Under the pieces are notes generated by a model that was not told the DNA's origin, did no database searches, and saw only the letters and a program-made list of their open reading frames with translations. A program made the position numbers and the translations under genes. 64,000 bases of DNA from Chiridota heheva. Its lineage: Eukaryota; Echinodermata; Holothuroidea; Apodida; Chiridotidae. Below are positions 1 through 64,000 of this stretch, piece by piece (the stretch's first letter is position 1; the number at the start of each line of letters is the position of its first letter). The stretch is taken from positions 469,501 through 533,500 of the forward strand of contig JAIGNY010002058.1 in the NCBI GenBank assembly GCA_020152595.1, written 5' to 3'.

Positions 1-2715
1 TGCTAAAGATGTACTAATAGGCTTCCTACCCTCACCTAATGCAGGATAGTTATCAACCAATGAAGCCATGCTAAAGATCTACTAATGGGTTTCCTACCCT
101 CAAGTAATGCAGGATAGTGATCAAGCAATGACGCCATGCTAAAGATGTACTAATGGGCTTCCTACCCTCAAGTAATGCAGGATAGTGATCAACCAAGGAC
201 GCCATGCTAAAGATGTACTAATGGGCTTCCTACCCTCACCTAAAGCAGGATAATGATCAACCAATGACGCCATGCTAAAGATGTACTAATGGGCTTCCTA
301 CCCTCACCTAATGCAGGATAGTGATCACCCAAGGACGCCATGCTAAAGATGTACTAATGGGCTTCCTACCCTCACCTAATGCAGGATAGTGATCAACCAA
401 TGATGCCATGCTAAAGATGTACTAATGGGCTTCCTACCCTCACCTAATGCAGGATAGTGATCACCCAAGGACGCCATGCTAAAGATGTACTAATGGGCTT
501 CCTACCCTCACCTAATGCAGGATAGTGATCAACCAATGACGCCATGCTAAAGATGTACTAATGGGCTTCCTACCCTCACCTAATGCAGGATAGTGATCAC
601 CCAAGGACGCCATGCTAAAGATGTACTAATGGGCTTCCTACCCTCACCTAATGCAGGATAGTGATCACCCAAGGACGCCATGCTAAAGATGTACTAATGG
701 GCTTCCTACCCTCACCTAATGCAGGATAGTGATCACCCAAGGACGCCATGCTAAAGATGTACTAATGGGCTTCCTACCCTCACCTAATGCAGGATAGTGA
801 TCAACCAAATACGCCATGCTAAAGATTTACTAATGGGCTTCCTACCCTCACCTAATGCAGGATAATGATCAACTAAGGACGCCATGCTAAAGATGTACTA
901 ATGGGCTTCCTACCCTCACCTAATGCAGGATAGTGATCAACCAATGACGCCATGCTAAAGATGTACTAATGGGCTTCCTACCCTCACCTAATGCAGGATA
1001 GTGATCAACCAAGGACGCCATGCTAAAGATGTACTGATAGGCTTCCTACCCTCAAGTAATGCATGATAGTGATCAAGCAATGACGCCATGCTAAAGATGT
1101 ACTAATGGGCTTCCTACCCTCACCTAATGCAGGATAGTGATCAACCAAGGACGCCATGCTAAAGATGTACTGATAGGCTTCCTACCCTCACCTAATGCAG
1201 GATAGTGATCAACCAATGACGCCATGCTAAAGATGTACTAATGGGCTTCCTACCCTCACCTAATGCAGGATAGTGATCAACCAATGATGCCATGCTAAAG
1301 ATGTACTAATGGGCTTCCTACCCTCACCTAATGCAGGATAAAGATCAACCAAGGACGCCATGCTAAAGATGTACTGATAGGCTTCCTACCCTCACCTAAT
1401 GCAGGATAGTGATCAACCAATGACGCCATGCTAAAGATGTACTAATGGGCTTCCTACCCTCACCTAATGCAGGATAGTGATCAACCAATGATGCCATGCT
1501 AAAGATGTACTAATGGGCTTCCTACCCTCACCTAATGCAGGATAGTGATCAACCAAGGACGCCATGCTGAAGATGTACTAATGGGCTTCTTATATACCCT
1601 CACCTAATGCAGGATAGTGATCACCCAAGGACGCCATGCTAAAGATGTACTAATGGGCTTCCTACCCTCACCTAATGCAGGATAGTGATCAACCAAGGAC
1701 GCCATGCTAAAGATGTACTGATAGGCTTCCTACCCTCACCTAATGCAGGATAGTGATCAACCAATGACGCCATGCTAAAGATGTACTAATGGGCTTCCTA
1801 CCCTCACCTAATGCAGGATAGTGATCAACCAATGATGCCATGCTAAAGATGTACTAATGGGCTTCCTACCCTCACCTAATGCAGGATAGTGATCAACCAA
1901 TGACGCCATGCTAAAGATGTACTAATGGGCTTCCTACCCTCACCTAATGCAGGATAGTGATCAACCAAGGACGCCATGCTGAAGATGTACTAATGGGCTT
2001 CCTATATACCCTCACCTAATGCAGGATAGTGATCACCCAAGGACGCCATGCTAAAGATGTACTAATGGGCTTCCTACCCTCACCTAATGCAGGATAGTGA
2101 TCAACCAAGGACGCCATGCTAAAGATGTACTGATAGGCTTCCTACCCTCACCTAATGCAGGATAGTGATCAACCAATGACGCCATGCTAAAGATGTACTA
2201 ATGGGCTTCCTACCCTCACCTAATGCAGGATAGTGATCAACCAATGATGCCATGCTAAAGATGTACTAATGGGCTTCCTACCCTCACCTAATGCAGGATA
2301 GTGATCAACCAAACATGCTAAAGATGTACTAATGGGCTTCCTACCCTCACCTAAAGCAGGATAGTGATCACCCAAGGACGCCATGCTAAAGATGTACTAA
2401 TGGGCTTCCTACCCTCACCTAATGCAGGATAGTGATCACCCAAGGACGCCATGCTAAAGATGTACATGGGCTTCCTACCCTCACCTAATGCAGGATAGTG
2501 ATCACCCAAGGACGCCATGCTAAAGATGTACTAATGGGCTTCCTACCCTCACCTAATGCAGGATAGTGATCAACCAAGGACGCCATGCTGAAGATGTACT
2601 AATGGGCTTCCTACCCTCACCTAATGCAGGATAGTGATCACCCAAGGACGCCATGCTAAAGATGTACTAATGGGCTTCCTACCCTCACCTAATGCAGGAT
2701 AGTGATCAACCAATG
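1..2715. repeat. 68-bp minisatellite, about 40 copies, runs off the left edge
   Basis: Each unit contains ATGCTAAAGATGTACTAATG and a TGCAGGATAGTGATCA stretch. Spacing is 68 bp with very high identity. Variants (ACC/AAG before TAATGC, CTGATAG for CTAATGG) recur in ordered groups, suggesting multi-unit duplications. Intronic relative to the minus-strand gene. Confidence 0.97.
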
Positions 2716-3892
2716 ATGACCCTGAAATCCTGTCAAGGCAACACTCACACAAACACCTACACTTCCCATCAATAGAGATGTATTCTAAGCAAATTTAATT
2801 GAATCTGACAGTCTCTCATGTATGGCAGATCAACTTTTCTTCTCTGTACTGACTAAGAAGATTGCGTTTCATCAAAGTATGTTTCTATTGTATATACATG
2901 AGCATGTTTTTGTTGCATATGCATGAACATGCTTCTATTGCATATGCATTGCAGACTTGAATCTCTGGATAATCTTATGTAATGAAAAAGAAATTTCCCG
3001 AGTAGTGCAGACCATAAGAATTGAGTTTCAGCTGATTTACAGCTTGAAGATTTTCAGTTCATTGAGTGAAAGAATTGTTGGTAATTCGTGCATTTTTGCC
3101 ATTAATCAATTTATTTCACTGAAGATGTTTTTTACAGGTATATTCAATTTGAATACGAAGTGTGTGTTTTTTTTATTTTCTTGCGGAGCGAGGTCAGCTG
3201 GACCCATGGTAATACCCAATTCCCCCATAATTTGTCACCATCATTTTCACAATACAAGTTGCCTATCACATTAGCCTGCATTGGTGTATCAAATGCAAAC
3301 AACGCTGCCAAGAACTTGCCACAATCACTTACAAACAAAAGAACAATGAAGAAGAATGCTTGAATTAAATTAAATGAAAACTTCCTGGATTGCAAGCTGG
3401 ATTTGTAGCATTGTAAAATGGATCCAAAACCAAGCAGTACAGTATATCACATCTAGGGTACCAAAGCTCAGGTCTCTCCTCATCAGACACAATCATTTTA
3501 TTCAAATAGCAAACTCTTCCTTCAAAATCAGTTGAAAATTATTGGATTTTCAATGAGAATTAACTAGGTGTTAAAAGTACAACAAATATACGCAAGCCTA
3601 TCATATTATGAGTGGAACAGACAGCTGTGGTGTGTGGTGTGTCATTGGCCCTATACCCCAGATCAGCTTAATCTGAAATGTACTTTTAATTTGGTCATAC
3701 CATACATAAACAAACATACCTATTTATCTTTAAGTCAGAAGCAGTTGAAGATTCAAAGAAAAGTCAACCAATATAATTTGCTGATAGTGTCCCCACTTTG
3801 TTATGAATTTTGTCTAATATCTTTCCCATGATCACATTGTACATGAAATGGACATATGAATGAACTGAAGGTTGGTTGCCACAAACCCTTGG
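2716..3892. other. Non-repetitive intron sequence
   Basis: Ordinary AT-rich intron. It contains three imperfect 25-bp copies of an ATG(T/C)TTYTATTGYATAT-type unit at 2879-2953. I looked on the minus strand for the next spectrin exon (expected to open in phase 0 with a Trp-containing helix) and did not find one. Confidence 0.6.
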
Positions 3893-4475
3893 GGGTTATC
3901 AAACACCTACCCTTCTTATTCTTCATGGAGTTGTACACTCTTGAGGGTTATCAAACACCTACCCTTCTTATTCTTTGTGGAGTTGTACATTCTTGAGGGT
4001 TATCAAACACCTACCCTTCTTATTCTTTGTGGAGTTGTACATTCTTGAGGGTTATCAAACACCTACCCTTCTTATTCTTCATGGAGTTGTACATTCTTGA
4101 GGGTTATCAAACACCTACCCTTCTTATTCTTTGTGGAGTTGTACACTCTTGGGGGTTATCAAACACCTACCTTTCTTATTCTTCGTAGAGTTGTACACTC
4201 TTGAGGGTTATCAAACACCTACTGTACCATTCTTATTCTTTCGTGGAGCTACACACTCTTGGAGGTTACCAAACACTTACCATTCTTATTCTTCTGTAAA
4301 ACTACACCCCCTTGGGAGTTATCAAAAACCTACCATTCTCATTATTTTGTAGAGCTGCACACTCTTGGGGGTTATCAAACACCTACCTGCCTTATTCTTT
4401 TGTGGAGCTGTACACCCTTGGGGTTATCAAATACATACCATTCTTATTCTTTTGTGGAGCTGCACACTTTTTTGA
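3893..4475. repeat. 52-bp minisatellite, about 11 copies, overlapping an exon end
   Basis: Units carry GGGTTATCAAACACCTACC followed by TTCTTATTCTTTGTGGAG and a GTACACTCTTG-type tail. The unit nearest the exon is the exon's own 3' end plus donor: CATTCTTATTCTTTTGTGGA lies within 4439-4467. Units nearest the exon resemble it most (TACCATTCTTATTCTT), distal ones less. On the minus strand every unit offers a donor-like GTAGGTG. Confidence 0.93.
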
Positions 4476-4636
4476 AGAACCATTTTCCTTCTGTCCAATT
4501 CTGTCTTTATCAAATCTGATTTTGTTTTGAGTTCTTCACATTTTGGTCGAATGGACTCCACAAGTTCATCCTCGCAGTACTCATCAATGATAGCCAGCCC
4601 TTCATCTTTAATAGTGTTCACACTCTGAAGCTGCTC
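4439..4636 (-). CDS. MCF2L: Exon, spectrin repeat, MCF2/MCF2L-like RhoGEF
   Basis: Exactly 66 codons, acceptor TTTTATACAG, donor AATG|GTATGT, phase 0 at both ends. The peptide begins EQLQSVNTIKDEG, carries VESIRPKCEELK near residues 27-38 and ends RKMVLQKSVQLHKRIRM. The motifs 'IRP(K/R)C.EL' and '(K/R)..LL.KS(L/V)(E/Q)LH(R/K)R(L/I)' are characteristic of the spectrin-repeat segment of MCF2 and MCF2L and are the strongest family evidence in the window. Reading past the donor hits a stop within three codons, supporting this exon edge. The last ~28 nt and the donor are the template of a 52-bp tandem array that fills the first 580 bp of the next intron. The next exon was not found down to position 1. 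Confidence 0.92.
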
Positions 4637-4760
4637 CTGTATAAAAGAACACCACAAAGTCATATACAAGGGATAGAAACATAACTACTGAGGACAGGGT
4701 GGTGCAAGGGGGCCACAGAGTATACAGACCCCCTTCCTCTCTACGTCATGGAACAATATT

Positions 4761-7700
4761 CCACACCTATTGCATGGCACTATCTTCACACCCAATGCAT
4801 GATAGTCTTCACACCCATCGCATGATAGTCTTCACACAAATTGCTTAATAGTCTTCACACCCATTGCACGATAGTCTTCACACCCATATCATGATAGTAT
4901 TCACACCCATTGCAAGAGTCTTCACACCCATTCCACGATAGTCTTCACTCATTGCAAGATAGTCTTCACACCCATTGCATAAGTCTTCACACCCATTGCA
5001 GGAGTCTTCACACCCATTGTACGATAATCTTCACACCCATTGCATTATATTCTTTACACCCATTGCATGATAGTTTTCACACCCATTGCATGATAGTCTT
5101 CACACCCATTGCACGATAGTCTTCACACACATTGCATTATAGTCTTTACACCCATTGCATTATAGTCTTTACACCCATTGCATGATATTCTTCACACATA
5201 TTGCATTATAGTTTTTACACCCATTGCATTATATTCTTTACACCCATCGCATAATAGTCTTCACACCCATTGCACAATAATCTTTACACCCATTGCATAA
5301 TACTCTTCACACCCATTGCATTATCTTCTTTACACCCATTGCACAATAGTCTTCACACCCATTGCACAATAGTCTTCACACCTATTGCATGATAGTCTTC
5401 ACACCCATCACATGATAGTCTTCACACCCATTGCACAATAGTCTTTACACCCATTGCATAATAGTCTTCAAACCCATTGCATTATAGTCTTTACACCCAT
5501 TGCATTATATTCTTCACACCCATTGCATGATAGTCTTCACACCCATTGTACAGTAGTCTTCACACCCATCGCATGATAGTCTTCACACCCATTGCATGAT
5601 AGTCTTCACACCCATTGCACAATAATCTTTACACCCATTGCATAATAGTCTTCACACCCATTGCATTATGTTCTTTACACCCATTGCACAATAGTCTTTA
5701 CACCCATTGCATTATATTCTTTACACCCATTGCATGATAGTCTTCACACCCATTGCATGATAGTCTTTACACCCATTGCATGATAGTCTTCACACCCATT
5801 GCACAATAATCTTTACACCATTGCATAATAGTCTTCGCACCCATTGCATTATGTTCTTTACACCCATTGCACAATAGTCTTTACACCCATTGCATTATAT
5901 TCTTTACACCCATTGCATGATAGTCTTCACACCCATTGCATTATAGTCTTTACACCCATTGCACAATAGTCTTCACACCCATCGCATGATAGTCTTTACA
6001 CCCATTGCATTATAGTCTTTACACCCATTCCATGATAGTCTTCACACCCATTGCAATATAGTCTTTACACCCATTGCATGATAACCTTCACACCCATTGC
6101 ATTATATTCTTCACACCCATTGCATGATAGTCTTCACACCCATTGCATTATATTCTTCACACCCATTGCATGATAGTCTTCACACCCATTGCACAATAGT
6201 CTTTGCACCTATTGCACAATAGTCTTCACACCCATTGCACAATAGTCTTCACACCCATTGCATGATAGTCTTTGCACCTATTGCATGATAGTCTTCACAC
6301 CCATTGCACGATAGTCTTTGCACCTATTGCACAATAATCTTTACACCCATTGCATGATAACCTTCACACCCATTGCATTATATTCTTCACACCCATTGCA
6401 TGATAGTCTTCACACCCATTGCATTATATTCTTCACACCCATTGCATGATAGTCTTCACACCCATTGCACAATAGTCTTTGCACCTATTGCACAATAGTC
6501 TTCACACCCATTGCACAATAGTCTTCACACCCATTGCATGATAGTCTTCACACCCATTGCATGATAGTCTTCACACCCATTGCACAATAGTCTTTGCACC
6601 TATTGCACAATAGTCTTCACACCCATTGCACAATAGTCTTCACACCCATTGCATGATAGTCTTTGCACCTATTGCATGATAGTCTTCACACCCATTGCAC
6701 AATAGTCTTTGCACCTATTGCACAATAGTCTTCACACCCATTGCACAATAGTCTTCACACCCATTGCATGATAGTCTTTGCACCTATTGCATGATAGTCT
6801 TCACACCCATTGCACAATAGTCTTTGCACCTATTGCATGATAGTCTTCACACCCATTGCACAATAGTCTTTGCACCTATTGCATGATAGTCTTCACACCC
6901 ATTGCATGATAGTCTTCACACCCATTGCACAATAGTCTTTGCACCCATTGCACAATAGTCTTCACACCCATTGCACAATAGTCTTCACACCCATTGCATT
7001 AAATTCTTCACACCCATTGCATGATAGTCTTCACACCCATTGCATGATAGTCTTCACACCCATTGCAATATAGTCTTTACACCCATCGCATGATAGTCTT
7101 CACACCCATTGCACAATAGTCTTCACACCCATTGCACAATAGTCTTCACACCCATTGCATTAAATTCTTCACACCCATTGCATGATAGTCTTCACACCCA
7201 TTGCATAATAGTCTTCACACCCATTGCACAATAATCTTCACACCCATTGCACAATAGTCTTCACACCCATTGCACAATAGTCTTCACACCCATTGCACAA
7301 TAGTCTTCACACCCACCGCATGATAGTCTTCACATTCATTGCATTATAGTCTTTACACCCATTGCATTATAGTCTTTACACCCAATGCATTATAGTCTTT
7401 ACACCCATTGCACAATAGTCTTCACACCCATCGCATTATATTTTTCACACCCATTGCATTATAGTCTTCACACCCATTGCATTAAATTCTTCACACCCAT
7501 TGCACAATAGTCTTCACACCCATCGCATGAGAGTCTTCACACCCATTGCATGATAGTCTTTACACCCATTCCATGAGAGTCTTCACACCCATTGCATGAT
7601 AGTCTTCACACCCATTGCAATATAGTCTTTACACCCATTGCACAATAGTCTTCACACCCATCACATGATAGTCTTTACACCCATTGCATGATAGTCTTTA

Positions 7701-8336
7701 CACCCATTGCATGATAGTCTTCACACCCATCGCATGATAGTCTTTACACCCATTGCATGATAGTCTTTACACCCATTCCATGATAGTCTTCACATTCATT
7801 GCACAATAGTCTTCACACCCATTCCATGATAGTCTTCACATTCATTGCACAATAGTCTTCACACCCATTCCATGATAGTCTTCACACCCATTGCAATATA
7901 GTCTTCACACCCATTGCACAATAGTCTTCACACCCATTGCATGATAATCTTCACACCCATTGCAATATAGTATTTACACCCATTGCACAATAGTCTTCAC
8001 ACCCATCACATGATAGTCTTCACACCCATTGCATTATAGTATTTACACCCATTGCACAATAGTCTTCACACCCATCGCATGATAGTCTTCACACCCATCG
8101 CATGATAGTCTTTACACCCATTCCATGATAGTCTTTACACCCATTGCATGATAGTATTTACACCCATTGCACAATAGTCTTCACACCCATTGCATTATAG
8201 TCTTCACACCCATTGCATTAAATTCTTCACACCCATTGCACAATAGTCTTCACACCCATCGCATGAGAGTCTTCACACCCATTGCATGATAGTCTTCACA
8301 CCCATTCCATGATAGTTTTCACACCCATTGCACAAT
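4761..8336. repeat. 23-bp minisatellite, about 155 copies
   Basis: Unit TCTTCACACCCATTGCATGA plus TAG. Common variants are CACAATAG, ATTATAG and CTTTACACC or CTTTGCACC. The stretches 6180-6480 and 6480-6900 show repeating orders of variants, meaning duplications of several units at once. Confidence 0.97.
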
Positions 8337-8632
8337 TAACCAGAAGAGTTCTCTCTCACTGGACCATAAATTTCACATTTAGTCACTGCATCAACTATTG
8401 TTGAGAAGGAAAATGTTGAAAACCAAGTTTTTGCTTTTAAAAGGACTATAGCGACATGGTAGATGTGAATAATTAAGACCCATAATGACCCACAACTCTT
8501 GGCTATAAATTTTCAGTTCAATGCATCCAAACTTAGTGTTTATAACTCACTGATGAAGACATCCTTTTAAAAGTCCAAATAAATCCTTAGCCCCACATTA
8601 CATGCATGACTTGGCCCTGCAGTAACCAAATC
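8337..8632. other. Unique intron sequence
   Basis: Nothing recognised between the 23-bp array and the target-site duplication of the transposon at 8639. Confidence 0.5.
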
Positions 8633-8638
8633 CACAAT

Positions 8639-9308
8639 CAGACCTGCCAATCTTTAGGATCACCAAACTGTATTCTGGAACTACAAAAGTTGTATTTTTG
8701 ATAAAAAAAAACTGTACTCTTCAAACAAAATGTACAAAACAAAGGTTTACTGTGGCTGAAAAAAATTACCATTATTAAAGCCATATTTAAACATTAATAT
8801 CACTCACCAAATTACTGCTTAATACAAATTACAACATGCTTGAAACACTGTTAAAACTGCGTGTATTACAATTTACACATGTAACGTTAGTTACCGGACC
8901 ACATGTTTCGTTTGTATATAGGCACCGTGACAATCATTCATCTCTCGTATGCAACGTTCTGATTGGCCACACTCGAGCGAAAAATTGTTGTTTACATCCC
9001 ATGCACCAATCACGGATGCCCTAGCTTAAGGTAGGTTGCCTTATGCATAATTAACTTGTAGTCTACACATTTTGGCGGCAGCCGCAAATGAATCTGAATC
9101 GGTTAAGTCGGCAAAAATCCTTCAAGAGAACATGAACGCCAACTGAGCGTAAAAAGTATAGGGAGAAAAAAAAATCAAAAAAAAAAATTCATAATAATAA
9201 TAAAAATAAAGATAAATAAATCGTATTTTGGTGCCAAAAAACGTACAATCGTATTCTCATTATTTTCCCGTATCAAATACGGCAACATAGTACTAGTTGG
9301 CAGGTCTG
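8639..9308. mobile_element. Non-autonomous DNA transposon with TIRs and 6-bp TSD
   Basis: Begins CAGACCTGCCAA and ends with the exact inverse TTGGCAGGTCTG (12-bp perfect terminal inverted repeats, with looser similarity inward, including a shared GTATT-rich stretch). It is flanked on both sides by the direct repeat CACAAT (8633-8638 and 9309-9314), immediately adjacent to the TIRs. Length is 670 bp. There is no transposase frame; the interior has an A-rich segment (9170-9225). I cannot name the superfamily. Confidence 0.85.
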
Positions 9309-9314
9309 CACAAT

Positions 9315-9914
9315 ACCTGGCCCTTCATGACAATAAGTTCCATTGTGTGCATATAGATGATCGGGAGTGTAATTACTGATGCGTAAAATCACTGAACTAT
9401 CAGTGATGGGCTTCTTAATTGCTTCCCAGCAGTCTAAAAGTCATACCTGCTAAAATAGAGGTTCTTGCGGATGAAAATACGTAGCAAGGATTGGGTGTAA
9501 TGCCAACTTTTGACCCACCTATGCCCAACCTGACCCCACCATCTGCTCCAACCTTTTTGAACTTTAAAGCTGGCCAAACCAGTTAACACAATTCTCCCCG
9601 ACGCCCAGCCCAGCCCTAAAACCACCGTCTGTGTAACCATGGAGCTCATACTCAAATGTACGCATACTGAATAAAACTTGACAAATATTTTTGCAAGGCA
9701 TAGATTGCACATCAACTGTGCAGCTGTGCTTGCCAAAATCAATATGTTGAAAGAAAACCCATAAGAGCTCTTCCTACATAAGCTGAACACACAAAGTATT
9801 TATTAGGTATAAAAGTGTGAAAATATGCAAGAGGTCAGATACAAAGTACCAGGTAATCCAAGGATATAAGAAATTAACGTTGAGACTGAGTAAACTCCAA
9901 ACAGGGCATTGTGA
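9315..9914. other. Unique intron sequence
   Basis: No exon or element recognised. A minus-strand open frame at 9434-9790 has no family resemblance and no splice-consistent edges. Confidence 0.5.
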
Positions 9915-10416
9915 AACAATACATCACTGATGACATGCCTACAATACATCACTGATGACATGCCTACAATACATCACTGATGACATGCCTACAATACATC
10001 ACTGATGACATGCCTACAATACATCACTGATGACATGCCTACATTACATCACTGATGACATGCCTACAATACATCACTGATGACATACCTACAATACATC
10101 ACTGATGACATGCCTACAATACATCACTGATGACATGCCTACAATACACCACTGATGACGTGCCTACAATACATCACTGATGACATGCCTACAATACATC
10201 ACTGATGACATGCCTACATTACATCACTGATGACATGCCTACAATACATCACTGATGACATGCCTACAATACACCACTGATGACATGCCTACAATACATC
10301 ACTGATGACATGCCTATGATACATCACTGATGACATGCCTACAATACATCACTGATGACATGCCTACAATACATCACTGATGACATGCCTATTATACATC
10401 ACTGATGACATGCCTA
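9915..10416. repeat. 25-bp minisatellite, about 20 copies
   Basis: Unit ACATCACTGATGACATGCCT plus ACAAT, nearly perfect with rare substitutions (ACACCACTG, CTATGAT). Confidence 0.97.
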
Positions 10417-10781
10417 ACACACACTAATATCAACCTTTGCCCCTCCATCTCCCACTAAATTTTGATCTACATTGAACTTGATGTTCTATGTCTCCATCCT
10501 TCACTAAACAGGTCGTTATCTTCTCCCAACATCCTTCCATCTAAAGCATGCTCCTGCCCCTACCCCAGTCAAATCTGCTACCCACAGAACAGTCCTAATC
10601 CATCCCACCCACCCCACCTACCTTTCACAACTATCATCCTCCATTTCCCATACCATCTTTGACCCCACTGTACCTACCATTTTGGTAGTGACGATGAATC
10701 TTATTGACAATCAAAACTGCTAAAATTAGATGCTAGTGCTGACTAGCTCTGTGCCTACACTCCTACCCACATACCAATAGG
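10417..10781. other. Unique intron sequence, pyrimidine-rich in part
   Basis: C/T-rich between about 10430 and 10670; no gene signal. Confidence 0.5.
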
Positions 10782-13700
10782 ATATAAGTAGGCTATACTA
10801 GGACAAGACCCCTGTGGCTGATCGAAATATAATTAAGCTATATTAGGACAAGACCTAGTGGCTGATGGAAATATAAGTAAGATATACTAGGACAAGACCT
10901 AGTGGCTGATCAAAATATAAGTAAGATATACTAGGACAAGATCCCTGTGGCTGATCAAAATATAAGTAAGCTATACTAGGACAAGACCCCTGTGGCTGAT
11001 CAAAATATAAGTAAGCTATACTAGGACAAAATCCCTGTGGCTGATCAAAATATAAGTAAGCTATACTAGGACAAGATCCCTGTGGCTGATCAACATATAA
11101 GTAAGATATACTAGGACAAAATCCCTGTGGCTGATCAAAATATAAGTAAGCTATACTAGGACAACATCCCTGTGGCTGATCAACATATAAGTAAGATATA
11201 CTAGGACAAGACCCCTGTGGCTGATCAAAATATAAGTAAGATATACTAGGACAAGACCCAGTGGCTGATCAAAATATAAGTAAGATATACTAGGACAAGA
11301 CCCCTGTGGCTGATCAAAATATAAGTAAGCTATACTAGGACAAAATCCCTGTGGCTGATCAAAATATAAGTAAGCTATACTAGGACAAGATCCCTGTGGC
11401 TGATCAACATATAAGTAAGATATACTAGGACAAAATCCCTGTGGCTGATCAAAATATAAGTAAGCTATACTAGGACAAGATCCCTGTGGCTGATCAACAT
11501 ATAAGTAAGATATACTAGGACAAGACCCCTGTGGCTGATCAAAATATAAGTAAGATATACTAGGACAAGACCCAGTGGCTGATCAAAATATAAGTAAGAT
11601 ATACTAGGACAAGATCCCTGTGGCTGATCAAAATATTAGTAAGATATACTAGGACATACTAGGACAAGACCCCTGTGGCTGATCAAAATATCAGTAAGAT
11701 ATACTAGGACAAGACCCCTATGGCTGATCAAAATATAATTAAGCTATACTAGGACAAGACCTGTGGCTAATCAAAGTATAAGTAAGATATACTAGGACAA
11801 GACCTAGTGGCTGATCAAAATATAAGTAAGATATACTAGGACAAGACCCCTGTGGCTGATCAAAATATAATTAAGCTATACAAGGACAAGACCAATGTGG
11901 CTGATCAAAATATAGTAAGATATACTAGGAAAAGACCCCTGTGGCTGATCAACATATAAAGTAAGCTATACTAGGACAAGATCCCTGTGGCTGATCAAAA
12001 TATAAGTAAGCTATACTAGGACAAAACCAATGTGGCTGATTAAAATATAAGTAAGATATACTAGGACAAGACCCCTGTGGCTGATCAACATATAAGTAAG
12101 ATATACTAGGACAAGATCCCTGTGGCTGATCAAAATATAGTAAGATATACTAGAACAAGACCCCTGTGGCTGATCAAAATATAAGTAAGCTATACTAGGA
12201 CAAGACCCAGTGGCTGATCAAAATATAAGTAAGCTATACTAGGACAAAACCAATGTGGCTGATCAAAATATAAGTAAGATATACTAGGACAAGACCCCTG
12301 TGGCTGATTAAAACATAAGTAAGATATACTAGGACAAGACCCCTGTGGCTGATCAAAATATAAGTAAGATATACTAGGACAAGACACCTGTGGCTGATCA
12401 AAATATAAGTAAGATATACTAGGACAAAACCCAGTGACAAGCTGCTAATCAAAATATAATACTAGGACAAGCCTGATTAAGATATACTAGGACAAGAGGA
12501 TATACTAGGACAAGATCCCGGTGGCTGATCAAAATATAAGTAAGCTATACTAGGACAAGACCCAGTAGCTGATCAAAATATAAGTAAGATATACTAGAAC
12601 AAGACCCCTGTGGCTGATCAAAATATAAGTAAGATATACTAGGACAAGACCCCTGTGGCTGATCAAAATATAAGTAAGATATACTAGAACAAGACCCCTG
12701 TGGCTGATTAAAACATAAGTAAGATATACTAGGACAAGACCCCTGTGGCTGATCAACATATAAGTAAGATATACTAGGACAAGACCCCTGTGGCTGATCA
12801 AAATATAAGTAAGCTATACTAGGACAAGACCAATGTGGCTGATCAAAATATAGTAAGATATACTAGAACAAGACCCCTGTGGCTGATTTAAACATAACTA
12901 AGACATACTAGGACAAGACCCCTGTGGCTGATCAACATATAAGTAAGATATACTAGGACAAGACCCCTGTGGCTGATCAAAATATAAGTAAGATAGGACA
13001 AGACCAATATCAAAATATAAGTAAGACAAGATCCCTGTGGCTGATCAAAATATAAGTAAGATATACTAGGACAAGACCCAGTGGCTGATCAAAATATAGT
13101 AAGATATACTAGAACAAGACCCCTGTGGCTGATTAAAACATAAGTAAGATATACTAGGACAAGACCCCTGTGGCTGATCAAAATATAAGTAAGATATACT
13201 AGGACAAGACCCCTGTGGCTGATCAAAATATAAGTAAGCTATATTAGGACAAGACCCAGTGGCTGATCAAAATATAAGTAAGATATACTAGGACAAGACC
13301 CAGTGGCTGATCAAAATATATTAAGATATACTAGAACAAGACCCCTGTGGCTGATTAAAACATAAGTAAGATATACTAGGACAAGACCCCTGTGGCTGAT
13401 CAAAATATAAGTAAGATATACTAGGACAAGACCCAGTGGCTGATCAAAATATAAGTAAGCTATACTAGGACAAGACCCCTGTGGCTGATCAAAATATAAG
13501 TAAGATATACTAGGACAAGACCTAGTGGCTGATCAAAATATAAGTAAGATATACTAGGACAAGATTCCTGTGGCTGATCAAAATATAAGTAAGCTATACT
13601 AGGACAAGACCAATGTGGCTGATCAAAATATAGTAAGATATACTAGGACAAGACCCCTGTGGCTGATTAAGATATAAGTAAGCTATACTAGGACAAGACC

Positions 13701-14207
13701 CAGTGGCTGATCAAAATATAAGTAAGCTATATTAGGACAAGACCAATGTGGCTGATCAAAATATAAGTAAGATATACTAGGACAAGACCCAGTGGCTGAT
13801 CAAAATATAGTAAGATATACTAGAACAAGACCCCTGTGGCTGATTAAAACATAAGTAAGATATACAAGGACAAGACCCCTGTGGCTGATCAAAATATAAG
13901 TAAGATAAACTAGGACAAGACCTGTGGCTGATCAAAATATAAGTAAGCTATACTATGACAAAGCCCCTGTGGCTGATCAAAATATAAGTAAGCTATACTA
14001 TGACAAAGCCCCTGTGGCTGATCAAAATATAAGTAAGCTATACTAGGACAAAACCTCTGAGGCTTATCAAAATATAAGTAAGATATACTAGGACAAGACC
14101 TAGTGGCTGATCAAAATATAAGTAAGATATACTAGGACAAGACCCCTGTGGCTGATTAAGATATAAGTAAGCTATACTAGGACAAAACCTCTGAGGCTGA
14201 TCAAAAT
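10782..14207. repeat. 45-bp minisatellite, about 76 copies
   Basis: Unit contains GTGGCTGATCAAAATATAAG and TAAGATATACTAGGACAAGA, closing CCCCT. Shorter ~43-bp units end CCAGTGG or CTAGTGG. Degenerate, partly deleted units cluster around 12430-12520 and 12990-13040. The short minus-strand frames here (repeating VLVYLTYILISHRG) are artefacts of 45 being a multiple of 3. Confidence 0.97.
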
Positions 14208-15442
14208 GGGACCAAATTGTGCTGTCTGACTGAAAATGTTCCTTAAATCTCCCAAAACTTAAACTATATTTGATGATCTTTTTTTGTTTATTTTAATTAC
14301 CTCTTAATCATTTGTTTATTACAATCAGTCTCTCCTTTAGAGCAACAATTAATTAGTGAATCAATTATTGATAAGTGAATAGAAAATACAAATAAATTGC
14401 ACCTAAGAATGTTCTAAATTTTGAAAGCAAATTATTGGGGAAAGGGCCATAGAATTCAAATATTCAACAAAAATTAATTAAAATTTAAAACAATTCCCAG
14501 ATGCTATCAATTTGTGAGTTTTAGCAATTTGAATCTGTGAACACACAATATCAAAACAAGAACAAATGTGTGGAAGAGATTAATAGGAAATATGTCAATT
14601 ACCAAATTGATCATCACAAGCTATAACTAAAAATAAAAATGTCTTTTGTTTTGAAACTTACATAAGCTGATGTTCTTACTAATTTCAGAGGATGTTTTAA
14701 TCCTCTTAAATAAATGTCCATGATGCATGAACACATTGTAAGCAAGTTTTTTCCTCCAAACACAAGAAATAATCCGTTAATCTTTAAGCAGAGAATCATT
14801 TATTTCAAAACAGAATATCATACAGATGTATCCAAGGAATAGATTTACAAGAATTTTCAACAATAAAAACATTTGAAAAACAAAGCAACTCTTCCTGTCC
14901 AATTTGATTTGACAAACTTTGATATTGAGGTGACTCCTTTATTAGTATGGCACAACACACTCGTAAAGCACAGGGGAATCCTGCTGACTAGCAAAGCTCA
15001 CTTCCTTTATTCCATGAATACAATGACACAAATAAACAACAATAGAATGCGCGAGTGCCCAGTTTTGTTTCACAACTAATGTAACTATAATGAAATTCTG
15101 CCAAAAGTCACTCATACAAGCTTGTTTATGTTCGTGATGCTTTTGCAATGATATACAAACTACAATCTTGAACAAACCCTGTTAAAAAAAATTGTAAAAA
15201 TTTGAAGACCGGCATTCATATAAAACCATTACAAACAAAACAGACATAAAGCAAAAGTGCAACGGTTGGGAGTATCCAAAAGGCGTTCAATAATTATAAA
15301 AGAAGTTTATGATTCACTCTAAAACATTTCTCAGAGTGCATTGCATGTAGCTGAACACCTATATTATCTGAGCCATTAAAGCGCAAAAAATCATACGTAA
15401 TAACCCCCAAACAATATCATGCCAATGCTCCCTTCATATGAT
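14208..15442. other. AT-rich intron sequence
   Basis: 1.2 kb without tandem repeats, AT-rich. Small open frames on both strands lack splice-site or family support. Confidence 0.5.
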
Positions 15443-16247
15443 TCTGTGTCAAGCTTGAAGTGGTACACAGTCTTCCATTCTGTTTCAAGCTTGAAGTGGT
15501 ACAGTCTCCTATTCTGTTTCAAGCTTAAAGTGGTACACAGTCTCCTTTTCTGTTTCAAGCTTGAAGTGGTACAGTCTCCTGTTCTGTGTCAAGCTTGAAG
15601 TGGTACACAGTCTCCCATTCTGTTTCAAGCTTGAAGTGGTACAGTCTCCTGTTCTGTGTCAAGCTTGAAGTGGTACACAGTCTCCCATTCTGTTTCAAGC
15701 TTGAAGTGGTACAGTCTCCTATTCTGTTTCAAGCTTAAAGTGGTACACAGTCTCCTTTTCTGTTTCAAGCTTGAAGTGGTACAGTCTCCTGTTCTGTGTC
15801 AAGCTTGAAGTGGTACAGTCTCCTGTTCTGTGTCAAGCTTAAAGTGGTACACAGTCTCCTGTTCTGTTTCAAGCTTGAAGTGGTACAGTCTCCTTTTCTG
15901 TTTCAAGCTTGAAGTGGTACAGTCTCCTGTTCTGTGTCAAGCTTGAAGTGGTACACAGTCTCCCATTCTGTTTCAAGCTTGAAGTGGTACAGTCTCCTAT
16001 TCTGTTTCAAGCTTGAAGTGGTACACAGTCTCCTATTCTGTTTCAAGCTTGAAGTGGTACACAGTCTTCTATTGTTTTAAGCTTGAAATGGTACACAGTC
16101 TCCTGTTCTGTGTCAAGCTTGAAGTGGTACAGTCTCCTATTCTGTTTCAAGCTTGAAATGGTACACAGTCTCCTGTTCTGTGTCAAGCTTGAAGTGGTAC
16201 ACAGTCTCCTATTCTGTTTCAAGCTTGAAGTGGTACACAGTTTCCTA
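15443..16247. repeat. 34/36-bp minisatellite, about 23 copies
   Basis: Each unit holds the 12-bp palindrome TTCAAGCTTGAA (a HindIII site) followed by GTGGTACAGTCTCC or GTGGTACACAGTCTCC. The optional CA accounts for the two unit lengths. Confidence 0.96.
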
Positions 16248-16340
16248 TTTATCGACATAAATCACAAAACTGAATGAAATGACTTCAACAAGACAAACTG
16301 TCAAATTCAGTTGCAAGCTTCACAGGATCATCATCATGTT

Positions 16341-16838
16341 CTAACTTTACTGGTCTTGCCCAACTAGATAAAATTATAAAGTGGTAAAAATGTATGCCCA
16401 AGATGTTTACTGGTCTTGCCCAACTAGATAAAATTATAAAGTGGTAAGGAATGTATGCCCAAGATGTTTACTGGTCTTGCCCAACTAGATAGAATTATAA
16501 AGTGGTAAGGAATGTATGCCCAAGATGTTTACTCAGTGGTCTTGCCCAACTAGATAGATTTATCAAGCGGTAAGGAATGTATGCCCAAGAAGTTTACTGG
16601 TCTTGCCCAACTAGATAGAATTATAAAGTGGTAAGGAATGTATGCCCAAGATGTTTACTGGTCTTACCTAACTAGATAGAATTATAAAGTGGTAAGGAAT
16701 GTGTGCCCAAGGTGTTTACTGGTCTTGCCTAACTAGATAGAATTATTAAGTGGTAAGGAATGTGTGCCCAAGATGTTTACTGGTCTTGCCTAACTAGATA
16801 GATTTATCAAGCGGTAAGGAATATATGCCCAAGATGTA
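16341..16838. repeat. 60/61-bp minisatellite, about 8 copies
   Basis: Units contain TTTACTGGTCTTGCCCAACT and GGTAAGGAATGTATGCCCAA. Confidence 0.95.
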
Positions 16839-18133
16839 TGAGTCATTACCCCTCACAACAAAACCACAAATTTGACTTCAAGAATTATTTGATTTGCCTA
16901 TTGAGCTTGTCAAGCTTGCCGTTTACCAACTTCCAAGCTTAGAATGACTCACCACATAGTGAGCTTATATCTGGTTGGAGCGAGCATGAAAAGAGCTCAT
17001 CTTTTACAATTTCAATTCAATTCCATTCAAGTCAATGATTAGGTGACAAGTCTTTTACATAACAATATAACATACAAGACACATTCAATAAAAGAATACA
17101 TTTAACATGCAACACAAATGAATTTACAATATGAAACTGTATGGAGAATTTGAACAAATGGTCATAACTTAGGATTTTGTTCTGTCTATTTGTAGACAAA
17201 GCTCCGCGACCTTGTAATTGCAAGCTCATATTGAGTTCCTCCATAAGGAATGGCATAATGAAGCTATCATTTAGACATTACTACTGCAGGTTTTGGAAAT
17301 GAGATCTAACTCAGAATAAGACATCAGAGCACTGACACAGATGAAACATCTTCATTTATGTGGAATCATAATAGCATTCAGTGATTAATCACTCTCACAT
17401 ATCAAAAACAACATAAAGAATTTGTTCAGACTTGGAGGATAATGTAACCATCCCCCCTCCATGCACATACCCCCCCCCCCATACCCCCTAATCCTAACAC
17501 AAACACACATGCACACACACACACATGAACACGCATGCGCATGCACCCACATGTGCACACACACACACACAGGACCATTCACAATCCTCCCCAACCAAGT
17601 ACATGACATATAATCAACTGCTGCCATAGCAACCAACATACATACATAGAATAAGACCATATATCATCAATATAGAACAAGATATGAGCTCAATTTCCTG
17701 AATTGCTTTTGCTTTCCTGTTGGTAGGCAACACCCTCCCAAACAGGAAGATCGTAATCAGGCTGTCAGGAGCATCCTGCAAATCTCTCTACTGAAAATAA
17801 TTCTGCGATTTGTCATGTTTACCTAATTCATCAATTTAGATGTTAATTTGGAAGCTGCATTCTATTATTCCTGATGAAAAGATAATAGCAACCTTTAAAG
17901 CTTAAAGGTAAATCATGTTTATCTCATTTGAAAGAAGGTTTTCATTCAAAAGTCACTGAAGTAAGGAGGTATTTATGTAAAAACGACTGAAATCAGACTA
18001 ACAGAATAAACATTACATTCCTCAAATCATCCTGTCTTTTATTTAAATACTTTTTGACATTTCAAGATTTACAACTGGCAGACATGTGAGTGATGATTTA
18101 TAAATCTAGCTGAAATTAAGTATTAAGAAATTA
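16839..18133. other. Intron sequence with a CA microsatellite
   Basis: Mostly unique. A C-run and (CA)n/(AC)n microsatellite occupy about 17453-17572. No exon recognised. Confidence 0.55.
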
Positions 18134-18380
18134 AGCTAAGTATTGTCAATTATGCAGAAAGTAGGTGAAATTAGATTGGAAATAGCTGTAAGCAGCTAAA
18201 TAGCTGTAAGCAGCTAAATAGCTGTACGCAGCTAAATAGCTGAAGTCTCACATGCTAAAATTGATCAATTTTCTTGTCAAAATAGCTAAGTATTGTCAAG
18301 TATACAGAAAATAAAGTGCAATTAGCTTGAAAAGTAGCTGAAATAAGCTAAATAGCTGAAGTCTTACATGCTTGAATTTA
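18134..18380. repeat. Imperfect tandem duplication (~140 bp) with internal 17-bp repeat
   Basis: GCTAAGTATTGTCAA occurs near 18134 and again near 18284, each followed by a GCAGAAA/ACAGAAA stretch and later AGCTGAAGTCTYACATGCT. The first copy contains three to four 17-bp units (AAATAGCTGTAAGCAGCT) at 18179-18244. Confidence 0.8.
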
Positions 18381-18773
18381 CTGGACACGTCAGTCATAAA
18401 AACAGAATCTAGTGAAACCATGATTTACCACACAAAGGAATTTTGAAGCAAAAAAAAAGAAAGTGTTTTTATTAATTACTAGGACTGTCAGTCGGACAGA
18501 ATGCTCGACTATTCAAAGCTAACAAAGAGAATGGGCATATTGAGGGATGTATATGCAGTCATGGGGCTAGTAAGGTCTGTTAATTTTAAATTGCCTGAGC
18601 TTTGAAAGATGCACTTATCTTTTCCTTTTTTTTTTAGATTTCACAATATCTTACTACAAGCCTCAAAATATCTTTGACTTGTCCCATTTTTTTAAAGAAA
18701 AAACATAGTCAAACTAAAAAAAAAATTCCATTAAATACATTTTCTATTAAATGAATGCATAATGTTACTCTTG
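18381..18773. other. Unique intron sequence
   Basis: No signal other than short A/T runs. Confidence 0.5.
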
Positions 18774-19250
18774 CACAGTAGACTTCCTACACCAGTCACT
18801 TCTTGCACAGTAGACTTCCTACACCAGTCACTTCTTGCACAGTAGACTTCCTACACCAGTCACTTCTTGCACAGTAGACTTCCTACACCAGTCACTTCTT
18901 GCACAGTAGACTTCCTACACCAGTCACTTCTTGCACAGTAGACTTCCTACACCAGTCACTTCTTGCACAGTAGACTTCCTACACCAGTCACTTCTTGCAC
19001 AGTAGACTTCCTACACCACTCACTTCTTGCACAGTAGACTTCCTACACCAGTCACTTCTTGCACAGTAGACTTACTACACCAGTCACTTCTTGCACAGTA
19101 GACTTACTACACCACTCACTTCTTGCACAGTAGACTTCCTACATCAGTCACTCCTTGCACAGTAGACTTACTACACCACTCACTTCTTGCACAGTAGACT
19201 TCCTACACCAGTCACTTCTTGCACAGTAGACTTCCTACACCAGTCGCTTT
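18774..19250. repeat. 32-bp minisatellite, about 15 copies
   Basis: Unit TTGCACAGTAGACTTCCTAC plus ACCAGTCACTTC. The first half is nearly identical throughout; CTCACTTC and ACTTACTAC variants appear in the second half. Confidence 0.97.
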
Positions 19251-19499
19251 CAACAGACTTCTATCAAACTTTATGCAGTGTCATCTCAAACATTTGAGTA
19301 AAACGTTCCATTTTCATGTTGAGTATACATGTACCTACTTCGCCAGAAAGTAAACAGGATTACACTAATGAGGTACAATAGAGCTACCCACTGCAGTGGG
19401 TCACTGGGTAAAGACATAAAAGTGTATCCTGGTAAAATACCATGTAATTGTTTGAGATGACACTGTCAGAGTCAGTTCTTTTTGTGCTCCATCTTGAAC

Positions 19500-20715
19500 T
19501 AGCAGCTAACACTAGCCAGATGACGGCCTACACTAGCCAGATGACGGCCTACACTAGCCAGATGACGGCCTACACTAGCCAGATGACGGCCTACACTACC
19601 CAGATGACAGTCTACACTAGCCAAATGACGGCCTACACTAGCCAGATGACGGCCTACACTAGCCAAATGACGGCCTACACTAGCCAGATGACAGCCTACA
19701 CTAGCCAGATGACAGCCTACACTAGCCAAATGACGGCCTACACTAGCCAGATGACAGCCTACACTAGCCAGATGACAGCCTACACTAGCCATATGATGGC
19801 CTACACTAGCCAAATGATGACCTACACTAGCCAAATGACGGCCTACACTAGCCAGATGACAGCCTACACTAGCCAAATGACGGCCTACACTAGCCAGATG
19901 ACAGCCTACACTAGCCAAATGACGGCCTACACTAGCCAGATGACAGCCTACACTAGCCAGATGACAGCCTACACTAGCCATATGATGGCCTACACTAGCC
20001 AGATGACGGCCTACACTAGCCAAATGATGGCCTACACTAGCCAGATGACGGCCTACACTAGCCATATGATGGCCTACACTAGCCAGATGACGGCCTACAC
20101 TAGCCAGATGACGGCCTACACTAGCCAGATGACAGCCTACACTAGCCAGATGACAGCCTACACTAGCCAGATGACAGCCTACACTAGCCAAATGATGGCC
20201 TACACAAGCCAGATGACGGCCTACACTAGCCAGATGACGGCCTACACTAGCCAGATGACGGCCTACACTAGCCAGATGACAGCCTACACTAGCCAGATGA
20301 CAGCCTACACTAGCCAAATGATGGCCTACACTAGCCAGATGACAGCCTACACTAGCCAGATGACAGCCTACACTAGCCAGATGACAGCCTACACTAGCCA
20401 TATGATGGCCTACACTAGCCAGATGACGGCCTACACTAGCCAGATGACGGCCTACACTAGCCAAATGATGGCCTACACTAGCCAGATGACGGCCTACACT
20501 AGCCAGATGACAGCCTACACTAGCCAAATGACGGCCTACACTAGCCAGATGACAGCCTACACTAGCCAGATGACAGCCTACACTAGCCAAATGATGGCCT
20601 ACACTAGCCATATGATGGCCTACACTAGCCAGATGATGGCCTACACTAACCAACTAGCCAAATAATGGCCTACACTACCCAGATGATGGCCTACACTAGC
20701 CAGATAACAGCCTAT
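19500..20715. repeat. 21-bp minisatellite, about 58 copies, open on both strands
   Basis: Unit ACTAGCCAGATGACGGCCTA plus C. Because 21 is a multiple of 3, it reads TSQMTAY on the plus strand (405 codons from 19448) and SVGRHLA on the minus strand (384 codons). There is no third-position bias or conserved protein frame, and the array lies in the intron 70 bp downstream of the exon at 20787. I do not regard it as coding. Confidence 0.96.
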
Positions 20716-20786
20716 GATGATTACCACATCACCTCATCAACTATAACATTAATTCACAGATCTGGGTCATTGTGAGATTTACTTAC

Positions 20787-20906
20787 TTGGCATTCTTGCT
20801 CCCAGCTTCCATGAGCCTGGAGAAGTTGACTGGCTTCGTCCTGAGATGTTCCAAGATCCAGCTCCTCCTCAACTTTAAATAACAGATTCTCAACGACCAG
20901 AAAGAC
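20787..20906 (-). CDS. MCF2L: Exon, spectrin-repeat helices A-B, MCF2/MCF2L-like RhoGEF
   Basis: Exactly 40 codons, phase 0 at both ends, donor CAA|GTAAGT. The acceptor is preceded by a long pyrimidine tract supplied by a purine-rich imperfect repeat on the plus strand (20911-21135). The peptide contains EEELDLGTSQDEASQLLQAH, typical of the turn between helices A and B in Trio/MCF2-family spectrin repeats ('..G.S...A..LL..H..(W/F)E'). The exon reads directly on from the FEVDFKE end of the exon at 32660. That direct fit argues against an extra exon in the 11.8-kb intron between them. Confidence 0.9.
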
Positions 20907-20910
20907 CTTC

Positions 20911-21135
20911 AAGTAAAGAAGATGAACAGGTTAAGAAGAAGATAATGATAAAGTTATGAAGACTAGAATGATCAGGTTAAGAAGATGTCATTGGTTAAGA
21001 AGAAGGATAAGGGTAAGAAGACTAGAATGATCAGGTTAAGAAGATGTGAATGATAAGGTTAAGAAGAAGGATAAGGATAAGAAGACAAGAATGATCAGTT
21101 AAGAAGATGTAAATAATAAGCTTAAGAAGATGTGA
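20911..21135. repeat. Purine-rich imperfect repeat, ~59-64 bp, about 3 copies
   Basis: AAGAAG-rich units containing ACTAGAATGATCAGGTTAAG recur at about 20961, 21020 and 21084. On the minus strand this is a pyrimidine tract ending at the acceptor of the exon at 20906, so it probably doubles as the polypyrimidine tract. Confidence 0.8.
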
Positions 21136-21537
21136 ACGACAGTTCTTTGAAAGAGGGATGCATGGACATAACTGGTCACACATTTTACTTAGATTAATAG
21201 GGCACCCTTTTGAAGGTGTTTTAATGTGAGAATAATTGATAATCTGAAGATTATAAAAAATGAGTCTCTAATTAGGTACTAGGTGGTATATGAATGAGTA
21301 ACATAGCTTTAGGAGAGATAAGAATGACTGACGGAAAATGGTGAAGTGTGGAATAAAAATGGGTCTATAACCTTCCTGGTGGAACATCCCTATCATAAAT
21401 CATGTAGATTAACCTCACCCTACTCCCACCCACAATAAGGTAGTTGACAACTGCATAAAGAGCTTCTTATGTGAATCAAAAACAACTTTCTACATGAGAA
21501 CGTTGGACTTGATATGAACACGACCGGTTTCCTGTAT
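21136..21537. other. Unique intron sequence
   Basis: Nothing recognised. Confidence 0.5.
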
Positions 21538-24500
21538 CACCTTTTGTCACTCTACAAAACATTGCTTTGGTGAAATCACCAATGTCACCCTACCAAACGT
21601 TGTCTTGGTGAAATCACCAATGTCACTCAACCAAACGTTGCCTTGGTAAAATCATCAATGTCCCTCTATCACATCTTGCCTGTATCACCAATGTCACTCT
21701 ACCGAATATTGCCTGTATTACCAATGTCACTCTACCAAACGTTGCCTGTATCATCAACTGTTACTCAACCAATCGTTGTCTAAATCATCAATTGCCCCTC
21801 AACCAAACGTTGCCTGTATCACCAATGTCACTTTACCAAATTTTGCCTGTTTCACTATACCAAACGTTGCCATGGTGAAATCACCAATTCCACTCTACCA
21901 AATGTTGCCTTGGTGAAATCACCAATGTCCCTCTATCAAATGTTGCCTGCATCACCAATGTCACTCTACCAAACGTTGCCTGTATTATCAACTGTCACTC
22001 AACCAAACATTGCCTGAATCATCAACTGTCACTCAACCAAACGTTGCCTGTATCAGCAATGTCACTCTACCAAATGTTGCCTGTGGCACTCTACCAAACG
22101 TTGCCATGGTGAAATCAATAATGTCACTCTACCAAACGTTGCCTTGGTGAAATCACCAATGTCCCTCTATCAAATGTTGCCTAGGTCACCAATGTCACTC
22201 TACCAAATGTTGCCTGTATCACCAGTCCCTCTACCAAACGTTGCCTGTATCATCAACTGTCACTCAAGCAAACATTGCCTGAATCATCAACTGTCACTCC
22301 AAATCTTGCCTGTGTCACCAATGTCACTCTATCAAATGTTGCCTGTGTCACCAATGTCACTCTACCAAATGTTGCCTGTCACTCAACCAAACTTTGCCTG
22401 TGTCATCAAATGCCACTCTACCAAACGTTGCCTGTATCATCAACTGTCACTCAACCAAACTGTGCCTGTATCACCAATGTCACTTAACCAAACATTGCCT
22501 GTATCACCAATGTCACTCTACCAAATGTTGCCTGTATCATCAATGTCACTCTACCAAACCCTACCTCTTTAATTATCTTTCAATCAATCAAACTTATGCC
22601 TATTTCACTAATGTCACTCTACCAAATGTTGCCAGTATCACCAATGTCACTCCACAAAATGTTGCCCATATCATCAATTGTCACTCTACCAAACGTTGCC
22701 TGTATCACCAATGTCACTCTACCAAACATTGCCTGTATCACCAATGTCACTCTACCAAACGTTGCCTGTATCATCAACTGTCACTCTACCAAATGTTACC
22801 TGTTTAATTAACTATCACTCAACCAAACGTTGCCTGTATCAGCAATGTCACTCTACCAAATGTTGCCTGTGGCACTCTACCAAACGTTGCCATGGTGAAA
22901 TCAATAATGTCACTCTACCAAACGTTGCCTTGGTGAAATCACCAATGTCCCTCTATCAAATGTTGCCTAGGTCACCAATGTCACTCTACCAAATGTTGCC
23001 TGTATTACCACTGTCACTCTACCAAACGTTGCCTGTATCATCAACTGTCACTCAACCAAACGTTGCCTGTATCAGCAATGTCACTCTACCAAATGTTGCC
23101 TGTGGCACTCTACCAAACGTTGCCATGGTGAAATCAATAATGTCACTCTACCAAACGTTGCCTTGGTGAAATCACCAATGTCCCTCTATCAAATGTTGCC
23201 TAGGTCACCAATGTCACTCTACCAAATGTTGCCTGTATCACCACTGTCACTCTACCAAACGTTGCCTGTATCATCAACTGTCACTCAACCAAACATTGCC
23301 TGAATCGTCAACTGTCACTCCAAATGTTGCCTGTGTCACCAATGTCACTCTATCAAATGTTGCCTGTGTCACCAATGTCACTCTACCAAATGTTGCCTAG
23401 GTCACCAATGTCACTCTACCAAACATTGCCTGTATCATCAACTGTCACTCAACCAAACTTTGCCTGTGTCATCAAATGCCACTCTACCAAACGTTGCCTG
23501 TATCATCAACTGTCACTCAACCAAACTGTGCCTGTATCACCAATGTCACTCAACCAAACATTGCCTGTATCACCAATGTCACCCTACCAAATGTTGCCTG
23601 TATCATCAACTGTCACTCTACAAAACCCTACCTGTTTAATTATCTTTCAATCAATCAAACTTATGCCTATTTCACTAATGTCACTCTACCAAATGTTGCC
23701 AGTATCACCAATGTCACTCCACAAAATGTTGCCCATATCATCAATTGTCACTCTACCAAACGTTGCCTGTATCACCAATGTCACTCTACCAAACATTGCC
23801 TGTATCACCCATGTCACTCTACCAAACGTTGCCTGTATCATCAACTGTCACTCTACCAAATGTTACCTGATTAATTAACTATCACTCAATCAAACTTTGC
23901 CTGTATCACCAAGGTCATTATACTAAATGTTGCCTGTATCACCAATGTCACTCTACCAAACGTTGCCTGTATCAATTTTGTCACTCTACCAAACGTTGCC
24001 TGTATCACCAAGGTCACTCTACCAAACATTGCCTTGGTGAAATCACCAATGTCCCTCTACAAAACAATGCCTTGGTGAAATCACCAATGTCACTCTACCA
24101 AACGTTGCCTTGCTAAAATCACTAATTTCCCTATACCAAACGTTGCCTTGGTGAAATCACCAATGTTGCTATACTAAACATTGCCTTGGTGAAATCACTG
24201 ATGTCACTCTACCAAATATTGTCTTGCTGAATCACCATCTGTCACTCTACCAAACATTGCTTTGATGAAATCACCAATGTCACTCTACCAAAACTTGCCT
24301 TGGTGAAATCACCAATGTCACTCTACCAAACGTTGCCTTGGTGAAATTACGAATGTCCCTCTACCAAACATTGCCTTGGTGAAATCACCAATGTCACTCT
24401 ACCAAACGTTGCCTTGGTGATATCACCAATTTCACTCTACCAAACATTACCTTGATAAAATCACCAATGCCACTTTACCAAACGTCGCCTTGGTGAAATG

Positions 24501-24765
24501 ATATGTCACTCTACCAAACGTTGCCTTGGTGAAATCACCAATGTCACTCTACCAAACATTACCTTGATGAAATCACCAACGTCACTCTACTAAATATTGC
24601 CTTGGTGAAATCACCAATGTCACTCTACCAAACGTTCCCTGTATTACCAATGCCACTCTACCAAACATTGCCTGTATCACTAATGTCACTCTACCAAATG
24701 TTGCCTGTATCATCAAGTGTCACTCTACCAAACATTACCTGTTTAATTAACTATCATTCTACAAA
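21538..24765. repeat. 33/38-bp minisatellite with higher-order organisation, about 90 copies
   Basis: Two related unit types: CACTCTACCAAACGTTGCCT followed by GTATCACCAATGT (33 bp) or by TGGTGAAATCACCAATGT (38 bp). A block carrying GGCACTCTACCAAACGTTGC recurs at 22085, 22871 and 23104, and an AATTATCTTTCAATCAATCA block at about 22571 and 23637. Segments of 0.2 to 1 kb have therefore been duplicated. Confidence 0.95.
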
Positions 24766-25191
24766 TTGCATTACTTGTCTTCATGTCATCAATCACCACA
24801 CCCATCAAATTTGCTTTCCTTTTTGTTCTGATTTTGATGACATCAATCCTGAAATGCTGTGAGCCTAAGATGCTATTTTACATAACACTCAATGACTTTG
24901 CACTCTTGAACCAAATCTGTCAGAACTGTACATTTCCAGATATGTTAGGAGGCTGATATACAAGTGGTCTATTGCATTGAATGAAGCAGTCTTTACATTA
25001 GACTAAATGTGATTTATAAAACACACCAGAATTTGCTTCACTTTTCAATTTTGTGTTTTTTTTGTTTTTACACATCCCACTTTGTTGAGAGATAGCCTTA
25101 CTGCAGAACAGAGATCACGTTAAAAATAAATTTATCGTATATTATGCCATGGCTGAAATTTCTTACAACACAGGTTGTACCTGCGTCGTAA
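24766..25191. other. Unique intron sequence
   Basis: Nothing recognised up to the 3' end of the LINE fragment. Confidence 0.5.
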
Positions 25192-25800
25192 GTTGTTTGT
25201 TTGTTTGATGAGGTCTTAACGGCACCACGACAACGAAGGTCAAATTGTGCCTGAGAGGTCAGATCATTTTAGAGGTAGTAAGGAAAGAGACCAGGGGAAG
25301 AATGAGAGAAATTCAAGAACAAAAGCCAGAAAGCTGTGATCGAGAGAGGAGGTGCATGGGTAAAACTAAAAACAAAGTAGAGAGGGGGTATTAAATATGG
25401 TTGTAGAGGGATGCATGCTGAAGGAAGGAGACTATTTTATCTGGAGGATTTTTTTGGAAGAACTCAGCAATTGAGTTGTGGGGAGCGAGAGAAGCTCTGG
25501 GAAGGTTGTACAGGGGGCAAGCAAGGAGAACGTGTTGGATTGTGAGGATGCAGTGGCAATTGTTACAGAGGGGTTGGGGGGAACCAATAAGGAGGTGGGA
25601 GTGAGTGAGGTGGGTGTGACCAATTCTAAGACGGGTAATATGAACGTTGTCTATACGAGAAAGGTTGTTGATGGTGGATTTGATCGGGATTGTGGGCTGG
25701 ATAACATGGAGTTTGTTATCAATTTGGAAGTTCCATAAGGTTTGCCAGCGGATTTAGATATAGCATGTGAAATTTTACCCCAGAGTTTTTCATTAACCTA
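25192..25800 (-). mobile_element. 5'-truncated non-LTR retrotransposon (LINE) 3' end
   Basis: Minus-strand fragment made of the C-terminal end of the LINE polyprotein (25391-25735) and a ~190-bp 3' tail that finishes in CAAACAAACAAACAA at about 25192-25206. A short tandem tail instead of poly(A) is common in I/Jockey/CR1-like families. Sequence upstream of about 25735 is out of frame with stops, so the copy is decayed or truncated. The 5' limit (about 25800) is approximate and I found no clear target-site duplication. Confidence 0.75.
25391..25735 (-). pseudogene. LINE reverse-transcriptase polyprotein, C-terminal remnant
   Basis: Open stretch beginning near WNFQIDNKLH, carrying RLRIGHTHLTHSHLL and then a Cys/His cluster CNNCHC with a downstream H....C (ILTIQHVLLACP), and ending at a TAA at 25391-25393. 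The 'RLR.GHT.LTH..LL....P.C..C...LT..H.L..CP' layout is a well-known C-terminal signature of I/Jockey/CR1-type LINE ORF2 proteins. The RT catalytic core is absent. Upstream codons in the same frame contain stops. Minus orientation is the same as the host gene. Confidence 0.85.
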
Positions 25801-26512
25801 AATGAAAATCATTAACATCTTACCTCTCTGATGCGATTCAGAGTTTTATTTCACACAAAAATGATTTTGAATTACTCATAAATAAAAGAAAAATGACACA
25901 ACTACGAGATTAACAGCCGAATAATTCAACATGCCTGTAGTACTATACATAAACACATATTGGCTAGCACATAGGCCCTATGCATGATGTATGTACACTG
26001 TACAGTGTATGTGAAAGTTTTGATTTTAATTTGAATGCAGGCTGTCAACTGTCAACGATATTATTAGCTAGGATTCTACTTTCCTCCTGTATTGTGTTGA
26101 TCGTGTATCTGTGAAGTAATCACAATCTGCAAGTCAAGTTACTATACTGTAAAGAAGTGGGCATGTTCGAGATCTGAATAGTATATTATCGTTGACAATT
26201 GGTCAAAGTTCACTAAAACCTCATGAAAGTTTAGATACGATAAACCAAAGTATTTTCTACTTAATTTTGGGATTGTTAACCGAAATTTCATGATTCAACA
26301 ATCAACATTATACGAGGATTAGGTATGAACTTTTTTTCTTTATATTTTTTATGATAATAATAGTCCAATTTGTTAATGTTTTTGGTATTTTAGGCACAAT
26401 TTTCATTCACTTTATTTAGTGAGGCAGGCCTACACAAGTGTGTGTCTTAACAATTACTTGCAAGCTTTGTTAGCGCGCAGTGCCCTAAACATCATGCAGT
26501 GTCCTGTACATA
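25801..26512. other. AT-rich intron sequence
   Basis: No exon found. It contains a perfect 16-bp palindrome TACACTGTACAGTGTA at 25994-26009. Confidence 0.5.
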
Positions 26513-26648
26513 CAAAGGCAAATTTACACAATACGACAGCAAATTTACAAAATACGCCAGCAAATTTACAAAATACGCCAGCAAATTTACAAAATACGCC
26601 GGCAAATTTACAAAATACGCTGGCAAATTTACAAAATACGCCAAAATT
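26513..26648. repeat. 21-bp repeat, about 6 copies
   Basis: Unit GCAAATTTACAAAATACGCC plus A. The multiple-of-3 period gives short open frames on both strands. Confidence 0.93.
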
Positions 26649-26984
26649 CAAGGGCTTATCGTAACCAAATACGCCAGACAAAAAATTATAATGCAACCTC
26701 TGCTGCAGAATAAACAGCACAAATCATTTCTTATATCACCAAGGTTATCACTTGTCCTTATAATGCCAAATCTTTTATTTCATACAAAATACATAGAAAT
26801 CAGAAAACCAGAATGAGCAAAAATGTGAAGAGAACCAATCAGATAATAAAACTCTAAAAATCTACAAAATGGCACACAGCACACCCTTTTGTTCCCTTAT
26901 GTGTCTATGATAATCACAACATAACCTAATGCTAATAATCGAACAATATATGCCTGTTTTTATGTTAACTAATTTTCTCAGAAT
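26649..26984. other. Unique intron sequence
   Basis: Nothing recognised. Confidence 0.5.
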
Positions 26985-27458
26985 GAACCAAACGTCACTC
27001 ACGGTGGCATGAGCCAAACATTACTCACAGTGGCATGAGCCAAACGTCACTCACGGTGGCATAAGCCAAACGTCACTCACAGTGGCATGAGCCAAACGTC
27101 ACTCACGGTGGCATAAGCCAAACGTCACTCACAGTGGCATGAGCCAAACGTCACTCACAGTGGCATGAGCCAAACGTCACTCACGGTGGCATGAGCCAAA
27201 CGTCATTCACAGTGGCATAAGCCAAACGTCACTCATGGTGGCATGAGCCAAACGTCACTTACAGTGGCATGAGCAAAACGTCACTCACGGTGGCATGAGC
27301 CAAACGTCATTCACAGTGGCATGAGCCAAACGTCACTCATGGTGGCATGAGCCAAACGTCACTTACAGTGGCATGAGCCAAACGTCACTCACGGTGGCAT
27401 GAGCCAAACGTCACTCACGGTGGCATGAGCCAAACGTCACTCACAGTGGCATGAACCT
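26985..27458. repeat. 26-bp minisatellite, about 18 copies
   Basis: Unit GCCAAACGTCACTCACGGTG plus GCATGA. Variants CAGTGG, CATGG and ATAAGCC are scattered along it. Confidence 0.96.
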
Positions 27459-27680
27459 AACATGAAGATGAATGAAATACCTCATCTTTAAGAAACAAGT
27501 ACTCCTCTTCCCCAGACTGGACCACCACCAAATATCCATTCCTGCTGTAATACATTGCACCACAAGATTAATGCACAAAATGTATAACAACCTCCACCAA
27601 TGGAAAATCTGTTTATTTGAACTAAAAATCTTTATATTTAAACAGCTGAGTGATGCAAATTGTTTGATCTTATTAGTTTG

Positions 27681-28768
27681 CATGTAAAGGAAGGTGTATG
27701 TGCTCTATAAGAAAGAGCTAGTGCTGTGTGGATCACCATGGTTAATCTGAACAGTTTCCATGTAGAGGAAAGTGTGTGTGCTCTATAAGAGGGAGCTAGA
27801 GCTCAGCTCTATAAGAGCCAAGTTCTATCAGCTCTATAAAAGCCAAGCTCTATAAGAGCCAAGCTCTATAAGAGCCAAGCTCTATAAGAGCCAAGCTCTA
27901 TAAAAGCCAAGCTCTATAGGAGCCAAGCTCTATAAAAGCCAAGCTCTATAAGAGCCAAGCTCTATAAGAGCCAAGCTCTATAAGAGCCAAGCTCTATAAG
28001 AGCCAAGCTCTATAAGAGCCAAGTTCTATAAGAGCAAAGCTCTATACGGGCCAAGCTCTATAAGAGCCAAGCTCTATAAGAGCTAAGCTCTTTAAGAGCC
28101 AAGCTCTATAAAAGCCAAGCTCTATAAGAGCCAAGCTCTATAAGAGCCAAGCTCTATAAGAGCCAAGCTCTATAAGAGCCAAGCTCTATCAGCTCTATAA
28201 GAGCCAAGCTCTATAAGAGCCAAGCTCTATCAGCTCTATAAGAGCCAAGCTCTATCAGCTCTATAAGAGCCAAGCTCTATAAGAGCCAAGCTCTATAAGA
28301 GCCAAGCTCTATAAGAGCCAAGCTCTATTAAAGCCAAGTTCTATAGGAGCCAAGCTCTATAGAAGACAAGCTCTATAAGAGCCAAGCTCTATAACAGCCA
28401 AGCTCTATAAGAGCCAAGCTCTATAAGAGCCAAGCTCTATAAGAGTCAAGCTCTATCAGAGCCAAGCTCTATAAGAGCCAAGCTCTATAAGAGCCAAGCT
28501 CTATAGGAGCCAAGCTCTATAAGAGCCAAGCTCTATAAGAGCCAAGCTCTATAAGAGCCAAGCTCTATAAGAGCCAAGCTCTATAAGAGCCAAGCTCTAT
28601 AAGAGCCAAGCTCTATAAGAGCCAAGCTCTATAAGAGCCAAGCTCTATAAGAGCCAAGCTCTATAAGAGCCAAGCTCTATAAGAGCCAAGCTCTATAAGA
28701 TCCAAGCTCTATAAGAGCCAAGCTCTATAAGAGTAAGAGCTAGTGCTGTGTGGATCACCATGGGTAAT
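27681..28768. repeat. 16-bp minisatellite (~58 copies) nested in a longer duplicated unit
   Basis: The core at about 27800-28735 is CTCTATAAGAGCCAAG, each unit containing the hairpin GCTCT-ATA-AGAGC. GAGCTAGTGCTGTGTGGATC plus ACCATGG occurs on both sides (from 27715 and from 28737). A related CATGTARAGGAA...CTCTATAAGA segment occurs twice on the left, at 27681 and 27759 (78 bp apart). The 16-bp array therefore grew inside a ~78-bp repeat. Confidence 0.92.
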
Positions 28769-29439
28769 GAGGCAGGCTGCCCACCTGCTAAAATATCAAA
28801 AATTAATTATTTCTTGACATTTAATAACAACCACCCACTATAATTTTGATAAAGCTTTATGAATTCTTGACATTCATTAATAACCCACCCACTACACTTT
28901 TGAAACAGCTTAATGAATTCTTGAAATTTATTAATATAGCCACAAAGAAGTTGGGCTTTGTGTTGATTTTAACATAAATAGTGCTCAAACCGGACAACTT
29001 GTATACAACAAAGAAAAATAAGCTTTTTACCTGAACACTCTGTGCTATGCTAATAAAGCTCACTTAATGCTGATGCCACAAATTCATTGGATCTTATCTT
29101 ATTGGCAAACACATACATGTTCAGAATGATCAAGTCATTTTTGTCAGCATACAAAATGTCTGTAGGTGTTTTTTGATGAGAGCTGGTTTGGCTTTCAGGT
29201 AAAGTGAGAGGTTAAAAAATGCAGATTATAGAGAAAGTGATGCACAGATAAGGCAGGTAAGGGTGAAAGACTAAATGTACTGACAATAAACCAGAGACAG
29301 TCAATGTCACCAAGTGACCGGAACATTGTATTTATGTTGTTGACACATTCTGATGTAAGCACTCTTACATTGATGACTTGTTTGTGTGACTCAAAGATGA
29401 AACAATGAAACTGTATTCATTTGTGAAGAGGATGATTGT
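28769..29439. other. Unique intron sequence
   Basis: Includes a short near-duplication of TTCTTGACATTYATTAATAA around 28810-28935. No exon seen. Confidence 0.5.
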
Positions 29440-32257
29440 AATGTCGTGATCGTGCCCATGATGTCGTGATCGTGCCCATGATGTCGTGATCGTGCCCATG
29501 ATGTCGTGATCGTGCCCATGATGTCGTGATCGTGCCCATGATGTCGTGATCGTGCCCATGATGTCGTGATCGTGCCCATGATGTCGTGATCGTGCCCATG
29601 ATGTCGTGATCGTGCCCATGATGTCGTGATCGTGCCCATGATGTCGTGATCGTGCCCATGATGTCGTGATCGTGCCCATGATGTCGTGATCGTGCCCATG
29701 ATGTCGTGATCGTGCCCATGATGTCGTGATCGTGCCCATGATGTCGTGATCGTGCCCATGATGTCGTGATCGTGCCCATGATGTCGTGATCGTGCCCATG
29801 ATGTCGTGATCGTGCCCATGATGTCGTGATCGTGCCCATGATGATGTCGTGCCCATGATCGTGCCCATGATGTCGTGATCGTGCCCATGATGTCGTGATC
29901 GTGCCCATGATGTCGTGATCGTGCCCATGATGTCGTGATCGTGCCCATGATGTCGTGATCGTGCCCATGATGTCGTGATCGTGCCCATGATGTCGTGATC
30001 GTGCCCATGATGTCGTGATCGTGCCCATGATGTCGTGATCGTGCCCATGATGTCGTGATCGTGCCCATGATGTCGTGATCGTGCCCATGATGTCGTGATC
30101 GTGCCCATGATGTCGTGATCGTGCCCATGATGTCGTGATCGTGCCCATGATGTCGTGATCGTGCCCATGATGTCGTGATCGTGCCCATGATGTCGTGATC
30201 GTGCCCATGATGTCGTGATCGTGCCCATGATGTCGTGATCGTGCCCATGATGTCGTGATCGTGCCCATGATGTCGTGATCGTGCCCATGATGTCGTGATC
30301 GTGCCCATGATGTCGTGATCGTGCCCATGATGTCGCGTGATCGCGTGCCCATGATGCCGTGATCGTGCCCATGATGTCGTGATCGTGCCCATGATGCCGT
30401 GATCGTGCCCATGATGCCGTGATCGTGCCCATGATGCCGTGATCGTGCCCATGATGCCGTGATCGTGCCCATGATGCCGTGATCGTGCCCATGATGCGTG
30501 ATCGTGCCCATGATGCGTGATCGTGCCCATGATGCCGTGATCGTGCCCATGATGCCGTGATCGTGCCCATGATGCGTGATCGTGCCCATGATGCCGTGAT
30601 CGTGCCCATGATGCCGTGATCGTGCCCATGATGCCGTGATCGTGCCCATGATGCCGTGATCGTGCCCATGATGCCGTGATCGTGCCCATGATGCCGTGAT
30701 CGTGCCCATGATGCCGTGATCGTGCCCATGATGCCGTGATCGTGCCCATGATGCCCGTGATCGTGCCCATGATGCCGTGATCGTGCCCATGATGCCGTGA
30801 TCGTGCCCATGATGCCGTGATCGTGCCCATGATGCCGTGATCGTGCCCATGATGCCGTGATCGTGCCCATGATGCCGTGATCGTGCCCATGATGCCGTGA
30901 TCGTGCCCATGATGCCGTGATCGTGCCCATGATGCCGTGATCGTGCCCATGATGCCGTGATCGTGCCCATGATGCCGTGATCGTGCCCATGATGCCGTGA
31001 TCGTGCCCATGATGCCGTGATCGTGCCCATGATGCCGTGATCGTGCCCATGATGCCGTGATCGTGCCCATGATGCCGTGATCGTGCCCATGATGCCCGTG
31101 ATCGTGCCCATGATGCGTGATCGTGCCCATGATGCCGTGATCGTGCCCATGATGCCGTGATCGTGCCCATGATGCCGTGATCGTGCCCATGATGCCGTGA
31201 TCGTGCCCATGATGCCGTGATCGTGCCCATGATGCCGTGATCGTGCCCATGATGCCGTGATCGTGCCCATGATGCCGTGATCGTGCCCATGATGCCGTGA
31301 TCGTGCCCATGATGCCGTGATCGTGCCCATGATGCCGTGATCGTGCCCATGATGCCGTGATCGTGCCCATGATGCCGTGATCGTGCCCATGATGCCGTGA
31401 TCGTGCCCATGATGCCGTGATCGTGCCCATGATGCCGTGATCGTGCCCATGATGCCGTGATCGTGCCCATGATGCCGTGATCGTGCCCATGATGCCGTGA
31501 TCGTGCCCATGATGCCGTGATCGTGCCCATGATGATCGTGCCCATGATGCCGTGATCGATGCCCATGATGCCGTGATCGTGCCCATGATGCCGTGATCGT
31601 GCCCATGATGCCGTGATCGTGCCCATGATGCCGTGATCGTGCCCATGATGCCGTGATCGTGCCCATGATGCCGTGATCGTGCCCATGATGCGTGATCGTG
31701 CCCATGATGCCGTGATCGTGCCCATGATGTCGTGATCGTGATCGTGCCCATGATGTCGTGATCGTGCCCATGATGTCGTGATCGTGCCCATGATGTCGTG
31801 ATCGTGCCCATGATGTCGTGATCATGCCCATGATGTCGTGATCATGCCCATGATGTCGTGATCATGCCCATGATGTCGTGATCATGCCCATGATGTCATG
31901 ATCATGCCCATGGTGTCATGATCATGCCCATGGTGTCATGATCATGCCCATGGTGTCATGATCATGCCCATGATGTCATGATCATGCCCATGATGTCATG
32001 ATCATGCCCATGATGTCATGATCATGCCCATGATGTCATGATCATGCCCATGATGTCATGATCATGCCCATGATGTCATGATCATGCCCATGATGTCATG
32101 ATCATGCCCATGTCATGATCATGCCCATGATGTCATGATCATGCCCATGATGTCATGATCATGCCCATGATGTCATGATCATGCCCATGATGTCATGATC
32201 ATGCCCATGATCATGCCCATGATGTCATGATCATGCCCATGATGTCATGATTATGCC
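29440..32257. repeat. 20-bp minisatellite, about 140 copies, in sequence-type blocks
   Basis: Unit GATCGTGCCCATGATGTCGT. Blocks: GTCGTGATCG type at 29440-30350, GCCGTGATCG type at about 30351-31715, GTCGTGATCG again to about 31815, then a CpG-poor form (GTCATGATCATG) to 32257. The unit lacks stops on the minus strand and 20 is not a multiple of 3, so all three minus frames stay open for ~800 codons. This is an arithmetic artefact, not a gene. Confidence 0.97.
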
Positions 32258-32519
32258 CAGCTAAAGCCTTTTGGATTACTGTCATCTTGCTTTTTCTTCT
32301 TCTTTTAAGAGTCAAGTGAGCTTATTCTTAGTTAAATTTGGGAATATTGTTTAGAAAAATTTCAACTTCTTACAAGTGGTTTAAGCCTAAAAAGGTTTTT
32401 GCACCAATAAAGCTTGATTGACACATTATTGGTCAAAGCAGAGCTCGGTGGTCAAGGAGAATATATTTCTAGCATCAAAAATAGTTGTGATATACATTTA
32501 GCCAAAAGTTTACATCAAA
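32258..32519. other. Unique intron sequence
   Basis: Nothing recognised. Confidence 0.45.
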
Positions 32520-32605
32520 ATATTGTACATAGAATATCATTTATATTGTACAAAGAATATCATTTATATTGTACAAAAATATCGTTTATATTGTACATAG
32601 AATAG
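32520..32605. repeat. 24-bp repeat, about 3.5 copies
   Basis: TTGTACATAGAATATCATTT-type units, 55 bp downstream (gene orientation) of the donor of the exon at 32660. Confidence 0.85.
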
Positions 32606-32659
32606 TGTTCAAGAAAAACTTTTGTTTTTATTCAAATTATGACTAAATCTCAATCTAAC

Positions 32660-32774
32660 CTCTTTGAAATCCACTTCAAATCGTCTGACCTTGATGCACA
32701 ACACCAGCTTTCTCTCATGTACCACCCACTGATTCTGGAAGTCCAGCTCTCGCTCCTCCAGCTCCGATATTAAT
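32660..32774 (-). CDS. MCF2L: Exon, spectrin-repeat helix, MCF2/MCF2L-like RhoGEF
   Basis: One base plus 38 codons, with a strong acceptor (eight T then CCAG) and donor GAG|GTTAGA. Phase 2 in and phase 0 out fit both neighbours. The peptide begins LISELEERELDFQNQW and ends KVRRFEVDFKE. In MCF2-family proteins the corresponding stretch is a long helix with an L..L.E.E..F..W core and an 'L..FE.DF' motif where one spectrin repeat passes to the next. This matches position by position in pattern, so the assignment is stronger than composition alone. It supplies coiled-coil surface rather than catalysis. There are no internal stops in the exon, and the frame closes soon after the donor. Confidence 0.88.
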
Positions 32775-33072
32775 CTGGAAAAAAAATCAGACGCTAGTGT
32801 CTTTCTAAATACATAATCACATTTTCTCAACATTGACTCAGATTTTGTTAGTTCAAGCAATTTTAAGTTAGAACCTCTGGCCTCTCAAATAAACAAAGCA
32901 ATTAGCAATATCTATTGTTTTGCCTGACAAACTTCCTGACATCAATCCCATCTTCCATTACACCCTACAAACCCTACCATTATTGCTGCTACCCAAGGAA
33001 TGATTTATTATGGCATACCTAATGACCAAAATCCTGCATCATTTTAACGACTTAAGTCTGTGGTTCCCTTAA
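32775..33072. other. Unique intron sequence
   Basis: Intron just upstream of the exon at 32774; nothing recognised apart from its pyrimidine tract. Confidence 0.45.
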
Positions 33073-33372
33073 CTAGGTATGACAGCATAGATGGGTATGA
33101 GAGCACAGATGGGTATGACAGCACAGATGGGTAAGAGAGCACAGATGGGTATGACAGCACAGGTGGGTATGACAGCACAGATGGGTATGACAGCACAGAT
33201 GGGTATGACAGCACAGATGGGTATGAGAGCACAGATGGGTATGACAGCACAGATGGGTATGACAGCACAGATGGGTATGACAGCACAGGTGGGTATGACA
33301 GCACAGATGGGTATGGCAGCACAGGTGGGTATGACAGCACAGATGGGTATGGCAGCACAGATGGGTATGAGA
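33073..33372. repeat. 18-bp minisatellite, about 16 copies
   Basis: Unit GGGTATGACAGCACAGAT. The multiple of 3 gives repetitive frames (MTAQMG on plus, SVLSYP on minus) with no coding support. Confidence 0.96.
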
Positions 33373-33761
33373 GACCTAAGGAAGGGTTTTTTAGATGCCT
33401 TGACTGGTACTGGCTGAGCAGCAGAGACCTAGGAACCACATACATTATTCCTATTCATAGATACATACATGTTAAGGGGGAAAAAATCAATCAATAACCT
33501 TTAATCGAGTTCACATTTTAGTTTTCCTAATTACAGTTTCTACACATACTTTCTGTGACTGAAAAGAACTTCACAAAAGTCCATCAAATAGCATAAAAAA
33601 CATTCCATCAAAATAAGTTACAGATGTCCATCTACACTGCTGTCATTAAGATCATTAGATGTAGATTATTATAAACTTTGTTTTGCAAAGGAGATTCTGT
33701 ATCAAACAGCTTGTGAGAAGTTGTTAAGTGCACTCAATTGTTGAATGGTTTTCAACTCAGA
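33373..33761. other. Unique intron sequence
   Basis: Nothing recognised. Confidence 0.45.
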
Positions 33762-34050
33762 AATCCTTTCACCACAAATCGTTTCACCACAAATCGTTTC
33801 ACCACCAATCGTTTCACACCACAAATCGTTTCACCACAAATCGTTTCACCACAAATCGTTTCACCACAAATCGTTTCACAACAAATCGTTTCACCACAAA
33901 TCGTTTCACCACCAATCGTTTCACACCACAAATCGTTTCACCACAAATCGTTTCACCACAAATCGTTTCACCACAAATCGTTTCACCACAAATCGTTTCA
34001 CCACAAATCGTTTCACCACCAATCGTTTCACCACAAATCATCTTACCACA
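33762..34050. repeat. 16-bp minisatellite, about 17 copies
   Basis: Unit CAAATCGTTTCACCAC. Two units are lengthened by an extra AC (TTTCACACCAC), so the array is made of two copies of a longer block. Confidence 0.95.
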
Positions 34051-34435
34051 CCTGATCTTTCAATACAAACTTATGTTATAGCTAGAAATAAAATATACGA
34101 CTCTTGTCTTCCGGGGAAGGACTTTGATCACAAAAAATTTGTATGAGCAATAAAGCAATCTGTGTCTTGTGACCTTGGCATCTGGCAGTAGCCTTAGAAT
34201 ACACGCTGTTTTATGACTGACAACCAGAACACTGCTCCAGATTTTATCATAAGCTTTATGTAAACTCAAATTTCACAACCAAAGGGTACAAAAGGATGCA
34301 GATGGCTTAATTACAGATAATGTTATAATTCATGTATTTGGAATGTGATTGCTCAGGCAGTATTATTTCTTAGAAGTTTGATGCTATTCAAAGAGACAAG
34401 GAGTCAAGTAATTTATAGTTTATTGCAACCTGAGA
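34051..34435. other. Unique intron sequence
   Basis: Nothing recognised. Confidence 0.45.
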
Positions 34436-35216
34436 ACAAGATACCATGGATTGCATGATACCACGAATTGCATGATACCGCGGGTTGCATAATACCGCAG
34501 GTTGCATAATACCGCGGGTTGCATGATACCGCGGGTTGCATGATACCGCGGGTTGCATGATACCACGGGTTGCATGATACCGCGGGTTGCATGATAGGGT
34601 TGCATGATACCGCGGGTTGCATGATACCGCGGGTTGCATGATACCGCGGGTTGCATGATACCGCGGGTTGCATGATACCGCGGGTTGCATGATACCGCGG
34701 GTTGCATGATACCGCGGGTTGCATGATACCGCGGGTTGCATGATAGGGTTGCATGATACGCGGGTTGCATGATACCGCTGGTTGCATGATACCGCTGGTT
34801 GCATGATACCGCGGGTTGCATGATACCGCTGGTTGCATGATACGCTGGGTTGCATGATACAGCGGGTTGCATGATACCGCAGGTTGCATGATACCGCGGG
34901 TTGCATGATACGCGGGTTGCATGATAGGGTTGCATGATACGCTGGTTGCATGATACCGGGTTGCATGATACCGCGGGTTGCATGATACCGCGGGTTGCAT
35001 GATACCGCGGGTTGCATGATACCGCGGGTTGCATGATACCGCGGGTTGCATGATACCGCGGGTTGCATGATACCGCGGGTTGCATGATACCAGGGGTTAC
35101 ATGATAGCACGGGTTACATGATACCACGGGTTACATGATACCACAGGTTATATGATACCACGGGTTACATGATACCACGGGTTGCATGATACCGAGGGTT
35201 ACATGATACCATGGGT
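34436..35216. repeat. 17-bp minisatellite, about 45 copies
   Basis: Unit GATACCGCGGGTTGCAT, most copies with the palindrome CCGCGG. Shortened GATAGGGTTGCAT copies recur at about 34591, 34741 and 34922. The flanking units (34436-34490 and 35090-35216) have lost CpG (ACCACGGG, ACCATGG). Confidence 0.96.
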
Positions 35217-35641
35217 TAAGATGGTTTGCGCCTAATGCTGATAAATAAAATTTGTAAGAACCATCATTACATAAAACAGAATGGGTCACAAAAAGCAGAA
35301 ATATATTCACTTTTGCTGTTTCCAACATTGACAACCTTTAACGTAGGTAATGGGCTAGGACTGGCATAGCTCCACTTTTTTTTGCAGGAGGAAGGGGAAC
35401 AAATCATGAACCAAAACCAAAAGATTTTGTGGTTCCGGTGCTTTTTTTTTCATATGCTGATTGATTTGCAAGTTTCGTATTAAATGTCATGTCATTGCAT
35501 ATCATGAAATATTTTTTCCAGGATATTATTCATCAGCCACGACCACCATGTATAATGCAGATCAATAAAATAGACATACCTATTGACAACACTAGCATGT
35601 GCACAGTAATTAACAACATTATCATAGCAAGTATGATGCAA
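35217..35641. other. Unique intron sequence
   Basis: Nothing recognised. Confidence 0.45.
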
Positions 35642-36155
35642 AACAGACATACGGTTGCTCATGAATCTTATTTGAAGAGCATTTCAAGATTTTTACAATA
35701 AGCCCTGCCTACTAATAAGTATGCATGACATCACCACCAAAAACAATAGGGCACATCTACGGACCATGGGCTGTATGTATACCACATTACGACATGAATC
35801 CACTGTACTGTTCTTGAGATATTGTGTTCACAAGCTGGCCATCACATACACCCACACACACACACACACGCTATCATGACCACATAGGTTCTGAATCTAA
35901 GATACTAAACAGATATGCCGTTGTTAAAATAAGAGCATTTCAAGATTTTTACATAAAGCCCCGCCTACTCATTAATATGCATGACATCACCATCAAAAAA
36001 ATAGGGCACATCTACGGACCTAGGCTGTATGTATACCACATTATGACATGAATCCACTGTACCATTCTTGAGATATTGTGTTTACAAGCTGGCCTTCACA
36101 TACACACATCCACCCACACACCCCATCATTTACTGCATAGGTTCTGAATCCAAGC
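35642..36155. repeat. Tandem duplication of a ~260-bp element with CA tract
   Basis: Copies at 35642-35907 and 35908-36155 share AAGAGCATTTCAAGATTTTT, ATAGGGCACATCTACGGACC, GTATGTATACCACATTA, TTGAGATATTGTG and a CACACA-rich stretch followed by CATAGGTTCTGAATC. Identity looks about 85-90 % by eye. The mix of unique body and CA tail suggests a dispersed repeat family, not a minisatellite. Confidence 0.85.
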
Positions 36156-36344
36156 TCCCCCCTACCCCCTCCCTCCCCCATACTGGAAATTTGAATGGAA
36201 AAGTCAGTAAATTTGAGAAAAAAACCTTTGAAATATTAAATCTAAGACCAATCGCTTTCATTAGGGTTCAGTACTAAAACAATCCAAGATAGCTGCATAA
36301 TGAATTTCTATTGTGCAAATTTTCCAACTTTTTGGAAATTTCCG

Positions 36345-36878
36345 GCCTCCCTGCAGCTCCTTCCCTCCCTGCCCGTTCCCCCTCCCCTGCCTACTTCCCC
36401 TCCCCTGCCCGCTCCCCTGCCCTCTTCCCCTCCCCTGCCTGCTCCCCTCCCCTGCCTGTTCCCCTCCCCTGCCCACTCCCCTCCCCTGCCCTTCCCCTCC
36501 CCTGCCCACTCCACCTCCCCTACCCGCTCCCCATCCCCTGCCCACTCCCCTGCCCACTCCCCTGCCCGCTCCCCCTTCCCTGCTCGCTCCCCCTTCCCTG
36601 ACGGCTTTCCCTTCCCAGCCAGCTGCCCCTCCCTGCCCACTCCCCTCCCCTCCCCCCTCCCTCTCCTGCCCGCTCCCTCTCCTGCCCGCTCACCCTTCCC
36701 CTGCCCACTCCCCTCCCCTGCCTGCTCCCCCTACCCTCCCGTTCCCCCTCCCCTGCCCGCTCCCCTCCCCTGCCCGCCCCCTCCCCTGCCCGCTCCGCCT
36801 TCCCTGCCTGCTCCCCCTCCCGTGCCCGCTCCCCCTCCCCTGCCCACCCCTCCCTTGCCCGTTTCCCCTCCCCTTTAG
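36345..36878. repeat. Polypyrimidine minisatellite (C/T strand asymmetry)
   Basis: About 530 bp almost entirely C and T on the plus strand, built from CTCCCCTGCCC(A/G)CTCCCC-like units of about 15-18 bp with irregular period. The minus strand carries many GGGG runs. Confidence 0.93.
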
Positions 36879-37570
36879 CTATGCCATTGTGACTGGGGGG
36901 TGGGCTGGGACTGAGGAGTTAATTCCTTCACTTGACTTACTTCACTTACTTGAAGAACAGTTGACACTGCAAGTTCCTGGTGTCCAATTGATGTGATACC
37001 GGGACAATAATATATCATGAACTAAATTATTGACACACAAAATATTACAATCAAAAAACAGTTTTTCATCTGAAAAGTCTATTAATAATTAACACCTATC
37101 CACAATTAACAGATATTCCGACACATGCAATTCATAATTCGTATAGGTTTTGAGTGACAGCGTCAAGCCCTTAAGTCAACATTTTTTCGGACAATGTTTT
37201 GTTTTAATATACTTGTGGAATTTTTAGTTGTCGGGATTGCTGGATCAGCCAGGCGGGTTTATAGGCCAATATGTAAACACAAAAGACCTCAAGGATTCAA
37301 GACTCTACTCATTTAATTAAGGCTGTTACACAGGGTTACAGGGGGTTACAGCTTCAGCAAGTTGAAACTTCTTTTACTGAGAACCACATATATCTCATAA
37401 TGCATGCAGTGTGCCAGGATATGCCAGACCGGTGGAGGAGTATATTCTTTCCAACATAAAATTCGAAAAATATGCTACTAAAAATATACAAATTTTTCCT
37501 ATCAATTTCCGACAAACCTGACAATTTCAAAAAAGAATTTTACTTGTATCAATAAATTACATCACATATG
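36879..37570. other. Unique intron sequence
   Basis: Nothing recognised; ends at the possible transposon edge. Confidence 0.45.
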
Positions 37571-38430
37571 CAGTGGTGTAGGAACCGGGGAGGGGGGGAA
37601 ATGGAGGGGGGGCAATAATTCCATGGGGGAAGGGAGGGGGCCAAGTACCATTTTGACCCCTAATATAATGAAGGTCTAAAGAATTGAAGGGTCAGATTCC
37701 ATGCATGGCTTCTTTTCTTCTGAAAATCTTTAATTTTCGGGAAATCTACCATTCAATTATCATAAAACTTTAATTTTCATGAAATTTACTTCATTTTTAG
37801 AAAAATTTCAGCAATTTTTGAAAAGTTTCTAATAATTTTCAGATAATTACCTTAATTTTTTGTGAAATTACCTTCATTTTCGAGAATTTTTCTTCTTCAA
37901 TTTTCGGAATGTTGCTGAATTTTCAATAATTTTATGACCCCTCCCCCAAACCCCACTTTATAAATAGTTTTTGGACCGTGATAAGACTCATATATTTTTC
38001 TAGGTTTGTTGGAACAAATGACAAGATCCCCTAATGTCAAATGTCTTCCTACGTCACTGATATTCCGTTGAACTTCAATGATCCCTTGTATGAAAGATGG
38101 GTAGCTCTTTCCATAAAGATAACTTAAGAACGAACATTCTATGCTTATTTTGATCATAATTTATCCCGCCAAATACCTAAAATTGCAGAGCCTCTGGGGG
38201 CTTTCACCCAGGAACCCCCGTAGGGGCTTGCCCCTGAACTTTACGGGTGTCCTAGAGGGCGGTGTCCTAGAAGGCGGGTGCCCTTGGAAGGGAGGCCCCT
38301 AGAACCCCACGCCATTAAGCTTAATGCTACATGCTCACACTGACGCCAATGGCGCCGGCTAACATACATAAAATTTGTCAAGAATTTCGACCACACACCC
38401 CCCAACCACAGTACCCTAGCTACGCCCCTG
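37571..38430. mobile_element. Probable non-autonomous DNA transposon
   Basis: Left end CAGTGGTGTAGGAACCGG; inverse of the right end CAGGGGCGTAGCTAGGGTAC. The CAGNGGYGTAG terminal repeat with G-rich continuation is a common pattern in animal MITE-like elements. The inside includes AT-rich imperfect repeats (37725-37935) and a GC-rich block of CCTAGA(A/G)GGCGG type (38225-38300). No transposase frame, and no convincing target-site duplication. Confidence 0.6.
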
Positions 38431-39095
38431 CGCATTAACACATACATGAAGAAAGATATCACAGTGACAATGGTACTCATAACAGATCTGCCATTTTACA
38501 GAAGACACAAATTTTTAGATATAATTAACTCATTTAAATATGTCACACCCAAGTTGATTTGTTGTGGATGACAATTCTTCTGCTGAATCTAGCCTCAGGT
38601 TGCACTGAAGAGCAAGATGTTAAAAAGCTTCAAGAGATACTTTTTCAGAGATCGGTGGTTGATTTGATAACCAGATGTGTTACATGTGTATCTCATTTGA
38701 TAACCAGATGTGTTAAATGTGTATCTCTGTGAATGCCATTTGTATAGGGGGACTGAAAGGCATCATGCAACTGCTGAAAAACAAAACATTAAGGCTCTCT
38801 GTCAAAATGATTTTGGGAATAAGAGCATCTGATATGTGTTGAATCCATCTGACACACTGAGAATGAGTAATATTCATCTTCACCTATCTGACATGCAGGT
38901 CTGACCCCATGTAACTTTTGCAGGCCAATAGCTTCAATAGCTTATTTAAGTTTATTTTCTTTGGTTCAATCAAGTGTTGTGATATTTTCTCCTTTATTAA
39001 ACCTTTCTGTTCACAAAGAATTAGTGGGGAGATAAGGAGGGGAAGGGGGAAGGGGGAGGGGGTGGAAATATGAATAATGTTTTGTTTGATTTTGC
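38431..39095. other. Unique intron sequence
   Basis: Holds a two-copy 33-bp repeat (TTTGATAACCAGATGTGTTA at 38663 and 38696) and a G/A-rich run at 39025-39065. Confidence 0.55.
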
Positions 39096-42000
39096 TAGAG
39101 CTTCTATAAGATTTACCTTTGATGAATTGATTGCCTTAAACAAACCTATAAGATATACCTTTGGTGAATTGATTGGCTTGGACACACCTATAAGATATAC
39201 CTTTAGTGAATTGATTGTCTTGGACAAGCCTATAAAATATACCTTTGGTGAATTGATTGCCTTGGACACACCTATAAGATATACCTTTGGTGAATTGATT
39301 GCCTTGGACAAACCTATAAGATATACCTTTGGTGAATTGATTGCCTTGGACAAACCTATAAGATATACCTTTGGTGAATTGATTGCCTTGGACAAACCTA
39401 TAAGATATACTTTTGGTGAATTGATTGCCTTGGACAAACCTATAAGATATACCTTTAATGAATTGATTGTCTTAGACAAATCTGTTAGATATACCTTTGG
39501 TGAATTGATTGTCTTGGACAAACATATAAGATATACCTTTAATGAATTGATTGTCTTAGACAAATCTGTTAGATATACCTTTGGTGAATTGATTGTCTTG
39601 AACAAACCTATAAGATATACCTTTGGTAAATTGATTACCTTGAACAAACCTATAAGATATACCTTGGGTGAATTGATTGTCTTGGACAAACCTATAAGAT
39701 ATACCTTTGGTGAATTGATTGCCTTGGACAAACCTATAAGATATACCTTTGGTGAATTGATTGCCTTGGACAAACCTATAAATATACCTTTGGTGAATTG
39801 ATTGTCTCGGACAAACCTATAGGATATACCTTTGGTGAATTGATTGCCTTGGACAAACCTATAAGATATACCTTTGGTGAATTGATTGCCTTGTACAAAC
39901 CTATAAGATATACCTTTGGTGAATTGATTGCCTTGGACAAACCTATAAGATATACCTTTAATAAATTGATTGTCTTGGACAAACCTATAAGATATACCTT
40001 TAGTGAATTGATTATCTTGAACAAACGTATAAGATATACCTTTGGTGAATTGATTGCCTTGGACAAACATATAAGATATACCTTTAATGAATTGATTGTC
40101 TTAGACAAATCTGTTAGATATACCTTTGGTGAATTGATTGTCTTGGACAAACCAATAAGATATACCTTTGGTGAATTGATTGTCTTGGACAAACCTATAA
40201 GATATACTTTTGGTGAATTGATTGTCTTGGACAAACCTATAAGATATACCTTTAATAAATTGATTGTCTTGGACAAACCTATAAGATATACCTTTAGTGA
40301 ATTGATTATCTTGAACAAATGTATAAGATATACCTTTGGTGAATTGATTGCCTTGGACAAACATATAAGATATACCTTTAATGAATTGATTGTCTTAGAC
40401 AAATCTGTTAGATATACCTTTGGTGAATTGATTGTCTTGGACAAACCTATAAGATATACCTTTGGTGAATTGATTGCCTTGGACAAACCTATAAGATATA
40501 CTTTTGGTGAATTGATTGTCTTGGACAAACCAATAAGATATACCTTTGGTGATTAATTGCCTTGGACAAACCTATAAGATATACCTTTGGTAAATTGATT
40601 GCCTTGGACAAACCTATAAGATATACCTTTGGTGAATTGATTGTCTTGGACAAACCTATAAGATATACCTTTGGTGAATTGATTGTCTTGGACAAACCTA
40701 TAAGATATACTTTTGGTGAATTGATTGCCTTGGACAAACCTATAAGATATACCTTTGGTGAATTGATTGCCTTGGACAAACCTATAAGATATACCTTTGG
40801 TGAATTGATTGTCTTGGACAAACCTATAAGATATACTTTTGGTGAATTGATTGTCTTGGACAAACCTATAAGATATACCTTTGGTGAGTTGATTGCCTTG
40901 GACAAACCTATAAGATATACCTTTGGTGAATTGATTGTCTTGGACAAACCTATAAGATATACCTTTGGTAAATTGATTGCCTTGGACAAACCTATAAGAT
41001 ATACCTTTGGTGAATTGATTCCCTTGGACAAACCTATAAGATATACCTTTGGTGAATTGATTGTCTTGGACAAACCTATAAGATATACCTTTGGTGAATT
41101 GATTGTCTTGGACAAACCTATAAGATATACCTTTGGTAAATTGATTGCCTTGGACAAACCTATAAGATATACCTTTGGTGAATTGATTGCCTTGGACAAA
41201 CCTATAAGATATACCTTTGGTGAATTGATTGCCTTGGACAAACCTATAAGATATACCTTCGGTGAATTGATTGCCTTGGACAAACCTATAAGATATACCT
41301 TTGGTGAATTGATTGTCTTGGACAAACCTATAAGATATACCTTTGGTGAATTGATTGTCTTGGACAAACCTATAAGATATACCTTTGGTGAATTGATTGT
41401 CTTGGACAAACCTATAAGATATACCTTCGGTGAATTGATTGTCTTGGACAAACCTATAAGATATATAAGTGGAGAGGTCTTGTGATTAATTGCCTTGGAC
41501 AAACCTATAAGATATACCTTTGGTGAATTGATTGCCTTGGACAAACCTATAAGATATACCTTTGGTGAATTGATTGTCTTGGACAAACCTATAAGATATA
41601 CCTTTGGTAAATTGATTGCCTTGGACAAACCTATAAGATATACCTTTGGTGAATTGATTTCCTTGGACAAACCTAAGATAAGATATACCTTTGGTGAATT
41701 GATTGCCTTGGACAAACCTATAAGATATACCTTTGGTAAATTGATTGGCTTGGACAAACCTATAAGATATACCTTTGGTGAATTGATTTCCTTGGACAAA
41801 CCTATAAGATATACCTTTGGTGAATTGATTGCCTTGGACAAACCTATAAGATATACCTTTGGTAAATTGATTGCCTTGGACAAACCTATAAGATATACCT
41901 TTGGTGAATTGATTTCCTTGGACAAACCTATAAGATATACCTTTGGTGAATTGATTGTCTTGGACAAACCTATAAGATATACCTTTGGTGAATTGATTGC

Positions 42001-45000
42001 CTTGGACAAACCTATAAGATATACCTTCGGTGAATTGATTGCCTTGGACAAACCTATAAGATATACCTTTGGTGAATTGATTGTCTTGGACAAACCTATA
42101 AGATATACCTTGGTGAATTGATTGTCTTGGACAAACCTATAAGATATACCTTTGGTGAATTGATTGTCTTGGACAAACCTATAAGATATACCTTTGGTAA
42201 ATTGATTGCCTTGGACAAACCTATAAGATATACCTTTGGTGATTAATTGCCTTGGACAAACCTATAAGATATACCTTTGGTAAATTGATTGTCTTGGACA
42301 AACCTATAAGATATACCTTTGGTGAATTGATTCCCTTGGACAAACCTATAAGATATACCTTTGGTGATTAATTGCCTTGGACAAACCTATAAGATATACC
42401 TTTGGTGAATTGATTGCCTTGGACAAACCTATAAGATATACCTTTGGTGAATTGATTGCCTTGGACAAACCTATAAGATATACCTTTGGTAAATTGATTG
42501 CCTTGGACAAACCTATAAGATATACCTTTGGTGAATTGATTCCCTTGGACAAACCTATAAGATATACCTTTAATAAATTGATTGTCTTGGACAAACCTAT
42601 AAGATATACCTTTAGTGAATTGATTATCTTGAACAAATGTATAAGATATACCTTTGGTGAATTGATTGCCTTGGACAAACATATAAGATATACCTTTAAT
42701 GAATTGATTGTCTTAGACAAATCTGTTAGATATACCTTTGGTGAATTGATTGTCTTGGACAAACCTATAAGATATACCTTTGGTGAATTGATTGCCTTGG
42801 ACAAACCTATAAGATATACTTTTGGTGAATTGATTGTCTTGGACAAACCAATAAGATATACCTTTGGTGATTAATTGCCTTGGACAAACCTATAAGATAT
42901 ACCTTTGGTAAATTGATTGCCTTGGACAAACCTATAAGATATACCTTTGGTGAATTGATTGTCTTGGACAAACCTATAAGATATACCTTTGGTGAATTGA
43001 TTGTCTTGGACAAACCTATAAGATATACTTTTGGTGAATTGATTGCCTTGGACAAACCTATAAGATATACCTTTGGTGAATTGATTGCCTTGGACAAACC
43101 TATAAGATATACCTTTGGTGAATTGATTGTCTTGGACAAACCTATAAGATATACTTTTGGTGAATTGATTGTCTTGGACAAACCTATAAGATATACCTTT
43201 GGTGAGTTGATTGCCTTGGACAAACCTATAAGATATACCTTTGGTGAATTGATTGTCTTGACAAACCTATAAGATATACCTTTGGTAAATTGATTGCCTT
43301 GGACAAACCTATAAGATATACCTTTGGTGAATTGATTCCCTTGGACAAACCTATAAGATATACCTTTGGTGAATTGATTGTCTTGGACAAACCTATAAGA
43401 TATACCTTTGGTGAATTGATTGTCTTGGACAAACCTATAAGATATACCTTTGGTAAATTGATTGTCTTGGACAAACCTATAAGATATACCTTTGGTGAAT
43501 TGATTGCCTTGGACAAACCTATAAGATATACCTTTGGTGAATTGATTGCCTTGGACAAACCTATAAGATATACCTTCGGTGAATTGATTGCCTTGGACAA
43601 ACCTATAAGATATACCTTTGGTGAATTGATTGTCTTGGACAAACCTATAAGATATACCTTTGGTGAATTGATTGTCTTGGACAAACCTATAAGATATACC
43701 TTTGGTGAATTGATTGCCTTGGACAAACCTATAAGATATACCTTCGGTGAATTGATTGTCTTGGACAAACCTATAAGATATACCTTTGGTGATTAATTGC
43801 CTTGGACAAACCTATAAGATATACCTTTGGTGAATTGATTGCCTTGGACAAACCTATAAGATATACCTTTGGTGAATTGATTGTCTTGGACAAACCTATA
43901 AGATATACCTTTGGTAAATTGATTGCCTTGGACAAACCTATAAGATATACCTTTGGTGAATTGATTTCCTTGGACAAACCTATAAGATATACCTTTGGTG
44001 AATTGATTGCCTTGGACAAACCTATAAGATATACCTTTGGTAAATTGATTGCCTTGGACAAACCTATAAGATATACCTTTGGTGAATTGATTTCCTTGGA
44101 CAAACCTATAAGATATACCTTTGGTGAATTGATTGTCTTGGACAAACCTATAAGATATACCTTTGGTGAATTGATTGCCTTGGACAAACCTATAAGATAT
44201 ACCTTTGGTGAATTGATTGCCTTGGACAAACCTATAAGATATACCTTTGGTGAATTGATTGTCTTGGACAAACCTATAAGATATACCTTCGGTGAATTGA
44301 TTGTCTTGGACAAACCTATAAGATATACCTTTGGTGAATTGATTGTCTTGGACAAACCTATAAGATATACCTTTGGTAAATTGATTGCCTTGGACAAACC
44401 TATAAGATATACCTTTGGTGATTAATTGCCTTGGACAAACCTATAAGATATACCTTTGGTAAATTGATTGTCTTGGACAAACCTATAAGATATACCTTTG
44501 GTGAATTGATTCCCTTGGACAAACCTATAAGATATACCTTTGGTGATTAATTGCCTTGGACAAACCTATAAGATATACCTTTGGTGAATTGATTGCCTTG
44601 GACAAACCTATAAGATATACCTTTGGTGAATTGATTGCCTTGGACAAACCTATAAGATATACCTTTGGTAAATTGATTGCCTTGGACAAACCTATAAGAT
44701 ATACCTTTGGTGAATTGATTGTCTTGGACAAACCTATAAGATTTACCTTTGGTGATTAATTGCCTTGGACAAACCTATAAGATATACCTTTGGTGAATTG
44801 ATTGTCTTGGACAAACCTATAAGATATACCTTTGGTGAATTGATTGTCTTGGACAAACCTATAAGATATACCTTTGGTGAATTGATCGTCTTGGACAAAC
44901 CTATAAGATATACCTTTGGTGAATTGATTGCCTTGGACAAACCTATAAGATATACCTTTGGTGAATTGATTGCCTTGGACAAACCTATAAGATATACCTT

Positions 45001-45278
45001 TGGTAAATTGATTGCCTTGGACAAACCTATAAGATATACCTTTGGTGAATTGATTCCCTTGGACAAACCTATAAGATTTACCTTTGGTGATTAATTGCCT
45101 TGGACAAACCTATAAGATATACCTTTGGTGAATTGATTGTCTTGGACAAACCTACAAGATATACCTTTGGTGAATTGATTGTCTTGGACAAACCTATAAG
45201 ATATACCTTTGGTGATTAATTGCCTTGGACAAACCTATAAGATATACCTTTGGTAAATTGATTGCCTTGGACAAACAC
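39096..45278. repeat. 42-bp minisatellite, about 147 copies, with higher-order repeats
   Basis: Largest array in the window. The unit is GACAAACCTATAAGATATAC, then CTTTGGTGAATTGATTGCC/TCTTG. Because 42 is a multiple of 3 it reads LDKPIRYTFGELIA on plus and INSPKVYLIGLSKA on minus, both open for hundreds of codons. Units with GGTGATTAATTGCC (one base short) break the plus frame. Rare units repeat at fixed distances: AATAAATTGATTGTCTT at 39960, 40254 and 42572, so there are 294-bp (7-unit) and ~2.3-kb duplications. It ends 20-25 bp from the donor of the exon at 45301. Confidence 0.97.
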
Positions 45279-45300
45279 TCATGACAGCTATAAAGCTCAC

Positions 45301-45572
45301 CTCTGTATTGCACTTATTGTGGTATTTTCATCTGCATTACCACCCTCAGGTTCACCATCATACGGCCTCTGAAGGCATCGCAGCAGTGTTTTCCCATATT
45401 TGACAGCACTTTGAAGGTCATCTTTCACTTCCATATGTTTCTTCCTTTGGTCCATAAGCAAGACGGTGGCACTCTCCACGTCATTAGGCAGTTCAGTCTG
45501 TCGAAGCTCATCCACTAGATGTTGGACTGTAGATGAGCGTTCTCTGCAGTTATTGGCAAATCTTTCAATAGC
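45301..45572 (-). CDS. MCF2L: Exon, linker and first spectrin-like helices, MCF2/MCF2L-like RhoGEF
   Basis: Largest exon in the window: 90 codons plus two bases, acceptor TTTGTTAG, donor CAGAG|GTGAGC, opening in phase 0 and closing in phase 2. The two leftover bases (AG) join the single A that opens the next exon to make an Arg codon, so the junction is phase-consistent. Recognisable features are ELRQTELPNDVES about residues 22-34 and YGKTLLRCLQRP about residues 59-70, both matching the post-Sec14 region of MCF2/MCF2L (an 'ETELPNDV' stretch, then an amphipathic helix ending in 'LL..I..P'). The acidic, glycine-rich stretch EPEGGNADEN is probably a loop. Mostly alpha-helical and charged; no membrane segment. 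The 42-bp array of the following intron ends about 25 bp from the donor. Confidence 0.9.
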
Positions 45573-46099
45573 CTAACAAAGAGGATGAAATAAATTACAG
45601 CAATGCACATGTACAATAAACTACCACTTATTAGCATGCATCAGCCCACATGAAAACTCTTGTAACACAAATTCTTTAACAAACTTCTGATCCACAACAC
45701 ATCTATAAATGCTCCCTTCACAGTTAAAGTCAATCACTTGAAGCATAAATTGATTAATTAATTCATGCCCATCTGATACAATATTCTTTCACTGAAAACA
45801 ATGCTTTAGAGAAGAAGCACTGTTTTTATGACCCTCTCATATATCACAGGAGGGGTAGCATATATCCACGCCCCATATCTTGAAGCCCTCAGACAAGAAA
45901 CATCCTACACATGACACTATTTTATCTCATCAGATAACAGGTACATACTGAATGAATACAATGTGTTTCAGACCCTCTCTGTTGCTTCTAAGACTTGTTA
46001 ATTTTTCTTCAGTTATTTCAGATTGGGGTAGGGCACTGCAGATTCTCGGTTCAAACTCAATTTAATGAGCAGATCAGAAAGACACACATTCAAACTAAC
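45573..46099. other. Unique intron sequence
   Basis: Upstream intron of the exon at 45572; nothing else recognised. Confidence 0.45.
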
Positions 46100-46958
46100 A
46101 TAGCATGATTACAGGACATATCATGCTATGTGAAATACTTATGTGACAGGACATATCATGCTATGTGAAATACTTATGTGACAGGACATATCATGCTATG
46201 TGAAATACTTATGTGACAGGACATATCATGCTATGTGAAATACTTATGTGACAGGACATATCATGCTATGTGAAATACTTATGGGACAGGACATATCATG
46301 CTATGTGAAATACTTATGGGACAGGACATATCATGCTATGTGAAATACTTATGTGACAGGACATATCATGCTATGTGAAATACTTATGTGACAGGACATA
46401 TCATGCTATGTGAAATACTTATGTGACAGGACATATCATGCTATGTGAAATACCTGTGACAGGACATATCATGCTATGTGAAATACTTATGTGACGGGAC
46501 ATATCATGCTATGTGAAATACTTATGTGACAGGACATATCATGCTATGTAAAATACTTATGTGACAGGACACATCATGCTATGTGAAATACTTATGTGAC
46601 AAGACATATCATGCTATGTGAAATACTTGTGTGACAGGACATATCATGCTATGTGAAAAACTTATGTGACAGGACATATCATGCTATGTGAAATACTTAT
46701 GTGACAGGACATATCATGCTATGTGAAATACTTATGTGACAGGACATACTGTATCATGCTATGTGAAATACTTATGTGACAAGACATATCATGCTATGTG
46801 AAATACTTGTGTGACAGGACATATCATGCTATGTGAAAAACTTATGTGACAGGACATATCATGCTATGTGAAATACTTATGTGACAGGACATATCATGCT
46901 ATGTGAAAAACTTATGTGACAGGACATATCAGGCTATGTGAAATACTTATGTGACAAT
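46100..46958. repeat. 35-bp minisatellite, about 24 copies
   Basis: Unit ACAGGACATATCATGCTATG plus TGAAATACTTATGTG, with a hairpin ACATA-TCATGC-TATGT in every unit. Confidence 0.97.
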
Positions 46959-46979
46959 CATATCCAGGTAGGTATACTT

Positions 46980-47275
46980 TTATCGACTATTGCCTGGTCC
47001 AGCCTGCCTGCACCCAAGCTTGGGGTAGTCTGATTGGGGACTACTGCCTGGTTAAGCATGCCTGCACCCAAGATTATGATACTCTGATCGGGGACTACTG
47101 CCTGGTCAAGCATGCCTGCACCCAGCATTGGGATACTCTTGATTGGGACTACTGCCTGGTCAAACACGCCTGCACCTAGCAAGGGATACTCTTGATCAGG
47201 GACTATACTGCCTGGTCAAGCATGCCTGCACCCAAGATTGGGATAATCTGATGGGGACTACTGCCTGGTCAGGCA
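46980..47275. repeat. ~54-bp minisatellite, 6 imperfect copies
   Basis: TGCCTGGTCAAGCATGCCTG-containing units at about 46991, 47045, 47099, 47153, 47209 and 47262. Confidence 0.9.
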
Positions 47276-47454
47276 TGCATGGTTGGGAGGGAAATGGGAA
47301 CGAATGCTGACATTTGCTTCTAGTGTTTCCACATGCACTTCTAGTGCTTCAGCATGCAATCCTGCTTTAACATAACTTTATCTATCAGTATCAGGTCCCA
47401 AAGTAAAGTCAATCCTGAAACTTCCAGATAGAAAGTTCACCAAGGCACCATGTG

Positions 47455-49442
47455 CTTCCACACCTTCCTCCATCTGGCACAGTTAACTTTCCTCCATCTG
47501 GAACAGTTAACCTTCCTCCATCTGGCAGAGTCAAGCTTCCTCCATCTGGCACAGTTAACCTTCCTCCATCTGGCACAGTTAGCCTTCCTCCATCTGGCAC
47601 AGTTACCCTTCCTCCATCTGGCACAGTTAACCTTCCTCCATCTGGTACAGTTAACCTTCCTCCATCTGGCACAGTTAACATTCCTCCATCTGGCACAGTT
47701 AACCTTCCTCCATCTGGCACAGTTAACCTTCCTCCATCTGGCACAGTTAACCTTCCTCCATCAGGCACAGTTAACCTTCCTCCATCAGGCACAGTTAACC
47801 TTCCTCCATCTGGCACAGTTAACCTTCCTCAATCTGGCACAGTTAACCTTCCTCCATCTGGCACAGTTAACCTTCCTCCATCCTCCATCTGGCACAGTTA
47901 ACCTTCCTCCATCTGGCACAATTAACCTTCCTCCATCTGGCACAGTTAAGCTTCCTCCATCTGGCACAGTTAAACTTCCTCCATCTGTCACAGTTAACCT
48001 TCCTCTATCTGGCACAGTTAACCTTCCTCCATCTGGCAGAGTTCACCTTCCTCCATCTGGCACAATTAACCTTTCTCTATCTGGCACACTTAACCTTCCT
48101 CAATCTGGCAAACTTAACCTTCCTCCATCTGGCACGGTTAACCTTTCTCCATCAGGCACATTTAACCTTCTCCCATCTGGCACACTTAACCTTCCTCCAT
48201 CTGGCACAGTTAACCTTCCTCCATCTGGTACAGTTAACCTTCCTCCATCTGGTACAGTTAACCTTCCTCCATCTGGCACAATTAACCTTCCTCCATCTGG
48301 CACAGTTAACCTTCCTCCATCTGGCACAGTTAACCTTCATCCATCTGGCACAGTTAACCTTTCTCCATCTGGCACAGTTAACCTTCCTCCATCTGGCAAA
48401 GTTAACCTTCCTCCATCTGGCACAGTTAACCTTCCTCCATCTGGCACAGTTAACCTTCCTCCATCTGGCACAGTTAACCTTCCTCCATCTGGCACAGTTA
48501 ACCTTCCTCCATCTGGCACAGTTAACCTTCCTCCATCTGGCACAGTTAAGCTTCCTCCATCTGGCACAGTTAAGCTTCCTCCATCTGGCACAGTTAACCT
48601 TCCTCCATCTGGCACAGTTAACTTTCCTCCATCTGGCACAGTTAACCTTCCTCCATCTGGCACAGTTAACCTTCCTCCATCTGGCACAGTTAACTTTCCT
48701 CCATCTGGCACAGTTAACCTTCCTCCATCTGGCACAATTAACCTTCCTCAATCTGGCACAGTTAACCTTCCTCCATCTGGCACAGTTAAGCTTCCTCCAT
48801 CTGGCACAGTTAAGCTTCCTCCATCTGGCACAGTTACCCTTCCTCCATCTGGCACAGTTACCCTTCCTCCATCTGGCACAGTTAAGCTTCCTCCATCTGG
48901 CACAGTTAAGCTTCCTCCATCTGGCACAGTTAAGCTTCCTCCATCTGGCACAGTTAACCTTTCTCCATCTGGCACAGCTAACCTTTCTCCATCAAGCACA
49001 GTTAACCTTCCTCCATCTGGCACAGTTAACCTTCCTCCATCTGGCACAGCTAACCTTCCTCCATCTGGCACAGTTAACCTTTCCCCATCTGGCACAGTTA
49101 ATCTTTCTCCATCTGGCACATTTAACGTTCCTCCATCTGGCAAAGTTAATCTTCCTCCATCTGGCACAGTTAACCTTCCTCCATCTGGCACACTTAACCT
49201 TCCTCCATCTGGCACACTTAACCTTCCTCCATCTGGCACAGTTAACCTTCTCCCATCTGGCACAGTTAACCTTCCTCCATCTGGCACAGTTAACCTTTCT
49301 CCATCTAGCACAGTTAACCTTTCTCTATCTGGCACAGTTAACCTTCCTCCATCTGGCACAGTTAACCTTCCTCTATCTGGCACAGTTAACCTTCCTCCAT
49401 CTGGCACAGTTAACCTTTCTCCATCTGGCACAGTTAACCATC
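47455..49442. repeat. 24-bp minisatellite, about 83 copies, open on both strands
   Basis: Unit CCTTCCTCCATCTGGCACAG plus TTAA. The 24-bp period yields a 676-codon plus frame (FLHLAQLT, then LPPSGTVN after an irregular unit near 47880) and minus frames (LTVPDGGR). The frame simply switches at irregular units, and there are no splice or start signals. Not regarded as coding. Confidence 0.97.
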
Positions 49443-52400
49443 CTGTAGTTATATCTATAGGGAACCATGTACAGTGCTAGCGGGAATAAATGTGTCATTT
49501 ACATTTCCTGGGAATGCATTTGACAGGATTAGGTGGTAATGTTAAGTCGATTCCTGCATTCCTTATTGTGTGGCAGAAAATAATCCGTTTTACCAATAAC
49601 CACTGTTAAGCTAGTTTGCTGGTCAAGAGAGTGTTAACCACATAACTAGACAGTTATGTTGTGGTTACCTAATCCTTCCAACCAGTTCCACTGACAACAA
49701 CATAAGCCTGCAGTAATACACAATAGTCAATAGCGTAGTGCTACTCATTGAGACTTCTGTTCACAAATGACAATTTTGTATTATTGTCGTCAGTATAACA
49801 TCGTAATTAACCCTTAATTCATATCCCAATATTCTTTTTTTGTTTTTCGCAGGTACGTTTCAAGATGAGTATAGTTTGGTCACATTCATAACGTTTTTGT
49901 TTTGTTTTCAATATGCATGATCCTTTAAGAAGTACAGATTTTTGTTGCCCACTTATTGCATGTAAGACATGTTGTGTGATGAAATACAAAAAACAAAACA
50001 GTGCTAACTCTTCTTACTGCTTTTACTAATATGTCAAGAGAAATAAATAAATACAAAAACCTCTGCAAGTTTTATTTTACACATGTATTTCTTTCTTCGA
50101 TTTGCACTTTATGAATTACTGGATTTTCCCAATAAGTTGTCATTCTAAAATGACAGCTAATTTTAAACTTCCATTTGTTTGCATGTGACTGGTTTTGTCC
50201 ACCGTGAAATAACATTATTTTCTTCTGACAAATATGTTTAGTTGAATTATTGTTTTTGGTTCCCTACTAACATGTTTCTTGAAGCGTAAATGATTATTTT
50301 TAATGGAAACAACTCACACATGTGACCTCCCCCTTCCCGCGGCCCCACCCCATCTCATCACACCATCTCTGTATCCACTTCCTCCCGATTTAATTATGTA
50401 GACCTATATACAGTTCAATAATATTTACAAATGACTTCGAAACAAATATGAATGCGAAAGCCATCGTAAAAAGCAATCAAAATATGACTACTGCAGAAGA
50501 GTAATTGAAATTTACAAAAAATGAAGAAGAGGTAAATACGAAATCGATCTCTTTGAATCAAGTCAAAAGCATATTGCAAATAATATTTCAAAATAACAAA
50601 TAGCTATAATATATGCTACTGGTCTACACAAAATTCACATCAGGGATCCCCATCGGAATATCGGGCACTGATGTTTTAACTGCAAAGACAAAAGGAAAAG
50701 TAGTACCGGCTTTTGCTCCTGCGGGCTGAACTACAAATTAACCGGGTTGCAAGTACCTGAAAACTAAGTGCAATCATATCCATGGTTGTTTTAATTGTTA
50801 GTTGAGGATAATATAATAACCAAACATTAAATCCCAGGGTTCTGATAAAGTTATCAATTTCATATTAAGTTATTTTTGACAGAAAAAGTACAGTTTAAAT
50901 CATAACTTAAAAATTGTGCACACAGCCCCGTGCTTTCCATGTAGTAGTCCCACTACGGAAAAGTTTCATGCTCACAATTGTTGGGAGTAACCTGCTGGAT
51001 CTGGAAATTCCACATTTTGAGTATTGAATTACAAGTCCCTGGAAAGGGGACGACAACTGGTCCGGATTGTAGAAGTTATAAGAGGCCTAGGGTGATGGTG
51101 AATTAAAATGAATTAATAGTGACAACTGAGTAAAGAAATGTGCTTGTAACAAAAGTTATAAGCCTTTTTGTATAAAATATAATGTGCAACTCAATTGGTA
51201 ATGGTAAGCGTTCTGGATCAATTGTTGAGGTTACGGGCAAGTGAAGAGCTAATTGATAATACCATCTAATGAAAATTTATTTTCAAAATATTTCCAAATG
51301 TCAAAAAGTTAGCAATAAAACACTGGGCTGCCCCCTCCCCTGCCCTTTCCCACCCTTACACACACACACAAAACCTGGTGAAAACAAATGTAATCGTTTA
51401 TTTGACTGGTTGATCATCCTTCTTCAGCACCTTGATTAGTTCGCACTCACAACTTGACCCACTCTATACCAAAATGTGTTACACCCTCTTTTGGTGAAAT
51501 TTCCCCCTCTTTTGGTCTTATCATTGAGGGGGAAACCTATTGATTGAGGGACAAGCAACACTGATGACAAATATTCAAGAATGCTTACCCCCACCCCTCC
51601 CCCCCCACACACACACACACACACTTACGCCCATGCGCCACCACTGGTCCACTTTAAAAGTATTGTTGAGCCCATTGTCGGCCCTGCTTTAGTAGAAATT
51701 CTTTTAAAAAACAGGTCAATCTTACGAGATCGTTACATTTTCTAGAATCTAGGCACACCGCTTACATCCAGCTTCAATTTCCATGGTAACCATTCACGTT
51801 TAGTCGAAGCAGGGAGTATAAGCAAGTGACCTGTGCTGTACTGTGCCCTAGGCATTTCTTAAACATCTGGAAATAATTATCGCCGAAGGCTTGTTGCGCA
51901 ATTTCCTGCAACCTTATGAAATTTGCCACGTGCAAGAAAATGATATTATTCCATCGTAACACAAAGTTACGGCGTGGTTATAAGGAATCGTATGTAGTGC
52001 GTGCCAGTTGTCTTTCAAGTCCCCGAGTCAAAAACATACATTAAAGAATACATTTTATCAGAATTATATGTATTAATTATATGTATTTTTTTCCTTTTTG
52101 CAGAAACATTCAAAATAAATTGTAAGGAAAGGGGATATTTTCGGAACACCGAGGGACTTATTTACATCAACGCCCAACGATACATTGTGATAAGTTGCCA
52201 AGGTTCTTGTACATACAAGAAAAGTTTGTCTCAACAAGAGTTAATGTGACCGTAAAAGGAAAATGGGTGTGACCAGGAAGTCTGAACATGCGCGTTTACA
52301 GGCCAGGGGAAGATGGAAAATTTCACCATGCCCAACATGTCAAACGATTAATACACACATTGTTTTAACATGGATTTTGGATAGCTATGGACCTGGGTTT

Positions 52401-53565
52401 TGGGACCTGGTTGTTAAGTTATGTACATGTATAGTAGGGGAGTAGGCCTACAGTTACACTGTGACAGAGTAAGGAAATGCAAAGTCTACAAATACTACGA
52501 TAACTCTTTTAATTTTCCAAGCCTAATTTTAAAGTGATATTTAAGAAGTCAAATATATGAGGATTTAAAGGCATTGAGTGGGTAAATTTGAATTAATAAT
52601 GATTTCTTCGGGGATTTCTTATTTATTTACGTTCAGCACATGCTTGATTGTAAATGCTGGATGAGCTGGTAATGGTTTAAGAAAAAAGCGTGGCGAATTT
52701 TTTTTTCTTCTTTATTTTTCAAATGAAAAAAGAACTCTTGAGGCAATATTTTTCTCACTTTTTCTTCGTTTATCATGGACTCATAAACCTGTGGAAAAAG
52801 ACATTGATTGCTTGTAGATATAAAAGAAATGAAGTTCACACACACAATACGGGCTAGAGTCTTAAACCTATTGAGATTTCGGAACTAACAGAGGGCCTTA
52901 GTCTTTAATCCCTTTTAAACATCCTTGTAAATCTTTTGTGTGTGTGAAGCCACAGCAAACCTTGGGGATTAAACGCAATTACAAAAGAATTAATCTCATT
53001 GCTTCCCGCAATACATTAAACGGATTTTTCTGGTTCATAACCACAGATAAACTGTACTTTGAAGTGGACAACTTAAGCAGCATATTGATCGCGATTTCCC
53101 CGCATTCTTAACAATAGTTAATCCGATCACGTTTGTACTCGATGGACAGCGTGAACCATATGATGCAGGGAATTGCATTACACATGCGTTCTCGCTAGCA
53201 CTGTATATGAAACAAAATGAAAGCTCTGTACATGGAAAGCTCATATTAGAAAGCTCTGTACATGAAGATACCATACTGCAAAGCTCAGTTTCTGCAAGGA
53301 TTCAATGTGAACGATTTTTTCCAATGTGTTTTGTGTTGATTATCATCAAGGCAGTTTGAAATAAACTTTATATAGAGGATATACCACCTTCAGGGCAGTT
53401 TCCAAAAATGCCCCTGGAAAATATCAACTGAGAGAAAATTAAGTAAGTTTGTAAAAGAACTTGGAAACAACATCACACTGATTTTAATGGCCCTATTATC
53501 TTTAATTCTTAAATGATTGGTCATTTTACAACCTCATGGCAAACTTTTTAAGCATGTGCAAATTT
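49443..53565. other. Longest repeat-free intron segment (4.1 kb)
   Basis: No tandem arrays apart from short CA tracts near 51358-51372 and 51605-51624. Acceptor-like sites are present (plus strand 49858 and 52103; minus strand about 52792), but none opens a convincing exon, and the flanking exons at 55642 and 45572 already join in phase. Confidence 0.55.
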
Positions 53566-53925
53566 GTTGTACAATCTATTAATGGCTTTTATCTGTTGTG
53601 CAATCTATTAATAGCTGTTATCTGTTGTGCAATCTATTAATAGCTGTTATCTGTTGTGCAATATATTAATAGCTGTTATTTGGGGTGCAATCTATTAATA
53701 GCTGTTATCTGGGGTGCAATCTATTAATAGCTGTTATCTGGGGTGCAATCTATTAATAGCTGTTATATTTTGTCCAATCTATTAATAGCTGTTATCTGTT
53801 GTGCAATCTATTAATAGCTGTTATCTGTTGTGCAATCTATTAACAGCTATTATCTGTTGTGCAATCTATTAATAGCTGTTATCTGGGGTGCAATCTATTA
53901 ATAGCTGTTATCTGTGGTGCTATAC
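53566..53925. repeat. 29-bp minisatellite, about 12 copies
   Basis: Unit CAATCTATTAATAGCTGTTA plus TCTGTTGTG or TCTGGGGTG. Confidence 0.96.
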
Positions 53926-54277
53926 AGTAGTTGTCATTTTCCAATGTAAATCAAAGAATCTTCTTCAACTATAGCTTGAATGGGAGGAATCATGCACTGA
54001 TGCATGTACACACTGCAGTAGTCATGAAAGGTAAAGGTCAAGAATTATTGACAAGAGTTTACACTTGTTAGTTTTTTGGCTGTTACAATACAATTCATCA
54101 AGAACCTTGCATGAAACAGTAATCTGCTGCAACTGATAGCTAATTTCAAAGAATTGCAGGAAGATTTTGAAATGTTTTTTGATCATTTCAAATTACTAAT
54201 TTGATCAACTTGAGCATTAAAAATGTTATTTTCATCAAGTAAAAGCTGTTAACACAGAATTCAATCCTCTCCAAACA
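53926..54277. other. Unique intron sequence
   Basis: Nothing recognised. Confidence 0.45.
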
Positions 54278-55167
54278 ATCAACAGGTGTTGTTCTGTAAG
54301 TAGCGCCACCGTTATAACAATCAACAGGTGTTGTTCTGTAAGTAACACCACTCTTATAACAATCAACAGGTGTTGTTCTGTAAGTAGCACCACCGTTATA
54401 ATGTTGTTCTGTAAGTAGTTCCAACGTTATAACAATCGAGAGGTGTTGTTCTGTAAGTAGCGCCACCGTTATAACAATCTACAGGTGTTGTTCTGTAAGT
54501 AGTACCACCGTTATAACAATCAACAGGTGTTGTTCTGTAAGTAGCACCACCGTTATAATGTTGTTCTGTAAGTAGTTCCAACGTTATAACAATCGAGAGG
54601 TGTTGTTCTGTAAGTAGCGCCACCATTATAACAATCAACAGGTGTTGTTCTGTAAGTAGCACCACCGTTATAACAATCAACAGGTGTTGTTCTTTCAAGT
54701 AGCACCACCGTTATAACAATCAAAAGGTGTTGTTCTGTAAGTAGTGCCACCGTTATAACAATCTACAGGTGTTGTTCTGTAAGTAGTACCACCGTTATAA
54801 CAATCAACAGGTGTTGTTCTGTAAGTAGCACCACCGGTATAACAATCAAAAGGTGTTGTTCTGTAAGTAGCACCACCGTTATAACAATCAACAGGTGTTG
54901 TTCTGTAAGTAGCAGTACCGTTACAACAATCAACAGGTGTTGTTCTGTAAGTAGCACCACCATTATAACAATCAACAGGTGTTGTTCTGTAAGTAGCACC
55001 ACCGTTATAACAATCAACAGGTGTTGTTCTGTAAATAGCACCACCGTTATAATAATCAAAGTGTTGTTCTGTAAGTAGCACCACCGTTATAACAATCAAA
55101 AGGTGTTGTTTTGTAAGTAGCACCACCGTTATAACAATCAACAGGTGTTGTTCTGTAAGTAGCGCCA
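54278..55167. repeat. 42-bp minisatellite, about 21 copies
   Basis: Unit AACAATCAACAGGTGTTGTT plus CTGTAAGTAGCACCACCGTTAT. Some units lack the first 18-20 bp (near 54398 and 54558). CTGTAAGTAG is a donor-like motif, but on the plus strand, antisense to the host gene. Confidence 0.96.
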
Positions 55168-55340
55168 CCAGTATGTGTCATGCGCCACCAGTATGTGTCA
55201 TGCACCACCGTTATGTGTCATGCGCCACCGTTGTGTGTCATGCGCCACCGTTATGTGTCATGCGCCACCGTTGTGTCATGCGCCACCGTTATGTGTCATG
55301 CGCCACCGTTATGTGTCATGCGCCACCGTTATGTGACATG
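55167..55340. repeat. 20-bp repeat, about 9 copies, sharing sequence with the neighbouring 42-bp array
   Basis: Unit GCGCCACCGTTATGTGTCAT. The GCGCCACCGTTAT part is the tail of the adjacent 42-bp unit, so this array appears to have budded from the last 42-bp copy. Confidence 0.93.
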
Positions 55341-55410
55341 AGTAACTCTAACAATGACCATTATGTCACAAAAACATCTACCCCTTACAAAACTACATAA
55401 TCGCTCAAAA

Positions 55411-55650
55411 TCATGGGTTACCACTTCCTACCTCTAGCTTTTAACATTCTGGGTCACAACAGCCTCCAAACCTTACCATTCTGGATCACTTCCTACCCCT
55501 AGCCCTTAACATTCTGGGTCACAACTTCCTCTAGCACTTACCATTCTGGATCACGACTACCCCTAGGCCTTAACATTCTGGGTCATAACTGCCTCTAGCA
55601 CTTGACATTCTAGGTTACATGCAACTACCTCTAACCCTTACCATTCTGTC
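55411..55650. repeat. 31-37-bp imperfect repeat, about 7 copies, containing exon donor copies
   Basis: Units built on CTCTAGCACTTACCATTCTG (CATTCTGGGTCA at about 55446, 55477, 55510, 55542, 55576, 55606, 55643). The last copy is the real exon end and donor of the exon at 55642 (inverse: CAGAATG|GTAAGG). At 55535-55541 the inverse reads AATG|GTAAGTG. Confidence 0.88.
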
Positions 55651-55758
55651 CTCAATCCAGCTTGTAAGGTCAAAGGTCAAAGATCCTCCAAGTTCCCGGG
55701 TCAGCTGCGTAGAATCTATGTCTTTGTGGAGATCCTGAAGTGAATCACAGAGTACAAT
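55642..55758 (-). CDS. MCF2L: Exon, C-terminal end of CRAL-TRIO/Sec14 domain, MCF2/MCF2L-like RhoGEF
   Basis: Exactly 39 codons, phase 0 at both ends, with acceptor ATTCTCAG and donor ATG|GTAAGG. The peptide has the signature DLHKDIDSTQLTRELGG followed by SLTFDLTSWI. The pattern 'L.DLH..ID.SQLT.ELGG.L.....W' closes the Sec14-like domain of MCF2, MCF2L, Trio, Kalirin and SESTD1. In this family the Sec14 domain binds phosphoinositides and helps keep the exchange factor inactive and membrane-targeted (family knowledge). Translation continues in phase into the exon at 45572, giving WIEDRM then AIERF, as expected for the start of the region after the Sec14 domain. The intronic side of the donor is part of a tandem array (55411-55650) whose units repeat this splice site. 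Confidence 0.9.
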
Positions 55759-56047
55759 CTGAGAATAACAAAACCAGACAATCTGAGAAAAACAAAACTA
55801 GACCAAGAAGATGAAGAATGAAAGCAACTATCTCTTGCAATGGAAATATTCCTTCTTAATGAATGTATGAGAAATGCACTTGGTAGCAAAATATTATTAC
55901 AGCTTCAGTGTGCATGTTTGTGTTTGCAATTATAATTCAAAGTACCTTAAGGAATTTATCTTTTCATCAAAAGACATTTGCTTCAACAGGTATTATGCTG
56001 TAATGTGCAAGTAGTCTATTGATAAGATGTATCAACTTGGAATTGAG
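55759..56047. other. Unique intron sequence
   Basis: Short intron piece upstream of the CRAL-TRIO exon; nothing else recognised. Confidence 0.45.
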
Positions 56048-56728
56048 AATCTGACATTACTTCATGACACCAGGATCTGACAGTACTTCATGACACCAGG
56101 ATCTGACAGTAATTCATGACACCAGGATCTGACAGTACTTCATGACACCAGGATCTGACAATACTTCATGACACCAGGATCTGACAGTACTTCATGACAC
56201 CAGGATCTGACATTACTTCATGACACCAGGATCTGAGAGTACTTCATGACACCAGGATCTGACAGTACTTCATGGCACCAGGATCTGACAGTATTTCATG
56301 ACATCAGGATCTGACATTACTTCATGACACCAGGATCTGATATTACTTCATGACACCAGGATCTGACAGTACTTCATGACACCAGGATCTGACAGTACTT
56401 CATGACACCAGGATCTGACAGTACTTCATGACACCAGGATCTGACAGTACTTCATGGCACCAGGATCTGACAGTATTTCATGACACCAGGATCTGACAGT
56501 ACTTCATGACACCAGGATCTGACAGTACTTCATGGCACCAGGATCTGACAGTATTTCATGACACCAGGATCTGACAGTACTTCATGGCACCAGGATCTGA
56601 CAGTACTTCATGACACCAGGATCTGACATTACTTCATGACACCAGGATCTGACAGTACTTCATGACACTAGGATCTGACAGTACTTCATGACACCAGGAG
56701 CTGACATTACTTCATGACAACAGGATTT
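56048..56728. repeat. 26-bp minisatellite, about 26 copies
   Basis: Unit CTTCATGACACCAGGATCTG plus ACAGTA; variants CATGGCACC, CAGTATTTC and CATTAC recur in order. Confidence 0.97.
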
Positions 56729-57061
56729 GTGATGTCAGTCATTTTAACATGAAACCTTGGTGGTTTAGCATGCCATACCTTCGGTGCTCTACTGACCATT
56801 CATATTAAGGTTATCTTTAGAATTGAGGCACACCTTCCAAAGCAGTGTCTAAATATAAATAAACTAATCTTGCCTAAATAAAAATAAACCAATCATTGCC
56901 AAAATATAAATAAACTAATCATGTCATACCTTTACCCCGTACCTTCTCAAAAAAAAGAAGGTTGATTCTAAAATAAACATACTTCAAATATCAAAAAATA
57001 AGCTAGCCCCCTGAAATCCCCTCCTTCACTTCTACACAATAGCAACCTACCCATCCTCCAG
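56729..57061. other. Unique intron sequence
   Basis: A short ATAAATAAACTAATC repeat of about three copies lies near 56850-56925; nothing else. Confidence 0.5.
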
Positions 57062-58360
57062 TTTTGTACAATTCTTGCGCATGATGAACAACAAGCAAAG
57101 GGAGGGGGAGGGTAGAGCATGCCACTGCTCTCTTACAATGCTTGCGCATGATGAACAACAAGCAAAGGGGAAGGGGGGGGGGGGGGAATAGAGCATGCCA
57201 CTGCTCGCTTACAATGCTTGCGCATGATGAACAACAAGCAGAGGGGGAGTAGAGCATGCCACTGCTCCCTTACAATTCTTGCGCATGATGAACAACAAGC
57301 AGAGGAGGAGGGGGTAGAGCATGCCACTGCTCCTTACAATTCTTGCGCATGATAAACAACAAGCAGAGGGGGTAGAGCATGCCACTGCTCCTTACAATTC
57401 TTGCGCATGATGAACAGCAAGTAGAGGGGGGGGGTAGAGCATGCCACTGGCATGATGAACAACAAGCAGAGGGAAGGGGGTAGAGCATGCCACTGCTCCT
57501 TACAACGCTTGCGCATGATGAACAACAAGGGGGTAGAGCATGCCACTGCTCCTTACAATGCTTGCGCATGATGAACAACAAGCAGAGAGGGGGTGGGGTA
57601 GAGCATGCCACTGCTCCTTACAATAGTTGAGCATGATGAACAACAAGCAGAAAAGGGGGTAGAGCATGCCACTGCTCCTTACAATGTTTGCGCATGATGA
57701 ACAACAAGCAGAGGAAGGAGGGGGTATAGCATGCCACGGCTCCTTACAATGCATGCGCATGATGAACAACAAGCAGAGAGGGGGGGTAGAGCATGCCACT
57801 GCTCCCTTACAATGCTTAATGCTTGCATGATGAACAACAAGCAGAAGAAAGGGGGAAGTAGAGCATGCCACTGCTCCTTACAATGCTTGCGCATGATGAA
57901 TAACAAGCGGGGGTAGAGCATGCCACTGCTCCTTATAATGCTTGCGCATGATGAACAACAAGCAGAGGGGCGGGAAGGGGGAGGTAGAGCATGCCACTGC
58001 TCCCTTACAATTCTTGCGCATGATGAACAACAAGCAGAGGGGGAGGGGATAGAGCATGTCACTGCTCCTTACAATGCTTGCGCATGATGAACAAGCAAAG
58101 GGAGGGGGTAGAGCATACCACTGCTCCTTACAATGCTTGCGCATGATGAACAACAAGCAGAGGAAGGAGGGGGTATAGCATGCCACTGCTCCCTTACAAT
58201 GCATGCGCATGATGAACAACAAGCAGAGAGGGGGAGGGGTAGAGCATGCCACTGCTCCCTTACAATGCTTGCGAACGATAAACAACAAGCAGAAGGGGGA
58301 AGGGGGGGGGAGGTAGAGCAGCCACTGCTCCCTTACAATGCTTGCGCATGATGAACAACA
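57062..58360. repeat. ~57-bp minisatellite, about 22 copies
   Basis: Units contain GAGCATGCCACTGCTCCTTA, CAATGCTTGCGCATGATGAA and CAACAAGCAGAG, then a variable G run. The G-run length explains the uneven period (48-65 bp) and the many short frames. It starts about 15 bp from the donor of the exon at 58376. Confidence 0.95.
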
Positions 58361-58375
58361 AATGACACATCTCAC

Positions 58376-58418
58376 CTTTGAATCATAGCGATCCATAACA
58401 AAGTCATAATATTCCACA
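58376..58418 (-). CDS. MCF2L: Exon (probable), CRAL-TRIO/Sec14 domain, MCF2/MCF2L-like RhoGEF
   Basis: Short coding segment ending in DFVMDRYDSK. It is followed by a good 5' splice site (AAAG then GTGAGA) with the exon closing in phase 0, and the next exon at 55758 opens in phase 0. The residues fit the stretch just before the last strand of the CRAL-TRIO lipid-binding fold in Dbl/DBS proteins, but similarity is only moderate. The upstream edge is uncertain. An AG at 58419-58420 gives a 43-nt exon and an AG at 58435-58436 a 59-nt exon; neither has a strong pyrimidine tract. The exon is wedged between a 57-bp array on its donor side and a 16-bp array on its acceptor side. It may be missing some sequence or be an alternative exon. 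Confidence 0.55.
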
Positions 58419-58424
58419 CTTATT

Positions 58425-58650
58425 GTAATATCCACTTACTGTAGAATCCACCTACTGTAGTATCCACTTACTGTGGTATCCACTTACTGTGGTATCCACT
58501 TACTGTGGTATTCACTTACTGTGGTATCCACTTACTGTGGTATCCACTTACTGTAGTATCCACTTACTGTAGTATCTACTTACTGTAGTATCCACTTACT
58601 GTAGTATCCACTTACTGTAGTATCCACTTACTGTAGTATCCACTTAGTAT
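58425..58650. repeat. 16-bp minisatellite, about 13 copies, at an exon acceptor
   Basis: Unit TCCACTTACTGTAGTA (inverse TACTACAGTAAGTGGA, carrying an acceptor-like TACTACAG). The last degenerate unit runs into the exon at 58418. Confidence 0.94.
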
Positions 58651-59004
58651 CCATATGGAAGTATCCTTCGGTTTAAAGACCTAACTATGAATACAAATGT
58701 ACATTGTATACATACAGCTCTGCTGTATGACTAATGGGTTGTGTTACATGGTGGGGAGGAAGAACACTGTTACAGAGAGGAAAGACTTGATTTTATCCCG
58801 AGTGAAAGAAAATGTAAAATCACCAGAGGGCTAATAAAGCAGTAACGTCATGCGAGCTGATGATAACTGCATGCTGCGGTTCAACAGTTTAAATCAAGAC
58901 CTGAAAAGTTTCCATCAGCACAAATGAAAATAATAACTTTTATTTCTTTATTCAAAATAACTTCAAGAAGAAATGAATGGTCAATAAATGGGCTGTACTT
59001 TATA
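58651..59004. other. Unique intron sequence
   Basis: Nothing recognised. Confidence 0.45.
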
Positions 59005-59982
59005 AGCAATTGGTCAGTAAATAAACTGTCCTTTACAATTGGTCAGTAAATAGACTGTCCTTTACAATTGGTCAGTAAATAGACTGTCCTTTACAATTAG
59101 TCAGTAAATAAACTGTCCTTTACATTTGGTCAGTAAATAGACTGTCCTTTACAATTGGTCAGTAAATAGACTGTCCTTTACAATTGGTCAGTAAATAGAC
59201 TGTCCTTTACAATTGGGCAGTAGATAGACTGTCCTTTACAATTGGTCAGTAAATAGACTGTCCTTTACAATTGGTCAGTAAATAGACTGTCCTTTACAAT
59301 TGGTCAGTAAATAGACTGTCCTTTACAATTGGTCAGTAAATAGACTGTCCTTTACATTTGGTCAGTAAATAGACTGTCCTTTACAATTGGTCAGCAAATA
59401 GACTGTCCTTTACAATTGGTCAGTAAATAGACTGTCCTTTACAATTGGTCAGTAAATAAACTGTCCTTTACAATTGGTCAGTAAATAGACTGTCCTTTAC
59501 AATTGGTCAGTAAATAGACTGTCCTTTACAATTGGTCAGTAAATAGACTGTCCTTTACAATTGGTCAGTAAATAGACTGTCCTTTACAATTGGTCAGTAA
59601 ATAGAGTACAATTGGTCAGCAAATAGCCTGTCCTTTACAATTAGACTGTCAATTGGTCAATAAATAGACTGTCCTTTACAATTGGTCAGTAAATAGACTG
59701 TCCTTTACAATTGGTCAGTAAATAGACTGTCCTTTACAATTGGTCAGTAAATAGACTGTCCTTTACAATTGGTCAGTAAATAAACTGTCCTTTACATTTG
59801 GTCAGTAAATAGACTGTCCTTTACAATTGGTCAGCAAATAGACTGTCCTTTACAATTGGTCAGTAAATAGACTGTCCTTTACAATTGGTCAGTAAATAGA
59901 CTGTCCTTTACAATTGGTCAATAAATAGACTGTCCTTTACAATTGGTCAGTAAATTGACTGTCCTCTACAATTGGTCAGTAA
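59005..59982. repeat. 29-bp minisatellite, about 33 copies
   Basis: Unit TTGGTCAGTAAATAGACTGT plus CCTTTACAA; one disrupted zone near 59600-59660. Confidence 0.97.
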
Positions 59983-60241
59983 TTTTTGATAAATGTTTTG
60001 CAACTTCACATACCCAATAATTCTGAATCAATTTGTTAAGTTCAGTTGATTTCATTTCTGACCTGACAGTTATAACATTTGCTGTGAATTACAATGGCCC
60101 CATTGCTGATTACAATTACAGCAGATTGATTTCTTACCCCGTTTTCTGGTCACTTAAAGGAGTATATCCAGAGATATTTAAAAAAGAAATAAATACAACA
60201 AAAGGAATTACTCAATACCTGAATAGCAAATAGGAAGGGAA

Positions 60242-60750
60242 ATGGCATCCCATAGAGGAACGCTAAACTGGCATCCCATAGAGCCCATCTGGCCCGCCAC
60301 ACAATACAATCTGGCCCGCGAACAATAGTCATTATATAATGCAATACAGTGCATTGCATGTAAGATCAATCTGAATGAGATCGGTAAAAATCGCAAAATA
60401 CTCGTTTATTTTAGATTTTTCCTAGGCAGATCAGCTCACTAAAACATCGCAGCTTATCAAATAAAATGCTATCTTTAGTTCCGCTATAAATTGGGTTTGC
60501 GGCTTGTCAAAGGAAGGCGGATAAAAAAAACGCCAACATCTGGTATACATCCTTATCGCGCTTGCTCTGAAGTTGTTTGTATTCGGGGATTGTTTTGACG
60601 GATTTTGTTTGTCACATGATACTGGTTTTGCCACGCAATTGGCCCACAGCCTGAAGCTGTTGTGAAATGATAGCCCTTCTATTTTTTTTATCAAGAACCC
60701 TTGCCATAGAGGAACTCTAAACTGGCATCCCATAGAGGAACATTAAAAGG
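60242..60750. other. Segment bounded by direct repeats, possibly an insertion
   Basis: CCATAGAGGAACGCTAAACT plus GGCATCCCATAGAG is present at 60250-60283 and, with one to two changes, at 60704-60737. The ~420 bp between them are not repetitive. This could be a mobile insertion with a long target duplication or an old local duplication. I see no terminal inverted repeats or coding sequence. Confidence 0.55.
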
Positions 60751-61047
60751 CATATGAATGGGTTTCTAATAAAATAGTTATCTCTTTATCAAATCTCTTC
60801 TCCATTTCCAATGTTGGGCAGAGCATGGATTAGCTACAATCTTGGACATTCTCTTACTCTTATTCTATTTTTATTTTTGTATAATTAAAAATCATTGAAA
60901 AGACAGGAAGTCCATTCCTGCTGGAAGTTTAGTACAGGTAAAGCCATATTTGCTGCACCACTTCAAAGAATTATGATGTGCATTTTTCTAATCAATTACA
61001 AAAGAAAATACATCACAAACTTGCATGTACACATGCCTAAAATTTTA
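60751..61047. other. Unique intron sequence
   Basis: Nothing recognised. Confidence 0.45.
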
Positions 61048-61566
61048 AAATGCTACTAAATGATCATTTCAAAATGCTACTATATGATCATTTCAAAACG
61101 CTACTATATGATCATTTCAAAATACTAAGTGATCTTTGCAAAAGGCTACTAAATGATCATTTTGAAACGCTACTATATGATCATTTCAAAATACTAAGTG
61201 ATCATTTCAAAAGGCTACTAAATGATCATTTCAAAATGCTACTATATGATCATTTCAAAACGCTACTCAATCATTTCAAAATACTACTCAATGATCATTT
61301 CAAAATGCTACTCAATAATCATTTCAAAATGCTACTCAATGATCACTTCAAAATGCTACTCAATGATCAAAATGCTACTCAATGATCATTTCAAAATGCT
61401 ACTCAATGATCATTTCAAAATGCTACTAAATAATCATTTCAAAATGCTACTAAATAATCATTTCGAAATGCTACTAAATGATCATTTTAAAATGCTACTA
61501 AATAATTATTTCAACTGGCTACTAAATGATCATTTCAAAGCGCTGCTAAATGATCATTTTAAAATA
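61048..61566. repeat. 24-bp minisatellite, about 21 copies
   Basis: Unit AAAATGCTACTAAATGATCA plus TTTC, containing the 12-bp palindrome AAATGATCATTT in the commonest form. Confidence 0.96.
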
Positions 61567-61899
61567 ACCACTTCCATGGTTACATGTATGTGTAGCTTTT
61601 AAAGCATGGTGCCTCTACATACCCAGCCTTCTAATTGTCCCCATTGTTAAAGAGAATGCATCTTATCTGCTAAGCCATGACATAAGGACTTTACCATGGG
61701 GCGTTCAGTTAGGTTTGTAGAGGGAGGCTCATTTTGGAATCATGCAGTTGACCACCTAATTCATATCTTAATACAATCAAAATGCTACCCTTCTCAGAAA
61801 TGTTGTCAGATCCATGTTCAATATCACCAATTCATTATCACTATAAGTAGAAACAAGATATGAAGGTAGGTAACCTAGAGATACTGACCTTGGAAAGGA
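61567..61899. other. Unique intron sequence
   Basis: Nothing recognised. Confidence 0.45.
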
Positions 61900-62549
61900 A
61901 GCTTACCTGAATTAGGATAAGCTTAACCCTTAGCTTACCTGGATTAGGGTAAGCCAAACACTAAGCTTACCTGGATTAGGGTAAGCCAAACACTAAGCTT
62001 ACCTGGATTAGAGTAAGCATAATCCTAACTGGATTAAGGTAAGCCAAACACTAAGCTTACCTGGATTAGGGTAAGCATACCCTAACTGGATTAAGGCAAG
62101 CCTAACCCTAAGCTTACCTGGATTAGGGTAAACCTAACCCTACGCTTACCTGGATTAGGGTAAGCCTAACCCTAAGCTTACCTCAATTAGGGTAAGCCTA
62201 ACCCTAAGCTTACCTGGATTAGGGTAAGCCTAAACCTATGCTTACATGGATTAAGGTAAGCTTACCTGGAATAGGGTAAGCCTAACCCTAAGCTTACCTG
62301 AATTATGGTAGGCCTAAACCTAAGCTTACCTGGATTAGGGTAAACCTAACCCTAAGCTTACCTGGATTAAGGTAAGCCTAACCCTAAGCTTACCTAGATT
62401 AGAGTAAGCCTAAACCTGTGCTTACATGGATTATGGTAAGCTTACCTGGATTAGTGTAAGCCTAACCCTAAGCTTACCTGAATTAGGGTAGGTCTAAACC
62501 TAAGCTTACCTGGATTAGGGTAAGCCTAACCCTAAGCTTACCTGGATGT
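61900..62549. repeat. ~32-bp minisatellite with telomere-like motifs, about 20 copies
   Basis: Unit AGCTTACCTGGATTAGGGTA plus AGCCTAACCCTA. It contains both TTAGGGT and ACCCTAA and both GGTAAGC and GCTTACC, so each unit can fold in two ways. Confidence 0.94.
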
Positions 62550-62854
62550 GAAACCCATCCCTGCTCATCAAATTACTACATGTAAGGGTATGGCTGAATG
62601 CACGATAAGATATAACTTACAGCTGTTTGCAATTCTTCATTTGCATATCAGGAATAACATCGCCAGCCCCTAACATAATCTCTTTAGACAATACCACTCT
62701 TGTTCAAAACTGAAGATGAATAGTTTATAAATAACATCAAGTTCCCTAGACCCCCACCGTTTGGACATTGACATCAAATTGTCGACCCCATTTTTTTTAG
62801 ATGCTGCCTACACCACTGGTAGCAATAATCACCTTCCTTATAATATATGCTGCA
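62550..62854. other. Unique intron sequence
   Basis: Nothing recognised. Confidence 0.45.
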
Positions 62855-64000
62855 GACATGCTTGAAGCAGCACTGACTGACAGAGCCACTGCTTCACTTT
62901 GGAATACCTATAGAAGCAGCACTGACTGACAGAGCCATTGCTTCACGCTCGAAGACCTAGAAGCAGCACTGACTGACAGAGCCATTGCTTCATTCTGAAA
63001 GACCTAGAAGCAGCACTGACTGACAGAGCCATTGCTTTACGCTGGAAGACCTAAAAGCAGCACTGACTGACAGAGCCATTGCTTCACTCTGGAAGACCTA
63101 GAAGCAGCACAGACTGACAGAGCCATTGCTTCACTCTGGAAGACCTAGAAGCAGCACTGACTGACAGAGCCATTGCTTCACTCTGGAAGACCTAGAAGCA
63201 GCACCGACTAGCAGAGCCATTGCTTCTCGCTGGAAGACCTAGAAGCAGCACTGACTGACAGAGCCATTGCTTCACTCTGGAAGACCTAGAAGCAGCACTG
63301 ACTGACAGAGCCATTGCTTCATGCTTAAAGACCTAGAAGCAGCACTGACTGACAGAGCCATTGCTTCACGCTGAAGACCTAGAAGCAGCACTGACTGACA
63401 GAGCCATTGCTTCACTCTGGAAGACCTAAAAGCAGCACAGACTGACAGAGCCATTGCTTCACTCTGGAAGACCTAGAAGCAGCACTGACTAGCAGAGCCA
63501 TTGCTTCATGCTGGAAGACCTAGAAGCAGCACTGACTGACAGAGCCATTGCTTCACTCTGGAAGACCTAGAAGCAGCACTGACTAACAGAGCTATTGCTT
63601 CATGCTGGAAGACCTAGAAGCAGCACTGACTGACAGAGCCATTGCTTCACGCTGGAAGACCTAGAAGCAGCACTGACTGACAGAGCCATTGCTTCACTTT
63701 GGAATACCTAGAAGCAGCACTGACTGACAAGAGCCACTGCTTCACTTTGGAATACCTAGAAGCAGCACTGACTGACAGAGCCATTGCTTCACTTTGGAAT
63801 ACCTAGAAGCAGCACTGACTGACAGAGCCATTGCTTCATGCTGGAAGACCTAGAAGCAACACTGACTGACAGAGCCACTGCTTCACTTTGGAATACCTAG
63901 AAGCAGCACTGACTGACAGAGCCATTGCTTTATGCTGGAAGACCTAGAAGCAGCACTGACTGACAGAGCCATTGCTTCATGCTGGAAGAACTAGAAGCAG
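62855..64000. repeat. 47-bp minisatellite, about 24 copies, runs off the right edge
   Basis: Unit AGAAGCAGCACTGACTGACA plus GAGCCATTGCTTCACTCTGGAAGACCT; the alternative ending CACTTTGGAATACCT clusters at the start and near 63690-63900. Confidence 0.97.

Follow-up and report, generated by a model that had tools for sequence, protein, structure and literature searches.

A minus-strand MCF2L/DBS-like gene rich in minisatellites

We analysed a 64,000-nt stretch of the Chiridota heheva contig JAIGNY010002058.1 (positions 469,501–533,500; the window), taken from an assembly of 1.1 Gb in 3744 contigs. The window holds part of a gene on its minus strand. Joined predicted exons passed the curated cut-offs of two Pfam families, CRAL_TRIO_2 (E = 1.1e-12) and Spectrin_5, described as 'guanine nucleotide exchange factor DBS-like' (E = 3.5e-9), and identify the gene as MCF2L/DBS-like. 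With a provisional human MCF2L sequence as the tblastn query, eight exons were located in order on one strand (E ≤ 6e-4), four within the window and four elsewhere on the contig. A search of 4641–32650 did not reveal the further exon that should lie between E3 and Ea. The exons of the window are:

55642–55758, minus strand: exon E1, end of the CRAL-TRIO domain (tblastn and Pfam)
45301–45572, minus strand: exon E2 (tblastn; no boundary copy found)
32660–32774, minus strand: exon E3 (tblastn; no boundary copy found)
4439–4636, minus strand: coding exon Ea, 198 nt, EQLQSV...LHKRIRM (tblastn, human query, 49% over 39 aa, E = 3e-7)
before 4636, minus strand: acceptor of Ea, TTTTATACAG (read from the sequence)

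The exon after Ea lies at contig positions 468704 down to 468513, starts with GCGCAAGAATGG and is preceded by a pyrimidine-rich acceptor; the DBS-like Pfam match sits in this exon, outside Ea. The residues ...LHKRIRM of Ea followed by AQEWCDNG are colinear, without a gap, with LHRRLET followed by SMKWCDEG of the provisional human sequence. This join predicts that Ea ends at 4439, the exon end on which the preliminary description of the locus had relied.

Tandem Repeats Finder (TRF) arrays (n = 56) make up 62% of the 81.6-kb gene span. Over 144.8 kb of the contig such arrays cover 59%, and the introns are dominated by minisatellites with many unrelated units. A minus-strand open frame of 120 codons at 25391–25753 has the look of a LINE-type protein fragment and gave no Pfam match.

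A 52-bp array spanning the 5′ splice site of Ea

At the donor end of Ea, TRF reported a 52-bp unit in 11.0 copies at 3888–4468. Cutting at the seams yielded 11 units over 3891–4471 on the minus strand, beginning with U01 and running through U02–U11 down to 3891, with lengths of 52, 53, 53, 53 and 58 nt followed by six units of 52 nt. The array and its splice signals are arranged as follows:

4420–4471, minus strand: unit U01, 33 nt of exon (4439–4471, KSVQLHKRIRM) and 19 nt of intron (4420–4438)
4438, minus strand: first intron base (G) of the real donor in U01, ATG/GTATGT (read from the sequence)
4424–4429, minus strand: in-frame TGA TAA at intron +10 to +15 (translation)
3891–4419, minus strand: intronic copies U02–U11, 52–58 nt, each with a donor-like GT (unit cutting)
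4386, 4333, 4280, 4222, 4170, 4118, 4066, 4014, 3962 and 3910, minus strand: first bases of the decoy GTs in U02–U11

When the 55-nt junction was compared with 700 nt of the intron, it scored 78, a value equalled by 0/1000 dinucleotide shuffles (maximum 33). The last 30 exonic nucleotides alone scored 50 against the same length of intron, and again no shuffle in 1000 was as good (maximum 26). The TRF count and the junction score thus bear out the earlier account of a 52-bp minisatellite made of exon/intron junction copies, and U02–U11 supply the roughly ten downstream intronic copies that it had described. It had also taken the exon-adjacent unit to be a true exon end divided into 28 nt of exon and 24 nt of intron; the exon end agrees with the colinear next exon, whereas the division is 33 and 19 nt.

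The units differ in their divergence. U02–U05 show 72–85% identity to U01 and to one another, while U06–U11 are 90–100% identical among themselves and all six have a 1-nt deletion in the exon-derived part. The exon-proximal copies therefore look oldest and the distal copies youngest. In an unrooted unit tree, U01 sits on a short branch and U06–U11 fall on one side of a branch, with 0/7 inner branches reaching the support threshold. The proposal that the exon copy is basal is thus matched by its short branch but not by branch support. Since the tree is poorly resolved, the direction of origin rests on the protein, of which the exonic part encodes a conserved stretch in the reading frame. Colinearity of this part with the provisional human MCF2L sequence, together with the gapless join to the next exon, makes the exon edge the likely source of the array, as had been suggested.

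At the other end of Ea, a 16-nt stretch (4608–4623) matches an upstream 23-bp array (4762–8332) at 15/16 positions, which may be chance. The similarity of the first part of Ea to this array scored 27 over 700 nt, against shuffle maxima of 24 and 26, and was absent in a shorter test; we record it as an observation only.

Donor strength was estimated with an approximate vertebrate frequency table. GT is kept in all ten intronic copies, and only one of them falls below the real donor in score: the real site scores 7.5 and the copies 10.1, 7.9, 10.5, 4.6, 10.0 and then 7.8 five times. The U1 pairing energy is −7.2 for the real site, and the copies range from −7.2 to −13.7. Decoy donors thus form an array behind the real one, as previously claimed. 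The first decoy lies at intron +53, 52 nt behind the real donor. Because TGA TAA at +10 to +15 precedes it, the open frame cannot enter the array, and the argument that a decoy would change the frame since 52 is not a multiple of 3 becomes moot.

Boundary duplications elsewhere in the gene

The eight exons have 16 boundaries, and at each we compared the 50-nt junction with the adjoining 250 nt of intron, using 1000 shuffles per boundary and skipping periods below 30. Three of the 16 boundaries exceeded every shuffle. The Ea 5′ splice site scored 64 against a shuffle maximum of 33, and the other two were the 5′ splice site of E1 and the acceptor of the exon that follows Ea. A duplication of the E1 3′ splice site was found by TRF; it was matched by 4/1000 shuffles in a 700-nt test and by 84/1000 in the 250-nt test, for which its period is too short. 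The remaining 12/16 boundaries were negative in the junction tests. The three further cases are:

55422–55648, minus strand: array of ~32-bp units over the E1 5′ splice site (TRF; score 39, shuffle maximum 30; the best match includes 7 exonic nt)
55754–55803, minus strand: 24-bp duplication that covers the E1 3′ splice site and ~5 exonic nt (TRF, 2.1 copies, 92%)
contig 468704 (L002 7690–7830): upstream copy of the acceptor junction of the exon that follows Ea (score 33, shuffle maximum 26; 16 exonic nt)

Acceptors thus account for two of the four boundary duplications in this gene, and the intron that holds the Ea array has a boundary duplication at both ends. Use of the upstream AG in the E1 3′ splice site duplication would add eight in-frame codons (IVWFCYSQ) and no stop. 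Three of the 16 boundaries (Ea 5′, E1 5′ and E1 3′ splice sites) lie inside a TRF array, for which the probability of three or more is 0.013 under random seeding; as arrays make up 62% of the gene span, this value is only suggestive within the gene. A 6.2-kb array beside E2 (39104–45276) was ruled out as a boundary array, with 637/1000 shuffles as good.

The octamer AGAATGGT is common to three boundary arrays (4438, 55641 and L002 7699), as is the case for 1 of 560 triples of boundary contexts, and 9/10 of its sense-strand occurrences in the 144.8 kb fall in those arrays. It was absent by eye from the six myosin junctions described below, and we treated it as chance.

Splice sites of myosin and kinesin genes

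A Myosin_head search of the assembly gave at least 68 exon matches (65 of the 169 first candidates scored), and all 68 were read. Donors, which were predicted rather than mapped, could be placed for 63 and acceptors for 65. A downstream copy with 15–20 nt of exon was present at 6/63 donors (L016, L022, L038, L055, L060 and L061), whereas boundary copies passed at 0/65 acceptors. We left uncounted four flags because exon sequence made up little or none of the match (L016 3′, L034 5′, L053 3′, a microsatellite, and L043 3′ splice sites). No second haplotype was found, and the 68 myosin exons of the 1.1-Gb assembly contained no haplotype pairs. TRF described three of the donor arrays:

L022, 1698–3050: 30 bp in 45.2 copies
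L038: 45 bp in 1.9 copies
L060: 58 bp in 5.3 copies

Five of the six donor cases were compared with PDB sequences, and in each the homology runs to within 0–2 residues of the exon end; the best match among those listed ends at residue 53/54 in L060, 68/69 in L016, 57/57 in L055, 49/50 in L061 and 69/71 in L022. In L055 (740–1030), the exon end DNGECLDLVEK is copied 226 nt downstream, with an acceptor-like CTTTGCAG before it and a donor after it, and the copy resembles a ready-made small exon.

As controls, 48/2003 random intron positions had a copy downstream but none upstream, and exon-interior positions had a copy in 0/340 cases. Against locus-matched intron positions, the six donors compare with 1.74 expected (P = 0.005); against intron GTs chosen by the same rule, 0.70 would be expected at donors, and 0/20,000 draws reached six. 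For acceptors, zero observed compares with 2.2 expected at locus-matched positions (P = 0.10). The difference between myosin donors and acceptors gave a Fisher P of 0.013. These values come from a single gene family chosen after the first cases were known, and slow-changing exon copies prolong the detectability of boundary arrays. For kinesin, read by eye from 120 exon matches, 0/5 donors had a spanning array; the five were list items 1, 2, 4, 5 and 6, the third (C2251:654483-654779) being skipped as its match held stops.

The myosin arrays also allowed GT retention to be compared across donor arrays. GT is kept in 24/40 copies of L022 and in 2/4 copies of L060, and the comparison does not support selection on decoy GTs. 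In all eight donor arrays examined, an in-frame stop lies ahead of the first GT-bearing copy. Our rough estimate of the probability of this by chance is ~0.08, so we did not build on it. The 30-bp period of L022 is a multiple of 3, yet its frame too hits a stop before the first GT-bearing copy.

Origin and fate of the array

The Ea array is probably a tolerated 'mirage', that is, a boundary-seeded minisatellite extended into the intron whose decoys are mostly silent. A chance tandem duplication across the exon/intron junction would have seeded it, and slippage or unequal exchange would then have extended it into the intron, with the exon-distal copies amplified most recently. Protein constraint would hold the exon copy while the others drift. 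From published cases, transcription order and the stops, we expect the decoys to be mostly silent because the real donor is transcribed first. Splicing from a decoy would put TGA TAA into the open frame, and nonsense-mediated decay should then clear the mis-spliced RNA; the array would thus be tolerated and not used. The GT losses in L022 and L060 fit drift, since drifting copies are expected to lose GT. The Ea array itself provides a counterpoint, as a purely drifting array need not keep GT in ten of ten copies or match the real donor in nine. The same retention, with copies scoring up to 10.5 against 7.5, and the stop ahead of the first GT-bearing copy in 8/8 arrays would suit an array with a function, in which tandem donors gather U1 and either regulate Ea through a decay-coupled choice among 5′ splice sites or shield a long intron from early polyadenylation. 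We consider such a function improbable: the distal copies are near-identical and hence young, so that their retained GTs weigh little, GT has been lost from 16/40 copies of L022 and 2/4 of L060, and the rough chance estimate for the stops is that given above. The reverse course, in which the final 33 nt of the exon came from an intronic minisatellite that grew into it, is compatible with the unrooted unit tree. It is nevertheless very improbable, given that the residues encoded there are colinear with the provisional human MCF2L sequence and that PDB homology extends to the exon end in five myosin cases.

We tentatively suggest that in this genome the minisatellites that survive arise preferentially at 5′ splice sites and not at 3′ splice sites. 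Donor-born copies would be harmless because transcription reaches them only after the real site, whereas acceptor-born copies would be transcribed before it; the former would also supply ready-made donors. The donor excess and the absence of myosin acceptor cases fit this tolerance, given that copies follow the real site at donors and precede it at acceptors. Its limits are that the acceptor lack alone has P = 0.10 and that two of the four duplications in the MCF2L/DBS-like gene are at acceptors. A mutational preference for donors may be an alternative to tolerance. With somewhat less than even credence, we also entertain the same origin with no donor preference, intron-filling arrays reaching some exon ends by chance. 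The 56 arrays over 62% of the 81.6-kb gene span, the 0/65 myosin acceptors and the 0/5 kinesin donors agree with it, but the six of 63 myosin donors exceed both control expectations, and the 3/16 boundaries inside TRF arrays in this gene also speak against it.

Comparison with known boundary repeats

The Ea array has the anatomical features of a mirage, a kind of repeat published from amphioxus. Mirages are described there in Adh3, the globins BflGb6 and BflGb9, and PGBD5, with troponin C cited; the intronic copies carry splice signals and the cluster edge escapes homogenisation (PMC3087553, PMC3902484). Lancelet PGBD5 is reported to have boundary repeats of 60 and 108 bp (PMC3902484). For the amphioxus mirages, splicing is reported as undisturbed, and they are proposed as a source of new introns (PMC3087553). 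Like them, the Ea unit spans the exon/intron boundary, its terminal copy U01 is the authentic exon edge joined in frame to the next exon (by the provisional human MCF2L sequence), and every intronic copy carries GT. What differs is the 52-bp unit in 11 copies, the host MCF2L/DBS-like gene and the genome, which is probably not that of a lancelet. Lancelets have many GFP genes and genomes of about half of 1.1 Gb; here the GFP family gave no match and no haplotype pairs were seen, observations that lean weakly against a lancelet. Molluscan haemocyanin and annelid linker and cuticle families likewise gave no match, but neither did any positive control for these families or for GFP, so these negatives say little. 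COX1 also had no match, in a search that detected it in 8 of 14 control genomes, which left no mitochondrial code to be read.

Two further systems share some of this anatomy. Internal tandem repeats at exon–intron boundaries of human duplicated genes contain cryptic splice sites and are reported to change transcripts and to form new introns (PMC2812944). They have minisatellite units and cryptic splice sites in common with the Ea array, whereas no change of gene structure is seen in the Ea gene. In the Drosophila cases, an intron arises when a segment with a splice signal is tandemly duplicated inside an exon (PMC2891723). A splice signal is duplicated in both systems; at Ea, the intron was already present and copies of its donor were added to it. 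The model of intron gain through tandem duplication, with a new intron between duplicated AG/GT, was rejected for Ea, as the coding sequence runs gaplessly into the next exon. Among the open-licence papers listed for lancelets or intron gain, the boundary-repeat reports that we recognised were the two from lancelets.

Implications

As far as their available portions go, earlier reports of mirages concern single amphioxus genes, whereas here four boundary duplications occur in one gene and copies span six myosin donors. These four and six cases, with none at the tested myosin acceptors, make the process countable, and the donor bias is its new, testable element. The findings touch on how the spliceosome ignores strong decoys directly behind a weaker real donor, and on whether introns and exons are gained from boundary repeats. 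If the donor preference is true, the genome would hold a standing stock of donors that could give rise to new exons and introns, and some of the copies also have acceptor-like sequence (L055, L060).
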